Assembly (NCBI GenBank): GCA_947626285.1
Contig: CANQRR010000007.1
Location: 1 to 64,000 of the forward strand
Length of the DNA: 64,000 bases
Origin: an uncultured Lachnospiraceae bacterium
GTDB taxonomy: Bacteria; Bacillota; Clostridia; Lachnospirales; Lachnospiraceae
Reading direction: 5' to 3'
Position 1 is the stretch's first letter. Each line of letters opens with the position of its first letter. The position numbers and the translations under genes are program-made. Shown here one piece after another: positions 1-64,000 of this stretch. The notes below the pieces were generated by a model. The model was not told the origin of the DNA. It saw only the letters and a program-made list of their open reading frames with translations, and did no database searches.

Positions 1-94
1 CTACATGACCGCCGGTGCAAACAAGTTCCTCCGCATTTATTATGGGCGGGTAAGGGAATACCTTGCCTCCCTGTCTGGAACGGAAGAGGTCTGA
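1..94 (+). CDS. C-terminal fragment of an unidentified protein
   Basis: An open frame enters from the left edge and stops with TGA at 92-94, giving about 30 residues (ending REYLASLSGTEEV). The fragment has a basic, aromatic stretch (RIYYGRVREYL) but is too short to assign to a family. A hairpin followed by T-rich sequence lies about 25 bp downstream, which fits the end of a transcription unit. Only the reading frame is seen; the function is unknown. Confidence 0.45.
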   Translation, partial: YMTAGANKFLRIYYGRVREYLASLSGTEEV

Positions 95-117
95 TCTGGA
101 CTTTCATTTCTACATCA

Positions 118-144
118 GGCCAGCGCCAAGCGGTGGTCTTGTTT
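118..144 (+). terminator. Probable terminator after the left-edge gene
   Basis: GGCCAGCGC and GCGGTGGTC can form a 9-position stem (one mismatch, one G-U) around a short loop, followed by a TTGTTTTG stretch and a longer T-run further on. It sits just after the partial CDS. Between here and the Abi gene, about 145-396, the DNA is AT-rich and I see no other gene. Confidence 0.4.
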
Positions 145-396
145 TGATCCCTTTTTTCAGCCTGTATAAAATTTTCAAAGTTCACAAATTTCTGCTTGAC
201 TTTTTATTTGCAGACTTACATTCTTGATTATGTCTTTTATGATAATTTTCCTGTTTTTCAATATTTGATGTTTCATAAATGACACGTCCATGATATATTA
301 GAATCAAGAAAAAAGGTGATTTAATAATCATCAAAGATTCCAAAGATCATCCTGTCGCGGTGTTTAAAAAAATCAAAAGAAATGGAGCTTTCGTGT

Positions 397-1401
397 ATGA
401 ATGATGATAAATTCTTTTTAACCTATAATCAGCAAATGCGAAAATTAAGAAATGACAAAAAAATAACCTGTCAGGGCTCTTCTGACAAAAAGATTTTAGT
501 GAGGGCAGGCTACTTTAATCTCGTAAATGGTTATAAGAATCCTTTCGTCAGTGGAACAGATGCAAATGGAAATCATACCTACATAACCAATACATCCATT
601 AATCAACTACAGGCGGTCAAAAAATTCGACGATCAACTAAGATCTTTTTTACTAAGGTATATCACGCAAATTGAAGAGGAAACCCGGACCTTAACTGGTT
701 ATAAATTTGACGAATGTAATAATAATGGAGATATTCCCTGGTATGATATTAATGCTTATTCCCCAAATGTGTCGCTGCAAACTAAAATGAATGTAATTTG
801 TAACGCATATAAAGATTTAAATAATAGTAAATTAGACTATGTAAAATTCTATATGGATCACCACAAACAAATCCCTACCTGGATTATGGTAAAAGTAGTC
901 AATTTTTCTACTTTTATAGACATAGTCGCTGCTAGTCCAACTGACGTCTCTCACTCTTTATGCCATCTTTATGGCCTTGAAGACACAAATGGTCATCCCA
1001 ATGTCAAGCTCCTCATAGGCAGTCTGCATTGGATGCGAAAAATACGAAATTCATGCGCCCATAACGAACGCGTTTATTGTTTATCCAGAGCACAAGATCG
1101 ATATGGACATTCTGGAAGAATATTGGAAAAATATTTCGGTATGCTTAGCCGCGGGTATTCACGGGACTTGAATCAGAAAATATTTGATCTCCTGGTGTAC
1201 TTTAAATATTATTTACCAAAATCAGAATATAAACAGTTCATAAACGAACTAAAATCGATGTTGACAAACCTGCAATCCAAAATACATCCTCATGCCTTCG
1301 AATATGTACGTGCACAAATGGGAATTAGAAATATATCAGATTTAGATGTATTACTTAGGCTTCCGAAGGATGAGATCGACTATAATAAATTTGACAAATA
1401 G
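397..1401 (+). CDS. Abi_2 (AbiF/AbiD-type) HEPN abortive-infection protein
   Basis: Protein of 334 residues in the Abi_2 family, known from lactococcal phage abortive-infection systems and now viewed as HEPN-fold RNases or RNA-binding toxins. Visible hallmarks are the N-terminal Abi_2 block (AGYFNLVNGYKNPF) and an R-x4-H HEPN motif, R217-N-S-C-A-H222, inside RKIRNSCAHNERVY. I chose the ATG at 397 because a GGAG lies about 9 bases upstream and the product then begins where Abi_2 proteins usually do; an ATG at 382 is in frame but lacks a ribosome site. The gene is strikingly AT-rich against its GC-rich neighbours, which suggests horizontal gain. A small two-hairpin RNA unit with its own promoter follows directly and is probably its functional partner (inference). 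Confidence 0.88.
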   Translation: MNDDKFFLTYNQQMRKLRNDKKITCQGSSDKKILVRAGYFNLVNGYKNPFVSGTDANGNHTYITNTSINQLQAVKKFDDQLRSFLLRYITQIEEETRTLTGYKFDECNNNGDIPWYDINAYSPNVSLQTKMNVICNAYKDLNNSKLDYVKFYMDHHKQIPTWIMVKVVNFSTFIDIVAASPTDVSHSLCHLYGLEDTNGHPNVKLLIGSLHWMRKIRNSCAHNERVYCLSRAQDRYGHSGRILEKYFGMLSRGYSRDLNQKIFDLLVYFKYYLPKSEYKQFINELKSMLTNLQSKIHPHAFEYVRAQMGIRNISDLDVLLRLPKDEIDYNKFDK

Positions 1402-1477
1402 AATGATAAAACAAAAAATAATGCTTTTTTTATTGATATTTTGCAATTAAACATGGGAAAAAAAACTATTTTAAATG

Positions 1478-1506
1478 TTGTAATATTTTTTTTCATATGG
1501 TAATAT
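1478..1506 (+). promoter_or_regulatory. Promoter of the small RNA downstream of the Abi gene
   Basis: TTGTAA at 1478-1483 and TAATAT at 1501-1506 are separated by exactly 17 bp in an AT-rich stretch. Transcription would begin near 1513, immediately before two hairpins and with no open reading frame or ribosome site after it. Confidence 0.7.
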
Positions 1507-1512
1507 ACTTGC

Positions 1513-1577
1513 ATCGAGAGAACCATATTGATTATGGTTGAAAGGCACTCATGCATGTATTTGTATGGGTGTCTTTT
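1513..1577 (+). ncRNA. Putative structured small RNA partner of the Abi_2 protein
   Basis: The promoter is followed by a roughly 65-nt unit made of two adjacent stem-loops. Hairpin 1 pairs 1521-1527 (AACCATA) with 1533-1539 (TATGGTT) around a 5-nt loop. Hairpin 2 pairs 1541-1555 with 1562-1576 over about 15 bp using three G-U pairs and a 6-nt loop, and its 3' arm ends in TTTT, so it can double as the terminator. No coding frame is present. AbiF-type proteins have been reported to work with small cis-encoded structured RNAs that hold the toxin in check; the position and compactness here fit that, but the pairing is inferred. Confidence 0.6.
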
Positions 1578-1673
1578 ACTTTAACAAAACTGTTCAGTTC
1601 ACCAACAGCCAGATTGTGCCAAAATCTTCTCTTTCCCTCCATTAGATTTTATTATAAATTGTCTTATCCAAAC

Positions 1674-1702
1674 TTTACTAATCGGGCACGCGGTGATATA
1701 AT
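1674..1702 (+). promoter_or_regulatory. Promoter for the DUF4364 gene
   Basis: TTTACT at 1674-1679 and a perfect TATAAT at 1697-1702 are spaced by 17 bp and lie about 80 bp before the ATG at 1782. Confidence 0.65.
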
Positions 1703-1781
1703 CTCATGAAAGCCTTGCGCCCTGTGAGGGTTCCCCGGGCGTGCGGTTCACGAAAGATCTGAGCCAAGGAGGTGTCCCGCC

Positions 1782-2294
1782 ATGCCGGAACCTTTCACCC
1801 TCTATAAACTGATCGTTCTGTACATGCTGCAGAAAGTCGATTTTCCGCTGACAAATTCCCAGATCTCGGAGTTCGTGCTGGGGCGCGGCTATACCAGCTA
1901 TTTCACGCTCCAGTCCGTGCTCTCCGAACTGGTCGAGAGCGAGATGATCCGCCAGGAAACGGTCCGCAACTGTTCCTATTTCACGATGACCGAAGCCGGC
2001 GAGGAAGCCCTGCGCTATTTCCACTCCCGCATTTCCGATCCGATCCGCGAGGACATCGACCGATATCTTCAGGACAACAAAATGCAGCTGCGCGACGAGG
2101 TCTCCGTCGTCGCGGATTATTACAAAAACACGGCGGACGAATACTCGGTCCACTGTGTGGTGAGGGAAAAGTATTCCAACCCGATCGAGCTGACGGTCAC
2201 GGTGCCCGATGAGGCGCAGGCGCGCGCCGCCTGCGGCAACTGGAGGCAAAAATGCCAGGAGATCTACGAGTTCGTCATGAAAGAGCTCCTGTGA
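1782..2294 (+). CDS. DUF4364 family protein, winged-helix-like
   Basis: A 170-residue protein that I recognise as DUF4364, a small family common in Clostridia. The N-terminal 80 residues read like a winged helix (LYKLIVLYMLQKVDFPLTNSQI, then a recognition-helix-like segment and a wing near FTMTEAGEEAL). The C-terminal half (DNKMQLRDEVSVVADYY onward) is the conserved family-specific domain. An AAGGAGGTG ribosome site lies at about 1767-1775, fixing the start. It stands in front of the flavodiiron gene by about 90 bp and may share its transcript. A DNA-binding regulator is plausible, but no target is visible. Confidence 0.82.
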   Translation: MPEPFTLYKLIVLYMLQKVDFPLTNSQISEFVLGRGYTSYFTLQSVLSELVESEMIRQETVRNCSYFTMTEAGEEALRYFHSRISDPIREDIDRYLQDNKMQLRDEVSVVADYYKNTADEYSVHCVVREKYSNPIELTVTVPDEAQARAACGNWRQKCQEIYEFVMKELL

Positions 2295-2383
2295 GCGCCG
2301 AGCCTGTATCCTTTCCTGCGAGAGCTGAAGCGGGCTCGCCCGCTTTGTTCTATACATCATTACATCTATTTCAGGAGGATTCT

Positions 2384-3550
2384 ATGAAAGACACATTTAT
2401 TTCCGACTCCGTCGTCTATGTAGGCGTGGACGACAAGACCATCGACCTGTTCGAGAGCCAGTACGTCGTGCCAAACGGAGTCTCCTACAATTCCTACATT
2501 ATCTTTGACGACAAGATCGCGGTCATGGACACCGTGGACAAGCGCGGCACTGAAGAATGGCTCGCCAACGTCAAAAAGGCGCTCGGCGACAAAAAGCCGG
2601 ACTACCTTGTGATCCAACATCTGGAGCCGGACCACGCGGGCAACGTGCAGACGCTCGCGGAGCTGTTCCCGGACATGAAGCTCGTCGCCAACAAAAAGAC
2701 GTTCCAGATGATGCCGCAGTTCTTCGACATGGAGCTTCCGGAGAGCCGCACCGTCACGGTGGGCGAAGGCGAAACGCTCTCCCTCGGCAGCCACACGCTG
2801 CAGTTCTTCATGGCGCCGATGGTGCACTGGCCGGAGGTCATGGTGACATATGAGCAGAGCGAGAAGATTCTGTTCTCGGCTGATGGTTTCGGAAAATTCG
2901 GGGCGCTCGACAAAGATGAGGACTGGACCTGTGAGGCAAGGCGCTACTACATGAACATCGTCGGCAAATACGGCGCGCAGGTGCAGGCGCTGCTGAAGAA
3001 GGCCGCGACGCTCGACATCGCGACGATCTGCCCGCTACACGGACCGATCCTGAAGGAAAATCTGGGCTTCTACATCGGCAAGTACCAGGTCTGGAGCAGC
3101 TATGAGCCGGAGGACGACGGCGTGGTGATCGCCTGCGCATCCATCCATGGCAACACAAGAAAGGCCGCGGACAAGCTCGCTGAGATCCTTGAGAAGAAGG
3201 GCGCGAAGAAGGTGTCGATCTTCGACCTCGCGCGCGACGACATGGCGGAGGCGATCGAAGATTCCTACCGCTATGACAAGCTCGTGCTGATGGCGGCCTC
3301 CTACGACGCCGGCGTCTTCCCGTGCATGGAGGACTATCTGAACCATCTGCGCGCCAAGAATTTCCAGAAGCGCAAAGTGGCCTACGTCCAGAACGGAAGC
3401 TGGGCGCCAAGCGCCGGCAAGACCATGAAGGCGATCGTCGCCCAGATGAAGGACATCACGGAAGTCGAACCGATGGTCACGATCAAGTCCACGCTGAAGC
3501 CGGAGAACATCCCGGAGCTGGAAGCGCTCGCGGACGCGCTGCTGGGCTGA
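2384..3550 (+). CDS. fprA: FprA-family flavodiiron protein (O2/NO reductase)
   Basis: A 388-residue A-type flavoprotein. Residues 1-250 form a metallo-beta-lactamase-like diiron domain with ligands H79-x-E81-x-D83-H84 (HLEPDHAGN), then a His in MVHWPEVM, an Asp in SADGFGKFG and a His in CPLHGPIL. Residues from about 255 form a flavodoxin domain with the FMN phosphate loop ASIHGNTRKAA. These enzymes reduce oxygen, and sometimes nitric oxide, in the cytoplasm of anaerobes using rubredoxin or a similar donor. The start is the ATG at 2384, preceded by AGGAGG at about 2373-2378; the frame is open further upstream but without a ribosome site. A strong hairpin follows. It fits an oxygen-protection role in a strict anaerobe. 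Confidence 0.93.
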   Translation: MKDTFISDSVVYVGVDDKTIDLFESQYVVPNGVSYNSYIIFDDKIAVMDTVDKRGTEEWLANVKKALGDKKPDYLVIQHLEPDHAGNVQTLAELFPDMKLVANKKTFQMMPQFFDMELPESRTVTVGEGETLSLGSHTLQFFMAPMVHWPEVMVTYEQSEKILFSADGFGKFGALDKDEDWTCEARRYYMNIVGKYGAQVQALLKKAATLDIATICPLHGPILKENLGFYIGKYQVWSSYEPEDDGVVIACASIHGNTRKAADKLAEILEKKGAKKVSIFDLARDDMAEAIEDSYRYDKLVLMAASYDAGVFPCMEDYLNHLRAKNFQKRKVAYVQNGSWAPSAGKTMKAIVAQMKDITEVEPMVTIKSTLKPENIPELEALADALLG

Positions 3551-3583
3551 GCTTCCCGTTACAGATCACACTCATAAAATGTA

Positions 3584-3615
3584 CAGAAGGCGGCACCGGG
3601 TAGTGTCGCCTTCTG
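3584..3615 (+). terminator. Terminator between the convergent fprA and hydrolase genes
   Basis: A 13-bp stem (3584-3596 with 3603-3615, one G-U pair) closes on a 6-nt loop. The flanking T-richness is modest, so it may terminate both convergent transcripts. Confidence 0.6.
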
Positions 3616-3634
3616 CATTCTGTAGATGAAACCA

Positions 3635-5197
3635 TTAATAGAACTGGTGGTCTCCTAATTTGGTACCTTTTCCGGAACCCGTGTTGAAGTATAGGGCGTC
3701 TCCAATCGGATTCTCTCCGCTAAGGGCCGCGACAGCCGCATCATAGCAGGCGCTGGGGACGCCGTTTGCCAGTGCGCTCGCAAGTCCGCCGCTCGAAGCC
3801 GGCGTGAACTGGCCGCTCTGATAGATGACCTCGCTGATGGAGTTCGGGAACGACGGGCTGTTCACGCGGTTCATGACGACCGCGCCTACCGCCACCATGC
3901 CATCGTAGCTCTGGTTGCCTGCCTCGCAGTAGATCAGGGCCGCGAGCAGGGACGTGTCGTCCGCGCTTGTCGAAGCAGTCGTCGTATCCGCGGAAGTGTC
4001 CGCAGAAGTATCCGCGGAATCGTCTGTCGTCGCGGTATCCGCGACCGTATCCGTGCCCGCGCCTGTCTGTGCGGAAGTGTCCGGAATCGTCATCGGAGTC
4101 GCGATTGCCTCGTTCACCGGGTTCCACCACGCGTCGTAGAGAATGCCGGTGCCGGAATCATAGTAGAGGCCGGTGCTCGCGTCGTAGTAGATGCCGGTCG
4201 CCGGATCGTAATAGCTCTCCGTGCCTGTACCCGGCGTCACGCCGGTACTCTCCGCTGCCGCCGCTGTCGTATCCGCGGAAGCTGTGTCCGCATATACCGC
4301 CGTATCCGCGAATGCTGTGTCTGTGTAAGCCGTATCCGTATAGGCCGTATCTGTATAGGAATCATCCGCATATGTAGTGTCTGTGTAGGAATCATCCGTA
4401 TACGCTACGTCTGTGTAAGTCCCATCGTAAGACGTGTCCGTGTAGGAATCATCCGCGTACGTCGTGTCTGTGTACGTTTCATCGTAAGACGTGTCCGCAT
4501 AGCCCTCGTCCGCGGCAGACGCATCGTAGGACGTATCCGCATAACTATCGTCTGTATAGGCCGCTGCTCCATCGTCTTCCGTGTACGTCTCATCCGACGC
4601 CTCCGCATCCAGATACGCCTCGTCCGTCGCCACTGCGGTATCCAGCAGAAGCACTCTCGAAACATCTTCCGAAGAAACATACGCCGTGCTGTCCGCGCCG
4701 CGCTGCACCTGCAGCCAGTGACCCTCGTCCTGCGTCAGAATAAAGGAATCTCCATATGTAAGCGAATCCAGCACCTCGGAACCTCCGTCCGCACCCGAAT
4801 AAAGCTTGACGTCGTTCCAGGTAGTCGCGACGCCCTCCACGCCGTAACTCTGGGCAAGCTCCTTCGCGTCCTCGCCGGAGACCAGATACTCATTTTTTAC
4901 GAAACCGGTCAGGCCGCCGGAACAGACCTCCGTCCACTCATCGCCCTTCTCGACCACCCACGCCGCGCCGCCATTGTACAGGCAGCCGATGACCTGGCTG
5001 TCCTCGTCCGCCGCGCTTCGTATATTGACGCCCGTATTCACCGTGTCGTCGTTCGTGAGCGCGATCTCATCCCACGCCTCGTCTTCCTGATACGGAAGCG
5101 CGATCGCACTCTCATGTGCCATGGCCGCGCTGCCGAACATCATGGAAGCGCCCATGACGACCGCTGTGCTTAACAGGGTCTTTCTCCATATATTCAT
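3635..5197 (-). CDS. Secreted SH3-domain/SleB-type cell-wall hydrolase with Tyr-Thr-Asp repeats
   Basis: About 520 residues with a signal peptide (MNIWRKTLLSTAVVMGASMM... cleaved near AMA-HE). Two bacterial SH3-like domains follow at about 45-105 and 108-180. A low-complexity region of DTSYDETYTDTTYADDSYT-type repeats spans about 210-310. A short cluster of YYDPATGIYYD, ASTGLYYD and SGTGILYD octamers lies near 325-362. The C-terminal 105 residues are a Hydrolase_2 (SleB/CwlJ-type) domain: IYCEAGNQSYDGMVAVGAVV, NRVNSPSFPNSISEVIYQ, and DHQFY at the end. It probably cleaves peptidoglycan outside the membrane, with the SH3 domains binding wall. The ATG at 5197 has AGGAGGGG before it; upstream in-frame starts do not. 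Confidence 0.85.
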   Translation of the reverse strand: MNIWRKTLLSTAVVMGASMMFGSAAMAHESAIALPYQEDEAWDEIALTNDDTVNTGVNIRSAADEDSQVIGCLYNGGAAWVVEKGDEWTEVCSGGLTGFVKNEYLVSGEDAKELAQSYGVEGVATTWNDVKLYSGADGGSEVLDSLTYGDSFILTQDEGHWLQVQRGADSTAYVSSEDVSRVLLLDTAVATDEAYLDAEASDETYTEDDGAAAYTDDSYADTSYDASAADEGYADTSYDETYTDTTYADDSYTDTSYDGTYTDVAYTDDSYTDTTYADDSYTDTAYTDTAYTDTAFADTAVYADTASADTTAAAAESTGVTPGTGTESYYDPATGIYYDASTGLYYDSGTGILYDAWWNPVNEAIATPMTIPDTSAQTGAGTDTVADTATTDDSADTSADTSADTTTASTSADDTSLLAALIYCEAGNQSYDGMVAVGAVVMNRVNSPSFPNSISEVIYQSGQFTPASSGGLASALANGVPSACYDAAVAALSGENPIGDALYFNTGSGKGTKLGDHQFY

Positions 5198-5345
5198 TGT
5201 TATACCCCTCCTCGTGACATTCACTACATTTCTGTTAAAATTATTACACAAATGTTAATTAATGTTACGACTGTATTGTAAACTGTTTAATAAGTTTTGT
5301 CAACCACTTTGTTGAAAATATATCCGCTGCACCGGAAATAAGCAT

Positions 5346-5386
5346 AAAAAAAGCTCGTTCGGCGCGCTTTTCGTCCGAACGAACTT
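5346..5386 (-). terminator. Intrinsic terminator of the trmH-like gene
   Basis: On the minus strand GTTCGTTCGG pairs with CCGAACGAGC (one G-U), followed by a run of seven T. It ends the dnaE-pfkA-trmH run. Confidence 0.8.
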
Positions 5387-5421
5387 TGTATAAAATATCT
5401 ATTTGAGAGTTTTTTCGTATG

Positions 5422-6315
5422 CTATTTTCCGCTATAACCCGTGTCTTCTTTAAATCTACAATGCCGCCTCTGGCGGTTCGCCTCGTACATTAAGATAGAA
5501 GCCGCCACAGACGCGTTCAGCGATTCCACCCGGCCGCACATCGGGATGCGGACGCAGGCGTCGGCCTTCCCGGCCGTCTCATCGGTCAGGCCGCGGCTCT
5601 CGTTGCCAATCAGAAACGCCGTCGCTTCCCAGTAGGAGAACGCGTCGTAAAATTCCGCTCCGCCCAGATGCGCCGCATACATGCGCACGCCCCGCTGCTT
5701 CAACTGCTCCAAATCGCCCCGCCAGTCCTGCGAATAGCAGAACGGCACGCGGTAGAGCGAACCCATCGTGGAGCGGACCACCTTTGGATTGCAGATATCC
5801 ACGCAGTCTCTGCTCAGCAGGACGCCCGTCGCCCCGGCGCCCTCCGCCGTTCGCAGGATCGTGCCTAAGTTGCCCGGGTCCTGCAGATTTTCAAGCGCCA
5901 GGATCAGAGGCGTACGCGCCGTGTCTGTCTTTCTGCCCGAATCAGACCGCACGGCTTCTGCCGTCTCCGACATGTGCCCTGAGGCGATATCCAGCCGGTA
6001 TTCCCCGAGCAGATCCTCCAATGTGTAATGATACCGCCGCACAAGGCAGAGCACCCCCTGCGGCGTCTTCGTGTCGGACACGCTCTCAAACACGCGGTCA
6101 GACAACACCGTGAGCGCATCCACGCCCTCGAACAGGGAGGGATTCTTCCGGAGAAAGCTCTCGGAAACGTAAGTGTGCACAAGGCGATCCTTCGGCGCCT
6201 CGCGGTACATCTTGACGCCCTCCACGACGAACACATCCTGGAGCTCGCGTTCTTTTGCTTTTTTCTGCAGCGCCTGGAGCTGCTTAATTTGCGGATTGGA
6301 TGTGCTGGTAATCAT
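5422..6315 (-). CDS. TrmH-family (SpoU) RNA 2'-O-ribose methyltransferase
   Basis: A 297-residue SPOUT methyltransferase that uses S-adenosylmethionine to methylate a ribose 2'-OH on rRNA or tRNA. The N-terminal substrate-binding domain begins ITSTSNPQIKQLQALQ. The trefoil-knot catalytic domain shows the three SpoU motifs: LENLQDPGNLGTILRTAEGAG-like motif 1 with the N-x-G-x-x-x-R core, FLIGNESRGL, and IPMCGRVESLNASVAASILM. It begins 7 bp after pfkA with an AGGA ribosome site and is probably cotranscribed with dnaE and pfkA. The exact target nucleotide cannot be told from sequence. Confidence 0.88.
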   Translation of the reverse strand: MITSTSNPQIKQLQALQKKAKERELQDVFVVEGVKMYREAPKDRLVHTYVSESFLRKNPSLFEGVDALTVLSDRVFESVSDTKTPQGVLCLVRRYHYTLEDLLGEYRLDIASGHMSETAEAVRSDSGRKTDTARTPLILALENLQDPGNLGTILRTAEGAGATGVLLSRDCVDICNPKVVRSTMGSLYRVPFCYSQDWRGDLEQLKQRGVRMYAAHLGGAEFYDAFSYWEATAFLIGNESRGLTDETAGKADACVRIPMCGRVESLNASVAASILMYEANRQRRHCRFKEDTGYSGK

Positions 6316-6322
6316 AATTTTC

Positions 6323-7297
6323 CTAGATGGCCATCGCTTTAGCGACGCGTATCATGTACTCCGGCAGGTTCTTCTGCATGGCAAGCGCCTCGTCGATGTC
6401 CAGGTCCACGTATTTCCCTTCGCGGAACGCCACGACGCGGTTCGACTTTCCCTCGATCAGAAGGTCCGCCGCCAGCGCTCCCATCACGGTGCCGTACACG
6501 CGATCCCGGCAGGTCGGACTGCCGCCGCGCTGCATATGTCCAAGGATCGTCGCGCGGGTCTCCAGCCCGGTGGCTGCCTCGATCCTGCGCGCCATACTCG
6601 TCGAATGACCGATGCCCTCCGCGTTGATGACGATGTGGTGCTTCTTGCCGCGCTTACGGTTCTGGATGATGTTGTTGATGAGTACTTGCTCGTCGTAGTC
6701 GTACTGCTCCGGGAGCAGAATGTCCTCCGCGCCATTCGCGATGCCGCACCACAGCGCGATGTAACCCGCGTTGCGCCCCATCACCTCGATAATGCTGCAG
6801 CGCTCGTGCGAAGTGGATGTGTCGCGCACTTTGTCGATCGCGTCCATCGCCGTGTTGACCGCCGTGTCAAAGCCGATCGTGTAATCGGAGCAGGCAATGT
6901 CCAGGTCGATCGTGCCCGGCACGCCGATCGTGTTGATGCCGCGGGCCGCAAGCTGCTGCGCGCCGCGGAACGAACCGTCGCCGCCGATCACCACCAGACC
7001 ATCGATCCCGTGCTTCCGGCAGATCTCCGCCGCCCGATCCTGCACCTCGGGCTTCTTGAACTCCAGACAACGCGCCGTGTAGAGGATCGTGCCGCCCTTT
7101 GAGATCGAATCCGAAACAGAACGCGCGGTCAGATCGACGATCTCCTCGTTCAGGAGGCCGCGGTAGCCCTGATAGATTCCCTTCACATTGATTCCCTGCG
7201 ACAGCGCCTTGCGGACCACCGCGCGGATCGCCGCGTTCATGCCCGGGGCGTCGCCCCCGCTTGTAAGTACGCCTATTGTCTTCACTTTGTCAGCCAT
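6323..7297 (-). CDS. pfkA: ATP-dependent 6-phosphofructokinase
   Basis: A 324-residue enzyme that phosphorylates fructose 6-phosphate, the committed step of glycolysis. It carries the ATP loop TSGGDAPGMN, GGDGSFRGA (Gly after GGD, typical of ATP rather than pyrophosphate users), the catalytic PGTIDLDI, and MGRNAGYIALW. The catalytic loop is usually TIDNDI; here the Asn is Leu, while both Asp remain. The start MADKVKTIGV at 7297 has GGGTG about 10 bases upstream and matches the normal family N-terminus; the frame is open upstream. It lies 62 bp after dnaE, an arrangement common in clostridia. Confidence 0.94.
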   Translation of the reverse strand: MADKVKTIGVLTSGGDAPGMNAAIRAVVRKALSQGINVKGIYQGYRGLLNEEIVDLTARSVSDSISKGGTILYTARCLEFKKPEVQDRAAEICRKHGIDGLVVIGGDGSFRGAQQLAARGINTIGVPGTIDLDIACSDYTIGFDTAVNTAMDAIDKVRDTSTSHERCSIIEVMGRNAGYIALWCGIANGAEDILLPEQYDYDEQVLINNIIQNRKRGKKHHIVINAEGIGHSTSMARRIEAATGLETRATILGHMQRGGSPTCRDRVYGTVMGALAADLLIEGKSNRVVAFREGKYVDLDIDEALAMQKNLPEYMIRVAKAMAI

Positions 7298-7359
7298 ACG
7301 TGTCACCCATTCTTTCTTTTTATCAAGTTTAATGCAATTCCCGCAGGATTGCAAGAGCC

Positions 7360-10300
7360 TCACTTCTGCACGATCTTTACATTTTCTGTCCCGAAGAGCT
7401 CCGCCAGCTTCCCGATCAGCTCGTCGTCGGCGTTCACCGTCCAGTTGTCGCCAAGCCTGCGAACCGCCCGCTCGCTGCTCAGGAGGATCGCGACGTGGTC
7501 CTTGCCCTCCGAATGTCGCAGCAGATCGAAGAGCTCCTGCTCGCGCGCCTGGTACTCCTGCCTGTCGGCGAATTTCACCCAGAGCTCTCGCGGAATCTCC
7601 TCAAACGGCCAGATCTTCTCGCAGATCAGTTTGCTCGGCTTGTCCTCCTCGTAGCTCACACGCCCGCGCACGAACACCTTTCGCTCCTCGGTCAGCAGAT
7701 CGTGATTCTTCTCGTAATCCCGCGGAAACACGATCACTTCGACGTTGCCGACCAAATCCTCAACGTTCAGAAACGCCATCGTCTTGTTGTTTTTCGTATA
7801 TTTGATCTTGCAGCTCGTGATCATGCCGCCGATGATCGCGGTGCTGTTGTCCGTGACCTTGGAGGCGCCGGTCTCCTCGTCAAGCGCGAAATCCGACGTC
7901 ACGTTTGAGATGCCGCGCCGCCACACCGCCTCATATTTTTCAAGCGGATGTCCGCTGACGTAGATGCCAAGCACCTCTTTCTCGTAGGAGAGAAGCTCTT
8001 CCTTCTCGTACTCGCCAACCTCCGGGAGCCGGACCTTGAAATCCTGTTTCTCCTCCTCGCCCAGAATGTCAAACAGCGACATCTGGCCGGAGACTCCGCC
8101 CTTTTTCTGATGCGCGATCTCATTTAAGATGTCCCCGTACACGATCAGAAACTGCTTGCGCGTCCCACCAAGGCTGTCCATCGCGCCTGACTTGATCAAA
8201 CTCTCAAACGTGCGCTTCGTGACGTCCTTGGCGCCGGCCACGCGCTCAATAAAATCGGAAATATCCCGGTACTTCCCATGCTCCGTTCGCTCCTGCATGA
8301 TCGTCTCGATGACCGGGCGGCCGATGCTCTTGATGGCAGAAAGCCCGTAGCGGATGTTCTTTCCGTCCACGGAGAAATTGCCCTCGCCGACGTTGATATC
8401 CGGGGGCAGGATGCCGATGCCCATCTGGCGGCAGGTCAGCGTGTACTCCGCCACCTTGCCCGGATTGTCTATCACGGAGGTCATCAGCGCCGCCATGAAT
8501 TCGACCGGATAATAATATTTCAGATAGGCCGTGCGGTAGGACACCACCGCGTAGGCCGCCGCGTGCGACTTGTTGAACGCGTACTTCGCGAAATCCGTCA
8601 TTTCGTCGTAAATCTTGTTCGCCGTGCGCTCGTCGATCCCGTTCGCCACGCAGCCCGGCACGCCCTCCTCCTGGTTGCCGTAGACGAAATTCTGGCGCTC
8701 CTTCGCCATCACAGCCGCCTTTTTCTTCGACATCGCGCGGCGCACCAAGTCGCTGCGCCCAAGCGTGTATCCGCCAAGGTCGCGCACGATCTGCATGACC
8801 TGCTCCTGATAGACAATGCAGCCGTAGGTCGCTTCAAGAATCGGCTGAAGCTGCGGACAGTCGTAGGTGATCTCCTCCGGGTGGTTCTTCCCGCGGATGT
8901 ACTGCGGAATGAAATCCATCGGCCCCGGACGGTACAGCGAAATTCCGGCGATGATGTCCTCAAGACTCTGTGGCTTGAGCTCCTTCATGAAGCTCTTCAT
9001 CCCCGCGCTCTCAATCTGGAACACGCCGTCCGTCTTTCCGGTCCCGATCGAATCCAGCACCGCCTTGTCGTTGTAATCGATCTCCTCCATCACGATCTTT
9101 TTGCCCGTGCTCTTCTCGGCCAGCTCCACGGCGTTCTGGATCACGGTCAACGTGCGCAGGCCAAGGAAATCCATCTTCAGAAGCCCCAGCTCCTCAAGCG
9201 TCGTCATCGTGAACTGGGTGGTGATCGTCCCGTCGGAACCGCGCGAAAGCGGCACGTACTCGTCCGCCGCCTTTTGGCAGATCACGACGCCCGCCGCGTG
9301 CATCGACGTGTGGCGGGGCAGGCCCTCAAGACGCTTCGACATATCGATGAGTTGATGGATCTGCGCGTCGTTCTCATACATCGTGCGCAGCTCCTGGCTC
9401 ATCGTCAGCGCCTTATCGATCGTGATATTCAGTTCCTGCGGCACCAGCTTGGCGATCGAATCGCAGAGCGCGTAGGGCAGGTCCATCACGCGCCCCACGT
9501 CGCGGATGACGCCGCGCGCCGCCAGCGTACCGAAGGTGACGATCTGTACGACGCGGTCCTTGCCATATTTGCGCACCACGTAGTCGATGACCTCCTGCCT
9601 GCGCTCGAAGCAGAAGTCAACGTCGATATCCGGCATCGACACGCGCTCCGGGTTCAGGAAACGCTCAAACAGCAGGTTGTAGCGGATCGGGTCCAGCTGC
9701 GTGATGCCAAGCGTGTAGGACACGATGCTCCCGGCCGCGGATCCACGCCCCGGACCCACGCTGATGCCGTTCTCCCGCGCGTAGCGGATAAAGTCCCAGA
9801 CGATCAGGAAATAGTCGACATACCCCATCTTCTGAATGACAGAGAGCTCGTACTCCAGCCGCTCCCGGTGCGTCTCGGCCTCTGCCCCGTACAGCCGGGC
9901 CAGACCCTCGTTGCAAAGTTTATTCAAATATTCCCAGGCCGTGTACGGCGCGGGCACATCAAACTGCGGCAGCTTCGTCACACCGAACTCGATCTCCACA
10001 TGACAACGCTGCGCGATCTTGTACGTATTCTCAAGCGCCTCGGGCGCATACGGGAACAGCTCCGCCATCTGCTCAGGCGACTTCACGTAATATTGTCCGC
10101 CCTCATAGCGCATGCGATTCTCATCCGTGAGCTTCTTCCCGGTCTGAATGCACAGCAGGATGTCATGCGCCTCCACGTCGTCCTCGTAAGTGTAGTGAAC
10201 GTCGTTCGTCGCGACCAGCGGAATCCCCGTCTCACGGCTCATGCGCAGCAACTGCTGATTCACCAGCTTCTGATCCGGAATGCCGTGGTCCTGCAGCTCA

Positions 10301-10818
10301 AGGAAGTAGTTGTCCGCGCCGAAGATCCCCCGATACTTCAGCGCGATCTCTTTCGCCTCCTCGTACATCCCGCGCACCAGATAGCGCGGCACCTCGCCGG
10401 CCAGACAGGCGCTCAGCGCGATGATCCCCTCATGATACTTTTCCAGAAGCTCGAGATCGACCCGCGGCCGGTAATAGAAGCCCTCCACGAAGCCCATGGA
10501 GACGATCTTGATCAGGTTCGCGTAGCCCGTGTTGTTCTCCGCGAGCAGCACCAGATGATAGTACCGGCTCTCGTCGTCCCCCGTCTCCCGGTCGAAGCGC
10601 GAATTCGGTGCGACGTACACCTCGCAGCCAAGGATAGGATTGATCCCCGCCGCCTTCGCCTCCTTATAGAAGTCGATGACCCCGTACATCACGCCGTGAT
10701 CGGTAATCGCCGCGGAGTCCATCCCCAGCTCCTTCACCCGCGCCACGTATTCTTTTATCTTGTTCGACCCGTCCAGCAGGCTGTACTCCGTGTGGACATG
10801 CAAATGCGTAAAATTCAC
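7360..10818 (-). CDS. dnaE: DNA polymerase III alpha subunit, DnaE type
   Basis: About 1152 residues. An N-terminal PHP domain (FTHLHVHTEYSLLDGS, then TDHGVMYG) is followed by the C-family polymerase palm with PGRGSAAGSIVSYTLGI and the catalytic acidic motif PDIDVDF. A helix-hairpin-helix thumb/finger region follows, then an OB-fold near the C-terminus (IIGGMITSCKIKYTKNNKTM). It is a replicative DNA polymerase working with the beta clamp. I favour a GTG start at 10818 because AAGGAG sits about 7 bases upstream; an ATG at 10854 is in frame but has no clear ribosome site. Full length for the family and intact. Confidence 0.95.
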   Translation of the reverse strand: MNFTHLHVHTEYSLLDGSNKIKEYVARVKELGMDSAAITDHGVMYGVIDFYKEAKAAGINPILGCEVYVAPNSRFDRETGDDESRYYHLVLLAENNTGYANLIKIVSMGFVEGFYYRPRVDLELLEKYHEGIIALSACLAGEVPRYLVRGMYEEAKEIALKYRGIFGADNYFLELQDHGIPDQKLVNQQLLRMSRETGIPLVATNDVHYTYEDDVEAHDILLCIQTGKKLTDENRMRYEGGQYYVKSPEQMAELFPYAPEALENTYKIAQRCHVEIEFGVTKLPQFDVPAPYTAWEYLNKLCNEGLARLYGAEAETHRERLEYELSVIQKMGYVDYFLIVWDFIRYARENGISVGPGRGSAAGSIVSYTLGITQLDPIRYNLLFERFLNPERVSMPDIDVDFCFERRQEVIDYVVRKYGKDRVVQIVTFGTLAARGVIRDVGRVMDLPYALCDSIAKLVPQELNITIDKALTMSQELRTMYENDAQIHQLIDMSKRLEGLPRHTSMHAAGVVICQKAADEYVPLSRGSDGTITTQFTMTTLEELGLLKMDFLGLRTLTVIQNAVELAEKSTGKKIVMEEIDYNDKAVLDSIGTGKTDGVFQIESAGMKSFMKELKPQSLEDIIAGISLYRPGPMDFIPQYIRGKNHPEEITYDCPQLQPILEATYGCIVYQEQVMQIVRDLGGYTLGRSDLVRRAMSKKKAAVMAKERQNFVYGNQEEGVPGCVANGIDERTANKIYDEMTDFAKYAFNKSHAAAYAVVSYRTAYLKYYYPVEFMAALMTSVIDNPGKVAEYTLTCRQMGIGILPPDINVGEGNFSVDGKNIRYGLSAIKSIGRPVIETIMQERTEHGKYRDISDFIERVAGAKDVTKRTFESLIKSGAMDSLGGTRKQFLIVYGDILNEIAHQKKGGVSGQMSLFDILGEEEKQDFKVRLPEVGEYEKEELLSYEKEVLGIYVSGHPLEKYEAVWRRGISNVTSDFALDEETGASKVTDNSTAIIGGMITSCKIKYTKNNKTMAFLNVEDLVGNVEVIVFPRDYEKNHDLLTEERKVFVRGRVSYEEDKPSKLICEKIWPFEEIPRELWVKFADRQEYQAREQELFDLLRHSEGKDHVAILLSSERAVRRLGDNWTVNADDELIGKLAELFGTENVKIVQK

Positions 10819-10964
10819 GGTCTGCTCCTTCTCGCTTTCCCAGCCGCCGGGCATCCCCTTCCCTGCGCAGGAACGCGTTTTGCGCGGCTCGTTGCTTTTA
10901 TGAATATCTTACCACAACTTTGGCGTTCTGCACACAGGATATTTTAAAAGAATTTTGCGCGCAA

Positions 10965-10988
10965 CAAAAGCCGCCCAAACCGGGCGGC
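10965..10988 (-). terminator. Intrinsic terminator after the Rpn-like tandem genes
   Basis: On the minus strand GCCGCCC pairs with GGGCGGC around a 5-nt loop and is followed by TTTTGTTG. The same hairpin sequence, without the T-run, recurs at 12821-12839. Confidence 0.8.
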
Positions 10989-11014
10989 CCGCCAATATCT
11001 GCCATAGGTTCTCA

Positions 11015-11661
11015 TTACTTAGCCAAAGCAACCGGTTCGGCAAACCATTCCTGTACAGTCTCTACGCTGACACTAACTGCCGTTGCGATTTTATTCACCG
11101 GTAATCCCATGTCTCTGAGTTTATAGGCTGTCTCTTTAGCCTGATCCAATCTGCCCATTTGCGCACCCTGCTGTAGCCCCTGCTGCCTGCCTTTTTGCAG
11201 TTCGGCTGCCATCTCGTCTCGCATCATCCATCTCATTACATCATTCATCTCTGGGAACCCCCTCCTTGTTTTCTCATATAATTCATAGTTTGCTGCCATA
11301 CTCGCATGCAGGACAGCCTCCATATTCTCACGGTCTCTCTGCTCTTCAACCCTCCGCGCATCCTCGGTGAAGCCCCTGATGTCTTCCACCATCGCATTTC
11401 TTGAAAGCACTCGCAGACTCCTATGCTGCGCTCCCTCAAGCTCTCTCGTCACAATGACCTGTGCCGGAATAAACAGCCCTGTTATGTAATATACGCCGCC
11501 GCATCTCTTCTCAACCCTGAAGCCGTATCTTCCCATGCTATTGAACAGTTCCCTAGGATAATTCTCCCGAAAAAGCGATACCGTCAACTGATCCGCGGGA
11601 ACCTGATCAACCGTCTCCCCCAGCCCTTTATAAATACAGGCGTAGCCGACCGTCTTGAAAG
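11015..11661 (-). pseudogene. 5'-truncated tandem copy of the PD-(D/E)XK nuclease gene
   Basis: This frame aligns with the C-terminal two thirds of the adjacent full gene, starting at FKTVGYACIYKGLGETVDQ directly after that gene's TAA at 11662-11664. It lacks the nuclease core (Asp and Glu-x-Lys) found in the first 95 residues of the full copy. A TTG at 11587 could start a 190-residue product (MTVSLFRENYPRELF...), so a catalytically dead partial protein with the C-terminal helix-turn-helix-like segment may still be made. The junction suggests unequal recombination between tandem copies. I treat it as a pseudogene. Confidence 0.7.
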
Positions 11662-12576
11662 TTACTTACCCAGAGCAACCGGTTCGGCAAGCCATTCCTG
11701 TACAGTCTCTACGCTGACACTAACTGCCGTTGCGATTTTTTCCATCGGTAATCCCATGTCATGAAGTTTATAGGCTGTCTCTTTAGCCTGATCCAATCTG
11801 CCCATTTGCGCACCTTGCTGTCTGCCTTTCTGTATTCCAGCCTCGATTTCATCCCGCATTAACCATCTTACCGCTTCATTCATATCAGAATATTTCCTCC
11901 TCATTCTCTCATATAATTCAGGATTAGCCGCTATACTTACCTGCAGGACAGCCTCCATATTCTCACGGTCTCCATGCTCTTCAATCCTCCGCGCATCCTC
12001 GGTGAAACCCCTGATGTCTTCCTCCAGCGCATTTCTTGAAAGCACTCGCAGACTCCGGTGCTGCGGCCCTTCAAGCTCTCTCGTCACAATGACCTGCGCC
12101 GGAATAAACAGCCCTGCTATGTAATACATGCCATCGCATTTCTTTTTGACCTTGAGGCCATATCTCTTTAAGCTTCGGAACAACTCTCGCGGATAATTCT
12201 CCCGAAAGAGCGATACCGTCAACTGATCCGCGGGAATCTGATCGACCGTCTCACCCAGCCCTTTATAAATACAGGCGTAGCCGACCGTCTTGAAAAAGTC
12301 ATCAATCGTCAACCCGTCGTCCGGGGACTTGTATTCCACGATGTTGTACTGTCTGAATATATGACCGATCTGGTTCTCTATACGTGCATTACCCAGCTTT
12401 TTGATCACCAACAGATCGATCTGAAGGGGCTTCTTGCTCAGGTTATACTCGCGCCGAAAGTCCAGCTCCGCCCGGTTCGCAGACAGCTCCAACTCCGCCG
12501 CCGCGCAAAAGGCGGGATGCCACTGGATGTCCATATCCGGAAGCGGCACATTTTCATTCTTTTCAAAAAACTGCAT
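11662..12576 (-). CDS. Rpn-like PD-(D/E)XK nuclease family protein
   Basis: A 304-residue protein. Residues 35-95 look like a PD-(D/E)XK fold core: PLQIDLLVIKK supplies the Asp and NIVEYKSPDD the Glu-x-Lys pair, followed by a conserved Tyr-rich helix (TVGYACIYKG). The last 60 residues (KGRQQGAQMGRLDQAKETAY then KIATAVSVSVETVQEWL) form a coiled linker and a helix-turn-helix-like tail typical of the Rpn/YhgA-like group. Such proteins are mobile-element-type or recombination-promoting nucleases; the substrate is not known. A tandem truncated copy follows and a third 3' remnant lies at 12821-12895, so this locus has been duplicating. Confidence 0.7.
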   Translation of the reverse strand: MQFFEKNENVPLPDMDIQWHPAFCAAAELELSANRAELDFRREYNLSKKPLQIDLLVIKKLGNARIENQIGHIFRQYNIVEYKSPDDGLTIDDFFKTVGYACIYKGLGETVDQIPADQLTVSLFRENYPRELFRSLKRYGLKVKKKCDGMYYIAGLFIPAQVIVTRELEGPQHRSLRVLSRNALEEDIRGFTEDARRIEEHGDRENMEAVLQVSIAANPELYERMRRKYSDMNEAVRWLMRDEIEAGIQKGRQQGAQMGRLDQAKETAYKLHDMGLPMEKIATAVSVSVETVQEWLAEPVALGK

Positions 12577-12638
12577 TTACTCTGTATTTTCTCTGCCCCC
12601 ATCGAAAACACATATCACAGTCAAACTGTTATAGTCAC

Positions 12639-12667
12639 ATTATACAAAGTAGCACGAGGGATTTCAA
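12639..12667 (-). promoter_or_regulatory. Promoter of the Rpn-like gene
   Basis: On the minus strand TTGAAA (12662-12667) and a perfect TATAAT (12639-12644) are 17 bp apart, about 65 bp before the start codon. Confidence 0.75.
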
Positions 12668-12820
12668 GGAAAAAAGTATTAAAATAATCTAAAGCAATCA
12701 AATGTATACCTTAGAAGTCGCTTTGGGAGCGTCGGCAACGTAAACGGTACAAAACAGGCAACTACGTCCCTTGCGGACTTTCACCACAGGCTGACGGCAC
12801 TCCCGCCATACCGCAAGACA

Positions 12821-12895
12821 GCCGCCCAAACCGGGCGGCCGCCAATATTTATCATAGATTCTCATTACTTAGCCAGAGCAGTCGGTCCGCCGGAT
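12821..12895 (-). repeat. Third 3' remnant of the Rpn-like gene plus its terminator hairpin
   Basis: This segment aligns base for base, with few differences, to 10970-11040. It holds the last codons (…ALAK then TAA at 12865-12867), the post-stop spacer ATGAGAATCTATG-like, and the GCCGCCC/GGGCGGC hairpin. It sits just beyond the end of the giant surface protein gene, whose transcript it may terminate, though the T-run is lost. The remaining 12577-12933 gap holds the Rpn promoter and nothing else I can name. Confidence 0.7.
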
Positions 12896-12933
12896 TCCCG
12901 GCTTACCGCATCCCTATCTGCCGAATCGCCGCT

Positions 12934-15900
12934 TTACCGTCCCGCGCGTTTCTTTCTGCGCTTCTGCCCGAAGGCCACTGCGCAGGTGCCGGCTGAGAGC
13001 GCCATCAGAAGCAGGTACCTCATGTAATCCGTATCGTCTCCGGTCTTCGGCGCCGTCTTCGTCTCCTCCACTTCCGTCTCTGATTCAAACTCGGATTCAG
13101 ACTCGTATTCAGTCTCAAACTCGCTCTCGCTCTCGTGCTCTTCCTCCGCCGCGGCATAATCGTTCGTGATCACAACCTCCTGGTTCCAGTTGCTGTTGTT
13201 CAGCACGACCTCGCTCTTGTCGATCGAGATCTTGTATCCCGTCACCGCGGCCGGATCCAGCGGCGTACCGTTCACGTCCGTCTCCACCACATAATACGTC
13301 GCGCTGCTGTCGAGCGTCTCCCCGATCGGCAGGTCCGTCACCGTGATGCTCGCGGAGCTGCTCCCGCCGAGCGACAGCGCCAGCACATCGCTGGCAGGCT
13401 TCGTCAGCGCCTTGTCTGAGAACACCCTCGCATAGTAGGTGTCGTTGGAAGCCGCCGCCACGCCGCCGACCAGGAACCTCTTCGTGACTGTCAGCCGCCC
13501 GGACAGGTAGAAGCCTGCCGGCAGTTCCACGTACACGTTCGTGAACTCCGCAACTCCTTCCGTCGTGCTGCCCTCGAACGTGAACGCTGCCTCCGCCCCG
13601 TACTCCGGATAGAAGACCAGCCGGTCATTCACCTTCTTCGAGACAAGTTTCGTGCCGTTCTCATCGGTCTCGCCCACGTAATACGTGCCCAGGCCCAGGT
13701 TGTTGAAGAGCACAGAACTCGTCGTCGAATCCCTGAACTCAATCTTCTTGACGTTGCTGACACGATGCTCCCTTGCCGCGTCGGAATACAGCGCCACGTA
13801 ATAGACCGCCTCATGCACGCCGACATCGCTGCTGATCCCATCCAGTCGCAGGTGCTTCGTCACCCGGAGCGAGCGGTTTGCGTTCACCGGCTTTTTCGTA
13901 TCCGTCATCGTCAGGGAGATCACCGTTCCGGCTTTCTCCGTCCCGGTCACCTCGAACGGAACATCCTCCGCTACCTGATAGCCCTCCGGGGCCTCCACCT
14001 CGCTCAGCGTGTACTTGCCCTTGCCGTAACCGCTCAGATCATGAGCCTTTCCGTCAGTCGTCCAGCTCTCCACGATCCTGTCTTCCGCATCCTTTATCAC
14101 GAGCTTCGCGCCGCGCACTGCCGCGCCTGTCTCGTCGACTTTTTGAATGCTGATCTCGTTCAGAGAATCCTCGACCAGAAGCACACCAGCCTTATCAGTC
14201 TTCGTGGTGGTCTTGCTCCCGTCGATCGTACCATCTTCTTTCAGGACAAATGTTGTGTCCGTCGTCACCGTGTAACCGTTCGGCGCAACCGTCTCTCTCA
14301 GCGTGTAGGTCTCGCCTGTCTTCAGTCCCTTGACCTCATGCGGCGCTGTCGTGGAATTCCACTCGGCAACAACCTTATTGTCTTTATCAAGAATCTGGAT
14401 GTGTGCACCCGCAAGTTCCTCGCTGTTCGTCACATCAACCTTGCTGATCTTAACGCTTGTCATGGAATCCTCGACCAGAAGCACACCGTCCTTAACCGTG
14501 GTCGTCGTTTTGCTGTCATCGATCGTTCCGTCTGCCTTCAGCTCAAACGTCGTATCCGACGTTACCTCGTAGCCGTCCGGCGCAACCGTCTCACGGAGCG
14601 TGTACTTCTTGCCCGTCTTCAGGCTCTTGACTTCATGCGGTTCTTCTGTGGAATTCCATTCCTCAACAATATTCCCTTCCTCATCAAGGATCTGGATATG
14701 TGCACCTTTGAGCTCCTCCTGCGTGGTCGCATCTACCTTGCTGATCTTGACGATGGTCTCATCGTTGACAAATGTCACAGCACCTTTTGTACCAAGATCA
14801 GTCGTCGTCTCTTTGACCTTCTTCGTGACAGACTGAATCTCAGCCGCCAGAACGCCCTTGGCATCCGCTTTGTCTGCCACCTTGACAGTTACCGTATAGA
14901 CCGCCGGATCATAGATGACTGTCGCGTCGCTTCCCGGCTGTTCGGTAATCTCGTATACAAATGTCTTACCCTTGTCAGCCTCTCCATAGGAAAGCTCGAA
15001 TTTAACATTCCCATCTTTATCCGCGTTCTTAGTAGTCTCATACTCCGGTGTGCTTGCCGGACTCGTCTGTCTCAGCGTGAACGCGAACATGCTGAGATTC
15101 TTCGTGGAAGCCGGATTCTTCATGGACTTCGTCACGTTCAGCTCTAGCTTGCCGCTTGCGTGCGTTTCCTTGTAAACGTTGTTAAATTCAGCGGTAAATG
15201 TAACTCCGCTCCCATTATAAGTTCCTGACTCTCCTTCCGTTACCTTTTTCCGCCCCTTCACTATAACAGTTTTCTGACCGTTTGATCCATCTGCTACTTC
15301 TACCTGTATCTCATACACCGTCTTATCGTAGACTACTCCATCGACATCTCCCTCTGTCTCCGAAATCGTATAATAATACATGCCGTTTTCAGTATAAGTG
15401 ACAGATCCAAAACTTTGTTCTTCATCATCCGTTACCGTTAAAGTCTTAGTCGTTCCTGTACCACCTGAAGGCATGGGTGTCGTCACACCAGCCGTATTTC
15501 TCACTGCTGTCAGGATGAACTCAAACGCACTGTCCCCGGTTGGATACGGTGTTACATTATAACTCTTCTTTACCTTGAATTCCGCTGTCCCCTCTTCTGC
15601 ATACGAGTTTTTAAAGGTTGCCGTGAACGTCGTCCCACTGCCTGTGTATTCCGCTTCACTCTCTCCTTCAGACGCCTTCTTCCTGCTCTTCACTGTAACA
15701 GTTTTCTCGTCGCCTTCTGCTCCAGCCACGTTCACCTGAACTTCATATACTGTATCGTCGTAGGTTACACCACCGAGCGTTCCCTTCACTTCCGAAATCT
15801 CGTAATAGTATGTGCCGTTTGTCGTATAAGTTATTGACCCGAAGCTTTTCACATTGCCATCCGTCACTGTCAATGTTTTTCTCGTATCCGAAACGCTTGC

Positions 15901-18900
15901 GGGCATCGGGGTGGAAATTCCGGCTGTATTACCTTTCGCCGTCAGCGTAAACATAAATCCACCCTCCGGGAAACTAGTGCTTCCGGTGTAGGTCTTCTGA
16001 ACTTTGAGCTGAGCAACCGCTTCTTTCACATAAGCATTAACAAAATCAAGTGTTCCTATCGTTGCGTCCGTCTGTTCTTCCCCTCGGATTTTTTTAACAG
16101 TAACATTTTTAGTCAATCCGCCAGTACCGTCTTCATTCACCGCAACTGTAATATGATACTGTACTGTATCAGTTGTAAATCCAGAATTAGCATCTACAGC
16201 TCGTTCCTTTACCACATAGTAGTACGTTTTAGCTTTGCTGTATTCAATCTTGCTAAAGCTGAATTCTATACCATCTTCTTTTGTAATTTCTTCGCCTTTT
16301 GTCGAAACGCTCTCCTTAGGACTCAATGATTCACTAACATCGAAAGTGCTGTCTGTTTCATAAAGGTCAAAGACAAATGTTGTTGAAGTTCTATCGAGCC
16401 CTGTAATAGTCTTCTTTCCACTGAATGTAACATCCGTTTTTCCCTTTTCATTTGAAATGTTAAGCGTCTGACCCTCATAGATCGCTATGGCATCTTTCAA
16501 CGTTTCCGGAATATCATCAGCGCTAAGTGAATCATTAGTAAAATAGAACTTAATCGGTTCTTCCAGCAGAGCAAATCCTTCTGGCGCTGCTGTTTCTTCC
16601 AGTTGATACAATATATACGGTTCAAAATATGTACCGTCATCATCCATATTCAACTTAATTGTATCACTTGTGCCATTTGCATTTGTCGTGATACCACTCT
16701 TCAGGACTTTTCCACTCGCATCAAGCAAGTCAAAGGTAGCACCTTCCAGTCCAAGCGCGGCATTATCATTCCCGTACTTAAAAATACGCAAGGAAAACGA
16801 TTCATGTCCAACACTGCCACTGGACTCTTGCTTTTTTTCTAAACCATCTTCTACCTTACTATAATAATCATCCTGTCCAACCACATATGCTGTGTTTGAA
16901 TAAGTTACCGTATCACCTGGACTTCCCAATACAATAGCATCATATGTAATTTCATATCTTGCCAGATTTACTGGCTCTTTAATTGTTATCTCCATTCCAC
17001 TTGAATTAGGGATAACAATATAGCTCCCCGCAGGAATCTCTGAATCATTTTTAGTGATCTTAAGGCTCTCAAAATCTAGCAGGAGATTTTTATATTCATC
17101 CTGAATCTTGAAAGTTCCATCTTCCTGAGCATAATCAGTTACGTAGGCAACCGTAATCTTATAGCGTCCTTTATATTCCTTGTTTGACTCCGGATCTACA
17201 ATCTCCTCTTTATTAAATAACGGGTTCTTGTAATTTACGCTGACTACATTACTAACGCCAAAATCCTCCTGATCTCCTACATCAACTTTGGCTTGATTAG
17301 TCAGATTAACGCCATCCGACGACGTGATTACACCTTCTGCTACTTCCATCTGGTAAAACAGCCTATAAACAAATGGCTTTGGCGGATCCTCTGTTGACAA
17401 ATCAGTTAAAAGGCCCAAATTAAATGTGAGAACGCTCTGTTTTCCTGAAGCGCTTGTGCTTGTAGTGATTTGAGAGTCTTCAATTTCGACCCACTTGCCT
17501 CCTATACTCTCATCCGCGCCTGTCTGCCATTGGTCTTTCGTATAAAGCAAATAAGCACTGCCTGGCACATATGACATCTGCGGGCTATGAGTGTCCTTTA
17601 CAACGACATTTCCATCCATGCCCATACGTTTAGTATCAATCGCCACAGCAAACGAATATTTTCGGCCATCATTCGTGTAATTCTTATCATTTACCCAATA
17701 GCCATCGACTTTCGCCTTTTCTACTGCAATCCTTCCCGGAATATCAGCTTCTCCCTTGGCGCTGCCATCATCCCAATTAATCGTATTAGTAAGGGTTTCT
17801 CCTTCTGCAAACGTACCCTCATCCTTTACTTTTGTCTCATAATAGAACGTAATCGTTCTCTTCGGTCCGTTAATGTGTGAAACCTTTTTATTATCATCTA
17901 CGTTTTTCTCTTGTGATACCTGACTTCCAAAAAAGAAGTAATCTGTCGGATTCCATGGGTCTTTCTGCACAATATATGTATCCGGGCTCAGACCCTCAAC
18001 ACTAATAGAATCTCGTATAATGTTTCTCGCATCTGTTGTTTGTCCGTAGGTATCATCTGAGAAATAAAAATCCATTCCCGTTTCCGGCACCTGAATTGTA
18101 ACTTTCCATTTGACACTGTCAACGCTTATGCTATCCTCAACAGGGTCTTTTGTCGGTTTGGGAATTCCACCCTCAACTATTCCCTTGCCACTATCTGAAT
18201 GTTCTCCATCTCCAACCGTATTAACCACTGACTGCTTGCCAAACAATGTGTTTAAAATATCGTCCTTGATATACGTCTTATATTTGAAAGTATAAGAATG
18301 TGCCTCGGAATGACTTTCTCCATATGTATCAGCAGGATTCGTGCCAATCATATAAGACCATGTAAGTCCATCTTCAGGCACATCTATATCAAATGTCACG
18401 CCGTCATCCCGTACAACATGAATTTTATCCCCAGACTGATAATAGACAAGTCCATCTACAGGAGGATTTACCGTATCTTGCACAGTATTATTCCATACTG
18501 ATTTTGCTCTGGATATATTATATTCGAAGCTCCAGTCAAAATACTTTTTTGCACCTTCTTCCTGCGGAATTACTGCACTTACGTCATTTTTATTAAACCA
18601 TTTATATTCCTTAATCGTATCTCCTACATTTGCTTCAACCTCATTTTCGAGTTTCTCATCTTTACCATTTTTTCCTTTTATTGAAGCCTTGTTCTTGACA
18701 GTATCAAAGTCAAAGTCCTCATCGTACAAATTTCCTAATACACCGTCTTTAAACTCAGCTTTATATGTGATTGTGACTCCATGCTGATAATCTACGTTAT
18801 CAATCGTTTCATCTACCTTTATAGTCCATTGATTATCCCCGCTGCCTTTTACAAACTCGCATCTGGTCGTGGTCGAGCCTATCGTTAAATCGTAATAATA

Positions 18901-20634
18901 TCTGCCGTCTGCATCTGGTTTTAACTCCAGATTGCTCCCAAGTATATCTGTAATCTCTATGTCTTTGATCACGCCATAATTGTTCAAATAAATATTGTAT
19001 GTGATTTCCTTAGTATCAACATTGTATGATGCTTCTTTCTTCGGATTATTAAGCCCACCTTCTCTGTAAAACCCAACCGTTTTTTCTATTGTTGTGTCAG
19101 GGATCAGTACTTTGCCACCATTTTCCACAGCTTCCTCACTTAGCTGTGCAGAAAAATGAAACGAACCACTCGCTCTGCCACTTTGGTTCTCCTGCATAAA
19201 TTCATCTGTAAATGTAATGTGCACCTTCCCCTCGTCATCAATCTTGTAATGCCCGACGACTTTATCGGGATTACTTGTGTCCTTTAAATCCCCTTCTTTA
19301 TTTTCATCAGGAATCACCAAACTATTCGGCATCTTAAAACACATATTCTTGCTGAATTTCTGTTCAGCCGTGGCACTCGTTGGCTCCTGAAACTTAATGT
19401 CAAACTCGAATTTGGTTGCCGGATCCGTTATTTGTGACTTCTCATCAACTTCAACTCCATTGTACTTTATGTCCATGTCATATATATATGGAGCAAGATC
19501 CTCTTCTTCTGTTTTCCACGTACCTTCACCAATCGCCACCGGCTCATCCGCCGCTATCGTCGCAACCTCATCCTGCTCCTCGACCAACATCACCACTGCA
19601 TACGGCGAGAAGCTATCCGACGTAAAACTCACGGACACAACACTGCCGTCCTCCGTCGTCTGCACGTTGCTCGGCACTTCCTGCGCCTTGCCATTCTCGA
19701 CGTGCATCACGTCGTAAGTCGTCGCTACTGCTGCGGCCTCGTCTGCTGCCTGCGCTGCTTCCGCCTCCGGCTTCAGCTCCGGCTGCTTAAATTGCATGCT
19801 GACAGTAACAGTGCCCGCCTCCGGCTCAATACGGCCATCGCCAGCGGATGCTGCCGTGAAATAGATATCATAGAAAACATAGTCGAGGACAACGTCCTGT
19901 CCTGCGTAGGCCGCCTCAAGGGCTGCGGCCGCCGCCTGATATTCCGGCGTGCCAGGCTGTATGTAATCTGCATGGATCTGCGCGTCCTGCGGAAGATTGG
20001 CTTCCGGCTGCGCTGTCGCCGTGATCTTCACACGAGCGTCTTCATAGATAAAGTCTGTCTTCGGGGCTTCCGTTTCTGCCTCAGATTCCTCAGATTCGAT
20101 AACTGCCTCTGCAACGGTCTCAACCGTCACATCAGTACCGGCCTCCACAGTCGGAGCGTCCGGCGTCTCGCTCTGCGTCCCTGCAGTCTTTTCCGTTCCG
20201 CTTGTCTGCGTCTCTGTCTCAGTCAACTTTTCCGTCGCGTTTTCTGTCGCCGCAGCGGTCTCCGGCGTCTCCTGCGCAGGAGCCTTCGCCTCTGTGACTG
20301 GTTCGGGCGCCTGTGTTTCAGGGGCCGGTGTCTCCGGAGCCTGCATCTCAGGCGCTTTCGTCTCCGGAGCCTGTGTCTCGGGAGCTTTTGTCTCCGGAGC
20401 CTGTGTCTCGGGGGCCTTCGTTTCCGGCGCTTGTGTCTCCGAAGCCTGCGTTTCCGGGGCCGGAGCCTGTACCTCAGGCGCCTGCGTTTCCGGAGCCGGG
20501 GCTTCCGTCACGATCGTCTCGGCAGGCAATTCGCCCGTCTCTTCCGTCGCCAGTACTCCTACGGTGCTTCCCTGCTGCAGGATCATCACAGATGCGAGCA
20601 GCGTCGCCAGTAAACGTTTGGTTCTTTTCTTCAT
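12934..20634 (-). CDS. Giant (2566-residue) Cna-B/pilin-type surface protein with sorting signal
   Basis: A signal peptide (MKKRTKRLLATLLASVMILQQ) is followed by a wall- or stalk-like region of APETQ/APETK repeats at about 35-130. Then come a prealbumin-like region, long adhesin-type Ig domains (about 380-1270) and a SpaA/Cna-B domain near 1278. About four pilin isopeptide-linkage (FctA-like) domains lie at about 1395-1950. Three SpaA domains follow near 1958, 2058 and 2158, each with VKISKVD- or IQKVD-type strands and an ETVAP- or EVEAPEGY-type Glu. Two further Ig-like repeats lie near 2251 and 2378. The C-terminus has an Asp/Glu-Ser stalk, APKTGDD, a membrane helix and RRKKRAGR, a sortase-type signal. 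GGGAGG precedes the ATG. Internal isopeptide bonds and an adhesive role are inferred. No sortase gene lies in this window. Confidence 0.9.
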   Translation of the reverse strand: MKKRTKRLLATLLASVMILQQGSTVGVLATEETGELPAETIVTEAPAPETQAPEVQAPAPETQASETQAPETKAPETQAPETKAPETQAPETKAPEMQAPETPAPETQAPEPVTEAKAPAQETPETAAATENATEKLTETETQTSGTEKTAGTQSETPDAPTVEAGTDVTVETVAEAVIESEESEAETEAPKTDFIYEDARVKITATAQPEANLPQDAQIHADYIQPGTPEYQAAAAALEAAYAGQDVVLDYVFYDIYFTAASAGDGRIEPEAGTVTVSMQFKQPELKPEAEAAQAADEAAAVATTYDVMHVENGKAQEVPSNVQTTEDGSVVSVSFTSDSFSPYAVVMLVEEQDEVATIAADEPVAIGEGTWKTEEEDLAPYIYDMDIKYNGVEVDEKSQITDPATKFEFDIKFQEPTSATAEQKFSKNMCFKMPNSLVIPDENKEGDLKDTSNPDKVVGHYKIDDEGKVHITFTDEFMQENQSGRASGSFHFSAQLSEEAVENGGKVLIPDTTIEKTVGFYREGGLNNPKKEASYNVDTKEITYNIYLNNYGVIKDIEITDILGSNLELKPDADGRYYYDLTIGSTTTRCEFVKGSGDNQWTIKVDETIDNVDYQHGVTITYKAEFKDGVLGNLYDEDFDFDTVKNKASIKGKNGKDEKLENEVEANVGDTIKEYKWFNKNDVSAVIPQEEGAKKYFDWSFEYNISRAKSVWNNTVQDTVNPPVDGLVYYQSGDKIHVVRDDGVTFDIDVPEDGLTWSYMIGTNPADTYGESHSEAHSYTFKYKTYIKDDILNTLFGKQSVVNTVGDGEHSDSGKGIVEGGIPKPTKDPVEDSISVDSVKWKVTIQVPETGMDFYFSDDTYGQTTDARNIIRDSISVEGLSPDTYIVQKDPWNPTDYFFFGSQVSQEKNVDDNKKVSHINGPKRTITFYYETKVKDEGTFAEGETLTNTINWDDGSAKGEADIPGRIAVEKAKVDGYWVNDKNYTNDGRKYSFAVAIDTKRMGMDGNVVVKDTHSPQMSYVPGSAYLLYTKDQWQTGADESIGGKWVEIEDSQITTSTSASGKQSVLTFNLGLLTDLSTEDPPKPFVYRLFYQMEVAEGVITSSDGVNLTNQAKVDVGDQEDFGVSNVVSVNYKNPLFNKEEIVDPESNKEYKGRYKITVAYVTDYAQEDGTFKIQDEYKNLLLDFESLKITKNDSEIPAGSYIVIPNSSGMEITIKEPVNLARYEITYDAIVLGSPGDTVTYSNTAYVVGQDDYYSKVEDGLEKKQESSGSVGHESFSLRIFKYGNDNAALGLEGATFDLLDASGKVLKSGITTNANGTSDTIKLNMDDDGTYFEPYILYQLEETAAPEGFALLEEPIKFYFTNDSLSADDIPETLKDAIAIYEGQTLNISNEKGKTDVTFSGKKTITGLDRTSTTFVFDLYETDSTFDVSESLSPKESVSTKGEEITKEDGIEFSFSKIEYSKAKTYYYVVKERAVDANSGFTTDTVQYHITVAVNEDGTGGLTKNVTVKKIRGEEQTDATIGTLDFVNAYVKEAVAQLKVQKTYTGSTSFPEGGFMFTLTAKGNTAGISTPMPASVSDTRKTLTVTDGNVKSFGSITYTTNGTYYYEISEVKGTLGGVTYDDTVYEVQVNVAGAEGDEKTVTVKSRKKASEGESEAEYTGSGTTFTATFKNSYAEEGTAEFKVKKSYNVTPYPTGDSAFEFILTAVRNTAGVTTPMPSGGTGTTKTLTVTDDEEQSFGSVTYTENGMYYYTISETEGDVDGVVYDKTVYEIQVEVADGSNGQKTVIVKGRKKVTEGESGTYNGSGVTFTAEFNNVYKETHASGKLELNVTKSMKNPASTKNLSMFAFTLRQTSPASTPEYETTKNADKDGNVKFELSYGEADKGKTFVYEITEQPGSDATVIYDPAVYTVTVKVADKADAKGVLAAEIQSVTKKVKETTTDLGTKGAVTFVNDETIVKISKVDATTQEELKGAHIQILDEEGNIVEEWNSTEEPHEVKSLKTGKKYTLRETVAPDGYEVTSDTTFELKADGTIDDSKTTTTVKDGVLLVEDSMTSVKISKVDVTNSEELAGAHIQILDKDNKVVAEWNSTTAPHEVKGLKTGETYTLRETVAPNGYTVTTDTTFVLKEDGTIDGSKTTTKTDKAGVLLVEDSLNEISIQKVDETGAAVRGAKLVIKDAEDRIVESWTTDGKAHDLSGYGKGKYTLSEVEAPEGYQVAEDVPFEVTGTEKAGTVISLTMTDTKKPVNANRSLRVTKHLRLDGISSDVGVHEAVYYVALYSDAAREHRVSNVKKIEFRDSTTSSVLFNNLGLGTYYVGETDENGTKLVSKKVNDRLVFYPEYGAEAAFTFEGSTTEGVAEFTNVYVELPAGFYLSGRLTVTKRFLVGGVAAASNDTYYARVFSDKALTKPASDVLALSLGGSSSASITVTDLPIGETLDSSATYYVVETDVNGTPLDPAAVTGYKISIDKSEVVLNNSNWNQEVVITNDYAAAEEEHESESEFETEYESESEFESETEVEETKTAPKTGDDTDYMRYLLLMALSAGTCAVAFGQKRRKKRAGR

Positions 20635-20708
20635 TGCAATAGCCTCCCTTTGTTACAGATGTTACCGGTGTTGATCATTTCAATAAACTTCACTACGGCA
20701 AGCGAGCC

Positions 20709-20733
20709 CACAAAATTTTTCCTAAATTTTGTG
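20709..20733. repeat. Perfect 10-bp inverted repeat in the giant surface-protein leader
   Basis: CACAAAATTT and AAATTTTGTG flank a 5-bp centre, lying between the promoter (20762-20790) and the start codon at 20634. It could be an operator or an RNA hairpin in the leader; neither is proven. The rest of 20635-20947 is AT-rich with no gene. Confidence 0.5.
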
Positions 20734-20761
20734 AGCGGAACAGGTTTCCTTAGTTATGTAT

Positions 20762-20790
20762 ATTTTAATCTTTTCCGTTAAAATATTCAA
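20762..20790 (-). promoter_or_regulatory. Promoter of the giant surface protein gene
   Basis: On the minus strand TTGAAT (20785-20790) and TAAAAT (20762-20767) are 17 bp apart, about 130 bp before the ATG. Confidence 0.6.
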
Positions 20791-20947
20791 TACATGATTC
20801 CGTGCAATCTGTAAGTTTGTTGACATTGTATAAAATAGATTCCAGAAATTTGTTCGGTCTGCCGACTCATTTTTCTCTTCTTTAAAGTTGCAATTTTTCA
20901 ATTTTTCTTTTTCAAAATCAATGACCGATTTCTTTCTCCATACTTGT

Positions 20948-20985
20948 ACAAAAAAAGAGCCGCGCAAGCTCTCTTACGCGGTCTC
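20948..20985 (-). terminator. Terminator overlapping the end of queT
   Basis: On the minus strand an imperfect GAGACCGCG/CGCGGCTC hairpin spans the queT stop codon and runs into seven T residues. Confidence 0.7.
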
Positions 20986-21468
20986 CTGTCTGAAAATCAT
21001 TCCCTTGTAACGCTCCAGCGCGGTTATCACGATCATGCCGAGGACTCCGCAGGAGATCACTTCCCCGACGCCTACCGTCAACATCATGAACGGGATCGGG
21101 AGATTCACCCCGTACCCGAAGCGCAGCACGAACGGCACGATCACCGTGTTCGCCACGATCGGCGGAACCGGAGCCAGAAAACGGCTCTTCTTCCGAAGCA
21201 GGTAGGTACCCGCCGCCCCCAGAAGCGTCGCGATGCTGCCGAACGCGATGTCTGCCGGGATCCCGCCTCCTAAGATGTTTCCGATCATACAGCCCGCGAA
21301 CAGTCCGGGGACCGCTGCCGGCGTGAAGAACGGAAGGATCGTCAGCGCCTCGGAGACGCGCACCTGCACCTCTCCGAAACTGACCGGCGCGAACAGGATC
21401 GTCAGCACGACATAGACTGCGGCGATGGCCGCCGCGTGGACAAGGAACAATACTTTTCTGTCTTTCAT
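20974..21468 (-). CDS. queT: QueT-family queuosine-precursor transporter
   Basis: A 164-residue, highly hydrophobic membrane protein of about five helices, the substrate-binding S component of an energy-coupling-factor transporter. It matches the QueT family (AAIAAVYVVLTILFAPVSFG, VQVRVSEALTILPFF, GCMIGNILGG). It imports a queuosine precursor such as preQ1 for tRNA modification, working with shared EcfAAT subunits encoded elsewhere. The assignment is strongly supported by a preQ1-I riboswitch in its leader. The AAAGGAG ribosome site before the ATG lies within that aptamer's 3' tail, so translation should fall when preQ1 is plentiful. Confidence 0.93.
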   Translation of the reverse strand: MKDRKVLFLVHAAAIAAVYVVLTILFAPVSFGEVQVRVSEALTILPFFTPAAVPGLFAGCMIGNILGGGIPADIAFGSIATLLGAAGTYLLRKKSRFLAPVPPIVANTVIVPFVLRFGYGVNLPIPFMMLTVGVGEVISCGVLGMIVITALERYKGMIFRQETA

Positions 21469-21479
21469 ATTCAGTTTTC

Positions 21480-21522
21480 TCCTTTAGTTTTGTTTTACGT
21501 CAGGAAGGTCTCGAACTGACGT
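21480..21522 (-). promoter_or_regulatory. preQ1-I riboswitch controlling queT
   Basis: On the minus strand ACGTCAG and CTGACGT form stem P1 around a TTCGAGACCTTC loop, followed by an A-rich tail ending ACTAAAGGAG. The loop's CCTT can pair with AAGG of the tail, giving the H-type pseudoknot of class I preQ1 aptamers. The tail contains the ribosome site, so control is probably at translation initiation. Confidence 0.9.
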
Positions 21523-21570
21523 TGTTGATCCGCTGCAAAGCCCGCAGATGCGGACATCACAGCGATTGCA

Positions 21571-21599
21571 AGTATAGCACGGAACCGAGGAAAAGGCAA
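21571..21599 (-). promoter_or_regulatory. Promoter of the queT riboswitch transcript
   Basis: On the minus strand TTGCCT (21594-21599) and TATACT (21571-21576) are 17 bp apart. A small CCGCA/TGCGG hairpin lies between the start of transcription and the aptamer. Confidence 0.65.
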
Positions 21600-21605
21600 G
21601 CTCTG

Positions 21606-21720
21606 AAATTGAAAAATCCGTGAAAAATCCGATATACAAAATTGAAAAATCCGTGAAAAATTAAGAGTATAAAATTGACAAATTCGGGAAAAAGTATAAT
21701 AATAGAATTAAAAATTTCGG
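21606..21720. repeat. Degenerate 32-34 bp tandem repeat upstream of the AAA/DUF4143 gene
   Basis: Three to four units begin AAATTGAAAAATCCG (21606), AAATTGAAAAATCCG (21638), AAATTGACAAATTCGG (21672) and a degraded AATTAAAAATTTCGG near 21706. They are AT-rich with a CCG/CGG core and lie between the divergent queT and ATPase genes. The ATPase promoter is embedded in the third unit, so the array may be a binding platform. Confidence 0.75.
21675..21702 (+). promoter_or_regulatory. Promoter of the AAA/DUF4143 ATPase gene
   Basis: A perfect TTGACA at 21675-21680 is followed after 16 bp by TAATAA (21697-21702); an overlapping TATAAT at 21695 gives a too-short 14-bp spacing. Confidence 0.55.
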
Positions 21721-21781
21721 GAATGACGTCCATACATACTTTGCCGCATATGCACAAACCAACCGCGGAACGGAGGAAAAC

Positions 21782-23134
21782 ATGATATTCAAGCGAAAAA
21801 TCTATGATCTGATGCTACGTTGGAAGCAGTTGTCCCAAGGCACTTCAGCACTGATGCTGGAAGGCGCCAGGCGTACCGGAAAGAGCACCATTGTAAAATT
21901 CTTTGCCCAAAATGAGTACGACGATTATATGATATTGGACTTCGCGCGGGAACGCAGGGACGTCAAAAACAACTTTGAGGAGAATATAGGCGATCTGGAT
22001 ACCTTTTTCAGGAATCTTTTTTTGCTGAAAGGTAAAACGCTTCCGGAGAAAAAAGCTGTCATCATCTTTGATGAAGTCCAGTTATTTCCTGCCGCAAGAC
22101 AGGCCATTAAATATTTGGTCGCAGACGGACGTTTTGATTACATTGAGACAGGCTCGTTAATCTCCATCAAGAAAAACGTGCAGGATATTCTGATTCCCTC
22201 TGAAGAATACCGGCTGAAGATGTATCCTATGGACTTTGAGGAATTCCTGTGGGCGCAGGGGGATACGGTCACTGTCCCTGCGATCCGGAATGCGCTTGAG
22301 AAAAGGAAAGCCATGGGAGATACCATTCACAGGAGGATCATGCAGCATTTCCGCACCTATATGACGGTCGGCGGGATGCCGCAGGCAGTCGCCGCCCTGA
22401 CCGAAGGGAAATCCTTTGAACAGATCGATTTCGTGAAAAGAAATATTCTCGCGCTCTATGAGGACGATCTGAAAAAATATGACAACGACAGCAGGGAAAA
22501 GGCGTCCGTGATCTTCAGGACGATTCCGGAACAGCTGGAAAATCACAACTCGCATTTTCGTTTCTCACTTGTGGATAAAAACGCCCGATATAAAAACTAT
22601 GTCGATGCAGTAAATTTCGTCGCAGAATCCATGATCGGAAACGAGTGTATCAACGTTACGAAGCCGGAAGTTTCCCTCGAAGCGTTTGCGGACAGGAGCA
22701 ATTTCAAATTGTACATGGGCGACACAGGCCTTTTGGTGACGCAGATGATGAAGAATCAGGGCGAGACAGGAACAGACATCTATAAGGCGCTGATCTTCGA
22801 CAGGCTTGGGATCGATCAGGGAATGATACTGGAAAATATGATCGCACAAATGCTCCGCGCCAACGGATATGAATTATATTTTCATGAATTCCTCTATCAT
22901 CCGCAGGACGCCGCAAACGAAAAAAAATATGAGATCGATTTTCTGATCGTCAAAAAGAAAAAGCTGTGTCCCATAGAGGTGAAATCTTCCGGGTACAAAT
23001 CACACAAATCTTTTGATTATTTCATAGAGAAATATCAACTGCGCAACGAAGAAAAATATGTTTTCTATTCCAAGGACCTGAGATATGAAAACGGCGTGCT
23101 GTATCTGCCGTTTTATATGGCGGCCTGTTTATGA
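21782..23134 (+). CDS. AAA_14/DUF4143 ATPase
   Basis: A 450-residue protein with an N-terminal P-loop (E27-GARRTGKST, lysine 34) and Walker B AVIIFDEVQ near residue 100. A family arginine/sensor block follows (YIETGSLISIKKN). The C-terminal DUF4143 region ends in a nuclease-like strand pair, YEIDFLIVKKKKLCPIEVKSS, with an Asp and Glu-x-Lys arrangement. These proteins are widespread and multi-copy in gut anaerobes and archaea; the physiological role is unknown. GGAGGA precedes the ATG. The gene is monocistronic, divergent from queT, and preceded by an unusual tandem repeat. Its codons are somewhat AT-richer than its neighbours, which hints at transfer. Confidence 0.85.
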   Translation: MIFKRKIYDLMLRWKQLSQGTSALMLEGARRTGKSTIVKFFAQNEYDDYMILDFARERRDVKNNFEENIGDLDTFFRNLFLLKGKTLPEKKAVIIFDEVQLFPAARQAIKYLVADGRFDYIETGSLISIKKNVQDILIPSEEYRLKMYPMDFEEFLWAQGDTVTVPAIRNALEKRKAMGDTIHRRIMQHFRTYMTVGGMPQAVAALTEGKSFEQIDFVKRNILALYEDDLKKYDNDSREKASVIFRTIPEQLENHNSHFRFSLVDKNARYKNYVDAVNFVAESMIGNECINVTKPEVSLEAFADRSNFKLYMGDTGLLVTQMMKNQGETGTDIYKALIFDRLGIDQGMILENMIAQMLRANGYELYFHEFLYHPQDAANEKKYEIDFLIVKKKKLCPIEVKSSGYKSHKSFDYFIEKYQLRNEEKYVFYSKDLRYENGVLYLPFYMAACL

Positions 23135-23244
23135 ACGGATAGCAGGGGGGTGTCCCTTCCTGTTTTTTCCTTTCAGTCTACTATCGCCCCTTTGTTTCAT
23201 ACGAAAAAAGAGACTCTCTAGAAAGGCAAGCCCTTTCCGACTTC

Positions 23245-23655
23245 TTATCTGCCTGATTTCGGAATTTGCAGATAATCAAGCAGCGCACCTTCCAGGAGTC
23301 TGGAATAATTAACTTTTTGCTCCTCTGCAATCCTTTTCAGCCATGCAGGAAGCGTGATATTTGTTTTTACGCGTTCATTATCACGCTTCATTCTGTAAAG
23401 ATCAGGATGAATCGTGACCGGCATTACAACCATTCCCTCCGTCACATCCTGAGGCAAAGATACAGACGGCGTCGGAATTTCCTCTCCATCTCGTTCCATA
23501 CCATATACATGAAGGCTTGCAGCCTCTTCAGCCATTTTCTGAGCCTCCGCAAGATTTTCTCCAAAGCTGAAGCACCCGGGAAGATCCGGAAATGAAATGC
23601 CATAGCTTCCATCTTCTCCTGGTTCCAACACTGCAAGATAAGTCACATTCAACAT
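23245..23655 (-). CDS. hicB: HicB-family antitoxin
   Basis: A 136-residue antitoxin. The N-terminal half has the partially degraded RNase-H-like HicB fold (YLAVLEPGEDGSYGISFPDLPGCFSFG, then AEEAASLHVYGM). The C-terminal half is a ribbon-helix-helix-like DNA-binding tail (VKTNITLPAWLKRIAEEQKVNYSRLLEGALLDYL). It should bind and neutralise the HicA toxin encoded 35 bp upstream and repress the shared promoter at 23899-23927. Confidence 0.9.
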   Translation of the reverse strand: MLNVTYLAVLEPGEDGSYGISFPDLPGCFSFGENLAEAQKMAEEAASLHVYGMERDGEEIPTPSVSLPQDVTEGMVVMPVTIHPDLYRMKRDNERVKTNITLPAWLKRIAEEQKVNYSRLLEGALLDYLQIPKSGR

Positions 23656-23690
23656 GGGAATCGCTCCTTTTATTAAAATTGGGGCAAGAG

Positions 23691-23876
23691 TTATTTAAGT
23701 CCCGCCTGCTTTAGTATGCTATTGAGAGTTCCCGGAGGTATCTCTTTTTTAGAATGAACCGCTACCGTTACCTTTCCGGGTTTTATCGGGTGTTTAAGCT
23801 GCATGTGTGAACCATCTTGATCTACTACATACCAACCATCTTCGTGGAGTATTTTTAGTATCTCTCGTGCAGTCAA
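23691..23876 (-). CDS. hicA: HicA-family mRNA interferase toxin
   Basis: A 61-residue, double-stranded-RNA-binding-fold toxin. It starts MTAREILKILHEDGWYVV and carries the conserved catalytic histidine in DGSHMQLKHP, then PGTLNSILKQAGL. HicA cleaves mRNA and is blocked by HicB, which follows in the same transcript. The start codon is TTG (23874-23876), with GGGAGG about 9 bases upstream; no ATG is available, which may keep toxin synthesis low. Its size and motif are typical and it appears intact. Confidence 0.9.
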   Translation of the reverse strand: MTAREILKILHEDGWYVVDQDGSHMQLKHPIKPGKVTVAVHSKKEIPPGTLNSILKQAGLK

Positions 23877-23898
23877 ACTTTATCCCTCCCCTAACTGC

Positions 23899-23927
23899 AT
23901 TATACGCATAAATAATGCGTGTGTCAA
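23899..23927 (-). promoter_or_regulatory. hicAB promoter with palindromic operator
   Basis: On the minus strand a perfect TTGACA (23922-23927) and perfect TATAAT (23899-23904) are 17 bp apart. Between them ACGCAT and ATGCGT form a 6-bp inverted repeat (23904-23920), well placed for autorepression by HicB. Confidence 0.85.
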
Positions 23928-23952
23928 TTGTTTTGCGTATTTTTTGTGCGCA

Positions 23953-26142
23953 TTACAGGCAGATCCACTGGATGCCGTCGTCCAGCTCCACGTTCCGGCT
24001 TTCTCCTTCGTCATCGTATAATTCGTACCGCGCGCCGCGCTCGGCGAAATGGACCAGCTCCAACTCATCCCAGTCTACGTCCGCCACGCACTCGCCGCCC
24101 TGCGCGAGCGGAAGGATGTGCCCTTTGCGGATAAACAGGACGACCTCGTCCAGCGGAATCTCCACGTAGTGGTGCCCGGCCGACAACACGGTCTCTTCCG
24201 CGATCTGCGCGCCGCGGAAGCGCACCAGCTTCATCTCTTCGGGCAGGTATACCATCCGCCCCGCCGCGTTCTGCTCGTACACCGGAGCGATCATGACGCT
24301 CTCCCCGATCAGCAGTTGATCTTCCACGCGCCGCGCGATCGGATCCTCACTCCACACGAAGCCAAGCGGGCGCGCGTACATACCGTCCGTCAGCGCCGCT
24401 TTCATAAACTCGCTGTACAGGTAGGGCAGCAGCCGACAGCGCAGCGCCAGAATACCCCGGAAGTCCTCTGTGTCCCCGAACGCGTACGGCTCCTGTTTTC
24501 TGCTCCCCAGCGCTGAATGGTTCCGCAAAAGCGGCAGGAAAATTCCAAGCGCCAGCCAGCGCAGCAGCAGATCGCGCGTGCAGTCCGAACCGAAGCCGCC
24601 GATATCCGCCCCGGCATACAGGAAACCGCACATGTTCAGCGCCGGCATCATTTTCAAGTTCATGAGCAGATGCGACCACCACGATTCATTGTCGCCGGTC
24701 CAGACGCCGCCATATCGATGCATACCGATATAAGAGGCACGGGAAAACAGCAGGATCCGCTTCTCCGGCTCCAGCTCTTCGAACGCCTCTGCCGCCGCTC
24801 GCGTCATGTAGTAGCCGAACAGATTATGTACCTTATCGTGGCGCACCCTCTGCCCCCGATAATTGTGATAAAAGCTCCGGTAATCCTCCGGATGATTTGA
24901 GAGGCCGAACGCCATGCGCTGGAACTCGAAGAAATCGTCCACGCCCATGTTCTTTCCCTTGTACTGCGGCAGCTTGTCGAACAGCTCCGCCAGCCGTTTC
25001 TCTGAGTAGAAAAGGGCAGGCTCGTTCATGTCGTTCCAGAAGCCCTCGATGCCCATATCGAGCAGCGTCTTATATTTGTGCCCGAACCAGCGCCTCGCCT
25101 CGTCATCCAGCATATCCGGGAGATGGCATCTGCCGGGCCAGACTCCGACGACGAATTCTTTCCCGTCTGCGTCCTTGCAGAAATATCCGCGCTCTATGCC
25201 CTCCTCGTAGACGTCGTAACCCTTTTCAATCTTCACTCCGGCGTCGATGATCGGGATCAGGCGGACGCCCTGCTTTTTCAGCTCCTCGACCAGCTCTTCA
25301 AAGTCCGGAAACGCTTCCCGGTCAATCGTGAAGTCCTTGCAGCGCTCCATGTAGTCGATGTCCAGATAGATCATGTCCAGAGGGATGTGGTGTTCGTGGT
25401 ACTGCCGCGCCACCTCGCGCACGTCCTGCGCGGTCGGATAGCTCCAGCGGCTCTGCCCGACGCCGAACGCCCACTTCGGCGGTATGTAGCTCCTGCCGAT
25501 CAGACCGCGAAACTCGCGGACGATCTGTTCAGGAATAGAAATCTCCTGCCCTGATAATTCCACCCGGACGCCCCGATCATCCCCGGCGGCCTTTTCCTCC
25601 CGCTCACATCCGGCGTCCCTCCCAGAGTACATCACATTCGCCAAAGTGCCTATGACATCCCCAGCGGCTGCCTCGATCACATACAGCTCGAACGCGCTGT
25701 CCTCCACCGTGATCCGCAGCTCGTCGTACTTCGTGTACCCGACGTCGAACGTCACCTTCGCGGGCGTATCGATAAAAAGCCCGAACGTCTCTTTCCCGTC
25801 GATCAGGAGGAAATTGTGTGCGCCGTACAGGGAATGCGTGTCCTCGTGGTGATCTCCTATGTCGGAACAGTTGCTCACATAGATCCAGCCGCGCTTGTTG
25901 ATGCCGCGCACATTCTCCCCAAGTCCGTACACGATGTCCTCTTCGTCCATGCGCAGGGAGAGCGCTTCGCCGTCCCACGCAAGGTGCGGGATCGATACCC
26001 CAGATTCAACAACCGCCTTATCTTCGCCCTTTACATTTGCGTTTGCGGTATCCGTCTTGTCTGCGTATACTTGTGCTGCCTTCGGCTTCTCAAGCACTGC
26101 CTCTGTCTCTATCGGATTCCCAAACACAAATCTTCTCACCAT
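23953..26142 (-). CDS. Glycoside hydrolase family 31 (alpha-glucosidase-like)
   Basis: A 729-residue GH31 enzyme. An N-terminal beta-sandwich (YGLGENVRGINKRGWIYV) precedes a catalytic TIM barrel. The barrel contains PPKWAFGVGQSRWSYP, the nucleophile motif GFWNDMNEPALF (the first Asp attacks the sugar) and the acid/base Asp in VWTGDNESWWSH. A C-terminal beta domain follows. It lacks a signal peptide, so it probably acts on imported alpha-linked oligosaccharides such as maltose, isomaltose or xylosides. The exact linkage cannot be set by eye. The ribosome site before the ATG is weak (AAAGGGCGGG). It stands alone between hicAB and rlmB; no sugar transporter is adjacent. Confidence 0.9.
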   Translation of the reverse strand: MVRRFVFGNPIETEAVLEKPKAAQVYADKTDTANANVKGEDKAVVESGVSIPHLAWDGEALSLRMDEEDIVYGLGENVRGINKRGWIYVSNCSDIGDHHEDTHSLYGAHNFLLIDGKETFGLFIDTPAKVTFDVGYTKYDELRITVEDSAFELYVIEAAAGDVIGTLANVMYSGRDAGCEREEKAAGDDRGVRVELSGQEISIPEQIVREFRGLIGRSYIPPKWAFGVGQSRWSYPTAQDVREVARQYHEHHIPLDMIYLDIDYMERCKDFTIDREAFPDFEELVEELKKQGVRLIPIIDAGVKIEKGYDVYEEGIERGYFCKDADGKEFVVGVWPGRCHLPDMLDDEARRWFGHKYKTLLDMGIEGFWNDMNEPALFYSEKRLAELFDKLPQYKGKNMGVDDFFEFQRMAFGLSNHPEDYRSFYHNYRGQRVRHDKVHNLFGYYMTRAAAEAFEELEPEKRILLFSRASYIGMHRYGGVWTGDNESWWSHLLMNLKMMPALNMCGFLYAGADIGGFGSDCTRDLLLRWLALGIFLPLLRNHSALGSRKQEPYAFGDTEDFRGILALRCRLLPYLYSEFMKAALTDGMYARPLGFVWSEDPIARRVEDQLLIGESVMIAPVYEQNAAGRMVYLPEEMKLVRFRGAQIAEETVLSAGHHYVEIPLDEVVLFIRKGHILPLAQGGECVADVDWDELELVHFAERGARYELYDDEGESRNVELDDGIQWICL

Positions 26143-26236
26143 TTGTTTCCCGCCCTTTCATTCCCTCTACTCATTCTCTTAATTTTTTTCTGTTCTCTCT
26201 ATTGACACAGGACATGGTTTCAACCGTCTCAATGTT

Positions 26237-27025
26237 TCAGCCTTTCCCGGCTCCCAGCCGCTGACGCACGATCTCATACATCAGCACGCCCGCGGCCACA
26301 GACGCGTTCAGGGAATCGATGTCGCCCTTCATCGGGATCGCCGCCGCGAAATCGCACTTCTCGCGCACAAGGCGGCTGACGCCCTCGCCCTCGCTGCCGA
26401 TCACCAGCCCGATCGGGCCGGTCAGGTTCTGCCGGTACATCGGCTCCGCGTCCATATCCGCGCAGACGAACCAGATGCCTTCTTTTTTCAGCTCCTCGAT
26501 CGTGTTGCCAAGGTTCGTCACCCGAGCCACCGGCGTGTAATTCAGCGCCCCCGCCGAAGTCCGCGCGACCGTCGCGGTCAGCCCGACCGCCCGCCGCTTC
26601 GGGATGATGACGCCGTGCGCGCCCGCCAGGTTCGCCGTGCGGATGATCGCGCCCAGATTGTGCGGGTCTTCAATGTCGTCCAGCAGGATCAGGAACGGAT
26701 CCTCGCCTTTCTCTCTCGCCGCCGCGAGGATGTCCTCCACGGAAGCGTATTCATACGCCGCCGCGTAGGCGATCACGCCCTGATGTCTGCCCGTCTGGGA
26801 GATCTGATCCATGCGCTCCTTCGCCACGAAATCCGTCACCGTGTCGTGCTTCCTCGCCTCGCGCTTGATCGTCTGGATCGGCCCGTCCTGACAGCCATCC
26901 TGAATCAGCAGGCGGTCGATCGTCTTCCCTGAGCGGAACGCCTCGAGCACGGCGTTCCTGCCCTCTATAATGCGCGCATCCTCGCCGCCGGTTATTCTCT
27001 TGTCTTCACTATCTCTATATTTCAT
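26237..27025 (-). CDS. rlmB: 23S rRNA 2'-O-methyltransferase, RlmB type
   Basis: A 262-residue SpoU-class enzyme. The N-terminal domain starts near EDARIIEGRNAVLEAFRSG. The knot domain has LDDIEDPHNLGAIIRTANLAG-type motif 1, GLVIGSEGEGVSRLV motif 2 and IPMKGDIDSLNASVAAGV motif 3. It is expected to methylate the ribose of a 23S rRNA guanosine. The start is the ATG at 27025, whose ATGA overlaps the mrnC stop and which has GGAGGAGA upstream; a longer in-frame extension upstream is only mrnC read in another frame. It is third in the cysS-mrnC-rlmB operon, an order conserved in Firmicutes. Confidence 0.92.
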   Translation of the reverse strand: MKYRDSEDKRITGGEDARIIEGRNAVLEAFRSGKTIDRLLIQDGCQDGPIQTIKREARKHDTVTDFVAKERMDQISQTGRHQGVIAYAAAYEYASVEDILAAAREKGEDPFLILLDDIEDPHNLGAIIRTANLAGAHGVIIPKRRAVGLTATVARTSAGALNYTPVARVTNLGNTIEELKKEGIWFVCADMDAEPMYRQNLTGPIGLVIGSEGEGVSRLVREKCDFAAAIPMKGDIDSLNASVAAGVLMYEIVRQRLGAGKG

Positions 27026-27440
27026 GATATCTCCTCCAATCCCCGCGCCACCAGCTCGTTCAGCCGCTCGTACTCCCTCGTCAGGTACAGATACCCGACG
27101 ACCGCCTCGAAACCCGTCGCGGCCAGATACTCCTCCATGCTCGCGTTCTTCGCCTTCGTGTACGGCTTGGAATTGCGCCCGCGGCGGAACACCCCGGCTT
27201 CCTCCTCCGTCAAAAGCGGCTCCAGCGCGGCGGCCATCTTCGCCTGCGCCTTCGCGCTGACGCACGCCGTCACCCTCTGATGCAGCTTCTGCGTCTGGCA
27301 GTTCGCCTGTTTCACGCAGATCGTCCGGACGATCAGCTCGTAGACCGCGTCCCCGATGTACGCAAGCGTCAAGGGCGAATACATTTTCCAATCTTTGTCA
27401 GAAAGCCTGAATGTCTCATCCAGGCTTTCCGTAAACGACT

Positions 27441-27456
<16 letters not shown>
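27022..27456 (-). CDS. mrnC: Mini-ribonuclease III
   Basis: A 144-residue RNase III catalytic domain without a dsRNA-binding domain. The signature PLTLAYIGDAVYELIVR contains the acidic metal ligand, and RGRNSKPYTKAKNASMEEYLAATGFEAVVGYLYL matches the C-terminal helices. In Bacillus this enzyme matures 23S rRNA ends. It overlaps the end of cysS by 16 bp and the start of rlmB by 4 bp, so the three genes are translationally coupled and make a tRNA-charging/rRNA-maturation operon. Confidence 0.93.
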
Positions 27457-28847
<1,391 letters not shown>

Positions 28848-28967
28848 CTGATTTCCTCTTCTCTTCTATTATTCTCGCAAAACGTCATCCAGGATCTGCC
28901 CCTATCTTTCGCGGCGTAATCTTTTCTTTCCGCAGTCCTGCAGTTTTCCCATCACTGCCGCATTTCA

Positions 28968-28996
28968 AGTCTATGCAAAATCGCCCGTTTTGTCAA
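28968..28996 (-). promoter_or_regulatory. Promoter of the cysS operon
   Basis: On the minus strand TTGACA (28991-28996) and TAGACT (28968-28973) are 17 bp apart, leaving a leader of about 120 nt without an evident T-box. Confidence 0.65.
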
Positions 28997-29035
28997 TTCT
29001 TTTCTCTGCAAATTGCCACAAGATCCACCTGTAAC

Positions 29036-29061
29036 AAAAGCGGGAAGCCGAAGCTCCCCGC
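29036..29061 (-). terminator. Terminator of the M24 aminopeptidase gene
   Basis: On the minus strand GCGGGGAGC and GCTTCCCGC (one G-U) close on a tight TTCG-like loop and lead into TTTTGTT. Confidence 0.8.
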
Positions 29062-29093
29062 CAGTCTTCATTATAGAGAGAAAATTTATGTCC

Positions 29094-31016
29094 TCAGATC
29101 GCTCGCGTCGCCCCCGCAAGCCACGCGCGCTCCTCCGGCTCCAGGTGCGGGGCGATCGTCTCATAGACTTTCGCGTGATACGCATTCAATAACTCCCGCT
29201 CCCGCTGCGTCATCTGCTCCGGCACGATCCCAGCCAGATCAAACGGCGCCATCGTCAGGTGCTCAAAACACAGGAATTGCCCCGCCGCCGTCTTCTCCGC
29301 CTTTTTGCAGACGATCAGGTTCTCGTGGCGGATGCCAAATTTCCCCTCCGCATAATAGCCGGGCTCGTCAGAGGTGATCATGCCCTCCTCGAACGCCACG
29401 TCGTCATTGCGCTCCGGCACATGTTTCCAGCGGAACCCGTTCGGGGACTCATGCACGTTCAGGAAATAGCCGACGCCGTGCCCTGTCCCATGGTTAAAAT
29501 CGTCCCCCATCCGCCAGAGCGGTTCGCGCGCGACATAGTCAAAATTGCGTCCGGTGCAGCCTTGGAGAAACTTCACGTCCGCCAGGTTCAGCATGCCGCG
29601 CAGCACCGCCGTGAAATATTTTTTCTCCTCATCGGTCAGCGGGCCCATGACGATCGTCCGCGTGACGTCCGTCGTGCCCTCCAGGTACTGCCCGCCCGTG
29701 TCCGCGAGCAGAAGTCCCTTCGGCTCGATCGGTACGTCGGTCTCCGGCGTCGCTGAATAGTGGACGATCGCGGCGTGCGGCCCGTAGGAGAGGATCGGAT
29801 CGAAGCTGTTGCCCCTGAAATGTTCCTGCGACGCGCGCAGCTTGTACAGCTGCTCTTCCGCGCTCAGCTCCGTCATCGGAAGCTTCCCGACATTCATCTT
29901 CAGCCAGTAAATGAACTTCGTCAGCGCCACGCCGTCTTTCACGTGCGCGGCGCGCTCGTTCGCGACCTCGGTCGGATTCTTAATGGCCTTCGGAAGCAGG
30001 GTAGGATTTTCCTCATCCAGGATCTCCACGCCCTCCGGAATGCTGCTGACCAGGCGGCTGTTGACCTTAGCCCTGCACAGGAGCACCTTCCTGCCCGGCT
30101 TTGCAGATCTCGCGTTCTCTGCGCTGCCTTCGCCCGCCGTTCCGATCTTCTCTACGATACACGACGTATCTGGGGGTGCCTGTCCTGTCGCTTCTGCATA
30201 CGCTTCACTATCAGTCATTCTACCAATGGACGCCGCATACGCATACACCTCATCGTACGGTCTCAACGACACACCGTCCGCCTCCAACGCGCGCCGCACT
30301 TCCTCCGAAAACGCCTTCTCGTTCGCAAAGAGCAGAATCTCCTGCTGCGTCATCGCCAGATACGAGAGCACGACCGGATTGCAGTGGATGTCCGCGCCTC
30401 GGATGTTGAGCAGCCACGCGATGTCGTCGAGCGAAGTCAGCAGGAACACCTCCGCGCCCTTCTCCTGCATCGCTTTGCGAACCTGCGCGCATTTCTCCGC
30501 GCGCGTCCGCCCGCTCCACTCCACGCCAAGCTCGATCACCGGTTCGCAGGGAAGCGCCGGGCGGTCTACCCAGATCTCCCCGACCAGATCCTCCGCGTCG
30601 TCGATCCTGACGCCTTTCGCTCCAAGCTCCCTGCCAAACTCCGCTGCCTCCTTCGCGCTGACTGTACGCCCGTCGAAGCCAAGGCACTGCCCGCCCGTCA
30701 GGTTTTTCTCCAAGAATTCCTGTACGGTCGGCACGTCCGGCTCGCCCATCTTGAACAGCGTCACGCCGCTGCCGGAGAGCTGCTGCTCCGCCTGGATAAA
30801 ATAGCGTCCGTCCGTCCACAGCCCCGCCATATCCCGCAGCACGACCGCGGTTCCCGCCGAGCCGGTAAAACCGGTTATGTACTCCCTGCACTTGAAAAAG
30901 TCGCCTACGTACTCCGACGCGTGAAAATCATCGGTCGGGATCAGATACGCGTCGATCTCCTTCTTCTCCATCAAAGCCCGCAGCGCGCTCAGGCGCGCCC
31001 CAATCTTTTCGCTCAT
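29094..31016 (-). CDS. M24B (Xaa-Pro aminopeptidase-type) metallopeptidase
   Basis: A 640-residue aminopeptidase P-like enzyme. Two creatinase N-type domains (residues 1-310) precede the pita-bread catalytic domain. The metal ligands are visible in order: LLADTGGQYLEGTTDVTRT (two Asp), GTGHGVGYFLNVHESP (His), SDEPGYY (Glu) and GIRHENLIV (Glu). It removes an N-terminal residue preceding proline from cytoplasmic peptides, which fits the nearby oppBCDF-A importer. The protein is about 40 residues longer than usual because of a low-complexity insert near 262-308 (MTDSEAYAEATGQAPPDTS... GSAENARSAKPGRK). AAAGGGGG precedes the ATG. Confidence 0.92.
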   Translation of the reverse strand: MSEKIGARLSALRALMEKKEIDAYLIPTDDFHASEYVGDFFKCREYITGFTGSAGTAVVLRDMAGLWTDGRYFIQAEQQLSGSGVTLFKMGEPDVPTVQEFLEKNLTGGQCLGFDGRTVSAKEAAEFGRELGAKGVRIDDAEDLVGEIWVDRPALPCEPVIELGVEWSGRTRAEKCAQVRKAMQEKGAEVFLLTSLDDIAWLLNIRGADIHCNPVVLSYLAMTQQEILLFANEKAFSEEVRRALEADGVSLRPYDEVYAYAASIGRMTDSEAYAEATGQAPPDTSCIVEKIGTAGEGSAENARSAKPGRKVLLCRAKVNSRLVSSIPEGVEILDEENPTLLPKAIKNPTEVANERAAHVKDGVALTKFIYWLKMNVGKLPMTELSAEEQLYKLRASQEHFRGNSFDPILSYGPHAAIVHYSATPETDVPIEPKGLLLADTGGQYLEGTTDVTRTIVMGPLTDEEKKYFTAVLRGMLNLADVKFLQGCTGRNFDYVAREPLWRMGDDFNHGTGHGVGYFLNVHESPNGFRWKHVPERNDDVAFEEGMITSDEPGYYAEGKFGIRHENLIVCKKAEKTAAGQFLCFEHLTMAPFDLAGIVPEQMTQRERELLNAYHAKVYETIAPHLEPEERAWLAGATRAI

Positions 31017-31037
31017 TTTTCGTTCCCCCTTTGTATT

Positions 31038-31373
31038 CTATTCCTCAAAGGATTGGCGAATCGCCTTCACTACATACTGATTCAGCGTCATCTTCTGTTT
31101 CGCGGCCGCCAGCGCGGCTTTTCGGTGCATTTCCGGAGGAATCCTGACATTAAAGGTCCCTTTGAATTCTTTATCCGGATTTTTCCCAATCTTCTCACAC
31201 AATTCTAAATAATTATCAATACTCTGCCGAAACATTTCTTTCAATTCCGCAACCGACGCCCCATGAAAATTCAGAGAATCTGCAATGCCAAACACTTCCC
31301 CGACAAATATGTTTTCCTCCGCATCATATTCTACTGTAGCATGATAACCTTTATACTCCAACATTGAATTCAT
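31038..31373 (-). CDS. HicB-like antitoxin with ribbon-helix-helix tail
   Basis: A 111-residue antitoxin. It has the N-terminal HicB fold (MLEYKGYHATVEYDAEENIFVG, EVFGIADSLNFHGAS, FRQSIDNYLELCEKIG) and an Arc-type C-terminus (FNVRIPPEMHRKAALAAAKQKMTLNQYVVKAI). An AAGGGGTGG site precedes the ATG. It follows the HicA-like gene by 19 bp and would neutralise it and repress the promoter at 31638-31666. The two genes form the second HicAB-type module in the window; the antitoxin itself looks complete. Confidence 0.88.
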   Translation of the reverse strand: MNSMLEYKGYHATVEYDAEENIFVGEVFGIADSLNFHGASVAELKEMFRQSIDNYLELCEKIGKNPDKEFKGTFNVRIPPEMHRKAALAAAKQKMTLNQYVVKAIRQSFEE

Positions 31374-31392
31374 GCCGCCACCCCTTATTCAC

Positions 31393-31590
31393 TTAATTCA
31401 ATTCGCCGATACTCCGTAAAAACTGTTTCGTCTTTTCAATCTGATACCGATACAATTCGTTCCCCGGATGTGGCTGGTCAAATTGCAAAATCCTTTTTGT
31501 CCCACTGTGTACAAAACCGATTCCGGAACCTCTCCCACCGGAAAATTTTTGACAGCCACATTTTCCCATAAGCAATTCCAACTCTCTCAT
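31393..31590 (-). CDS. HicA-like toxin, short N-terminus
   Basis: A 65-residue product resembling the larger HicA subgroup. It has RELELLMGKCGCQKFSGGRG, a His in IGFVHSGTKRILQFDQPHPGNE, then LYRYQIEKTKQFLRS. Relatives usually carry about 15 more residues before the RELE helix. Here the same frame reads NKAKNFT before the ATG and then meets an in-frame TAG, so the N-terminus is either naturally short or clipped by mutation. No clear ribosome site precedes the ATG at 31590. Activity is uncertain; the gene sits between a good promoter and its intact antitoxin. Confidence 0.65.
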   Translation of the reverse strand: MRELELLMGKCGCQKFSGGRGSGIGFVHSGTKRILQFDQPHPGNELYRYQIEKTKQFLRSIGELN

Positions 31591-31614
31591 AGTAAAATTT
31601 TTCGCTTTGTTCTA

Positions 31615-31666
31615 TGCAACTATTTCCCAGTTGCACTATTATAACATTGTTTGCCTTCCTTTTCAA
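31615..31666 (-). promoter_or_regulatory. Promoter and operator of the second hicAB-like pair
   Basis: On the minus strand TTGAAA (31661-31666) and TATAAT (31638-31643) are 17 bp apart. Immediately downstream TGCAACT and AGTTGCA form a 7-bp inverted repeat (31615-31635), an attractive autorepression site. The rest of the gap to the oppA end holds only the oppA terminator. Confidence 0.75.
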
Positions 31667-31794
31667 TGTCTTTTTCCACAATATCATAGAATTCTCCACA
31701 AAGCAACTATTTGTTTATAATCCGTCTTAAAATATAGGAAATAAGGCTCGTACTTTTACACTTTAGCGTAATAAGGTCTTTCCCAGTGCATAAA

Positions 31795-31846
31795 AAGACC
31801 GCCCCGGTCTGTCCCCACAGCGGGGAACAGAGCCGGATAGCGGTTT
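31795..31846 (-). terminator. Terminator of oppA
   Basis: On the minus strand a long imperfect hairpin (ACCGC...CCGG.CTCTGTTCCCC with GGGGACAG.CCGG...GCGGT) is followed by CTTTTT, 36 bp beyond the oppA stop. Confidence 0.8.
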
Positions 31847-31882
31847 TTTCTGTGATCGTTCAGATCTCTAAATCAGTTTTGC

Positions 31883-33499
31883 TTACTCAGCGATGTCGGC
31901 GTACATGAAGTGCCAGTAGCCGTACGCGGAGTGCCATGCGCCCTCGATCTTCGGGCTCTGCAGCCAGAAGTCGTTGTAGTATGCAAGCGGGATGCAGGCG
32001 TAATCGTTCATCATGATGTCCTCAGCCTCGTGAAGCGCTGCGGAACGCTCTTCCGGATCGATCGTGGATCTCGCGATGTCCATGGCAGCGTCGTAGTCCG
32101 CGCTGTCGTACTTACCGTCGTTGTTACCGTTGGAAGAGTAGAGCAGATCCAGCATGTTGGACGGGTCAGCGTAGTCGCCTACCCAACCGTTACGCGCGAT
32201 CTCGTACTCACCGTTACGGCGCATCGGCGTGAAGCTGGACCATTCAACGATCTCAATCTCGAGCGTGACGCCGATCTCAGCCCACGCGCTCTGCAGATAC
32301 TCTGCAACCGGCTTGTGGTAACCTGCGTCGTTCGTGCTGTAGTGAAGCACCGGAAGGCCTTCGCCGTTCGGATAGCCAGCCTCCTCAAGAGCAGCCTTGG
32401 CGCCCTCGATGTCAGCGGTCGCGGACATATACGGCTCGCCGCCGTTCGCGTTGTCCATGAAGCTGCTTCCATCGGTATCCACCCAGCCCGGGCCCATGAA
32501 GTTGGTAGCCGGTGAATAGGTGCCCTGCATGATCGTGTTCGCGACATACTCTCTGTCGATTGCAAGGTTCAGAGCCTTACGTACGAGCGGATCGTTGAAC
32601 GGCTCGATCTGCGTGTTGTAGGAGATGTAGTAGGTGCCGATGATCGGGTCTACATAGAACTCGTCGTTGCCCTCAAGGCTCGGGATCTCCTCGGTCGGAA
32701 CGTCCTTGATCATCAGGACTTCGCCGTTCTGGTATGCGGTGTAAGCCGCGTTTGCATCCTCGATCAGGTTGAACTTGATGCTGCCAAGCTTGATCGCGTC
32801 CGCGTTCCAGTAGTACGGGTTCTTGCTCATGATGATGTGGGAACCCGGTACCCATTCTGTCACGTAGAACGGACCGTTGGAGATGTAGGTCTCCGGAGCG
32901 ATCGCCCACGCGTCGCCGTTCGCCTCAACTGTCGCCTGCTGAACCGGGCTCAGGGTAGCGAACGCCGCAAGGCTCTCGAAGTAGGTGCACGGAGCGGAAA
33001 GCTTTACCTCAAGGGTCAGGTCGTCCGGTGCGCTCACCTGAAGCGCGTCCAGGTCGCCCTCGATCGCTTTGTCAAAGCCCTCGACCATGCCAAGCACGGT
33101 CTCCGCGTACGGAGCTGCCACCATCGGGTCGCAGACACGCTTCCAGCTGTAGACGAAATCGTTCGCCGTGAGGTCGCTGCCGTCGGACCACTTCAGTCCA
33201 TCACGAAGATGGAAGGTCCAGGTCAGGCCGTCCTCCGACTGCTCCCAGGTCTCAGCCTGGCCCGGTGCGATCTGACCGTCCTGGTCGATCGTCAGCAGGC
33301 ACTCAAACGCGTGCAGAAGCATGTTGCCGCCGTCCACCGCGCTGTTCAGCGCCGGGTCGATCGTCTCCGGATCCGGACCGATCTGGACGGAGAGCTGCTT
33401 ACCCTCGGTCTCTTCCGCTGCCGCAGTCATAGCCATGCCGCTCACCATGGAAACGGTCATCACTGCTGCGAGCAGCATGCTGATTACTCTCTTTTTCAT
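31883..33499 (-). CDS. oppA: Oligopeptide ABC transporter substrate-binding protein
   Basis: A 538-residue SBP_bac_5 protein that captures peptides outside the cell for OppBCDF. A signal peptide (MKKRVISMLLAAVMTVSMVS...) leads to the mature start near AEETEGKQLSVQIGPDPETI. Typical features include ETWEQSEDGLTWTFHLRDGL and WSDGSDLTANDFVYSWKR. Oddly, there is no lipobox cysteine, although Gram-positive binding proteins are normally lipoproteins; it appears to be cut by signal peptidase I, so retention at the membrane is unexplained. AAGGAGGA precedes the ATG at 33499. It is the last gene of the opp cluster, following a duplicated fragment of oppF. Confidence 0.93.
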   Translation of the reverse strand: MKKRVISMLLAAVMTVSMVSGMAMTAAAEETEGKQLSVQIGPDPETIDPALNSAVDGGNMLLHAFECLLTIDQDGQIAPGQAETWEQSEDGLTWTFHLRDGLKWSDGSDLTANDFVYSWKRVCDPMVAAPYAETVLGMVEGFDKAIEGDLDALQVSAPDDLTLEVKLSAPCTYFESLAAFATLSPVQQATVEANGDAWAIAPETYISNGPFYVTEWVPGSHIIMSKNPYYWNADAIKLGSIKFNLIEDANAAYTAYQNGEVLMIKDVPTEEIPSLEGNDEFYVDPIIGTYYISYNTQIEPFNDPLVRKALNLAIDREYVANTIMQGTYSPATNFMGPGWVDTDGSSFMDNANGGEPYMSATADIEGAKAALEEAGYPNGEGLPVLHYSTNDAGYHKPVAEYLQSAWAEIGVTLEIEIVEWSSFTPMRRNGEYEIARNGWVGDYADPSNMLDLLYSSNGNNDGKYDSADYDAAMDIARSTIDPEERSAALHEAEDIMMNDYACIPLAYYNDFWLQSPKIEGAWHSAYGYWHFMYADIAE

Positions 33500-33604
33500 T
33501 TTGTTCCTCCTTATATTGTTTTTTATGTAAACAGTTTTCACTGCTACATACGGTAAACCTCGACCTTCCTGCAATGCGGTCGATCAATTATTCGCCCGAC
33601 TGCT

Positions 33605-33722
33605 CTCTTCGATGCAATGGCACGCCGCGTAATGTCCCCTTGCTGGCCTCGCGCTGCTTCGGAACCTCCGCCGCGCACTGCTCCATCGCATACGATCAGC
33701 AGGTGCGGAACCGGCTGGCAGA
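33605..33722 (-). pseudogene. Decayed duplicate of the oppF 3' end
   Basis: This stretch aligns with 33728-33835, the C-terminal coding end of oppF (the cysteine-rich tail [20 protein letters not shown] and [11 protein letters not shown]). Most bases match, but the frame is interrupted and the core is diverged, so it encodes nothing coherent. It lies between oppF and oppA, where tandem duplication has lengthened the spacer. Confidence 0.75.
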
Positions 33723-33725
33723 AGG

Positions 33726-34775
33726 CTACGCCTCCTCCAGATGGTGGCACGCCGCGTAGTGACCCGCGCTGACCTCTCTCCACTTCGGAACCTCCGCCGC
33801 GCACTGCTCCGTCGCGTACGGGCAGCGGGTGCGGAATCGGCAGCCGGACGGCGGGTTCAGCGGGCTCGGCACGTCTCCCTCCAGCGCGATGCGCTTGTTC
33901 GCGCGCGCCGTCTTCGGATCCGCGATCGGAATCGCTGAGATCAGGCTCTTCGTATACGGGTGCACCGGGTGGAAGATCAGCTCATAGCTGTCCGCCAGCT
34001 CGACCAGCTTCCCCAGATACATCACGCCGATGCGGTTGGAAATGTGCTTCACGACCGACAGATCGTGCGCGATGAATAAGTAGGTCAGACCCATCTGCGC
34101 CTGCAGGTCCTCGAACATATTGACTACCTGCGCCTGGATCGAAACGTCCAGCGCGGAGATCGGTTCGTCGCAGACGATGAACTTCGGATCTACCGCCAGC
34201 GCGCGCGCGATGCCGACGCGCTGTCTCTGTCCGCCGGAGAACTCGTGCGGATAGCGGTTCGCGTGCTCGGAGTTCAGCCCCACGCGCTGGAGCAAGCTCT
34301 GTATCTTGTCGTAGCGCTCCGCCTTCGATGAGGCAAGCTTGTGGATGTCGATCGCCTCGCCGACAATGTCGCCGACCGTCATGCGCGGGTCCAAGCTCGC
34401 GTACGGGTCCTGGAACACGATCTGCATCTCGCGGCGGTACGGCCTCATGTCGACCGACGTCTTCGCGCCGATTTTCGTCTGTCCGTTCTCCAGAACGTCC
34501 TTTCCGTCCTCGTCCATCACCGGGACGTCGCCGCTGTCGAAGAGAACCTTGCCGTCGTAGATGATGCGGCCCTTCGTCGGCTCGTAGAGGCGCAGCAGCG
34601 TGCGCCCGGTCGTCGTCTTGCCGCAGCCGGACTCACCGACCAGACCCAGCGTCTCGCCCTTGTTGATAAAGAACGACACGTCGTCCACCGCCTGGACGTA
34701 TTTTTTATTCTTGCCGAAGCCTCCCGCAGGAAAATACTGGTAGAGGTGCTCGACCCTGATCAGCCGTTCGCTCAT
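33726..34775 (-). CDS. oppF: Oligopeptide ABC transporter ATP-binding protein OppF
   Basis: A 349-residue ABC ATPase. It has Walker [17 protein letters not shown]-loop [13 protein letters not shown], signature [17 protein letters not shown], Walker [13 protein letters not shown] and the switch His in [10 protein letters not shown]. The C-terminal oligo_HPY region carries the Cys cluster [15 protein letters not shown] seen in OppD/F proteins, some of which hold an iron-sulfur cluster. It pairs with OppD to power peptide import. The ATG overlaps the oppD stop by 4 bp. Its 3' end has been partly duplicated downstream. Confidence 0.95.
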
Positions 34776-35770
34776 CTCTCTTCTCCCCCTTCCAGCTCCG
34801 CTTTCTGGTTCATCCAGCAGGAGGTATAATGTATGTCTCCGAAGTACGTCACGGGCGCTTTCTCGCGCAGACAGATCTGCATGCAGCTGTCGCAGCGCGA
34901 CGCGAACGGGCAGCCCTTCGGCGGGTTCAGCAGATCCACCGGCGTCCCCTCGATCGGAATCAGGCGCTCGTGCTCCCTGCTGTCCATGCGCGGGATGCTA
35001 CGCAGCAGGCCCTTGGTGTACTCGTGTTTCGGATTGTAGAAGATATCGTCGGTCGTGCCGTACTCCACGATGTTTCCGGCGTACATGACCGCGATGTGGT
35101 CGCACATGCTCGCCACGACGCCGAGGTCGTGGGTGATCATCATGATCGCCATGCCAAGCTTATCCTTCAGCTCCATCATCAGCTCAAGGATCTGCGCCTG
35201 GATCGTCACATCCAGCGCCGTCGTCGGCTCGTCCGCGATCAGCAGCTTCGGCTCGCAAGCCAGCGCGATCGCGATCATCACGCGCTGCCGCATGCCGCCC
35301 GAGAGCTCGTGCGGGTACTGCTTCAGGCGCTTCTCCGGCTCGTTGATCCCGACAAGCTCCAGAAGCTCGATGGCCCTCGCCTGGCGCTCCGCCTTGTTCT
35401 TGTCCGTGTGCAGCTTCAGCGCCTCGCGGATCTGGTTCCCGATCGTGTAGACCGGGTTCAGGCTCGTCATCGGATCCTGGAAAATGATCGACACCTCGTT
35501 GCCGCGCATCTTCTGGAATTCCTTTTCCGTCATATCATTGACGCGGCGCCCGTTGAAATCGAGTGTGCCGCCCAGAAGCTTTCCCGGATGCGCTGTCAAT
35601 CCCATCAGGCTGTACGCCGTCACGGATTTGCCGGAACCGCTCTCGCCCACGATCCCGAGCACTTCGCCCTCGGCGATGTGGAAGGACACGTCGTTGAGCG
35701 CCTTGACCTCGCCGGCCGGCGTGAAAAAGGAGAGACGTTCGTGTTCTATGTTTACCAGATATTCGCTCAT
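34772..35770 (-). CDS. oppD: Oligopeptide ABC transporter ATP-binding protein OppD
   Basis: A 332-residue ABC ATPase with Walker A GIVGESGSGKSVTAYS, Q-loop IIFQDPMTSLNPV, signature HELSGGMRQRVMIAIAL, Walker B LLIADEPTTALD and switch His in MMITHDLGVV. The C-terminus has the Cys motif GCPFASRCDSCMQIC. It is the partner of OppF. It is coupled by a 4-bp overlap to oppF and lies 15 bp after oppC, so the importer genes form one tight transcript. Confidence 0.95.
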   Translation of the reverse strand: MSEYLVNIEHERLSFFTPAGEVKALNDVSFHIAEGEVLGIVGESGSGKSVTAYSLMGLTAHPGKLLGGTLDFNGRRVNDMTEKEFQKMRGNEVSIIFQDPMTSLNPVYTIGNQIREALKLHTDKNKAERQARAIELLELVGINEPEKRLKQYPHELSGGMRQRVMIAIALACEPKLLIADEPTTALDVTIQAQILELMMELKDKLGMAIMMITHDLGVVASMCDHIAVMYAGNIVEYGTTDDIFYNPKHEYTKGLLRSIPRMDSREHERLIPIEGTPVDLLNPPKGCPFASRCDSCMQICLREKAPVTYFGDIHYTSCWMNQKAELEGGEER

Positions 35771-35785
35771 TGTCTGTCCCCTCCT

Positions 35786-36838
35786 TTAGTTTTTCATCTT
35801 CGGGTCAAACGCGTCGCGCAGACCGTCGCCCAGCAGGTTGAAGCTAAGGATGATCAGGCTGATCAGAGCCGCCGGGATGAACAGCAGGTGCGGGTAGGTA
35901 TTGATGCCGTTGATCGCGTCGCTCGCCAGACTCCCCAGCGACGGCATCGGCACCGCCACGCCCAGGCCGAGGAAACTCAGGAAGCTCTCGGTGAAGATGG
36001 AGGACGGGATCTGCAGCGTCGTCGTGACGATCAGCGTCCCGATACAGTTCGTCAGCAGATGTTTCTTGATGATCCTCGCGGTCCCGGCTCCCAGAGCCCT
36101 CGCCGCCGTCACGTACTCGCTCTCCTTCAAAGTCAGGATCTGGCTGCGCACCATACGAGCCATGCCGCCCCAGTACAGCAGCGCGAACACGATGAAGATA
36201 CTGATCAGGTTGCGCCCGAGGACCTGGATCCACCCGAAGCCCGGCATCATGCCAAGGGTCTCAAGCGGCGCCTTCAGCGCGAAGGACAGAAGCACGATCA
36301 GCAGGATATCCGGTATCGTATAGATGATGTCGACCACGCGCATCATCAGGATGTCCACCCAGCCGCCGAAGAACGCGGCGATCGAGCCGAACGCGGAACC
36401 GATCACAAGGATGATGACCGCCGCCACCAGCCCGACGATCAGGGAGATGCGGCTTCCCATCATCACGCGGATCGCGTAGTCGCGCCCCAGCTTGTCTGTC
36501 CCCAGGATGTGCGGGAACACGTGCTCGCCCGAAGCGCGCAGCTCCTGCTCCTGCTCCGAATACTGCATCGGCGCAAGGTGCTCGCTGCCGCGGATCTGCT
36601 GCTCATAGGTGTACGGGTAGAAGAACGGCACGACGAACGAAAAGATCATGATCAGGATCACGACCGCCAGACTGACCATCGCCACCTTGTTCTTCCGGAA
36701 GCGGCGCACGCCGTCCTTCCAGAAGCTCACGCTCTCGCGCATGACTACAAGACTCTGCTTTTCCTCATTGGATGCGGGGAGGAAATCGTCCGGGTTGATC
36801 CTCGCCTGAAAACTCAGCGGATTTGGATTCTCTTTCAT
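35786..36838 (-). CDS. oppC: Oligopeptide ABC transporter permease OppC
   Basis: A 350-residue inner-membrane permease. It has a cytoplasmic N-terminus, a first helix at about 53-77 (KVAMVSLAVVILIMIFSFVV), an extracellular loop, then five helices with the BPD_transp_1 coupling motif ESEYVTAARALGAGTARIIKKH near residue 220. It forms the peptide channel with OppB and docks to OppD/F. It is 15 bp downstream of oppB and in the conserved B-C-D-F order. Confidence 0.95.
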   Translation of the reverse strand: MKENPNPLSFQARINPDDFLPASNEEKQSLVVMRESVSFWKDGVRRFRKNKVAMVSLAVVILIMIFSFVVPFFYPYTYEQQIRGSEHLAPMQYSEQEQELRASGEHVFPHILGTDKLGRDYAIRVMMGSRISLIVGLVAAVIILVIGSAFGSIAAFFGGWVDILMMRVVDIIYTIPDILLIVLLSFALKAPLETLGMMPGFGWIQVLGRNLISIFIVFALLYWGGMARMVRSQILTLKESEYVTAARALGAGTARIIKKHLLTNCIGTLIVTTTLQIPSSIFTESFLSFLGLGVAVPMPSLGSLASDAINGINTYPHLLFIPAALISLIILSFNLLGDGLRDAFDPKMKN

Positions 36839-36853
36839 TGCTTCTCCCCCTCC

Positions 36854-37771
36854 TTATTTCAGCTTGATGCGCGGGTCGACCAGTTTGTAGACAATGTCCA
36901 CGACCACGTTCATCAATATCATCAGTGTGGCAAGGAAGATCGTCGTCCCCATGATGACCGTGTAGTCACGGTTCGTGATGGAGCCGATGAACTCTCCGCC
37001 CAGCCCCGGGATCGTAAAGATCTTCTCAACGATAAAGCTCCCGGTCACGGTATACGCAAGCAGCGGGCCCAGGTATGTAACGACCGGCAGGATCGCGTTG
37101 CGCAGCGCGTGCTTAAACAGGCTCACGAACTGGCTCACGCCCTTCGCCCTCGCCGTGCGCATGTAGTCCTGTCCAAGCACGTCCAGCATGGAGGAGCGCA
37201 TTAGACGGGTGATGTATGCGGTCGGATAGAAGGCAAGCGCCGTCACCGGCATGATGTAATGTTTCCAGCTGCCCAGTCCCAGCGTCGGCAGCCACCCAAG
37301 CCGCACGCCAAAGGTGTACATCAGGACGGTACAGATCACGAAGCTCGGGACCGCGATTCCGCAGGTCGCGATCACGATGATGATGCTGTCCCCCAGCTTC
37401 CCGCGGTTCATCGCGGAGATACAACCCAGCGGAACCCCTATGCAGAAAGCCGCGAGGACCGCCAGCCCGCCGATGCGCGCGGACACCGGAAACTTTGTCG
37501 CGATGATCGACGTCACGGTGCGGCCGCGCTGCTTCAGGCTGTCGCCAAAATCCCCGTGGAGCGCGTCCCCTATGTAAGTGACGTACTGTTCCAGCAGAGG
37601 CTTGTCCAGGCCGTACTTGGCCTCCAGCGCCGCCATCGCCGCCGGACTGACTGCCTTCTCCGACAGGAACGGGCCGCCCGGCACCATATTCATCAGGAAA
37701 AACGTCAGCGTCGCGATCAGCCAGATGGTCACCACCGCTATCCCCAGACGCTTCAAAATGTACTTAAACAT
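36854..37771 (-). CDS. oppB: Oligopeptide ABC transporter permease OppB
   Basis: A 305-residue permease beginning MFKYILKRLGIAVVTIWLIATLTFFLMNMVPGGPF (split here for length: first helix at 8-28). The coupling loop reads DVLGQDYMRTARAKGVSQ. Six membrane helices are expected. It is the first gene of oppBCDF-A. A good promoter lies about 200 bp upstream, leaving a long leader with GC-rich palindromic sequence (GGCCGGCCGG) but no riboswitch I can recognise. Confidence 0.95.
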   Translation of the reverse strand: MFKYILKRLGIAVVTIWLIATLTFFLMNMVPGGPFLSEKAVSPAAMAALEAKYGLDKPLLEQYVTYIGDALHGDFGDSLKQRGRTVTSIIATKFPVSARIGGLAVLAAFCIGVPLGCISAMNRGKLGDSIIIVIATCGIAVPSFVICTVLMYTFGVRLGWLPTLGLGSWKHYIMPVTALAFYPTAYITRLMRSSMLDVLGQDYMRTARAKGVSQFVSLFKHALRNAILPVVTYLGPLLAYTVTGSFIVEKIFTIPGLGGEFIGSITNRDYTVIMGTTIFLATLMILMNVVVDIVYKLVDPRIKLK

Positions 37772-37969
37772 ATCGCAGGCACTCCTTTTCGCTGTTCATG
37801 TTATAAAAAGGCCAACAGTATGAACCGTCAGCCCGTTTGCTCCAGTAAATCACACCATCAGCCGACGCCTCCGGCCGGCCGCGCTATTTTCTTTCGTTCC
37901 GCTCTTTGCGCCACGCGATTTGCAATGGTAACACTTTGCCGTCTTAAAGTGAAGTGTCAGAACATTTAC

Positions 37970-37998
37970 ATATTATATAATTTTGCGGTTTCTGTCAA
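37970..37998 (-). promoter_or_regulatory. Promoter of the opp operon
   Basis: On the minus strand a perfect TTGACA (37993-37998) is 17 bp from TAATAT (37970-37975); a TATAAT overlapping it would be at 15 bp. The 37772-37969 leader has no gene. Confidence 0.7.
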
Positions 37999-38044
37999 GT
38001 TATTATAGCTAAATATGTCCCTTATTTCGCAATATCCCAAAACT

Positions 38045-38123
38045 GTAAAAAACTCCCGGCGGGAAAATCTGGCTTTCACAGCTGGTTAGTGTAAAAGCAA
38101 ATTCTTCCCGCAGGGAGTTTTGC
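38045..38123 (-). terminator. Long imperfect hairpin with T-tail
   Basis: On the minus strand AACTCCCTGCGGGAA pairs with TTCCCGCCGGGAGTT across an inner GCTTTTACA/TGTGAAAGC stem, and the 3' side runs into TTTTTTA. It lies just beyond the truncated RelE/ParE gene, so it could be that unit's terminator or the end of a small mobile repeat that broke the toxin. Confidence 0.55.
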
Positions 38124-38163
38124 AAAGAACCATATGAAGTTTATGTCTGGCGAAGCCATTGTC

Positions 38164-38259
38164 TTATGATCGGCTTCCAATCCATATGTATTTCTTCTTT
38201 TCCTTCACATCGGATTTACCGCTCTCGGCAATCACTACTTTATACTTTTTCCCTGTCAT
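38164..38259 (-). pseudogene. Truncated RelE/ParE-family toxin
   Basis: ATG at 38259 reads MTGKKYKVVIAESGKSDVKEKKKYI then WIGSRS and a stop, 31 residues in all. The first 25 match the N-terminal strand and helix of RelE/ParE toxins (about 90-100 residues when complete). The remaining fold, including catalytic positions, is missing. The gene follows an intact short antitoxin by 9 bp, so this is a toxin-antitoxin module in which the toxin has been cut off. Confidence 0.7.
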
Positions 38260-38268
38260 TCTTACCTC

Positions 38269-38442
38269 TTATATAGCATCTATCTCCTTCCATGCTTCCT
38301 CTATTTCCTGCACTCTTCCATTTTCCATATCATCGATGGCTTTATCCAACTCTCTAAGCAAAAATGCTTCTGCCTTATCCTCCGTATAAATCGTTTCCTG
38401 TGGCGTTTTTTGATCTGGATTCATTACCTGTCCCACTACCAT
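38269..38442 (-). CDS. Short antitoxin-like protein (RelB-type partner)
   Basis: A 57-residue protein starting MVVGQVMNPDQKTPQETIYT and ending in an acidic helix ELDKAIDDMENGRV then EEAWKEIDAI. That helix is characteristic of small antitoxins paired with RelE/ParE toxins. An AAGGAGG site lies upstream. The partner toxin downstream is truncated, so this is now an orphan antitoxin that may protect against related toxins (inference). Confidence 0.65.
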   Translation of the reverse strand: MVVGQVMNPDQKTPQETIYTEDKAEAFLLRELDKAIDDMENGRVQEIEEAWKEIDAI

Positions 38443-38544
38443 GTCCGTCTTTCGCCTCCTTAATTTATCTCTTTTTGTTTATGATAACACCTTTTTGTTT
38501 AAAATTCAAATGAGAAATTTATAAAATTTCCAGAACGATACTGC

Positions 38545-39087
38545 TCAATTTTTCCCGCAGCCGCCGCAGCCAGCGCAGCCCGCCGGGCGCATGCGGTCGT
38601 CCGCGACCAAATCCGCGAGCGGCTGGAGCAGACAGACGGCCTGCGCCGAGATCCCCTCGCCGCTCCCCGTGAAGCCAAGCCCTTCCTCCGTGGTCGCTTT
38701 GATGTTGACGCGGTCTGTCTCCAGGCCAAGCGCGTCCGCGATGTTCGCACGCATCTGTTCCATGTAGGGCAGCAGCTTCGGGCGCTGCGCGATGACGGTC
38801 GCGTCGACGTTCTCGATCACGAAACACTTCTCCTCCAGAAGAGCCGCGACATGCTTCAACAGAACCACGCTGCAGATGCCCCGGTACTGCTCGTCCGTGT
38901 CGGGGAAATGTTTCCCGATATCCCCAAGCGCCGCCGCGCCCAACAGCGCGTCCATGACCGCGTGGATCAGCACGTCCGCGTCCGAATGTCCGAGCAGCCC
39001 CTTTTCGTACGGAATCTCGACGCCGCCCAATATCAGCTTCCGCCCTTCCGTGAGGCGGTGCACATCATATCCCATCCCTACCCGCAT
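38545..39087 (-). CDS. ispF: 2-C-methyl-D-erythritol 2,4-cyclodiphosphate synthase with Cys-rich tail
   Basis: A 180-residue enzyme of the MEP isoprenoid pathway that cyclises CDP-methylerythritol 2-phosphate with loss of CMP. Zinc ligands D8 and H10 are in GYDVHRL, the third in [13 protein letters not shown], and [13 protein letters not shown] matches the nucleotide site. The usual protein ends near residue 157; here about 20 residues follow ([18 protein letters not shown]) with four cysteines in a tight cluster. Ribosome site AGGAGG precedes the ATG. It appears monocistronic. Confidence 0.93.
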
Positions 39088-39276
39088 ATCTGTCCTCCTG
39101 TTCCAGAGTCTTCCAAAATAATCTATCGCATAAATACGTGGTTTTCTATGTCTTTTATCTTATCATACCCGCTCTCCATTTCAAACAGGAAAATTTCCGG
39201 AATCCCGCATAAATTTCCGAAATCTTGCATAAATTCCTGCCGCAAAAAGTCCCATCCCAACCCTTGACAAAGAACC

Positions 39277-39306
39277 AAAAAAGAGGACTGCCGCAACAGT
39301 CCTCTT
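39277..39306 (-). terminator. Terminator of the first Cys-repeat secreted protein gene
   Basis: On the minus strand GAGGACTG and CAGTCCTC close on a 6-nt loop and lead into six T residues. Confidence 0.85.
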
Positions 39307-39362
39307 CCTGCTCATCCTTATCCTGATACTGAGCAAATCGCTTTTTTCAGCCGTTCGGAATG

Positions 39363-41522
39363 TTATTCCTCCTCTTCGTGGACAATAATCTCTTCCTGTC
39401 CTTCCGCTTCCTGAGCCGCCGGATTCTCACCCGCGGACTCCGCCGCAGCATTCTCGGTCGGCTCTGCATCCACATTCAGGTCAAGTGACATCTCGCCGTG
39501 TATCACGGAAGGAAGCGCTTCCGGATCAACGGATATGCTCGAAAGCGCGGCCGCCGCGTCGCCGATCTTACTATAATTCGCGGTAAAGACCATATCCATG
39601 TAATCGCACGTAATGTTCAGCGACCTCCTGGCTCCCTCCGCATCTGAGAAAAGCTCAGCCGGAATCTCGAGGCCAGACCCGGACCACGTCCAACCTGCAA
39701 ATTCATATCCTTCGACCTCCGGAGCCGTATACTTAATGCAATTGTCCGCCGAGATCGTCGTGGGCTGGATCGCGCACACGCCGTTTACCTGGGTCCTGAT
39801 CGTAACGCTCCACACGATACGGTGCGACGCATTCGCGCTGCCTTCACTTCCTGGCTTCGTCATTCCACAGACAGTGCACCTCTCGCCGCCGTTCCATGTA
39901 TGACCTGCTCCGTTGCACGGAACCTTTTCCCAAGGTACCCATTCTCCATTGATGTTGTAAGCGTACCGCATCTCATTGCATGTGGTGCACTTCTGGGTCT
40001 GGATCATGCCGTTACTCATGGACGCGAGCACGCCCTCCGCTTCCGCAGGATCTATTTCTTTGACAGACTTCCAGGTATGCTCATGTGTCGCCAGCGGAAG
40101 CGTCTCTCTCTGCTCATAACTGCAGCGCGTACACACATTTACCGTATATCCGTTCCTTGTCATGGTCGACGCTTCGCCGATCCCCGCTTCCATCTGATGC
40201 CCCAGCTTCGTATTTGGAATCTCTTTCGTCTCCTGATAGCCGCAGACGGAGCAGGTCGACACAATTTTCTGATTCGCGGTACAGGTCGCCGCAACAGTTT
40301 CCTCACTCATCTGGTGGCCCGTCGCCGGAATGTACTTCGTCGTCTTCGTCCCGCAGCCATTCTGGCACGGAATCTCGATTAAGCCGGCCTGCGTGCAGGA
40401 GGCCTGCCTTACAATATACTGCGTTGTGTCGCCCACATTGAAGTTGTGTCCGAGCTTATCCGCTGTCTTGACGTCGTTCGTCACCAGTCCGCAGCGGCTG
40501 CACTTGTCATAGGAATGTCCGTCTTCCGTACAGGTGGCAGGATCGTCATAATGTTTCATGTCGTGTCCAAGGGCTTCCATGACCGTCTCAGTCTTCTTGT
40601 AGCCACAATCCTTACACTTGTAGGTCTTTGTTCCACCCTTCTCACAGGTAGCGGTAGTCTCAGACACCAGCTCAAAGTCGTGGTTTTCTACCCTGAGACC
40701 CCTGGTCTTCTTCTTGCCGCAGACGGCGCAGGTGCCGACTTCCTCGCCCGTGTCGCGCCAGGTCATGTCGTAACCCATGTAACCGCAGTACGGCTCTTTC
40801 GTCACGACCCAATTCGTGAACTCGCAGACATGCTCTGTCTCGGCCGCCTTCTTCGGAGCCGCTGCTTCGGTCTGAGACGTCGCCGGAGCCGCCGGAGCTG
40901 TTGTCGACGGTGTCGACGCTGCCGGTGCAGACGCCGCCGGAGCTTTCGCTGCCGGTGCAGATGCCGCCGGAGCTTTCGCTGCCGGAGCCGACGCCGCCGG
41001 AGTCTTCGCTGCCGGTGCAGATGCCGCTGGCGTCTTTGCTGCCGGGGTCGATGCCGCCGGCGTCTTCGCTGATGGAGTCGATGCCGCCGGTGCAGATGCT
41101 GCCGGTGTAGATACCGCCGGAGCCTTTGCGGCCGGTGCCTCGGTCTGAGGCGTCGCAGACGCTGCCGGTGCGGGCGCTGCCGGTGCAGACGCTGCTGGGG
41201 TCGATGCCGCCGGTGCAGACGCTGCTGGTGCAGACACTACCGGAGCGCTCGGCGCTGCCGCGACCGGAGCAGACGCCGCGGGTGCAGACGCCGCAGGAGT
41301 CGTTGTCGAACTGGAACTCTTTTTCTTTGATGATTTCTTTGTTGACTTCTTTGATGATTTCTTTGTTGACTTTTTCTTCGTCGATTTCTTTTTGGACTTC
41401 TTCTTCGATTTCTTCGTACTTGTGCTGGTCTTCGCCGCCACCGGAAGCACTGTCACCTCCGCTGTCATGCTGAATGTCAGCATTGCAATGATAAGCATAC
41501 ATAAGACTCTGGATTTTTTCAT
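39363..41522 (-). CDS. Secreted protein with Lys/Ser and Ala-Pro-Ser stalks and CxxCG repeats
   Basis: A 719-residue exported protein with a signal peptide (MKKSRVLCMLIIAMLTFSM...). A strongly basic Lys-Ser-Thr tract at about 35-75 and an Ala-Pro-Ser/Thr/Lys stalk at about 75-235 follow. Next come six or more modules of the form P/A-x-C-T...C-x-x-C-G...LGH-x (KCKDCGYKK, KCSRCGLV, TCSVCGYQ, VCTRCSYE) at about 240-560. An Ig/adhesin-like region (SHRIVWSVTIRTQVNGVC) and an acidic tail complete it. The Cys pairs could bind zinc or form disulfides; the function is unknown. There is no sorting signal, so it may be released or held by the basic tract. The gene sits behind a c-di-GMP-I riboswitch and terminator. 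AAAGGAGG precedes the ATG. Confidence 0.85.
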   Translation of the reverse strand: MKKSRVLCMLIIAMLTFSMTAEVTVLPVAAKTSTSTKKSKKKSKKKSTKKKSTKKSSKKSTKKSSKKKSSSSTTTPAASAPAASAPVAAAPSAPVVSAPAASAPAASTPAASAPAAPAPAASATPQTEAPAAKAPAVSTPAASAPAASTPSAKTPAASTPAAKTPAASAPAAKTPAASAPAAKAPAASAPAAKAPAASAPAASTPSTTAPAAPATSQTEAAAPKKAAETEHVCEFTNWVVTKEPYCGYMGYDMTWRDTGEEVGTCAVCGKKKTRGLRVENHDFELVSETTATCEKGGTKTYKCKDCGYKKTETVMEALGHDMKHYDDPATCTEDGHSYDKCSRCGLVTNDVKTADKLGHNFNVGDTTQYIVRQASCTQAGLIEIPCQNGCGTKTTKYIPATGHQMSEETVAATCTANQKIVSTCSVCGYQETKEIPNTKLGHQMEAGIGEASTMTRNGYTVNVCTRCSYEQRETLPLATHEHTWKSVKEIDPAEAEGVLASMSNGMIQTQKCTTCNEMRYAYNINGEWVPWEKVPCNGAGHTWNGGERCTVCGMTKPGSEGSANASHRIVWSVTIRTQVNGVCAIQPTTISADNCIKYTAPEVEGYEFAGWTWSGSGLEIPAELFSDAEGARRSLNITCDYMDMVFTANYSKIGDAAAALSSISVDPEALPSVIHGEMSLDLNVDAEPTENAAAESAGENPAAQEAEGQEEIIVHEEEE

Positions 41523-41598
41523 TACAAATTCCTCCTTTCAGTTTTCCAAACCTACATTGATCGTGCAATCACTGCAAAAGCAGAAAACACTGGAGTGT

Positions 41599-41637
41599 AA
41601 AAAAGGCCGTCATACACACACCTGTGATAACGGCCCA
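41599..41637 (-). terminator. Terminator hairpin of the first c-di-GMP riboswitch
   Basis: On the minus strand GGCCGT and ACGGCC form the base of a hairpin with further inner pairing (TATCACA/TGTGTAT-like) followed by seven T. It lies between the aptamer and the start codon, the expected place for a transcriptional expression platform. Confidence 0.8.
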
Positions 41638-41657
41638 AAATCCTCGTGTATCACATT

Positions 41658-41738
41658 GGCAACCGGCTGTCATAGCTTATGGATTCGTAAGCCTTAGACC
41701 CTTGGCTTTGCGTCCCTGCCTTTCGACAGGTTTGCCTT
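41658..41738 (-). promoter_or_regulatory. Cyclic-di-GMP-I (GEMM) riboswitch, copy 1
   Basis: On the minus strand the conserved GEMM core is unmistakable: GGCAAACCTGTCGAAAGGCA, then GGGACGCAAAGCCAAGGGTC and TAAG, and closing ATGACAGCCGGTTGCC. It includes the GNRA tetraloop (GAAA) and its receptor helix. It precedes the 719-residue Cys-repeat protein gene and is followed by an intrinsic terminator. Confidence 0.95.
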
Positions 41739-41769
41739 TTACAATGATTACAATTACTTAGGTATGTGA

Positions 41770-41798
41770 ATTATACCATAGCTACAGCTTTATGTCAA
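41770..41798 (-). promoter_or_regulatory. Consensus promoter of riboswitch copy 1
   Basis: On the minus strand perfect TTGACA (41793-41798) and perfect TATAAT (41770-41775) with 17-bp spacing, immediately before the aptamer. Confidence 0.9.
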
Positions 41799-41811
41799 CA
41801 GATAACAGCAT

Positions 41812-43143
41812 TTATCTTTTGATTTTTTTCGTGGCGGAATACTCTCCGTACACTTTCTTGCCGTTTTCGTCTATGACATAGGCGCGCACCTTTACGTAGT
41901 AGGTCTTTTTCTTTGAAAGCTTCTTCAGCGTCGCGCGCGTCTTTTTCGTGGAAACCTTCTTCACGTTTTTCTTCAGGCTCTTCGTGGTCCCGTAGACGAT
42001 CTGATAACCGTCGGCTTCCTCCACCGCCTGGAACTTCACGACCGCATTTGTGCTGCTCTGTCCTGCCAGGGTGACCACTTTTGCCGGCTCCGCCGGTTCT
42101 TCCGCTGCGGGCGCGGGCGCTGACGCTGATACGGGCGTAGATGCCGCCGCAGGCGCGGGCGCTGATGCCGATTCAGATTCCGGCTCCCTGGGACCATTCA
42201 CGATATCGTCGACAAGTCCGCTAAACAGATCTCCAAAGCTGCTTCCGCTGCCCAGATCCTCGCCCATATGGCCGTCCAGAATTCCCCCGATGCTGCCGCT
42301 GAGATCGCCTATATCGTCATAAAGACCACTTTTGCCGTCAGCGCCGCCCAATACATCAGGATCTACACTCGGCTTGATCTCACTTGCATCGACGATTTTT
42401 GTCCCCACAGGCTCCGCCGCCACTTTAACGGTCTTCCCGGTCATCGGATCACGGAACAGCTCATACGCCTTCACATGGTATGTGCCGACGCCTTTCACCA
42501 GTCCATCCCGGGAGACGACCTTCCCGCTCGCGTCCGTGATCTCATAGCGGAACACCGCGCCCAGCTCCTGCGGCGACAGGTATTCTACCCAGTTGTCCGA
42601 CGTCATGCCGGTCGTTCTGTCAAGCGTTGCCCCGGTCTTTTTGTACAGGATCGGCGGCTCGCTCAGCACATACTGCCCTGCCCAGTAATCGATGTCAAAC
42701 TGCTTCGACTCGTACACCTCAAGCTTGTAATAATCCGGCTCCGGGTAGACCACGTCGAACGTGTACGTCTCGGAATACATATAAGGATCACCCTGGCTCA
42801 GGTATCTGTAGTTCAGCGCCTGCACCTCATAATGCAGTCCGACCGGAAGCGTCGACCAGTTGCTGTCCATACTGCCTGTCGACAGACTCAGATAGCCGTT
42901 GTCGTTCATCGGATAACGCGCCTCATTCCCGTCCACAGTGATGATCAGCATGTACGTCGATTTGTTCTTCTCTCCGCCGCTCGCCCGGAACGTCAGCGGC
43001 TGGCCGGCCGGCACCTTGCCATCCTTGCCGATCCCATCTACCTGGAGTTTAATGCTTCCCTCCGCCTGTACGGGCAGCGCCGCCATCAACACTGTCATCG
43101 CTGCCATGAGCAGCACCAATTTCAATCTGCCTGAAAACTTCAT
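41812..43143 (-). CDS. Secreted protein with Ala-Pro-Ser linker and FN3-like C-terminal domain
   Basis: A 443-residue exported protein. A signal peptide (MKFSGRLKLVLLMAAMTVLM, cleaved near VQA-EG) is followed by beta-rich domains to about residue 250 (STYMLIITVDGNEARYPMND, ETYTFDVVYPEPDYYKLEVY). A low-complexity Ser/Ala/Pro linker spans about 300-345. The fibronectin-III-like end contains VVKFQAVEEADGYQIVYGT, then LKKLSKKKTYYVKVRAY and GEYSATKKIKR, typical of clostridial surface proteins. There is no anchor motif. AAAAGGAGG precedes the ATG. Its promoter region closely resembles that of the 811-residue protein upstream, suggesting joint regulation, but it has no riboswitch of its own. Confidence 0.8.
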   Translation of the reverse strand: MKFSGRLKLVLLMAAMTVLMAALPVQAEGSIKLQVDGIGKDGKVPAGQPLTFRASGGEKNKSTYMLIITVDGNEARYPMNDNGYLSLSTGSMDSNWSTLPVGLHYEVQALNYRYLSQGDPYMYSETYTFDVVYPEPDYYKLEVYESKQFDIDYWAGQYVLSEPPILYKKTGATLDRTTGMTSDNWVEYLSPQELGAVFRYEITDASGKVVSRDGLVKGVGTYHVKAYELFRDPMTGKTVKVAAEPVGTKIVDASEIKPSVDPDVLGGADGKSGLYDDIGDLSGSIGGILDGHMGEDLGSGSSFGDLFSGLVDDIVNGPREPESESASAPAPAAASTPVSASAPAPAAEEPAEPAKVVTLAGQSSTNAVVKFQAVEEADGYQIVYGTTKSLKKNVKKVSTKKTRATLKKLSKKKTYYVKVRAYVIDENGKKVYGEYSATKKIKR

Positions 43144-43207
43144 GCCATCAACCTCCTTTTATGCATAGCTTTTTGAAATTGCTCGCTTCAACACTCCTTT
43201 GTTCTTT

Positions 43208-43300
43208 ATTTTACCATACACGATTGCGCTGGAAATGTCAAGAAAACGGGCTGTGAAGATTTATGAATTTCCGTGAAAATCCATAGTTTTTCACCCATCG
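43208..43300 (-). promoter_or_regulatory. Promoter module of the FN3-like gene, shared with 46234-46330
   Basis: On the minus strand TTGACA, 17 bp, then TATGGT, preceded by CACGGAAATTCATAAATCTT-type sequence. The upstream block and the promoter align with those at 46234-46330, so the two genes probably share a regulator or arose by duplication. Together with the terminator this accounts for the 43144-43450 gap. Confidence 0.65.
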
Positions 43301-43376
43301 GAAGCAAGAGCGCTATGCAAAGTACAAAATCGCATTTTTTGCTGTATCAGGGACTTGTTTTATGCGCAAAGCCGCT

Positions 43377-43404
43377 TAAAAGAACCGCCGCATTTTCATG
43401 CGGC
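43377..43404 (-). terminator. Terminator of the 811-residue Cys-repeat protein gene
   Basis: On the minus strand GCCGCAT and ATGCGGC flank a 4-nt loop, extended by wobble pairs, then TTCTTTT. Confidence 0.8.
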
Positions 43405-43450
43405 AGCTCCTCTGAGAAAAGTTGTGTGCATAGCGTAGGAACATAAAAAT

Positions 43451-45886
43451 TTACTCTGTGATGTAAATGCAGCCGTCCGACTTATAGAACGGAGCAGTTC
43501 CATCTGCATTTGTTTTACCAATAATCTCGCCTGCATTTACCGCGGTCACCAGTTCCCAGGAATTGTTGTTTCCATTTACCATCGGCGCACACTGCGCAAA
43601 CGACGCATTTGTACACCTGCGGGCCATGAAGTAGCACTCATAGTCCTCGCCGTTGATCCAGATCTCCGAGAATCCGCGCGCGCCTCTAATCGCTTCGTTT
43701 CCGTAGCAGGAGGTCCACGCAGAGCCCTTCGGCGCAATGAAGAGGTTGAACTCTATAAAACTCGACAAATCTTCTGAATTCCCTGTTGCCTTGTTAAAAG
43801 CACCATCAAGATCAGTTCCGGTCCCTGTATTCCAGTTCTTTGCCTTAGGCGCGACGATCGTCTTTCTGCCGCACTCTGAGCATTCCCGGAATACGTCTGT
43901 CCACTCCGCTTCCTGCGCCTCGCTGAGACCCATCGTGCTGCACACGCTGTACGCCGGACCCCACGTATGGGTTCTGGTCGCCGGGATTCTCACCGGCTCA
44001 GCGCCCTGATACGCACCGCAAAGCGCGCACTGCGTATACGCGGAATGTCCTTCCTTCGAGCATGTCGCAGTTTCCGCCGCGTGCTCCACCCACTTGTGGC
44101 CGTCCACCTTCCTCGGGATCACCTTCGTCACCACAGCATGGCAAACGCTGCATTCCATTTTCTCACTGCCGTCTGTCGTACAGGTCGGCAGAACCGTCGT
44201 CGTCTCATACTTGTGAGCGGTCTTCGGTATAACTGTGCCTTCCTTCTTGCCGCAGATCTCACATATCTGTCCGTCGAATCCGGGCTCTGTGCACGTCGCC
44301 TCTTCTTTGCAGGTCTCCCACTTATGGGCGCCTGAAGCCGGGATCGTGTGCACATCCGTCCTCTCGGTGCAGCCCTCGTGTACGCACTGCCGATAGCTGA
44401 GGCCGTCTTTCCCGCAGGTCGCCGGTTCCACAGTCGGCTCTGTGCAGAAATTGTGTCCGAGCGGCTTCACGTAGCTGAAGAACTCCTGACCACATATGCT
44501 GCAGCGTTTTACATTTGTCTTGCCAGCCTGGGTACAGGTAGCCAGTACATCCGGCTGCTTCACCAAATATTCCGCCTTATGCTTGACGGAAACATTGCCC
44601 TTTTCGGTCGCCCCGCAGCTCTCGCAGCTGCGCTCCTGATAATAGAGCACATTGCATATATTCTTACTCGGCTGAGCCGCTTCGGGGGCTATCGTTTCTT
44701 TCCACGCGCCAAAGCTGTGTCCTTTGGCCGGAACCGTGCCCGTCTGCCGCGTTCCGCAGCTTGTGCATAGTCTCTGCTTGGACCCCGCCGTCGTACAGGT
44801 CGGAGCTACTGTCTCCATCCACTCGCCATAGCTGTGCCCTTTCGCGGACACGTAATGGATCGGTTCATGGTAACCGCAGTTCCGGCATGCGTAGTAGGCG
44901 TTCCAGCCCTGTCTCGTACAGGTCGCCGTCTGCCCCGGCTGAAGCACCATATCGTGCGGAGCCTTCGAGAGCGGAATGCGCTGCGTCGAATAACCGCAGA
45001 CCGTACAATACTCATACGAACTCCATCCCATCGTCGTGCAGGTCGGCGCAACCGACTCCACGACCACCAGGCCAAGATGCTTTTTGCCGCAGGTCGGGGC
45101 CTTCTTCTCCGTCTGTTCAACGGATGCCGGCGTTCTCACCATTGTCGCCGCGCTCGCTGCCGCAGGAGCTTTCTCCTCTGCCGACGGGCTTGGCGCTGCC
45201 GCCGTCAGGTTCGATGCCGGTGCCGGGTTTGATACCGGTGTTGGGCTCGATGCCGTCGCCGGGTTCGATGCCGTCGCCGGCTTTGATGCCGGTGTCGGGT
45301 TCGATGCCGGTACCGGGTTCGATACCGGTGCCGGGTTCTGCACTGTCAGCGTCGAAGCTGCCGCCGTTACCGGGGCTGCCGCTGCCGCCGTGCTTGTCAC
45401 CGTCGCCGGGCTTGCCGTTGTCGTGACTACTGCCTGTTTCGGGATCGCGCCCTTTCCGATGCTCTTGAGCTCCGCGCTCTTGATGCTCACTGCCTTCAGC
45501 TTCGTGCAGCCCGAGAACGCATTCTTGCCGATCTTGCTGATCGACTTGTTCGTGGCTACCTTTTTCAGCTTCTTGCAATTCTTGAACGCGCCGTCGCCGA
45601 TCGCGCTCACCGTCAGGGTGCATTTGCCCGCTTTTACTTTCTCAGGCACACTCACGGAAGTCAAATTCTTTGACTTTGTGCCGATCAGCGCAGCGGTGCC
45701 TTCCGTCCCGTTCACGGAAGTGACTTTGTACTGGAACTTGCCGCTCCAGAACTTCTTTCCAACTTTCACGCTCTCAGCCGCCGCTTTCGCAGCTGCCGGG
45801 ATCGTCGTGCTCACCGTTCCTACATTGACAACCATCATAAGCGTCATCGTCATCAGCAAACATTTTAACCATTTTTTCATCTTCAT
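43451..45886 (-). CDS. Secreted BspA-type leucine-rich-repeat protein with CxxCG repeats
   Basis: An 811-residue exported protein. After the signal peptide (MKMKKWLKCLLMTMTLMMVV) come BspA-like LRR_5 repeats (AIGDGAFKNCKKLKKV, KIGKNAFSGCTKLKAVS) at about 60-160. An Ala-Pro-Ser/Asn-Pro stalk spans about 165-270. About eight Cys modules follow with APTCTTMGW, YCTVCGYS, CRNCGYHE, LCTSCGTR and GHSYGEW-like spacers at about 275-680. The unique C-terminal domain includes GFSEIWINGEDYECYFMARR and ends DGCIYITE. There is no sortase motif. The start at 45886 has AGGAGGGG; upstream in-frame codons have none. It is controlled by a c-di-GMP-I aptamer directly upstream. Function is unknown; adhesion or matrix roles would fit c-di-GMP control. 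Confidence 0.85.
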   Translation of the reverse strand: MKMKKWLKCLLMTMTLMMVVNVGTVSTTIPAAAKAAAESVKVGKKFWSGKFQYKVTSVNGTEGTAALIGTKSKNLTSVSVPEKVKAGKCTLTVSAIGDGAFKNCKKLKKVATNKSISKIGKNAFSGCTKLKAVSIKSAELKSIGKGAIPKQAVVTTTASPATVTSTAAAAAPVTAAASTLTVQNPAPVSNPVPASNPTPASKPATASNPATASSPTPVSNPAPASNLTAAAPSPSAEEKAPAAASAATMVRTPASVEQTEKKAPTCGKKHLGLVVVESVAPTCTTMGWSSYEYCTVCGYSTQRIPLSKAPHDMVLQPGQTATCTRQGWNAYYACRNCGYHEPIHYVSAKGHSYGEWMETVAPTCTTAGSKQRLCTSCGTRQTGTVPAKGHSFGAWKETIAPEAAQPSKNICNVLYYQERSCESCGATEKGNVSVKHKAEYLVKQPDVLATCTQAGKTNVKRCSICGQEFFSYVKPLGHNFCTEPTVEPATCGKDGLSYRQCVHEGCTERTDVHTIPASGAHKWETCKEEATCTEPGFDGQICEICGKKEGTVIPKTAHKYETTTVLPTCTTDGSEKMECSVCHAVVTKVIPRKVDGHKWVEHAAETATCSKEGHSAYTQCALCGAYQGAEPVRIPATRTHTWGPAYSVCSTMGLSEAQEAEWTDVFRECSECGRKTIVAPKAKNWNTGTGTDLDGAFNKATGNSEDLSSFIEFNLFIAPKGSAWTSCYGNEAIRGARGFSEIWINGEDYECYFMARRCTNASFAQCAPMVNGNNNSWELVTAVNAGEIIGKTNADGTAPFYKSDGCIYITE

Positions 45887-45967
45887 ACTGAACCCCTCCT
45901 CTTCAACTGAAATGCAGTTGTTTTGTTTTGGGTCCATATTTCTTACCTAATTGATGTCCAGAAATAT

Positions 45968-46043
45968 GGCAACCGGCTGTCATAGCCGCATACACGGCCT
46001 TAGACCCTTGGCTTTGCGTCCCTGCCTTTCGACAGGTTTGCCT
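45968..46043 (-). promoter_or_regulatory. Cyclic-di-GMP-I (GEMM) riboswitch, copy 2
   Basis: The same aptamer core as copy 1 (GGCAAACCTGTCGAAAGGCA, GGGACGCAAAGCCAAGGGTC, TATGACAGCCGGTTGCC) with a different variable P1b loop. Downstream, CCATATTTCT and AGAAATATGG form a perfect 10-bp hairpin that includes the aptamer's 3' flank but has no T-run, so the readout may be at ribosome access rather than termination. Confidence 0.94.
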
Positions 46044-46233
46044 TTGTTACATTTTTCTTTTTTGATATTACTGTCAGTGAATCTGTTGAATTATGTCGCT
46101 CGTTTCCTATCTTGCCTCCGACGCCTGTGATTGATCTGCCTGCACCACCACCTCCTCTGTTTTGTGAAGCCACGATCTGTGTCAAATCATGACTCAGCTC
46201 CGAAAGTCCTCCGTGACGGACTTCCTCACTTTT

Positions 46234-46330
46234 ACAATACACGATAGACCGGAAAAGGTCAAGGAAATCGTCTGTGAAGATTTATGAATTTCCGTGGAAA
46301 TTTACAGTTTTATCCATTTGTCATGCGCGG
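46234..46330 (-). promoter_or_regulatory. Promoter module before riboswitch copy 2
   Basis: On the minus strand TTGACC (46257-46262) and TATTGT (46234-46239) are 17 bp apart. The block upstream (GAAATTCATAAATCTTCACA-like) matches the module at 43208-43300. The leader to the aptamer is about 185 nt and has no convincing gene; the rest of 45938-46380 is accounted for by this module and the aptamer. Confidence 0.6.
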
Positions 46331-46380
46331 TACTGGTGCAAAGTACCAATTTGCAAATTGCATGTTTGCATTCCGTCCGA

Positions 46381-47247
46381 TCAGCACGCGTCAAGATAGT
46401 TCAGGATCCCGTCGCGGATCGCGGCAGCCGCCTTGTCCTGGTATGCCTCGTCCTGCAGCTTTGCCTCCTCCTCCGGGTTCGTCAGGAAGCCGCATTCCAC
46501 GATGACCGCCGTACCCGCCGAGCGCTTCAGGATATAGTAGGACTCGTTCCCCTTGTGCGGCTTTGGCTTCTCCACCGCAAGCTGCTCGTTCATGCAATTC
46601 TGGATACAGGACGCCAGCCGCTCGCCCTCCTGCGACTTCGCATAGTAAAACACCTGCGGTCCGGACACCGAACGGTCCGGGTAGCTGTTCTGATGGATGC
46701 TCACCGTCAAAAGCGGCTGCTCCTTCTCGATGATCGCGCAGCGCCGTTGCATATCCTGCGCCTTTTTGTGCGTCTGATCCTCGTCGTAGAGCCCCGCCTC
46801 CGTCGGCCTCGTCTGCACGACGCGGTAGCCCTTCTCCGTCAGCAGCGCCTCCAGCTTTTTCGCGATGGCGAGATTCAATTCGCGCTCCGCGACTCCGCTT
46901 GCCCCGGACACGCCCGGATCGACGCCGCCATGCCCTGCGTCCAGAACGATCGTCCCCTTTGTCCCCGGTTCCGGACTTCCGTTCTCTTCGTCCTTCCCCG
47001 CTCCGTCGGCATCCGTCCCATCTCCATCTTGCGCCGCGCCCTCGGCCTCCGGCGCATCTGTGCCTCCTGCCGTGTTTCCGCTTTCCTCTGTCCCCATGCC
47101 TTTGGTCCCATCCGCCCTTGTCCGGCTGTTCTGTTCTCTCTTCATCCGCCCCGCATACGCGGAGACAAGAAAAACCAGCACCAGGAGCATTGCAAGCATC
47201 AGGTACCGGATGATCTTGATTTCCTTATTTCCGACTGGTCGATCCAA
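46381..47247 (-). CDS. N-acetylmuramoyl-L-alanine amidase (Amidase_3, CwlD-like)
   Basis: A 288-residue membrane-anchored or exported amidase that cuts the bond between muramic acid and the stem peptide. An N-terminal helix (YLMLAMLLVLVFLVSAY) is followed by an acidic, Gly/Glu-rich linker at about 35-97. The catalytic domain carries zinc ligands in VLDAGHGGVDPG, AERELNLAIAKKLE and SIHQNSYPDRS and the catalytic Glu in VIVECGFLTN. The start is TTG at 47247 with GGGGAGG 9 bases upstream. That ribosome site lies inside a terminator-like hairpin shared with the end of the surface protein gene upstream, so expression may depend on readthrough or hairpin opening. Confidence 0.9.
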   Translation of the reverse strand: MDRPVGNKEIKIIRYLMLAMLLVLVFLVSAYAGRMKREQNSRTRADGTKGMGTEESGNTAGGTDAPEAEGAAQDGDGTDADGAGKDEENGSPEPGTKGTIVLDAGHGGVDPGVSGASGVAERELNLAIAKKLEALLTEKGYRVVQTRPTEAGLYDEDQTHKKAQDMQRRCAIIEKEQPLLTVSIHQNSYPDRSVSGPQVFYYAKSQEGERLASCIQNCMNEQLAVEKPKPHKGNESYYILKRSAGTAVIVECGFLTNPEEEAKLQDEAYQDKAAAAIRDGILNYLDAC

Positions 47248-47256
47248 AATAAAAAT

Positions 47257-47301
47257 CCTCCCCTTGCAACAGGTTTTATTTATACCTATTGCAGGGGGAG
47301 G
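47257..47301 (-). terminator. 18-bp hairpin ending the surface protein gene and masking the amidase ribosome site
   Basis: Arms 47257-47274 and 47284-47301 pair over 18 positions with one mismatch and one G-U around a 9-nt loop; the minus-strand 3' side continues ATTTTTATTTT. The GGGGAGG of the amidase gene is the 3' arm and its TTG start is in the T-tract. Confidence 0.8.
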
Positions 47302-47310
47302 ACAAATATG

Positions 47311-50300
47311 CTATTCGCGTTTCTTCTTCCGCGCCCTCAGGATCAGCAGCAGGATCAGAATGACTGCCGCCGCCGCGAGAAGCCCGATGTACAGGCCGAT
47401 CGGCGTCTCGTCTCCGGTCTGCGCCGCAAGGGTGTCCGCGTACGGATCGATCTGTCCGTTTCCGCCGGCCCAGCCGTCGCTGCCGCCATAGGTCGGTATG
47501 TTGCTCTCGTCGGAGAGGATCTGCTGCCAATCTTCATCCGTGGTCGTTCCATAGACGGAATTCAGGAAGATCGTCTGTATCTCTCGCTTCTTCTGCGTAA
47601 ACACCGCCGTCGAATTGACCGCCCTGATGTTGTAGCCGAACTGGCTTTCATTGCGGATGACCCTTCCGTCCTTATCTGTCTCGGCAACGTAGATCGTCGC
47701 CTTGTTCGCCGTCCCCAGGTTCAGCGAAAGCTTCAGCGTCAGCTCACTCTGATTCTGCAGAGTCAGCGGGATCGGCTTCGTGTACAGCTTCGTAAACTGC
47801 GCGTCGCGAAACAGTCCTGCGTAGAAGGTAGCCGTCGTCGGCTGCAGCGACGTCCCGTTGTACACACGCTTCGTCAGGTAGAGCGTCACCTTGGAGGATT
47901 TCTCCTGGTTTGTCACCGTGACGGTCTTGTCGTCTCCCGGCGAAAGTGTCACAGACGGCTGGTCGTAGCTGACATTGTAGGCAAAGGTATCCGAATTCTC
48001 CACCCGCTTCCCGTCCGCATCGAGCTCGGCAATGTAGTAGGTGGTCTTGGACGGCTTATTCGTCAGGAACGTCAATGTTTTGGACGACGACGACTTGTTC
48101 GACAGACTCAGCGTGGTTTTCCCGCTGCTCTTTGTGAGCGCCGCATCCCTGTAGATCCCGACATAAAACTTTTCATTGACAGCCTTTGCCGCTCCTGCAG
48201 CGTTCGTCACGCGCTTTGCGATCCTCAGCGTGCTCATGTACTTGTATCCCGCCGGACGGCTCGTGTAAATATTCTGTATGACCGCCGTCTTGGTCAGCGC
48301 ATCCATCTGCACGGCTCCGCCGCTCTCGTAACGTATGGAATGGCTACTGTCTGATGCAAGCCGTATCCCGTTCGCATCCGTCTCCGCCAGGAAATATTTC
48401 CCGTTGCCTGTCAGATTGTCGAACGTCACCGAGCTGGCGCGCCCCTTCATCGTGATCGTCTCCACATTGCTGACCTTGATGCTGCAGTTGATATCGTCAA
48501 ACAGCGCTACGTGAACCGTAAGGTTCGCTTTCGACGCCTCCGTACCCTCGTCGCGGGCATAGAGCTGATATCCCCCGCAGTATACCTGCTTCTCCACCTT
48601 CAGCTTGTAGGCCGTGGGCTGCACAGGTCCGTTCTCAATGTAACGCTCGATTATTTTGCCATCCTCTACCTTGAACTCCACATCCTTCGCCGGCGCATAA
48701 CCGGAAGGAGCATTGATCTCGGAGAGAATGTAAGTGCCCTCCGGGAGATCCTTGAACTCTGTATATGTGGCGCCGGACGTAAATGTCTTGACGATCTTTA
48801 CCGTAGTCGTCTTGTCTTTGGTCTCCACCTGCTTGATCAGCATGGCTACGCCCGACAGAAGATTTCCGCTCGCATCCTTAGCCCCTACGCGCGCCACCGG
48901 AGGCTTCAGCTGATTGGTGATCGTGGCGGCTACCGAAACAAGCACCGCTTCCGGCAGGGGCGCAGACGTAGCGGATGTCGTCTCACCTGTCTCTCCGGCC
49001 GCTCCGGTCGTTTCCGTCTCAGGAGTATCAGTCTTCGGACAAGCTACCGTAATCATCCCGTTGCTGTTTACGGCGCCATTTACCATCGTGGAAATCGCGT
49101 AGTTGAGATCGCCTGTGCCTTCCGTGATCGCCTTGCCGCCCGCATCACACTCGGAAAGATAAACAGTCAGCGGTGAAGCGGTCGCCTTCAGCTGGATAGA
49201 CGAAGGAGTCACCGTAGCCTGCCCGTTCATCGTAAACGCCATCGCTGTCGTCAACAGCGTTGTCTGCAAAGGGCCTGATGAAGCAGTCGACGCCGCGGCC
49301 CCGTCATACAGGTTCGCACAGGCCGCAGTATGCCCCAGATCCCTATACAGCTTCGCGTAAAACAACGCCGAAGAATTTCTGAGCTGTCCCTTGCTGTCCT
49401 GAAGCTGCTTCGTCAGCGTGATCGTCACCGGGTAGTAGAAAGCGGTCGGATAGTTATTTCCATCTTCGCCGTAATCCAGAACCAGTTCGCCTGTCGCAGT
49501 AGGCCCGGTTTCCGTGCTTTCTGCCCCTTCAGCTCCAGCTAGCGTTACTGAAATAACTTTTTCTTCTCCTTCTTCTGTTTCTTGTATTGATCCGTCCTTC
49601 TTTTCCCTTACTTTCAGTGCAGGGAAATCACTCTGCCATTCCTTCTCAGTTTCCTCTCCTGCACTATCTTTTTCCACGCTGTCAATGAGCTTCAGGATAT
49701 ACGTTCCGTTTCCTAACTCTTCAAACGTGATAGAATCAGCAGAACTGCCCTCAGCAGCAAATGAGATAGGCTGCGCATCTACAAATTCGTACTCCGGCTC
49801 AGACTCATCTGTCGACGACGGAGCAGTCCCGCCCCCTTCACTGCTTTCTGTGTCTCCGCCAGTCTCTCCCGGAGTGGAAGAAGTCGAAGTTTCCTCTTTT
49901 TTCTTATACAATCCAAGGTACGGCAATTTGAAGGAAGGACTCTTTGTCGCAGGATTTTCAGATGATACGTCCTCCAACGCCTTCAGCGATGTCCCGTTAA
50001 AGAGCACCGCCTTCACATCCACTTTTATACTGCCGTTGCCCGTCTCTGCCATCGGGGCAGGCTCATCATCTCCAGACGTTTCCGGCTCCTCGGCATACAG
50101 CGGAATCGTGAGTGAACTGCTTCCAGCCGCAAAGGACGCGGTCCTGATCCCGCTGACTGCGGACTCGAACACAGTCTCAGATCCGGACTCAGACACAGCC
50201 GCGGTCTCAGGCTCCGGCAGAGTCTCTCCGGTCTCTTCCACCCTGCTGATCTCCACGGTGCCGTCTTCCGCTACCGTGAAATACGGGCGCGCCGCCATCC

Positions 50301-51897
50301 GATAATTTCCGGTCATTGCCACAGCATTCAGATAGTAGGTTCCGCTGTGATCCAGATTCTCGCCGAGCGAGGCAGGCATCTCTGCCGTAGCGGTCTCATC
50401 CGCCACTTTTTCGCCTTCCGCGCAGACCAAACGGTCTCCATCCGTGATGTTCTCCGCCTCCATGATCGAGACGTAGCCGTCCAGCGGCGCGTTATTATTC
50501 GAAGCGTCCACCAGCTGCACATTCAGCTGCACGCCATCCACGCTCACGATCATCCTGCCGTCTGCAGATACGCCGATGACATTATCCGCGCTCTCCTCCG
50601 GATTCTCTTCGCTCTCTGTACTCTCCTCAGTGCTCTCTGTATTTTCTGTATTTTCTGTGTTTTCTGTGTTTTCTGTGTTTTCTGTGTTTTCTGTGTTTCC
50701 TGTCTCTTCTGTATGCTCCGTGTCTTCGGTGCTCCCCTCAGTCTCGGCACTCTCCGTCTCCTGCTCGCTCTCGGACTCCGTCTCTTCAGCCGGCTCGCGT
50801 CCTTTGGCAAACGTGATCTGCAGAAGCTCCTCCACAGACTCGTCTACTGTCAGGCTCTTTGCGTATACCGCGCCGGCAAGCTTCGACTTCAGAGAGACTT
50901 TTGCACAGGGCGCAAGAAACGCGCCCTGCAGCCGCTCGCCGCTCAGAGAAAGCTCACCCGTGTAGTCAGTGAATTCACCCTTGTCGTCCAACGCCGCGAA
51001 GTTGTACAGAATGTCGCCGGCCTCCGTGCCTTCGGCATACTCTACGGACTCGCCGGACTGCTTCATCTCATATCCCGAAAAGCTCAGCTTCTGGTCTGCG
51101 CTGTCCGCGATCACATTGATCACAAAATACTGCTTCGATACATCGATGACCTGATCCTCAAATTCCTCATCCAGCTGGGCTGTGTCCAGTTCGCCCTTCT
51201 CATCCGCGTATAGATTGAGAACCTTCACATCGGTCGAAGACTTTGCGTTCGCAAGCTCTACGGAGAACTCCTTCAGCTTCTCGACAATGGCTTTTCCGTC
51301 CTTATCAACCGCGATCTCCTGTCCTTCCAGGAGCTTCTCGCCCGCGTCTATGCTCTCCGCCGCGAACAGATACGGCAGCGCCTGCTCCAGCTTGCTCATC
51401 AGGGCGTCTGTGGAAAACTTCTCTCCGTCATTCTCACGCTCAGAGCGCTCCGTCGCTTCCTGCGTCTGCGCTTCCGTCGGAGCTTCGGTAGGTGCCTCGG
51501 TAGGAGCCTCCGTGGGCGCCTCGGTAGGCGCTTCCGTCGGAGCTTCCGTGGGTGCCTCCGTAGGAGCTTCTGTCGGCGCTTCCGTCGGAGCCTCGGTAGG
51601 TGCTTCCGTCGGAGCTTCTGTGGGCGCCTCGGTAGGCGGCTCCGTAGGAGCTTCTGTCGGCGCTTCCGTGGGCGGCTCCGTAGGAGCTTCTGTCGGCGCT
51701 TCCGTCGGAGCCTCGGTAGGTGCTTCCGTCACCGGCGGCTCGGTCGGAACCTCAGTCGGCGTTTCCGCTGCTGCCGGCGCCGGCGAAGCCACTTCTGTGG
51801 GCGGCGTAACCTCCTCTGCCAAAAGCACTGTTCCGCTCTGCACAAGCATGGCAGACGCCAGAACAATGGCTGTTAATTTTCTGAACCTCTTAATCAT
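47311..51897 (-). CDS. Large (1528-residue) repeat-rich surface protein with Cna-B-like domains
   Basis: A signal peptide (MIKRFRKLTAIVLASAMLVQ) precedes a TEAP repeat stalk at about 50-140. A helical/beta region follows, then an acidic linker with NTE triplet repeats near 400-420 and more beta domains. A SpaA domain (YTEFKDLPEGTYILSEINAP) lies near 1000-1085. Four Ig-like repeats are marked by FYAGLFRD- or FYVGIYRD-type and YYIAELDADG- or IYVAETDKDG-type strands. The C-terminus has AAQTGDETP, a membrane helix and RARKKKRE, a sortase-type signal with an atypical first residue. GGGGAGGA precedes the ATG at 51897. Internal isopeptide bonds are likely by analogy; a cell-surface adhesin or stalk role is inferred. 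It shares its repeat domain with the 2566-residue protein. Confidence 0.88.
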   Translation of the reverse strand: MIKRFRKLTAIVLASAMLVQSGTVLLAEEVTPPTEVASPAPAAAETPTEVPTEPPVTEAPTEAPTEAPTEAPTEPPTEAPTEAPTEPPTEAPTEAPTEAPTEAPTEAPTEAPTEAPTEAPTEAPTEAPTEAPTEAPTEAPTEAQTQEATERSERENDGEKFSTDALMSKLEQALPYLFAAESIDAGEKLLEGQEIAVDKDGKAIVEKLKEFSVELANAKSSTDVKVLNLYADEKGELDTAQLDEEFEDQVIDVSKQYFVINVIADSADQKLSFSGYEMKQSGESVEYAEGTEAGDILYNFAALDDKGEFTDYTGELSLSGERLQGAFLAPCAKVSLKSKLAGAVYAKSLTVDESVEELLQITFAKGREPAEETESESEQETESAETEGSTEDTEHTEETGNTENTENTENTENTENTENTESTEESTESEENPEESADNVIGVSADGRMIVSVDGVQLNVQLVDASNNNAPLDGYVSIMEAENITDGDRLVCAEGEKVADETATAEMPASLGENLDHSGTYYLNAVAMTGNYRMAARPYFTVAEDGTVEISRVEETGETLPEPETAAVSESGSETVFESAVSGIRTASFAAGSSSLTIPLYAEEPETSGDDEPAPMAETGNGSIKVDVKAVLFNGTSLKALEDVSSENPATKSPSFKLPYLGLYKKKEETSTSSTPGETGGDTESSEGGGTAPSSTDESEPEYEFVDAQPISFAAEGSSADSITFEELGNGTYILKLIDSVEKDSAGEETEKEWQSDFPALKVREKKDGSIQETEEGEEKVISVTLAGAEGAESTETGPTATGELVLDYGEDGNNYPTAFYYPVTITLTKQLQDSKGQLRNSSALFYAKLYRDLGHTAACANLYDGAAASTASSGPLQTTLLTTAMAFTMNGQATVTPSSIQLKATASPLTVYLSECDAGGKAITEGTGDLNYAISTMVNGAVNSNGMITVACPKTDTPETETTGAAGETGETTSATSAPLPEAVLVSVAATITNQLKPPVARVGAKDASGNLLSGVAMLIKQVETKDKTTTVKIVKTFTSGATYTEFKDLPEGTYILSEINAPSGYAPAKDVEFKVEDGKIIERYIENGPVQPTAYKLKVEKQVYCGGYQLYARDEGTEASKANLTVHVALFDDINCSIKVSNVETITMKGRASSVTFDNLTGNGKYFLAETDANGIRLASDSSHSIRYESGGAVQMDALTKTAVIQNIYTSRPAGYKYMSTLRIAKRVTNAAGAAKAVNEKFYVGIYRDAALTKSSGKTTLSLSNKSSSSKTLTFLTNKPSKTTYYIAELDADGKRVENSDTFAYNVSYDQPSVTLSPGDDKTVTVTNQEKSSKVTLYLTKRVYNGTSLQPTTATFYAGLFRDAQFTKLYTKPIPLTLQNQSELTLKLSLNLGTANKATIYVAETDKDGRVIRNESQFGYNIRAVNSTAVFTQKKREIQTIFLNSVYGTTTDEDWQQILSDESNIPTYGGSDGWAGGNGQIDPYADTLAAQTGDETPIGLYIGLLAAAAVILILLLILRARKKKRE

Positions 51898-51994
51898 TAC
51901 AAATCCTCCCCATCGAATCCGGGCGACCTGCAGGCCCGCCGCAAATCCCAAATCCCTATGTACATGTAAATGAAAACATAAAAACTCCTTTTAC

Positions 51995-52023
51995 AGTATA
52001 GTACAATCTCTTTCTGACGTAAA
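51995..52023 (-). promoter_or_regulatory. Promoter of the 1528-residue surface protein
   Basis: On the minus strand TTTACG (52018-52023), 17 bp, TATACT (51995-52000). It lies wholly inside the direct repeat and is therefore copied at 54405-54433, where it points into the insertion sequence. Confidence 0.55.
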
Positions 52024-52377
52024 CAAAAATATTCTTAAAAATTATAAAATTCACAGTTTTTACACAGATTTTATTCTATCATCTTTTGAGTTTGCATCTT
52101 GTGTTGACAATAATTTCTGTTTCCATTATACTGAGATCAAATCCTTTTTCTGTGAGGTGAACTGTCATGAACTCTTTTTTCGCGAGCGATATCAAAAAGC
52201 TGAACGCCCTGTACAACCGCGTTCAGTTCTCTTTCATTTTTCTCTACGGGCGGTACGGTACCGGAAAGACCGGTCTGGTCCGTGAGCTTTGCCGCGACAG
52301 GGCGACTCTGTTCTACTCCGCGCAGGAGACGGTCCCGGAGGGGCATCTGGACGCCTTTTACCGCCAGACGGCGCGCA
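51995..52377 (+). repeat. 383-bp direct repeat, left copy (target duplication of the IS)
   Basis: Identical, as far as I can read, to 54405-54787 (constant offset 2410). It contains the intergenic promoters and the first 70 codons of the AAA/DUF234 ATPase gene. IS1634-family elements are known for unusually long, variable target duplications, which explains the length. Confidence 0.9.
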
Positions 52378-52388
52378 CGGGTTTTTGA
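52167..52388 (+). pseudogene. Duplicated 5' fragment of the AAA/DUF234 ATPase gene
   Basis: The first 70 codons match the intact gene at 54577 exactly, including the P-loop GRYGTGKTGL. The frame then enters the insertion sequence and stops after a few codons (TGF). It retains the promoter at 52104-52132 and its ribosome site, so a short P-loop peptide could be made, but no function is expected. Confidence 0.85.
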
Positions 52389-52450
52389 CACCCCTATCTC
52401 TGGAAAGCCTTATCAGGCTTATTTTTTTATGTCAAATTTATTTTTATGTA

Positions 52451-52479
52451 TTGCGTACTATCGTACTTTATGCTATACT
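52451..52479 (+). promoter_or_regulatory. Transposase promoter
   Basis: TTGCGT and TATACT with 17-bp spacing; the spacer includes a GTAC-TATC-GTAC palindrome (52455-52466). Confidence 0.6.
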
Positions 52480-52512
52480 CTATTTATAATACATTATGTT
52501 CGGGAGGACGTC

Positions 52513-54297
52513 ATGAGATTGAAATATAACCAAACCGCAAAAGGAAAGTGTTATTACATTATCCGCTCCATCTACCGCGATGGTAAAAATACCAGTGAAA
52601 TCTACGAAAAGCTCGGCTACCTTGATGATATTAAAAGGGAGCATAACTGTCCTGACCCTGAAAAATGGATCCGGGAGCATCTCGAACAACTTAATGAGAC
52701 GGAAAAAGCGGAAAGGAACTGCAAAGTGCTCGTCCCTTATGACCCCCATGCCCGAATCCCCTTGGGAACCGCACAGTCTTTCAATATCGGCTACCTGTTC
52801 CTCCAGCAGGTCTACTATGAACTCTGCCTTGACCTTATCTGCAGCCACATCTCGAAAAGGCATGCGTTCCAGTATGACATGAATGCCATCCTTTCCAGGC
52901 TCATTTATACGAGGATCCTGTTCCCCGGCTCCAAACTCTCTACCTGCAGGTCTTCAAAGGAGTTCCTCGAACAGCCGCCTTTCAAATACCACCAGGTCGA
53001 ACGGGCACTCTCGGTAATCGCCGCCGAATTCGATTCCATCCAGTCTGAACTTTATAAGTTCAGCAGCCAGGCAGTCCGCCGCAAGACCGGTGTCCTTTAT
53101 TATGACTGCACAAATTTCTACTTTGAGACGGAACAGGAAGACCCTGTCTCCAACCAGGAGGCAGACGACAACGGCATCGCCGCCAGAAAATATGGCACCA
53201 GCAAACAGCACCAGCCATCCCCGCTTGTCCAGATGGGGCTGTTCATGGACTATTCCGGGATCCCCCTGGCCATCTGCATCAACAGGGGCAATAAAAATGA
53301 GCAGCAGACACTGGTCCCCCTGGAGGAGAAGATCCTGCAGGATTTCGAACTTTCCAGGTTTGTCGTCTGCACGGACGCGGGGCTTGCCAGTGAAGCCAAC
53401 CGCAGGTTCAACAACTTTGGCGAACGCTCCTTTGTCACCACTGTTTCTGTGAAAATGATGGCAAAGGAACTGCAGGACTGGTGCCTGGACCCCGACGGCT
53501 GGCAACTGGAGGGGGATAAGGATACTTACCGCATAGACCATCTGGAGGATACGGAAGAAGACAGGGAGAAGAACCTGGGCAGGACATTCTATAAGCAGAA
53601 ATACATAGAAGGCTATGACGCGGAACGGGACATTGAATTCAACCAGACCCTCATTGTTACCTATTCCCTCAAATACAGGGATTATTTACGCAGCAAACGG
53701 AACGCCCAGATCCAGAGGGCCCTGAAAGCCATGGAGGAAGGCAGTTCTGCCCTGGAGAAAAAGAATGCGAACGATTACAGGCGTTTTGTGAAACGCAGGG
53801 CCACCGATCAAAAGGGAAAAGAAATCAGGATAAAATATTCCCTTAATGAGAAAGTGATCGCTGAAGAAGAAAAATTTGACGGTTTTTACGCTGTGGAGAC
53901 AAATCTGGACGATGATGTACATGATATCCTCGCAATCAACCATGGAAGATGGGAGATCGAGGAGTCATTCCGGATCATGAAAGACGATTTCCGTTCCCGT
54001 CCAGCCTATTTGAGCAGGAGCGACCGGATAAAGGCCCACTTCATGACCTGTTTTATTTCTCTGCTTGTATACCGGATCCTGGAGAAGAAGCTTGGGGAAA
54101 AATTTACCTGTGAGGAGATCATTGCAGCCTTACGGGGCATGCGGGTTACAAAGGCGAAGGATATCGGCTATACCCCCTCCTACACCCGGACGGCCCTGAC
54201 GGATGCACTGCATGAAATGGCGGGCTTTCAAACGGATTATGAGCTCATTCGTGAAAAATCTATGAGGGGAATCCTGAGGAAGTCCAAAAAAAGATGA
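52513..54297 (+). CDS. IS1634-family DDE transposase
   Basis: A 594-residue transposase of the IS4-like/IS1634 group. The N-terminus reads MRLKYNQTAKGKCYYIIRSI. The DDE acidic residues appear in order in VLYYDCTNFYFE, RFVVCTDAGLASEANRRF and NHGRWEIEESFRIMKDDFRSRP (the YREK-like Glu region). Starting at the ATG at 52513 is supported by CGGGAGG upstream. The gene looks intact and is followed by its own terminator. It moves the element by cut-and-paste or replicative DNA cleavage and joining; the flanking 383-bp repeats are its signature. Confidence 0.92.
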   Translation: MRLKYNQTAKGKCYYIIRSIYRDGKNTSEIYEKLGYLDDIKREHNCPDPEKWIREHLEQLNETEKAERNCKVLVPYDPHARIPLGTAQSFNIGYLFLQQVYYELCLDLICSHISKRHAFQYDMNAILSRLIYTRILFPGSKLSTCRSSKEFLEQPPFKYHQVERALSVIAAEFDSIQSELYKFSSQAVRRKTGVLYYDCTNFYFETEQEDPVSNQEADDNGIAARKYGTSKQHQPSPLVQMGLFMDYSGIPLAICINRGNKNEQQTLVPLEEKILQDFELSRFVVCTDAGLASEANRRFNNFGERSFVTTVSVKMMAKELQDWCLDPDGWQLEGDKDTYRIDHLEDTEEDREKNLGRTFYKQKYIEGYDAERDIEFNQTLIVTYSLKYRDYLRSKRNAQIQRALKAMEEGSSALEKKNANDYRRFVKRRATDQKGKEIRIKYSLNEKVIAEEEKFDGFYAVETNLDDDVHDILAINHGRWEIEESFRIMKDDFRSRPAYLSRSDRIKAHFMTCFISLLVYRILEKKLGEKFTCEEIIAALRGMRVTKAKDIGYTPSYTRTALTDALHEMAGFQTDYELIREKSMRGILRKSKKR

Positions 54298-54338
54298 GAC
54301 GTACGGGTTTAGTACGCTTTTCGTGAAAATCCAATAAA

Positions 54339-54379
54339 TCCCAGAAACCATTGATTTTTCAACGGTTTCTGGGATTTTT
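54339..54379 (+). terminator. Transposase terminator
   Basis: TCCCAGAAACC (54339-54349) pairs perfectly with GGTTTCTGGGA (54364-54374) and is followed by five T. Confidence 0.85.
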
Positions 54380-54404
54380 GACGTCATAAAGTGTCAAAGA
54401 TGGG

Positions 54405-54787
54405 AGTATAGTACAATCTCTTTCTGACGTAAACAAAAATATTCTTAAAAATTATAAAATTCACAGTTTTTACACAGATTTTATTCTATCATCTTTTGAG
54501 TTTGCATCTTGTGTTGACAATAATTTCTGTTTCCATTATACTGAGATCAAATCCTTTTTCTGTGAGGTGAACTGTCATGAACTCTTTTTTCGCGAGCGAT
54601 ATCAAAAAGCTGAACGCCCTGTACAACCGCGTTCAGTTCTCTTTCATTTTTCTCTACGGGCGGTACGGTACCGGAAAGACCGGTCTGGTCCGTGAGCTTT
54701 GCCGCGACAGGGCGACTCTGTTCTACTCCGCGCAGGAGACGGTCCCGGAGGGGCATCTGGACGCCTTTTACCGCCAGACGGCGCGCA
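54405..54787 (+). repeat. 383-bp direct repeat, right copy
   Basis: The copy that remains attached to the intact ATPase gene. It restores the gene's promoter, ribosome site and first 70 codons, so the insertion is functionally silent for that gene. Confidence 0.9.
54514..54542 (+). promoter_or_regulatory. Promoter of the AAA/DUF234 ATPase gene
   Basis: A perfect TTGACA (54514-54519) and TATACT (54537-54542) with 17-bp spacing; an identical copy is at 52104-52132. Confidence 0.85.
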
Positions 54788-55965
54788 GCCTGGATTCCAA
54801 AAAGCTGCCGCCTTCCTTTGCAAGCTGGGAGCAGGCGTTTTCATATATCTCAGACTATTCTTTTTCACGCCGTCTGATCCTCGTGCTCGACGAATTCCAG
54901 AATCTCGACCGGAACTGCCCGGAGTTCATGGAGGCGTTCGCAGGCGCCGTGCGCCATGACTTCCAGACCGGAAAGGTGTTTTTGATCGTCACCAGCTCGT
55001 CGGTCGGATACGCGGCTGAACTCATGGAAGAGCCGATCCGGGAACCGTTCGACGCGATCACCGCGCGCGCGTTTCTCGATGTGCTCCCATTCTCCGCCTG
55101 CCGCCCTGCCTTCGCCGGACGCAGCGCCAAAGAGCAGCTGCTCCTGTACGGGATCACCGGGGGCTTTCCCTCCTGTCTGCCGCGGCTCCGTCCGGATCTC
55201 TCCGCGCAACAGAATCTTCTGCGGCTGTTTTTCAGCGCGGACTCTCCGCTCCTCATGTCGCCGCCCGACGCGCTGCACCGGGAGCTGAGGGAAATCTCCA
55301 CCTACAATTTCCTTCTGGAGATCATCGCCTTCGGCAGCACCAAGCTGACAGACATCGCGGATAAGGCTTCCATTGGCACCAACAAGTGCGCCAAATATCT
55401 GGGCGTGCTGGTCTCTCTCGGCATCATACGAAAAGAATTCCCCGCTGCCGGGGAATCCCTGAAAAAAGTCCGTTATCAGTTTGCCGACCACATGACGCGC
55501 TTCTGGTATCGCTTTGTCTCACCGAATCTCAGTGAGATCCTCTTCGGGCGCGGACAGCAGGTGTATGAACAGCAGGTGCTTCCCGCGCTCGACGAATATC
55601 TGCTCCCCGTCTTTGAATCGATCTGCGCCGAATATCTGGAGCGCCTCGGCAGCTCCGGCCAGACGCCGTTCGTCTATAAACACACTGGGGCGTGGTGGAC
55701 CGGCGGCACAAAGCGCGAACCGTTCTTTCGCATCCCCCTCGTGGCGTCCGACGAAGAACACACCGTGCTCGGCGTCTGCCACTGCGCCACCGAACCTGCG
55801 GGCAGGGAACTGCTCGACCGACTCCTGGGGCCCCTCGAACCGTTCGACGGCAGGAAGCGCTACTGCTGTATCTTCTCTACCTCCGGATTCTCGGAGGAGC
55901 TGCGGACCGCCGCGCGCGAAGCCGGCAACGTCTGGCTCTCCGGCCTCGAAGACATCTGCGGGTAA
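54577..55965 (+). CDS. AAA ATPase with C-terminal DUF234-like domain
   Basis: A 462-residue ATPase_2-type protein: Walker A LYGRYGTGKTGL (K34), Walker B LILVLDEFQNLD near residue 105, and sensor-like VFLIVTSSSVGY. A winged-helix-like segment (TKLTDIADKASIGTNKCAKYLGVLVSLGII) and the DUF234 region (RYQFADHMTRFWYRFVSPN onward) follow. Members are common in archaea and gut anaerobes and resemble the DUF4143 group, but no function is established. GTGAGGTG precedes the ATG. It is intact despite the adjacent insertion because the element duplicated its 5' end. The terminus lacks an obvious Glu-x-Lys nuclease pair. Confidence 0.82.
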   Translation: MNSFFASDIKKLNALYNRVQFSFIFLYGRYGTGKTGLVRELCRDRATLFYSAQETVPEGHLDAFYRQTARSLDSKKLPPSFASWEQAFSYISDYSFSRRLILVLDEFQNLDRNCPEFMEAFAGAVRHDFQTGKVFLIVTSSSVGYAAELMEEPIREPFDAITARAFLDVLPFSACRPAFAGRSAKEQLLLYGITGGFPSCLPRLRPDLSAQQNLLRLFFSADSPLLMSPPDALHRELREISTYNFLLEIIAFGSTKLTDIADKASIGTNKCAKYLGVLVSLGIIRKEFPAAGESLKKVRYQFADHMTRFWYRFVSPNLSEILFGRGQQVYEQQVLPALDEYLLPVFESICAEYLERLGSSGQTPFVYKHTGAWWTGGTKREPFFRIPLVASDEEHTVLGVCHCATEPAGRELLDRLLGPLEPFDGRKRYCCIFSTSGFSEELRTAAREAGNVWLSGLEDICG

Positions 55966-56003
55966 ATCCCGCAGCGTGCGCTACGGTCTGAGCAGAACAA
56001 TGC

Positions 56004-56435
56004 TCACTCTTCGTCGATCATCTTCACCCTGCGCACGTGGCGCTCCTCATTGGAGAACGGCGTGTTCAGAAACGTGTCGACGATCTTGCATGCAAGTCCC
56101 GGGCCCACCACACGCGCGCCCATCGTCAGAACGTTCGCGTCGTTGTGCAGTCTGGTGGCCTCGGCGCTGAAGCAGTCTCCGCACAGCGCCGCGCGGATCC
56201 CCTTGTAGCGGTTCGCGACCATCGAAACGCCGATCCCGGTGCCGCAGATGATGATACCCTTCTCACAGTTCCCGGACAGGATCTCCTTCACGACCGCGCG
56301 CGCGTAGACCGGGTAATCCACGGAAGCCGGCGAATAAGTGCCGCAGTCCTTGTACTCGATCCCCTTTCCGTCCAGATATTTCATAACCTCCAGTTTCAGC
56401 TCATAGCCGCCCTGGTCACATCCGATTGCCAGCAT
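56004..56435 (-). CDS. rpiB: Ribose-5-phosphate isomerase B
   Basis: A 143-residue RpiB/LacAB-family sugar-phosphate isomerase interconverting ribulose 5-phosphate and ribose 5-phosphate. It begins MLAIGCDQGGYELK, carries the catalytic Cys in GIIICGTGIGVSMVANRYKG and the His region ATRLHNDANVLTMGARV. The start at 56435 has AAGGAGG; the upstream in-frame ATG lies before it without a site. It follows the Sua5-type gene by 13 bp, a pairing seen in other Firmicutes, and is probably cotranscribed. Confidence 0.93.
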   Translation of the reverse strand: MLAIGCDQGGYELKLEVMKYLDGKGIEYKDCGTYSPASVDYPVYARAVVKEILSGNCEKGIIICGTGIGVSMVANRYKGIRAALCGDCFSAEATRLHNDANVLTMGARVVGPGLACKIVDTFLNTPFSNEERHVRRVKMIDEE

Positions 56436-56448
56436 TTCGTTTCCTCCT

Positions 56449-57501
56449 TTATTCATTTACATCTATGATCTGATGACCCGCCGCCTTGATCAGGCGGTTC
56501 ATGATCGCCTGTCCCATCTGCGGCGTGTCGAACGATTCCGAATAGATCACGCTGACCTCCGAATCGTCAAACTCTCTCAGAATGCCGTACAAGTGCCGCG
56601 CGATCGAACGCTCGTCGGCGCGCGAACCGATCGACTTTACAAGCGCGTTCCTGTAATATCCCTGTGACTCGTCCGTCCCGATCACGCCTGTGACGCGCCC
56701 GTCTGCCGCGTTCTCCTCTGAGAGCGCGTTGATCCGCTCCCGCACGCGCTGTGCCGGCCCTTCCACGATCACCAGCGGCGCCTTCGGCGCGTAATGGCGG
56801 TAACGCATGCCCGGCGCCTTCGGGCGGATATTCTCATCCTCCGCAAGGAGCGCGCGGTCGATCTCCACTCTTCCAAGTACCTTTTCAAGCATCTCCCGGC
56901 TGACATAGCCAGGCCGCAGGATCGTCGGGGCGCCCTCCGTCAGATCGACGATCGTCGATTCAATTCCGATCCGGACGTCTCCGCCGTCGATGATCATATC
57001 GATCACTCCGTCCATATCCCGGACGACGTGCTCTGCCTTTGTCGGACTCGGCCGGCCGGACGTATTCGCGCTCGGAGCCGCCACATAGCCGCCGCCCGCG
57101 CGGATCAGTGCACGCGCGATCTCATGATTTGGGAGACGCACCGCCACCGTGTCCAGCCCGCCCGTCGTCGCCAGCGGCACCGCGTCCGACCTTTTCAGGA
57201 TCATCGTCAGCGGTCCCGGCCAGAAGGCGTCCGAAAGCAGCTTTGCCTCCGGCGGGATGTCGACCGCGATCTTTTCGATCGCGTCCCAGTCCGCGATGTG
57301 CACGATCAGCGGATTGTCCGACGGTCTGCCTTTCGCCTGGTAGATCTTCCCAGCAGCCTCCTCGTCCAGCGCGTCCGCGCCCAGCCCGTATACGGTCTCC
57401 GTGGGAAACGCCACCAGTCCGCCCCTGCGCAGGATCTCCCCCGCGCGGCGCATCCCGGCCTCCTCTATCCCGTCGCGCATGTTTACGATGACCGTCTCCA
57501 T
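56449..57501 (-). CDS. L-threonylcarbamoyladenylate synthase, Sua5/YwlC type
   Basis: A 350-residue enzyme that makes threonylcarbamoyl-AMP for the t6A modification of ANN-decoding tRNAs. The YrdC domain occupies the first 200 residues, with GGLVAFPTETVYGLGADA, KGRPSDNPLIVHI and APSANTSGRPSPT. The C-terminal Sua5 domain follows the linker KAPGMRYRHYAPKAPL, which closes the active site. AGGTGG precedes the ATG. It is upstream of rpiB and appears complete. Confidence 0.95.
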   Translation of the reverse strand: METVIVNMRDGIEEAGMRRAGEILRRGGLVAFPTETVYGLGADALDEEAAGKIYQAKGRPSDNPLIVHIADWDAIEKIAVDIPPEAKLLSDAFWPGPLTMILKRSDAVPLATTGGLDTVAVRLPNHEIARALIRAGGGYVAAPSANTSGRPSPTKAEHVVRDMDGVIDMIIDGGDVRIGIESTIVDLTEGAPTILRPGYVSREMLEKVLGRVEIDRALLAEDENIRPKAPGMRYRHYAPKAPLVIVEGPAQRVRERINALSEENAADGRVTGVIGTDESQGYYRNALVKSIGSRADERSIARHLYGILREFDDSEVSVIYSESFDTPQMGQAIMNRLIKAAGHQIIDVNE

Positions 57502-57668
57502 CTGCCCCCACCTCTTGTTTTTCAGTATAACACCGATTCCGGGCTTTGTGAAACGATTTTCATATTTTTTCGCATTTTTCGGTATTCAAAAATCAAATGC
57601 TGTGCTAGAATAGAGGAAGCCAATGGAGCGCAGGCTCCAAATATTTGCAAACGGAGGCAATCAGTTTT

Positions 57669-58802
57669 ATGAACGAAGAAAATCTGACAACACAGACAGA
57701 GGAAGTGCCGGAGACGCCGGAAGTGGCGGAGGCTGCGGCAGAAGCGCCTGTAGCTGAAGAGGCTGCGGCAGAAGCGGCGGAAACGGCAGAGGCACCCACA
57801 GCAGAGGCCGCAGCACCTGAAGCCGCAAAAGCATCTGAGGCACCTGCAGCAGAGACAGCTGCGCCGGAAGCAGAAACCGCAGAAGCGCCGAAAGAAGCGG
57901 TACCTACGGAGAGCATGGCCGACTACGACGAAGCGATCACCGCTTCCATGAAGCCGATCCATGAGGGCGACATCTTAAACGGCACCATCATCGGCGTGTC
58001 CGATGAGGAGCTGATCGTAGACCTCGGCATCTACACAGACGGCGTGGTCCGCCTGGAGGACGCCAGCGACGATCCTTCCTTCTCCCTGAAGAGCTTCGAG
58101 GTGGGACAGCCCATCTCCGCGACTGTGATTCGCCGCGACAACGCGCAGGGACGGATCCAGCTCTCCCTGAAGGCGGCAGCAGCAGTGCTCGGCTGGGAGC
58201 GTCTCCAGCAGCTGCAGAAGGATCAGTCGAACATCACCGTCAAGATCAGCGAAGCGGTCAAGAGCGGCGTGACTACATACGTCGAAGGCATTCGCGGATT
58301 TATCCCGGCGTCGAAGCTGTCTTTGAACTATGTGGAAAACCTGGACGAATTCGTCGGACGTGAGATCGAGGTCCGCGTCATTACGGCGGATCCGGCGGAG
58401 AAGCGCCTTGTCCTCTCCGCGCGCGACATTCTGCGTGAGAAGGCGGAGGAGGAACGCAAGCAAAAGATCTCCAACGTGCAGGTAGGCCTCGTGACCGAGG
58501 GCACCGTGGAGACGCTGCAGCCGTACGGCGCGTTCGTCAAGCTCGGAAACGGACTCTCCGGCATGATCCACGTCTCCCAGATCAGCCATCAGCGCATCAA
58601 GCATCCGTCGGCAGTCCTCAAGGAAGGGCAGACCGTCAAGGTGAAGATCATCGCGGTCAAGGACGGCAAGATCAGCCTGAGCATGAAGGCGCTTGAGGAC
58701 GTGACCGCAGAGGCGATCGAGGAGGAGACTTTCCACCTGCCGAAGGCGGAGGACGCGACGACTTCTCTGGCATCACTGTTCAAGAACATTCATCTTTCCT
58801 AA
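57669..58802 (+). CDS. S1-domain RNA-binding protein (30S ribosomal protein S1-like)
   Basis: A 377-residue protein. The first 85 residues are an acidic Ala/Glu/Pro-rich tract (TEEVPETPEVAEAAAEAPVA...). Three S1 OB-fold domains follow: near 100-175 (HEGDILNGTIIGVSDEELIV), 185-260 (GIRGFIPASKLSLNYV) and 268-345 (GTVETLQPYGAFVKLGNGLS with GMIHVSQIS). Firmicutes carry short S1-like proteins of this type, thought to help mRNA binding on the ribosome. The ATG at 57669 has GGAGG 11 bases upstream. An extended -10 (TGCTAGAAT) lies at about 57600-57608. The acidic disordered N-terminus is unusual for S1. Confidence 0.88.
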   Translation: MNEENLTTQTEEVPETPEVAEAAAEAPVAEEAAAEAAETAEAPTAEAAAPEAAKASEAPAAETAAPEAETAEAPKEAVPTESMADYDEAITASMKPIHEGDILNGTIIGVSDEELIVDLGIYTDGVVRLEDASDDPSFSLKSFEVGQPISATVIRRDNAQGRIQLSLKAAAAVLGWERLQQLQKDQSNITVKISEAVKSGVTTYVEGIRGFIPASKLSLNYVENLDEFVGREIEVRVITADPAEKRLVLSARDILREKAEEERKQKISNVQVGLVTEGTVETLQPYGAFVKLGNGLSGMIHVSQISHQRIKHPSAVLKEGQTVKVKIIAVKDGKISLSMKALEDVTAEAIEEETFHLPKAEDATTSLASLFKNIHLS

Positions 58803-58856
58803 TGAGACCTGTCCTCCTGCGGACTGTCTCAGGAGACAACAGAATTATAAAAATGG

Positions 58857-58891
58857 AAACGGCCCCGAAAGGACTTTCCCTGGGGCCGTTT
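58857..58891. terminator. Bidirectional terminator
   Basis: AAACGGCCCC and GGGGCCGTTT form a 10-bp stem with a 15-nt loop between the convergent S1-like gene and the Phd-like gene; T-rich sequence follows on both sides. Confidence 0.8.
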
Positions 58892-58896
58892 GACGT

Positions 58897-59226
58897 TCAA
58901 GAGTTCTTCCGGTCTCTCTCCGGATATTCGCTTTCTTCCGTCAGCGGAATATATTTATATTTCTCAACGATCTCATACAATCGCGTACAGACCGCACCGG
59001 CGGAGAGATCTTTCCTGCCGGCGCGTCTGCGTTTCTCGATCCCGACCAGGTGCTCTCTCAGCCTGATCTTCCACTCCTCCCGGAAAAAAGCTTCAAGCGA
59101 CAGCGCGACCATATCCCCTCTCCCGTTTTTTGTCAGAAAAACAGGCAGTCCGGTATCTTTGCACAGATCTGCGACGGAATTGTAATCTTTGCGAAGCGTC
59201 GCGGCGGATTCTATGATTCTCTCCAT
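58897..59226 (-). CDS. Phd/YefM-family antitoxin
   Basis: A 109-residue protein with the Phd/YefM N-terminal fold (IIESAATLRKDYNSVADLCKDTGLPVFLTKNG then MVALSLEAFF) and a longer basic C-terminal region that in relatives contacts the toxin. No toxin gene follows; the next features are a terminator and a convergent gene, so it is an orphan or acts on a toxin elsewhere. It starts 3 bp after the DapF-like gene and is probably translated from the same message. Confidence 0.8.
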   Translation of the reverse strand: MERIIESAATLRKDYNSVADLCKDTGLPVFLTKNGRGDMVALSLEAFFREEWKIRLREHLVGIEKRRRAGRKDLSAGAVCTRLYEIVEKYKYIPLTEESEYPERDRKNS

Positions 59227-59229
59227 GGA

Positions 59230-60090
59230 TCAGCCGATCTGATATTTCCGCAGAAATTCGTCCGAGAGGATCATGCGGCCGATGTAATCCGCGCTGCCCG
59301 TCATATGGGCGTTCATATGCTCGTCGACCTTCACGGTGAGCACACCGCCCGGCATGTGCACATATACGCAGGGATCGGTCAGCCCAAGCTGGTACGCTAC
59401 GCCCGCCGCCGCGCAGCAGCTGCTCCCCGAGGCAAGCGTGTAACCCGCGCCGCGCTCGTAGACCTCCGTGTAGATGTTGTTTTTGTCTGCGATGCGGATG
59501 ATCTGCGTGTTGATCCCGTCCGGGAAGCGCTCGGATCTCTCAAGCTCCGACCCGATCCGGCAGACGGCCTCTTTGGAGATCTCTTTCATCGGGATAATGC
59601 AGTGCAGATTTCCCATCCAGACACAGGTGCCGCAGTACTGTTCTCCCGCATAACTCACCGGCACCTGCTCGCTCTTCTCCTGCTGCGCGCCTTCTTCCAC
59701 CGGTTTCGTCTGCCCGCAGTAGAGCTTGCCCATGGAAATCGTCATCTCTTTCGCCTCTTCGTTATGGTAACGCACCGTCACCTCGCGGCTCTGGGTCTGC
59801 AGCACGAATTCCTTCTTCACCACGTAACCCGCGTCTTTCAGGTATTTCGCGAAAATACAGATCCCGTTGCCACTGATTGCGGCTTCTCCGCCGTCCGGAT
59901 TGTAGATCTTCACGCCCATCTTTCCGAAGATCTGCATCGGTCCGATCAGGATGCCGTCCGCCCCTGCGCCAAACCGGCGGTCGCAGATGTGGCGAATGTC
60001 CTCCGGTTTCAGTTCATAATCGTTTTTCATGCAATCGTAAATCAGATAATCGTTGCCAAAGCTCTGATACATGCTCAGCGTCAGTTCCAT
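59230..60090 (-). CDS. DapF-like epimerase-fold protein with both catalytic Cys replaced by Ser
   Basis: A 286-residue homologue of diaminopimelate epimerase with two related half-barrels. The fold motifs are clear: MYQSFGNDYLIYD, RRFGAGADGILI, NPDGGEAAISGNG, and ERGAGYTLASGSSCCAAAG. In true DapF the two general acid/base residues are Cys in MCGNG and LACGTG; here they are Ser73 and Ser221. DAP epimerase activity is therefore doubtful. A related racemase, a dehydratase-like reaction or a binding role are alternatives. It is transcribed away from an adjacent AraC regulator and coupled to a Phd-like gene. The intergenic 60091-60380 region contains a minus-strand TATAAT and a CTAGCAGAG/TTAGCAGAG direct repeat. 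Confidence 0.85.
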   Translation of the reverse strand: MELTLSMYQSFGNDYLIYDCMKNDYELKPEDIRHICDRRFGAGADGILIGPMQIFGKMGVKIYNPDGGEAAISGNGICIFAKYLKDAGYVVKKEFVLQTQSREVTVRYHNEEAKEMTISMGKLYCGQTKPVEEGAQQEKSEQVPVSYAGEQYCGTCVWMGNLHCIIPMKEISKEAVCRIGSELERSERFPDGINTQIIRIADKNNIYTEVYERGAGYTLASGSSCCAAAGVAYQLGLTDPCVYVHMPGGVLTVKVDEHMNAHMTGSADYIGRMILSDEFLRKYQIG

Positions 60091-60380
60091 GCTTTTACCC
60101 CCTTCTTGCAGCCGAACCGCCCCGCGCTCCTTCCAGCTGACGCTGTCCGGCCAGTTTCACGTCTCTGCTAATTATACTCTCGGCTTGCTATTTACCCTCT
60201 GCTAGTTATATTATATTATACAAAACATTTTCTTCAACAAAAAACTTGTATTCTGCTTTTTTTCTTGCAAATAATGCGCCTTCATGTTACGATTTGGGTC
60301 AAAGCAAGCTATCGTGCGCCGAAAACCGTTTTTCGATGCACGGCGCAGTTCGACAGCTCGTGAAATTATAAGGAGGCAAA

Positions 60381-61316
60381 ATGTCCGCAACATACCAGAA
60401 AACCGGTTATCTGAACAGCGATTTCCGCATCTTTTATCTCACCAGCGCGGAGCCGCGGGATTTCCAGAGCCATTATCATGACTTTCACAAGCTCCTGCTC
60501 TTTGAGAGCGGCAGCGTGAGCTATTATATTGAAGGTGAGACGTACCAGCTTCAGCCGTACGACATCGTGCTCGTGCCGGCCGGGGAAGTCCACCGTCCTG
60601 TCATCCACGATGAGACGCCCTACCGCCGCCTGATCGTCTATCTCTCACCGGAGCTCTTTGAACAGTACCGCGAGCTCGGCGCAGACCTCGGGCGCTGCTT
60701 TTCCCTGTGCTCCGCGCGCAGCTCGCACGTCCTGCGCATCGGGCGGTTCCGGGAAAGCCGTCTGTATCCGCAGTACCGGGAGTTGGTAAACGCGGCGCGG
60801 GAGGAGGCCTCCGCCTCCGGGAAAACGGGCAGCGCAGCTGTTTCCCCTGAGGATCAATATGTAAATGCACAGTTTGCATCATCTTCTGCGGCGGAAGCGC
60901 AGCTCTACCGGCAGTCCGTGCTTCTGCAATTTCTGATCCTGCTCAACCGGACGCTCGACGGCAGCGATATCTCGTTCCCGGCGGCCTCAGGGGCAAACCC
61001 GCAGGTGCTCACGGCGCTCTCCTTTATCAATGAACACCTGGTGGACGAACTCACGGTGGACGGCGTCGCTGAGGCCTGTTATCTGAACCGTTCCTACCTG
61101 ATGCACCTGTTCCGCCGCGAGACCGGCTACACGATCGGCTCCTACATTACGGAAAAGCGTCTGTTCGCCGCGCGCACGCTGATCCAGTCCGGCGTGTCCG
61201 TGACCGATGCCTGTCTGCGCAGCGGCTTCGCAAGCTACGCGGCGTTCTACCGCGCCTACCGCAAGAAATTCGGGGAGTCCCCGAAGGATTCCCGCGGCGG
61301 CAGGCCGGGCGGCTGA
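60381..61316 (+). CDS. AraC-family transcriptional regulator
   Basis: A 311-residue regulator. The N-terminal cupin sensor domain (HYHDFHKLLLFESGSVSYYIEG, LQPYDIVLVPAGEVHRP) resembles those that bind sugars or other small ligands. A linker spans about 110-205. The C-terminal double helix-turn-helix spans about 210-305, with LTVDGVAEACYLNRSYLMHLFRR and VSVTDACLRSGFASYAAFYRAYRK-type helices followed by KKFGESP. AAGGAGG precedes the ATG. It is divergent from the DapF-like gene and may control it or the downstream phosphatase; neither is shown. Confidence 0.92.
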   Translation: MSATYQKTGYLNSDFRIFYLTSAEPRDFQSHYHDFHKLLLFESGSVSYYIEGETYQLQPYDIVLVPAGEVHRPVIHDETPYRRLIVYLSPELFEQYRELGADLGRCFSLCSARSSHVLRIGRFRESRLYPQYRELVNAAREEASASGKTGSAAVSPEDQYVNAQFASSSAAEAQLYRQSVLLQFLILLNRTLDGSDISFPAASGANPQVLTALSFINEHLVDELTVDGVAEACYLNRSYLMHLFRRETGYTIGSYITEKRLFAARTLIQSGVSVTDACLRSGFASYAAFYRAYRKKFGESPKDSRGGRPGG

Positions 61317-61418
61317 GGCTGTCTGGCGTTGCACTGAGATTGCAAAATTATGTCTTTTCAAATCAGTAAATATACGTTATGATATGCATTAAACATGATC
61401 CATTCGCAGGAGGTAAGA

Positions 61419-62207
61419 ATGAAACTTCTGATCATCCGTCACGGGGATCCGGACTACACGGCAGACTCCCTGACCGGAAAAGGCAGGCGTGAAGCACAGC
61501 TCCTCGCAGAACGGCTTTCCGGACTGGACATACGCGCGTTCTATGTCTCTCCGCTCGGACGCGCCGCGGACACGGCCAGACCGACTCTGGAAAAGCTGGG
61601 CAGACATGCCGTGGAATGCGAATGGCTTCGCGAATTCGCCCCGCGCATCCACCGCCCGGACAAGGAGGGCGAAAGCATCGTCTGGGACTGGCTTCCCCAG
61701 GACTGGACCCGGCATGAAAATTTTTATCATTACGACCGCTGGCTGGATTCCCGGGTGCTGCAGGGCGGAAATGTTCGGGAAGAGTATGAGTGGGTCACAG
61801 GCGAATTTGACCGTCTGCTCGCCGCGCACGGATATGAGCGCGAAGGACATCTCTACCGCGCGGTGCGTCCAAACAACGACACGATCGCGTTCTTCTGTCA
61901 CTTCGGCTCCGGATGTGTGCTGACCGGGCATCTGCTCGGCATCTCGCCTATGGTCCTCTGGCACGGTTTCTGCGCGGCTCCGTCCTCCGTCACCTCTTTC
62001 GTTACAGAGGAGCGCAGGGAGGGCATTGCCTGCTTTCGCATGACCTCTTACGGCGACATCTCGCATCTCTACGCACATGGTGAAGCGCCCGCATTCGCGG
62101 CGCGCTACTGCGAATGCTACGGCAACGAAGGCGAACGGCGCGACGACTATCCGACCGATCCCTGGCACAGCCGGGATATGCTGCGAAACGATAAAACAGA
62201 ACAATAA
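61419..62207 (+). CDS. Histidine phosphatase superfamily protein
   Basis: A 262-residue phosphoglycerate-mutase-like phosphatase. The phosphohistidine motif is LLIIRHGDPDYT at the N-terminus, followed by LTGKGRREAQLLAERL and VSPLGRAADTARPTLE. The second catalytic His is in AFFCHFGSGCVLTGHLL, and an insert rich in aromatic residues (WDWLPQDWTRHENFYHYDRW) lies between. The substrate is unknown. AGGAGG at about 61409 fixes the start at 61419. It is about 100 bp downstream of the AraC gene and 30 bp before degV, likely in one unit with the latter. Confidence 0.9.
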   Translation: MKLLIIRHGDPDYTADSLTGKGRREAQLLAERLSGLDIRAFYVSPLGRAADTARPTLEKLGRHAVECEWLREFAPRIHRPDKEGESIVWDWLPQDWTRHENFYHYDRWLDSRVLQGGNVREEYEWVTGEFDRLLAAHGYEREGHLYRAVRPNNDTIAFFCHFGSGCVLTGHLLGISPMVLWHGFCAAPSSVTSFVTEERREGIACFRMTSYGDISHLYAHGEAPAFAARYCECYGNEGERRDDYPTDPWHSRDMLRNDKTEQ

Positions 62208-62238
62208 TTCCGGAATCTCCGGACAGGGAGGTACTGAT

Positions 62239-63084
62239 ATGATCCGAATACTGGTAGATTCTTCTTCTGATTACTCGGTCGAAGAGATTCGGCAGAAAGG
62301 GCTTGACCTCGTGCCGATCAGCATCACGATCGGTGAGAAAAGCTACGTGGACGGGTTAGACATGGGGCGGGACGAATTCTATGAGATCCTGCAGAAGAGC
62401 GACGATTTCCCGAAGACTTCGCAGCCGTCTCCGCAGGCGTTTCTGGATATTTTTGAGGACGTGAAGGCAAAGGGGGATGAGCTGATCGGCATCATCCTCT
62501 CCTCTGAGCTGAGCGGCACGTTCCAGACCGCGCAGATGGCGAAGAATATGGTGGATTACGACAAGATCTATCTGATCGATTCGCGCTCCGCCACCTACAC
62601 GATCAAAGTGATGGCCGATTACGCCCTGCAACTGCGGGGAGAGGGCAAGACTGCTCCTGAGATCGTGCAGAAGATCGAGGCGATCAAATCGCGCGTCAAG
62701 GTGCTGGCGGCGCTGAACACGCTTGAATTTCTGGGGCGCGGCGGGCGCATCAGCAAGACTGCCGCCGCGATCGGCGACCTCGCGAACATCAAGCCAATCA
62801 TCACCGTCACCGTGGAGGGCGGTATCGGGATCCTCGGCAAAGCCCTCGGCAAGAACAAGGCGATCATGTCCATCATCCGGCGCATCGATGAGCTGGGCGT
62901 CGACAAGCGCTTCCCGGCCTACACGATCTATTCCTACGGCGATGAAAACTGCATCGCTTTTGAGGATAAACTGCACCGGGAGGGCATTCGCACCGCCAAC
63001 CGCCTGCAGATCGGATCCACGATCGGGACCCACATCGGCCCGGGCGCGTTCGGGATCATCTTCGTGGCTGCATCCCAAAGCTAA
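62239..63084 (+). CDS. DegV family fatty-acid-binding protein
   Basis: A 281-residue DegV protein, a family that binds a fatty acid and in some Firmicutes (FakB) presents it to the kinase FakA. Motifs: MIRILVDSSSDYSVEEI, KTSQPSPQAFLDIFE, ILSSELSGTFQTAQMA, LEFLGRGGRISKT and the C-terminal GSTIGTHIGPGAFGIIF. GGGAGG precedes the ATG at 62239; upstream frame is open only within the phosphatase gene. A FakB-like role in fatty-acid uptake is inferred. Confidence 0.92.
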   Translation: MIRILVDSSSDYSVEEIRQKGLDLVPISITIGEKSYVDGLDMGRDEFYEILQKSDDFPKTSQPSPQAFLDIFEDVKAKGDELIGIILSSELSGTFQTAQMAKNMVDYDKIYLIDSRSATYTIKVMADYALQLRGEGKTAPEIVQKIEAIKSRVKVLAALNTLEFLGRGGRISKTAAAIGDLANIKPIITVTVEGGIGILGKALGKNKAIMSIIRRIDELGVDKRFPAYTIYSYGDENCIAFEDKLHREGIRTANRLQIGSTIGTHIGPGAFGIIFVAASQS

Positions 63085-63270
63085 TTTTATTTATATAATT
63101 TCGAACGAAACCGCAAGTTATCCTTCCCGGGAACTTTCCCGTCAAAACTGACATTGGTCGGTTTGTGCCGGAAAAGCCCCGGAGATTCTTGCGGTCCTTT
63201 TTAGTAGTCAAAATCTGGAGATTCCCTCTTGACACTTTTTTATACATGTGGTAGTGTCTGTATATGCACA

Positions 63271-63291
63271 ATGTAGTTTTTAAAACTACAT
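63271..63291. promoter_or_regulatory. Perfect palindrome upstream of the hemolysin III-family gene
   Basis: ATGTAGTTTT and AAAACTACAT flank a single central T. A TTGACA at 63229-63234 lies upstream without a strong -10. The site is about 65 bp before the ATG and looks like a repressor operator; the regulator is unknown. No gene is seen in 63085-63356. Confidence 0.55.
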
Positions 63292-63356
63292 CTCATAATT
63301 TCAACAGTTCCGGACATACTAAGCCTGTAAATGAATTGTTTTGAGGAGGGGATTTT

Positions 63357-64000
63357 ATGACGTTATCGATTCGCGAACCCGGCAGCGCGATCACGCATTT
63401 CATCGGGATGCTGCTCGCTCTGCTCGCTTTCATACCCACGCTTGCCAAGGCGTCGCTCGACTCCGGGCGCACCGGCATCTTCGCGATGGCCGTTTTCATG
63501 ACCAGCATGGTGCTGCTCTACGGCGCAAGCACGCTGTATCACTCGGTAAATTTCAGCGGGAAAAAACTGCGCGTGTTCCGCAAGATCGACCATATGATGA
63601 TCTTCGTTCTGATCGCAGGCTCTTACACGCCGGTCTGCCTGCTCGTGCTTGAGCCGCACGCCGGGAAGCTTTTGCTGATCGCCGTCTGGGGAATCGCCGC
63701 GATCGGAATGATCGTCAAGGCGTGCTGGATCACCTGTCCGAAATGGTTCTCGTCCGTCCTGTACATCGCGATGGGCTGGGCCTGCCTGTCTGTCTTCGGA
63801 CAGCTCATGAGCCTTCTAAGCCGCCCGGCTTTTCTCTGGCTGCTCGCCGGAGGGATCTTTTACACGGTCGGCGGCGTGATCTACGCGCTGAAACTTCCGG
63901 TCTTCAACAGCATCCACAAGAATTTCGGCTCGCATGAGATCTTCCACCTCTTCGTGATGGCCGGAAGTATTTGTCACGTAATTTGTATGTACGAATATGT
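63357..64000 (+). CDS. Hemolysin III/PAQR-family membrane protein (3' end beyond window)
   Basis: About 214 residues are visible and only a few are likely missing, since family members are 210-220 long. It is a seven-helix integral membrane protein of the HlyIII/YqfA group, starting MTLSIREPGSAITHFIGMLL. The family's metal-site signatures are present: the Ser/His pair in LYGASTLYHSVNF, the Asp in RKIDHMMIFVLIAGSYTPV, and the two His in SHEIFHLFVMAGSICHVIC. GAGGAGGGG precedes the ATG. The biochemical role in bacteria is unsettled; links to lipid or membrane homeostasis are proposed. Confidence 0.92.
   Translation, partial: MTLSIREPGSAITHFIGMLLALLAFIPTLAKASLDSGRTGIFAMAVFMTSMVLLYGASTLYHSVNFSGKKLRVFRKIDHMMIFVLIAGSYTPVCLLVLEPHAGKLLLIAVWGIAAIGMIVKACWITCPKWFSSVLYIAMGWACLSVFGQLMSLLSRPAFLWLLAGGIFYTVGGVIYALKLPVFNSIHKNFGSHEIFHLFVMAGSICHVICMYEY

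Follow-up and report, generated by a model that had tools for sequence, protein, structure and literature searches.

The window, meaning the whole stretch of 64,000 nt that was analysed, coincides at its base 1 with the start of contig C7 in a draft genome of 3.73 Mb and 147 contigs. Close to its start lies a gene for an Abi_2/AbiD-F-type HEPN protein, followed by a short two-hairpin RNA element (Table 1). The open reading frame covers 382-1401 (+), and its conserved start is the ATG at 397. The protein belongs to the Abi_2 domain family (Pfam Abi_2, E = 1.9e-36, 126.5 bits against a curated cut-off of 25.6), matches the PADLOC AbiD profile (E = 1.3e-35), and finds the solved AbiF chain PDB 8vz6 (Abi family protein) at E = 8.2e-5 as a single sequence and E = 8.4e-17 as a clade profile. 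A preliminary description of this DNA had placed a HEPN motif, R-x4-H, at R217 and H222; the residues are where it put them, and R217, N218 and H222 of the motif R-[NHD]-x3-H are invariant in 14/14 aligned clade members. The same description had called the block AT-rich and consistent with recent acquisition. The composition stands (33% GC in 130-1640 vs 54.7% in 1700-64000), but recent acquisition is not proven by AT-richness alone, though six relatives lie near phage-type recombinases. In an empty-site comparison with 29 other loci, 61 nt and 36 nt beside the downstream gene align to two sister genomes, and no more.

Table 1. Positions of the Abi_2 gene and the parts of the adjoining RNA element in the window.
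Feature	Position	Strand	Evidence
Abi_2/AbiD-F-type HEPN protein, 334 aa	397..1401	+	Pfam, PADLOC; motif R217-N218-x3-H222; profile match to PDB 8vz6
Predicted RNA promoter, TTGTAA-17 nt-TAATAT	1478..1506	+	TTGTAA 1478-1483, TAATAT 1501-1506
Two-hairpin RNA, likely RNA antitoxin	1512..1577	+	Fold, R1 model, covariation
GAGA, 5' of hairpin 1	1516..1519	+	Invariant in alignments A5 (22 rows) and A7 (26 rows)
Hairpin 1, 7 bp, loop UUGAU	1521..1539	+	Fold; pairing kept across 37 copies
Hairpin 2, 15-16 bp, ends in U4, likely terminator	1540..1577	+	Fold; 8/15 pairs changed on both sides

The element lies downstream of the gene on the same strand and consists of a promoter followed by GAGA, a 7-bp hairpin, RAAA and a terminator hairpin of about 15 bp. 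The two hairpins ending in TTTT that had been proposed from the letters are borne out by folding, with 7 and 16 bp: the segment 1510-1580 folds at -29.1 kcal/mol against a shuffle mean of -13.0 (n = 200; z = -6.1), and 0/200 shuffles are as good. It had also been described as free of open frames, and the frames touching 1478-1580 (three per strand) are 20-58 aa long, none exceeding 58 aa. Rfam release 15 has nothing above threshold at the window RNA, where sub-threshold chance matches alone occur, or at its counterparts in 13 related loci. In a consensus scan for promoters and terminators the promoter of the window RNA is absent (8/12 matches, at a scan threshold of 9), and so is its terminator (only 4 T); the same scan reports 14 other promoter-like sites vs 7.0 expected. 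A second promoter register, TATACT, ends 6 nt before GAGA. Although it falls below that threshold, the promoter that had been described is present and kept: at least 8/12 positions match, with the -10 ending 6-14 nt before GAGA, in 20/20 Abi-linked copies (a count that stands without a shuffled control). The case is carried by conservation, not by consensus match.

A protein search of public genomes returned 10 relatives, with the RNA downstream in 8/10 (L004-L009, L012, L013). At L010 the gene match ends at residue 284 with 75 nt of contig remaining and the RNA was not seen; at L011 it ends at residue 231 with about 1.1 kb of contig remaining, and there is no RNA in 4,854 nt. The clade, as defined by profile A4, comprises 23 genes of 380-588 bits, the next Abi_2 gene scoring 159 bits. 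The RNA follows 18/18 intact clade genes whose downstream DNA is readable (the window, L004-L009, L012, L013, L015, L051, L053, L054, L059, L064, L080, L166 and L167) and is also present beside the frameshifted genes G279 and G427:C28; the remaining three are L010, L011 and L052, where the RNA is unjudgeable or absent, the contig of L052 ending 3 nt past the gene match. The position is downstream in all 20 clade genes that carry the RNA, with 34-125 nt from stop codon to GAGA (11 loci measured). L008 comes from [Clostridium] symbiosum ATCC 14940 and L054 from Lachnospira eligens ATCC 27750, and in a second L. eligens record the RNA adjoins the gene by coordinates. In G054 (L015) two RNA copies stand in tandem, each with a promoter. 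The preliminary description had staked its reading on conservation of both hairpins beside related Abi_2 genes, and this is what the 18 intact loci display, with covariation.

In G003 the gene is broken by a large internal deletion and stops, and the RNA is kept with the same R1 score as that of the window; in G279 and G427 the gene is frameshifted and the RNA is likewise kept. A broken gene beside a kept RNA fits an RNA-antitoxin reading, but is partly a search effect, since the search query was the RNA itself. Moreover, the frameshifts in two of these three genes, which come from draft genomes, could be assembly errors. Recombinase genes, picked by eye, lie within about 1.2 kb downstream at six Abi-linked loci (L006, L007, L008, L009, L051, L166). 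On the viral contigs L166 and L051, frames resembling ImmA/IrrE-type peptidases (by eye) flank the Abi_2-RNA unit, which suggests a lysogeny or immunity module.

The pairing in the RNA is maintained by changes on both sides of its stems. Across 11 RNAs, 96.6% of cells are paired, 10 pairs are changed on both sides and there are 29 double-changed cells, against 7.9 on average in shuffles and at most 7 in slid structures. Across 26 RNAs, the values are 96.9% of cells paired, 10 pairs changed on both sides and 44 double-changed cells, with 15.5 in shuffles and at most 12 in slides; the structure was derived from member RNAs, which gives it an advantage over the slides in cells paired. For hairpin 1, with stem and loop length picked by script as the best fit per copy, 37 copies yield 257 pairs, 13 of them G-U, and a single mismatch, and because of the G-U pairs an RNA fits better than a DNA palindrome. 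In the 26-row alignment, conservation is higher in GAGA and over most of hairpin 1 than in hairpin 2, the loop end of which is the most variable part of the RNA.

The RNA appears to be bound to this one clade. In a sample of 392 genomes of the order, profile A4 at E<=1e-25 returned 50 rows, eight of which represent seven clade genes (G279 appearing in two pieces; main matches 377-588 bits), while the other 42 score at most 159 bits. On 392 genomes of the same draw, the covariance model R1, with which the window RNA scores 81.4 bits as a model member, matched just downstream of 7/7 clade genes (G258 with only 31.9 bits), whereas 0/42 other-Abi_2 rows had an R1 match on the same contig within 100 kb, the lists having been compared by hand under strict filters that lose weak matches. 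A structured RNA gene linked to a toxin gene, which serves as a criterion for type III toxin-antitoxin systems, is what this contrast of 7/7 vs 0/42 represents. R1 at E<=0.05 gave no match among 23 other-clade loci (L142-L164), and a class-wide set of 391 genomes, overlapping the first sample, has the clade in 2 and R1 matches above 40 bits in the same 2. The RNA is thus, as far as genomes can tell, a conserved, covarying and clade-bound putative partner of the Abi_2 HEPN protein.

R1 cross-reacts with ordinary terminators and at E<=0.01 has some match in 100/392 genomes. Its match in G346 (44.9 bits) was rejected for its plain-terminator look, and those in G545 and G055 were rejected from their letters as terminators or chance, as were L230 and L232-L234, four of five matches at 34-37 bits. 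The match L205 (28 bits) was likewise rejected on its letters. The fifth, L231 (G804, 37 bits), which follows a GH25 gene, was kept as a divergent RNA copy; the one-contig genome of G804 has no Abi_2 match.

A small structured RNA adjoining Abi_2 genes is already represented in Rfam by RF03085, the abiF RNA, and the preliminary description had proposed a covariance-model search of the window RNA against AbiF-linked RNAs. The search found no such relation. RF03085 (gathering score 37 bits) gave no match at E<=10 in window 1350-1780, none at E<=10 in the window's genome (150/1398 candidates scored) and none at E<=2 across 13 loci that carry the new RNA, and an Rfam search of 18 sister Abi_2 loci gave no abiF RNA at E<=0.2. 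The model does find its own members, in 6/148 class genomes at E<=0.01 (4 above cut-off) and at L044-L047, and an Abi_2 frame comes right after RF03085 in 5/7 loci fetched with it (L045-L049). Unlike the window RNA, RF03085 has its own consensus and fold, with a 6-bp outer and a 3-bp inner stem. Membership of the window RNA in RF03085 was excluded on the missing covariance match and on its position downstream rather than upstream of Abi_2. Judged by these comparisons, it is not the known abiF RNA and would constitute a separate RNA type, not in Rfam. Two other Rfam RNAs were seen near Abi_2 genes, namely Skipping-rope RNA (RF02924) near two different Abi_2 loci (L060:1270-1339 and L153:1186-1269, both minus strand) and pemK RNA (RF02913) at L047:1928-2041 (minus strand), close to an abiF RNA and an Abi_2 gene.

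Two characterised systems give this arrangement a likely meaning. The C. difficile Abi_2 protein AbiFCd is reported to be toxic and to require its R/H residues, and the hairpin RNA RCd22 to bind and neutralise it (PMC12373285). This pair resembles the one in the window in joining an R-x4-H Abi_2 HEPN protein to an adjoining hairpin RNA with promoter and terminator, and in its prophage association; RCd22, however, lies upstream, is co-transcribed and carries two RF03085 motifs (PMC12373285), whereas the window RNA lies downstream, has a predicted promoter of its own and is unmatched by RF03085. PbAbiF with its RNA AbiFr is the structure PDB 8vz6, described as an RNA antitoxin bound by a HEPN dimer (PMC12737573), and its likeness to the window protein (same family by profile, E = 8.4e-17) is at the protein level alone. 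Because RF03085 is unmatched, the analogy to RCd22 and PbAbiF draws on the shared protein family and the linkage of gene and RNA rather than on homology between the RNAs. By this analogy the window RNA is likely an RNA antitoxin, and we consider it quite probable that gene and RNA together form a two-part, type III-like toxin-antitoxin and abortive-infection module. The RNA-guarded defence module of the preliminary description thus gains support from conservation and covariation, its toxin-antitoxin function being drawn from RCd22 and PbAbiF. Gene family, motif, RNA structure, conservation, covariation and clade pairing come from the sequence; transcription, binding, neutralisation, toxicity and trigger are what we infer. 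Against the antitoxin reading stand the short U-tract (U4) and the cut gene L011, at which no RNA was seen.

In the proposed mechanism, the Abi_2 HEPN protein would be a latent RNase. Transcription of the short RNA would start at a promoter belonging to it and end at its second hairpin; the RNA would fold as GAGA, hairpin 1 and hairpin 2, and would bind the protein and keep it inactive. If an infecting phage shut down host transcription or eliminated the RNA, the RNase would be set free, and growth would stop. As a separate and less certain claim, copies of the RNA carried by phages without the gene would best be understood as mimics that act in trans and hold the toxin bound during infection.

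The gene-less copies in phages are the most surprising part of the finding. Among bacteria, 13 R1 matches of at least 43 bits were obtained in 392 genomes, and the 12 accepted comprise 7 that adjoin clade genes and 5 that stand alone (G475:C86, G427:C23 and three times in G218). The flanking DNA of the five lone copies has no Abi_2 match. In G475 an Abi_2 gene of another clade (23.6% identity) lies elsewhere in the genome, in G427 the clade gene is on a different contig from the lone copy, and the G218 genome has no Abi_2 match. The three G218 copies (L127, L128, L129) are near-identical, have upstream flanks that hardly differ over about 350 nt and lie near contig ends, as a repeated element.

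Among viruses, a 28-position hairpin pattern occurs in 12 contigs of IMG/VR (2.9 million contigs), where a reversed control pattern has 0 matches and a GGAT-loop pattern 0 viral matches. A looser hairpin pattern returned the same 12 viral contigs plus one chance match, L225, which was rejected because it lies inside a reading frame and its arms are not complementary. The 12 viral copies score 51.5-76.1 bits with R1, and Abi_2 is present in 2/12 of the records and absent from 10/12, some of which may be fragments. BLAST of the viral copy L216 against 50,697 phage records found, besides three 20-nt words, Ruminococcus phage phiRM10 and MT836489; R1 gives the phiRM10 and MT836489 copies 32.1 and 35.7 bits, and neither whole record has an Abi_2 match. 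An antitoxin-like RNA in a phage without the toxin gene, as an RNA decoy would require, is accordingly found in 10/12 IMG/VR records, phiRM10 and MT836489. BLAST of the window RNA and of the L213 RNA against phages gave nothing, and that of the L209 RNA gave 20-nt words only. The L219 match, 29 nt in an uncultured 484-kb phage with 17.9 bits in R1, was set aside.

For ten representatives, the DNA of each pair (45 in all) was compared, with up to 1.5 kb on each side. More than 88 nt are in common only for L226/L227, nothing was found in 8 pairs, and what the others share is the RNA core; two further pieces, of 24 and 42 nt, came up among them. When L213/L215, L216/L220 and L226/L227 are each taken as one, nine contexts unrelated at the DNA level result, which have little besides the RNA in common. 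L216 and L220 share a block of 835 nt, 90% alike, that stops at the RNA end, with three shorter pieces further down, and the 97% block of L213/L215 starts 12 nt before GAGA. A PHROGs search with 10 neighbour proteins from 9 contigs (one or two per contig) identified an integrase at L211 and L212, a terminase large subunit at L213 and L219, a ParB-like protein at L214, an exonuclease at L216 and a head maturation protease at L220; the neighbour at L217 is weakly like Lar or endonuclease VII, and that at L209 has no match. At L216:4438-5199 a phage beta-CASP protein (Pfam) ends right before the RNA and has a matching gene in L220, with no function given in PHROGs. A promoter of at least 8/12 is found in 3/4 gene-less bacterial copies and 1/12 phage copies (counts likewise made without shuffled control), and hairpin 1 has no mismatch in 12/12 phage copies, its stem geometry being fitted per copy. 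Phages thus seem to keep the RNA mostly without its promoter, and the 11/12 copies lacking one suggest transcription with phage operons.

From these observations, several unrelated phages may have taken up the RNA antitoxin without the toxin gene and kept it, mostly promoterless, as a decoy that inactivates the Abi_2 HEPN toxin, an RNA-based anti-abortive-infection strategy; we regard this claim as evenly balanced. We find it conceivable, and do not lean towards it, that the gene-less phage copies are instead left over from Abi modules since lost, or are RNAs with a regulatory role in the phage. Four of them (L211, L212, L226, L227) lie near integrases and may indeed be relics, because six intact modules are also near recombinases; phiRM10 and L227 have lost the U-tract and score just 32-36 bits, and the promoter kept in 3/4 gene-less bacterial copies is as expected of relics. 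Against a relic origin, eight viral copies are situated elsewhere, with terminase, ParB-like, exonuclease or head-protease genes nearby where annotated, the 9 DNA-unrelated contexts have little but the RNA in common, hairpin 1 is mismatch-free in 12/12, and 11/12 are without a promoter of 8/12.

The gene-less copies also bear on the suspicion that the hairpins serve the Abi mRNA only as terminator and 3' UTR, with a possible stabilising effect. Hairpin 2 is terminator-like and comes right after the gene, and R1 does cross-react with ordinary terminators; yet a promoter lies between gene and RNA in 20/20 loci (again without shuffled control), hairpin 2 is less conserved than GAGA and most of hairpin 1, tandem copies each have their own promoter, and copies exist in phages and bacteria with no gene to terminate. 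This makes a terminator-only role very improbable, and the second hairpin appears, as the preliminary description held, to be more than the end of the Abi mRNA. Very improbable, too, is a DNA site, either the attachment site of a neighbouring recombinase or a repressor operator. Recombinase genes do lie within about 1.2 kb at six Abi-linked loci (by eye), and integrases near the gene-less copies of L211, L212, phiRM10 and L227, but one element would have to be common to tyrosine and serine recombinases, inspection by eye showed no recombinase near L004, L005, L012 and L013 or near the eight other viral copies, none is annotated near L054, and G-U pairs, covariation, promoter and terminator speak for an RNA. 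A Cell 2025 study reportedly finds AbiF not to be RNA-guided, which counts against reading the RNA as a guide or sensor. Such a Cas13-like role, directing the HEPN protein to targets in place of a plain antitoxin, would agree with AbiF as the reported ancestor of Cas13 (PMC12737573) and is scarcely credible here, as a spacer-like variable stretch is absent and variability peaks at the hairpin 2 loop end.

Precedents for antitoxin-like or solitary RNAs in phages come from other systems. The toxin of ToxIN has a fold different from that of the HEPN Abi_2 protein. Its RNA side is closer to the present case, in that ToxIN has an RNA antitoxin and phage PhiTE carries an antitoxin-like RNA, pseudo-ToxI, reported to let the phage escape ToxIN; this antitoxin is of repeat type, whereas the phage copies here are single (PMC3475682). 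Racr RNA anti-CRISPRs are described as phage-borne, solitary copies of an RNA element that belongs to a defence system; they mimic CRISPR repeats, whereas the window-type RNA is a putative partner of a HEPN protein (PMC10651486). A literature search found neither the window-type RNA nor phage copies of an Abi_2 antitoxin; an earlier description is possible, the 2017 RNA and Cell 2025 AbiF studies having been outside the search.

If one Abi_2 clade does have a second RNA type bound to it, for which no relation to RF03085 was detected, the RNA half of these modules would be exchangeable or have been reinvented, and an exchangeable RNA half bears on the protein's route from antitoxin RNA to guide RNA. 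The decoy reading, if true, would amount to anti-defence aimed at a protein family thought ancestral to Cas13. With the phage copies, RNA decoys become open to testing, phiRM10 being a cultured temperate phage (PMC10072058), and because Rfam release 15 finds nothing at the RNA above threshold, the covariance model gives a means to find such modules and their phage counterparts.

The window's own genome has two further Abi_2 genes, and neither RF03085 nor R1 matched at their loci at the thresholds used. One of these genes (G000:C58:9877 on, L135) is directly preceded by a promoter-like sequence and a GC-rich hairpin leader; the other is at G000:C44 (L134/L003). The window itself also holds two c-di-GMP-I riboswitches on the minus strand, at 41655-41746 and 45965-46052.
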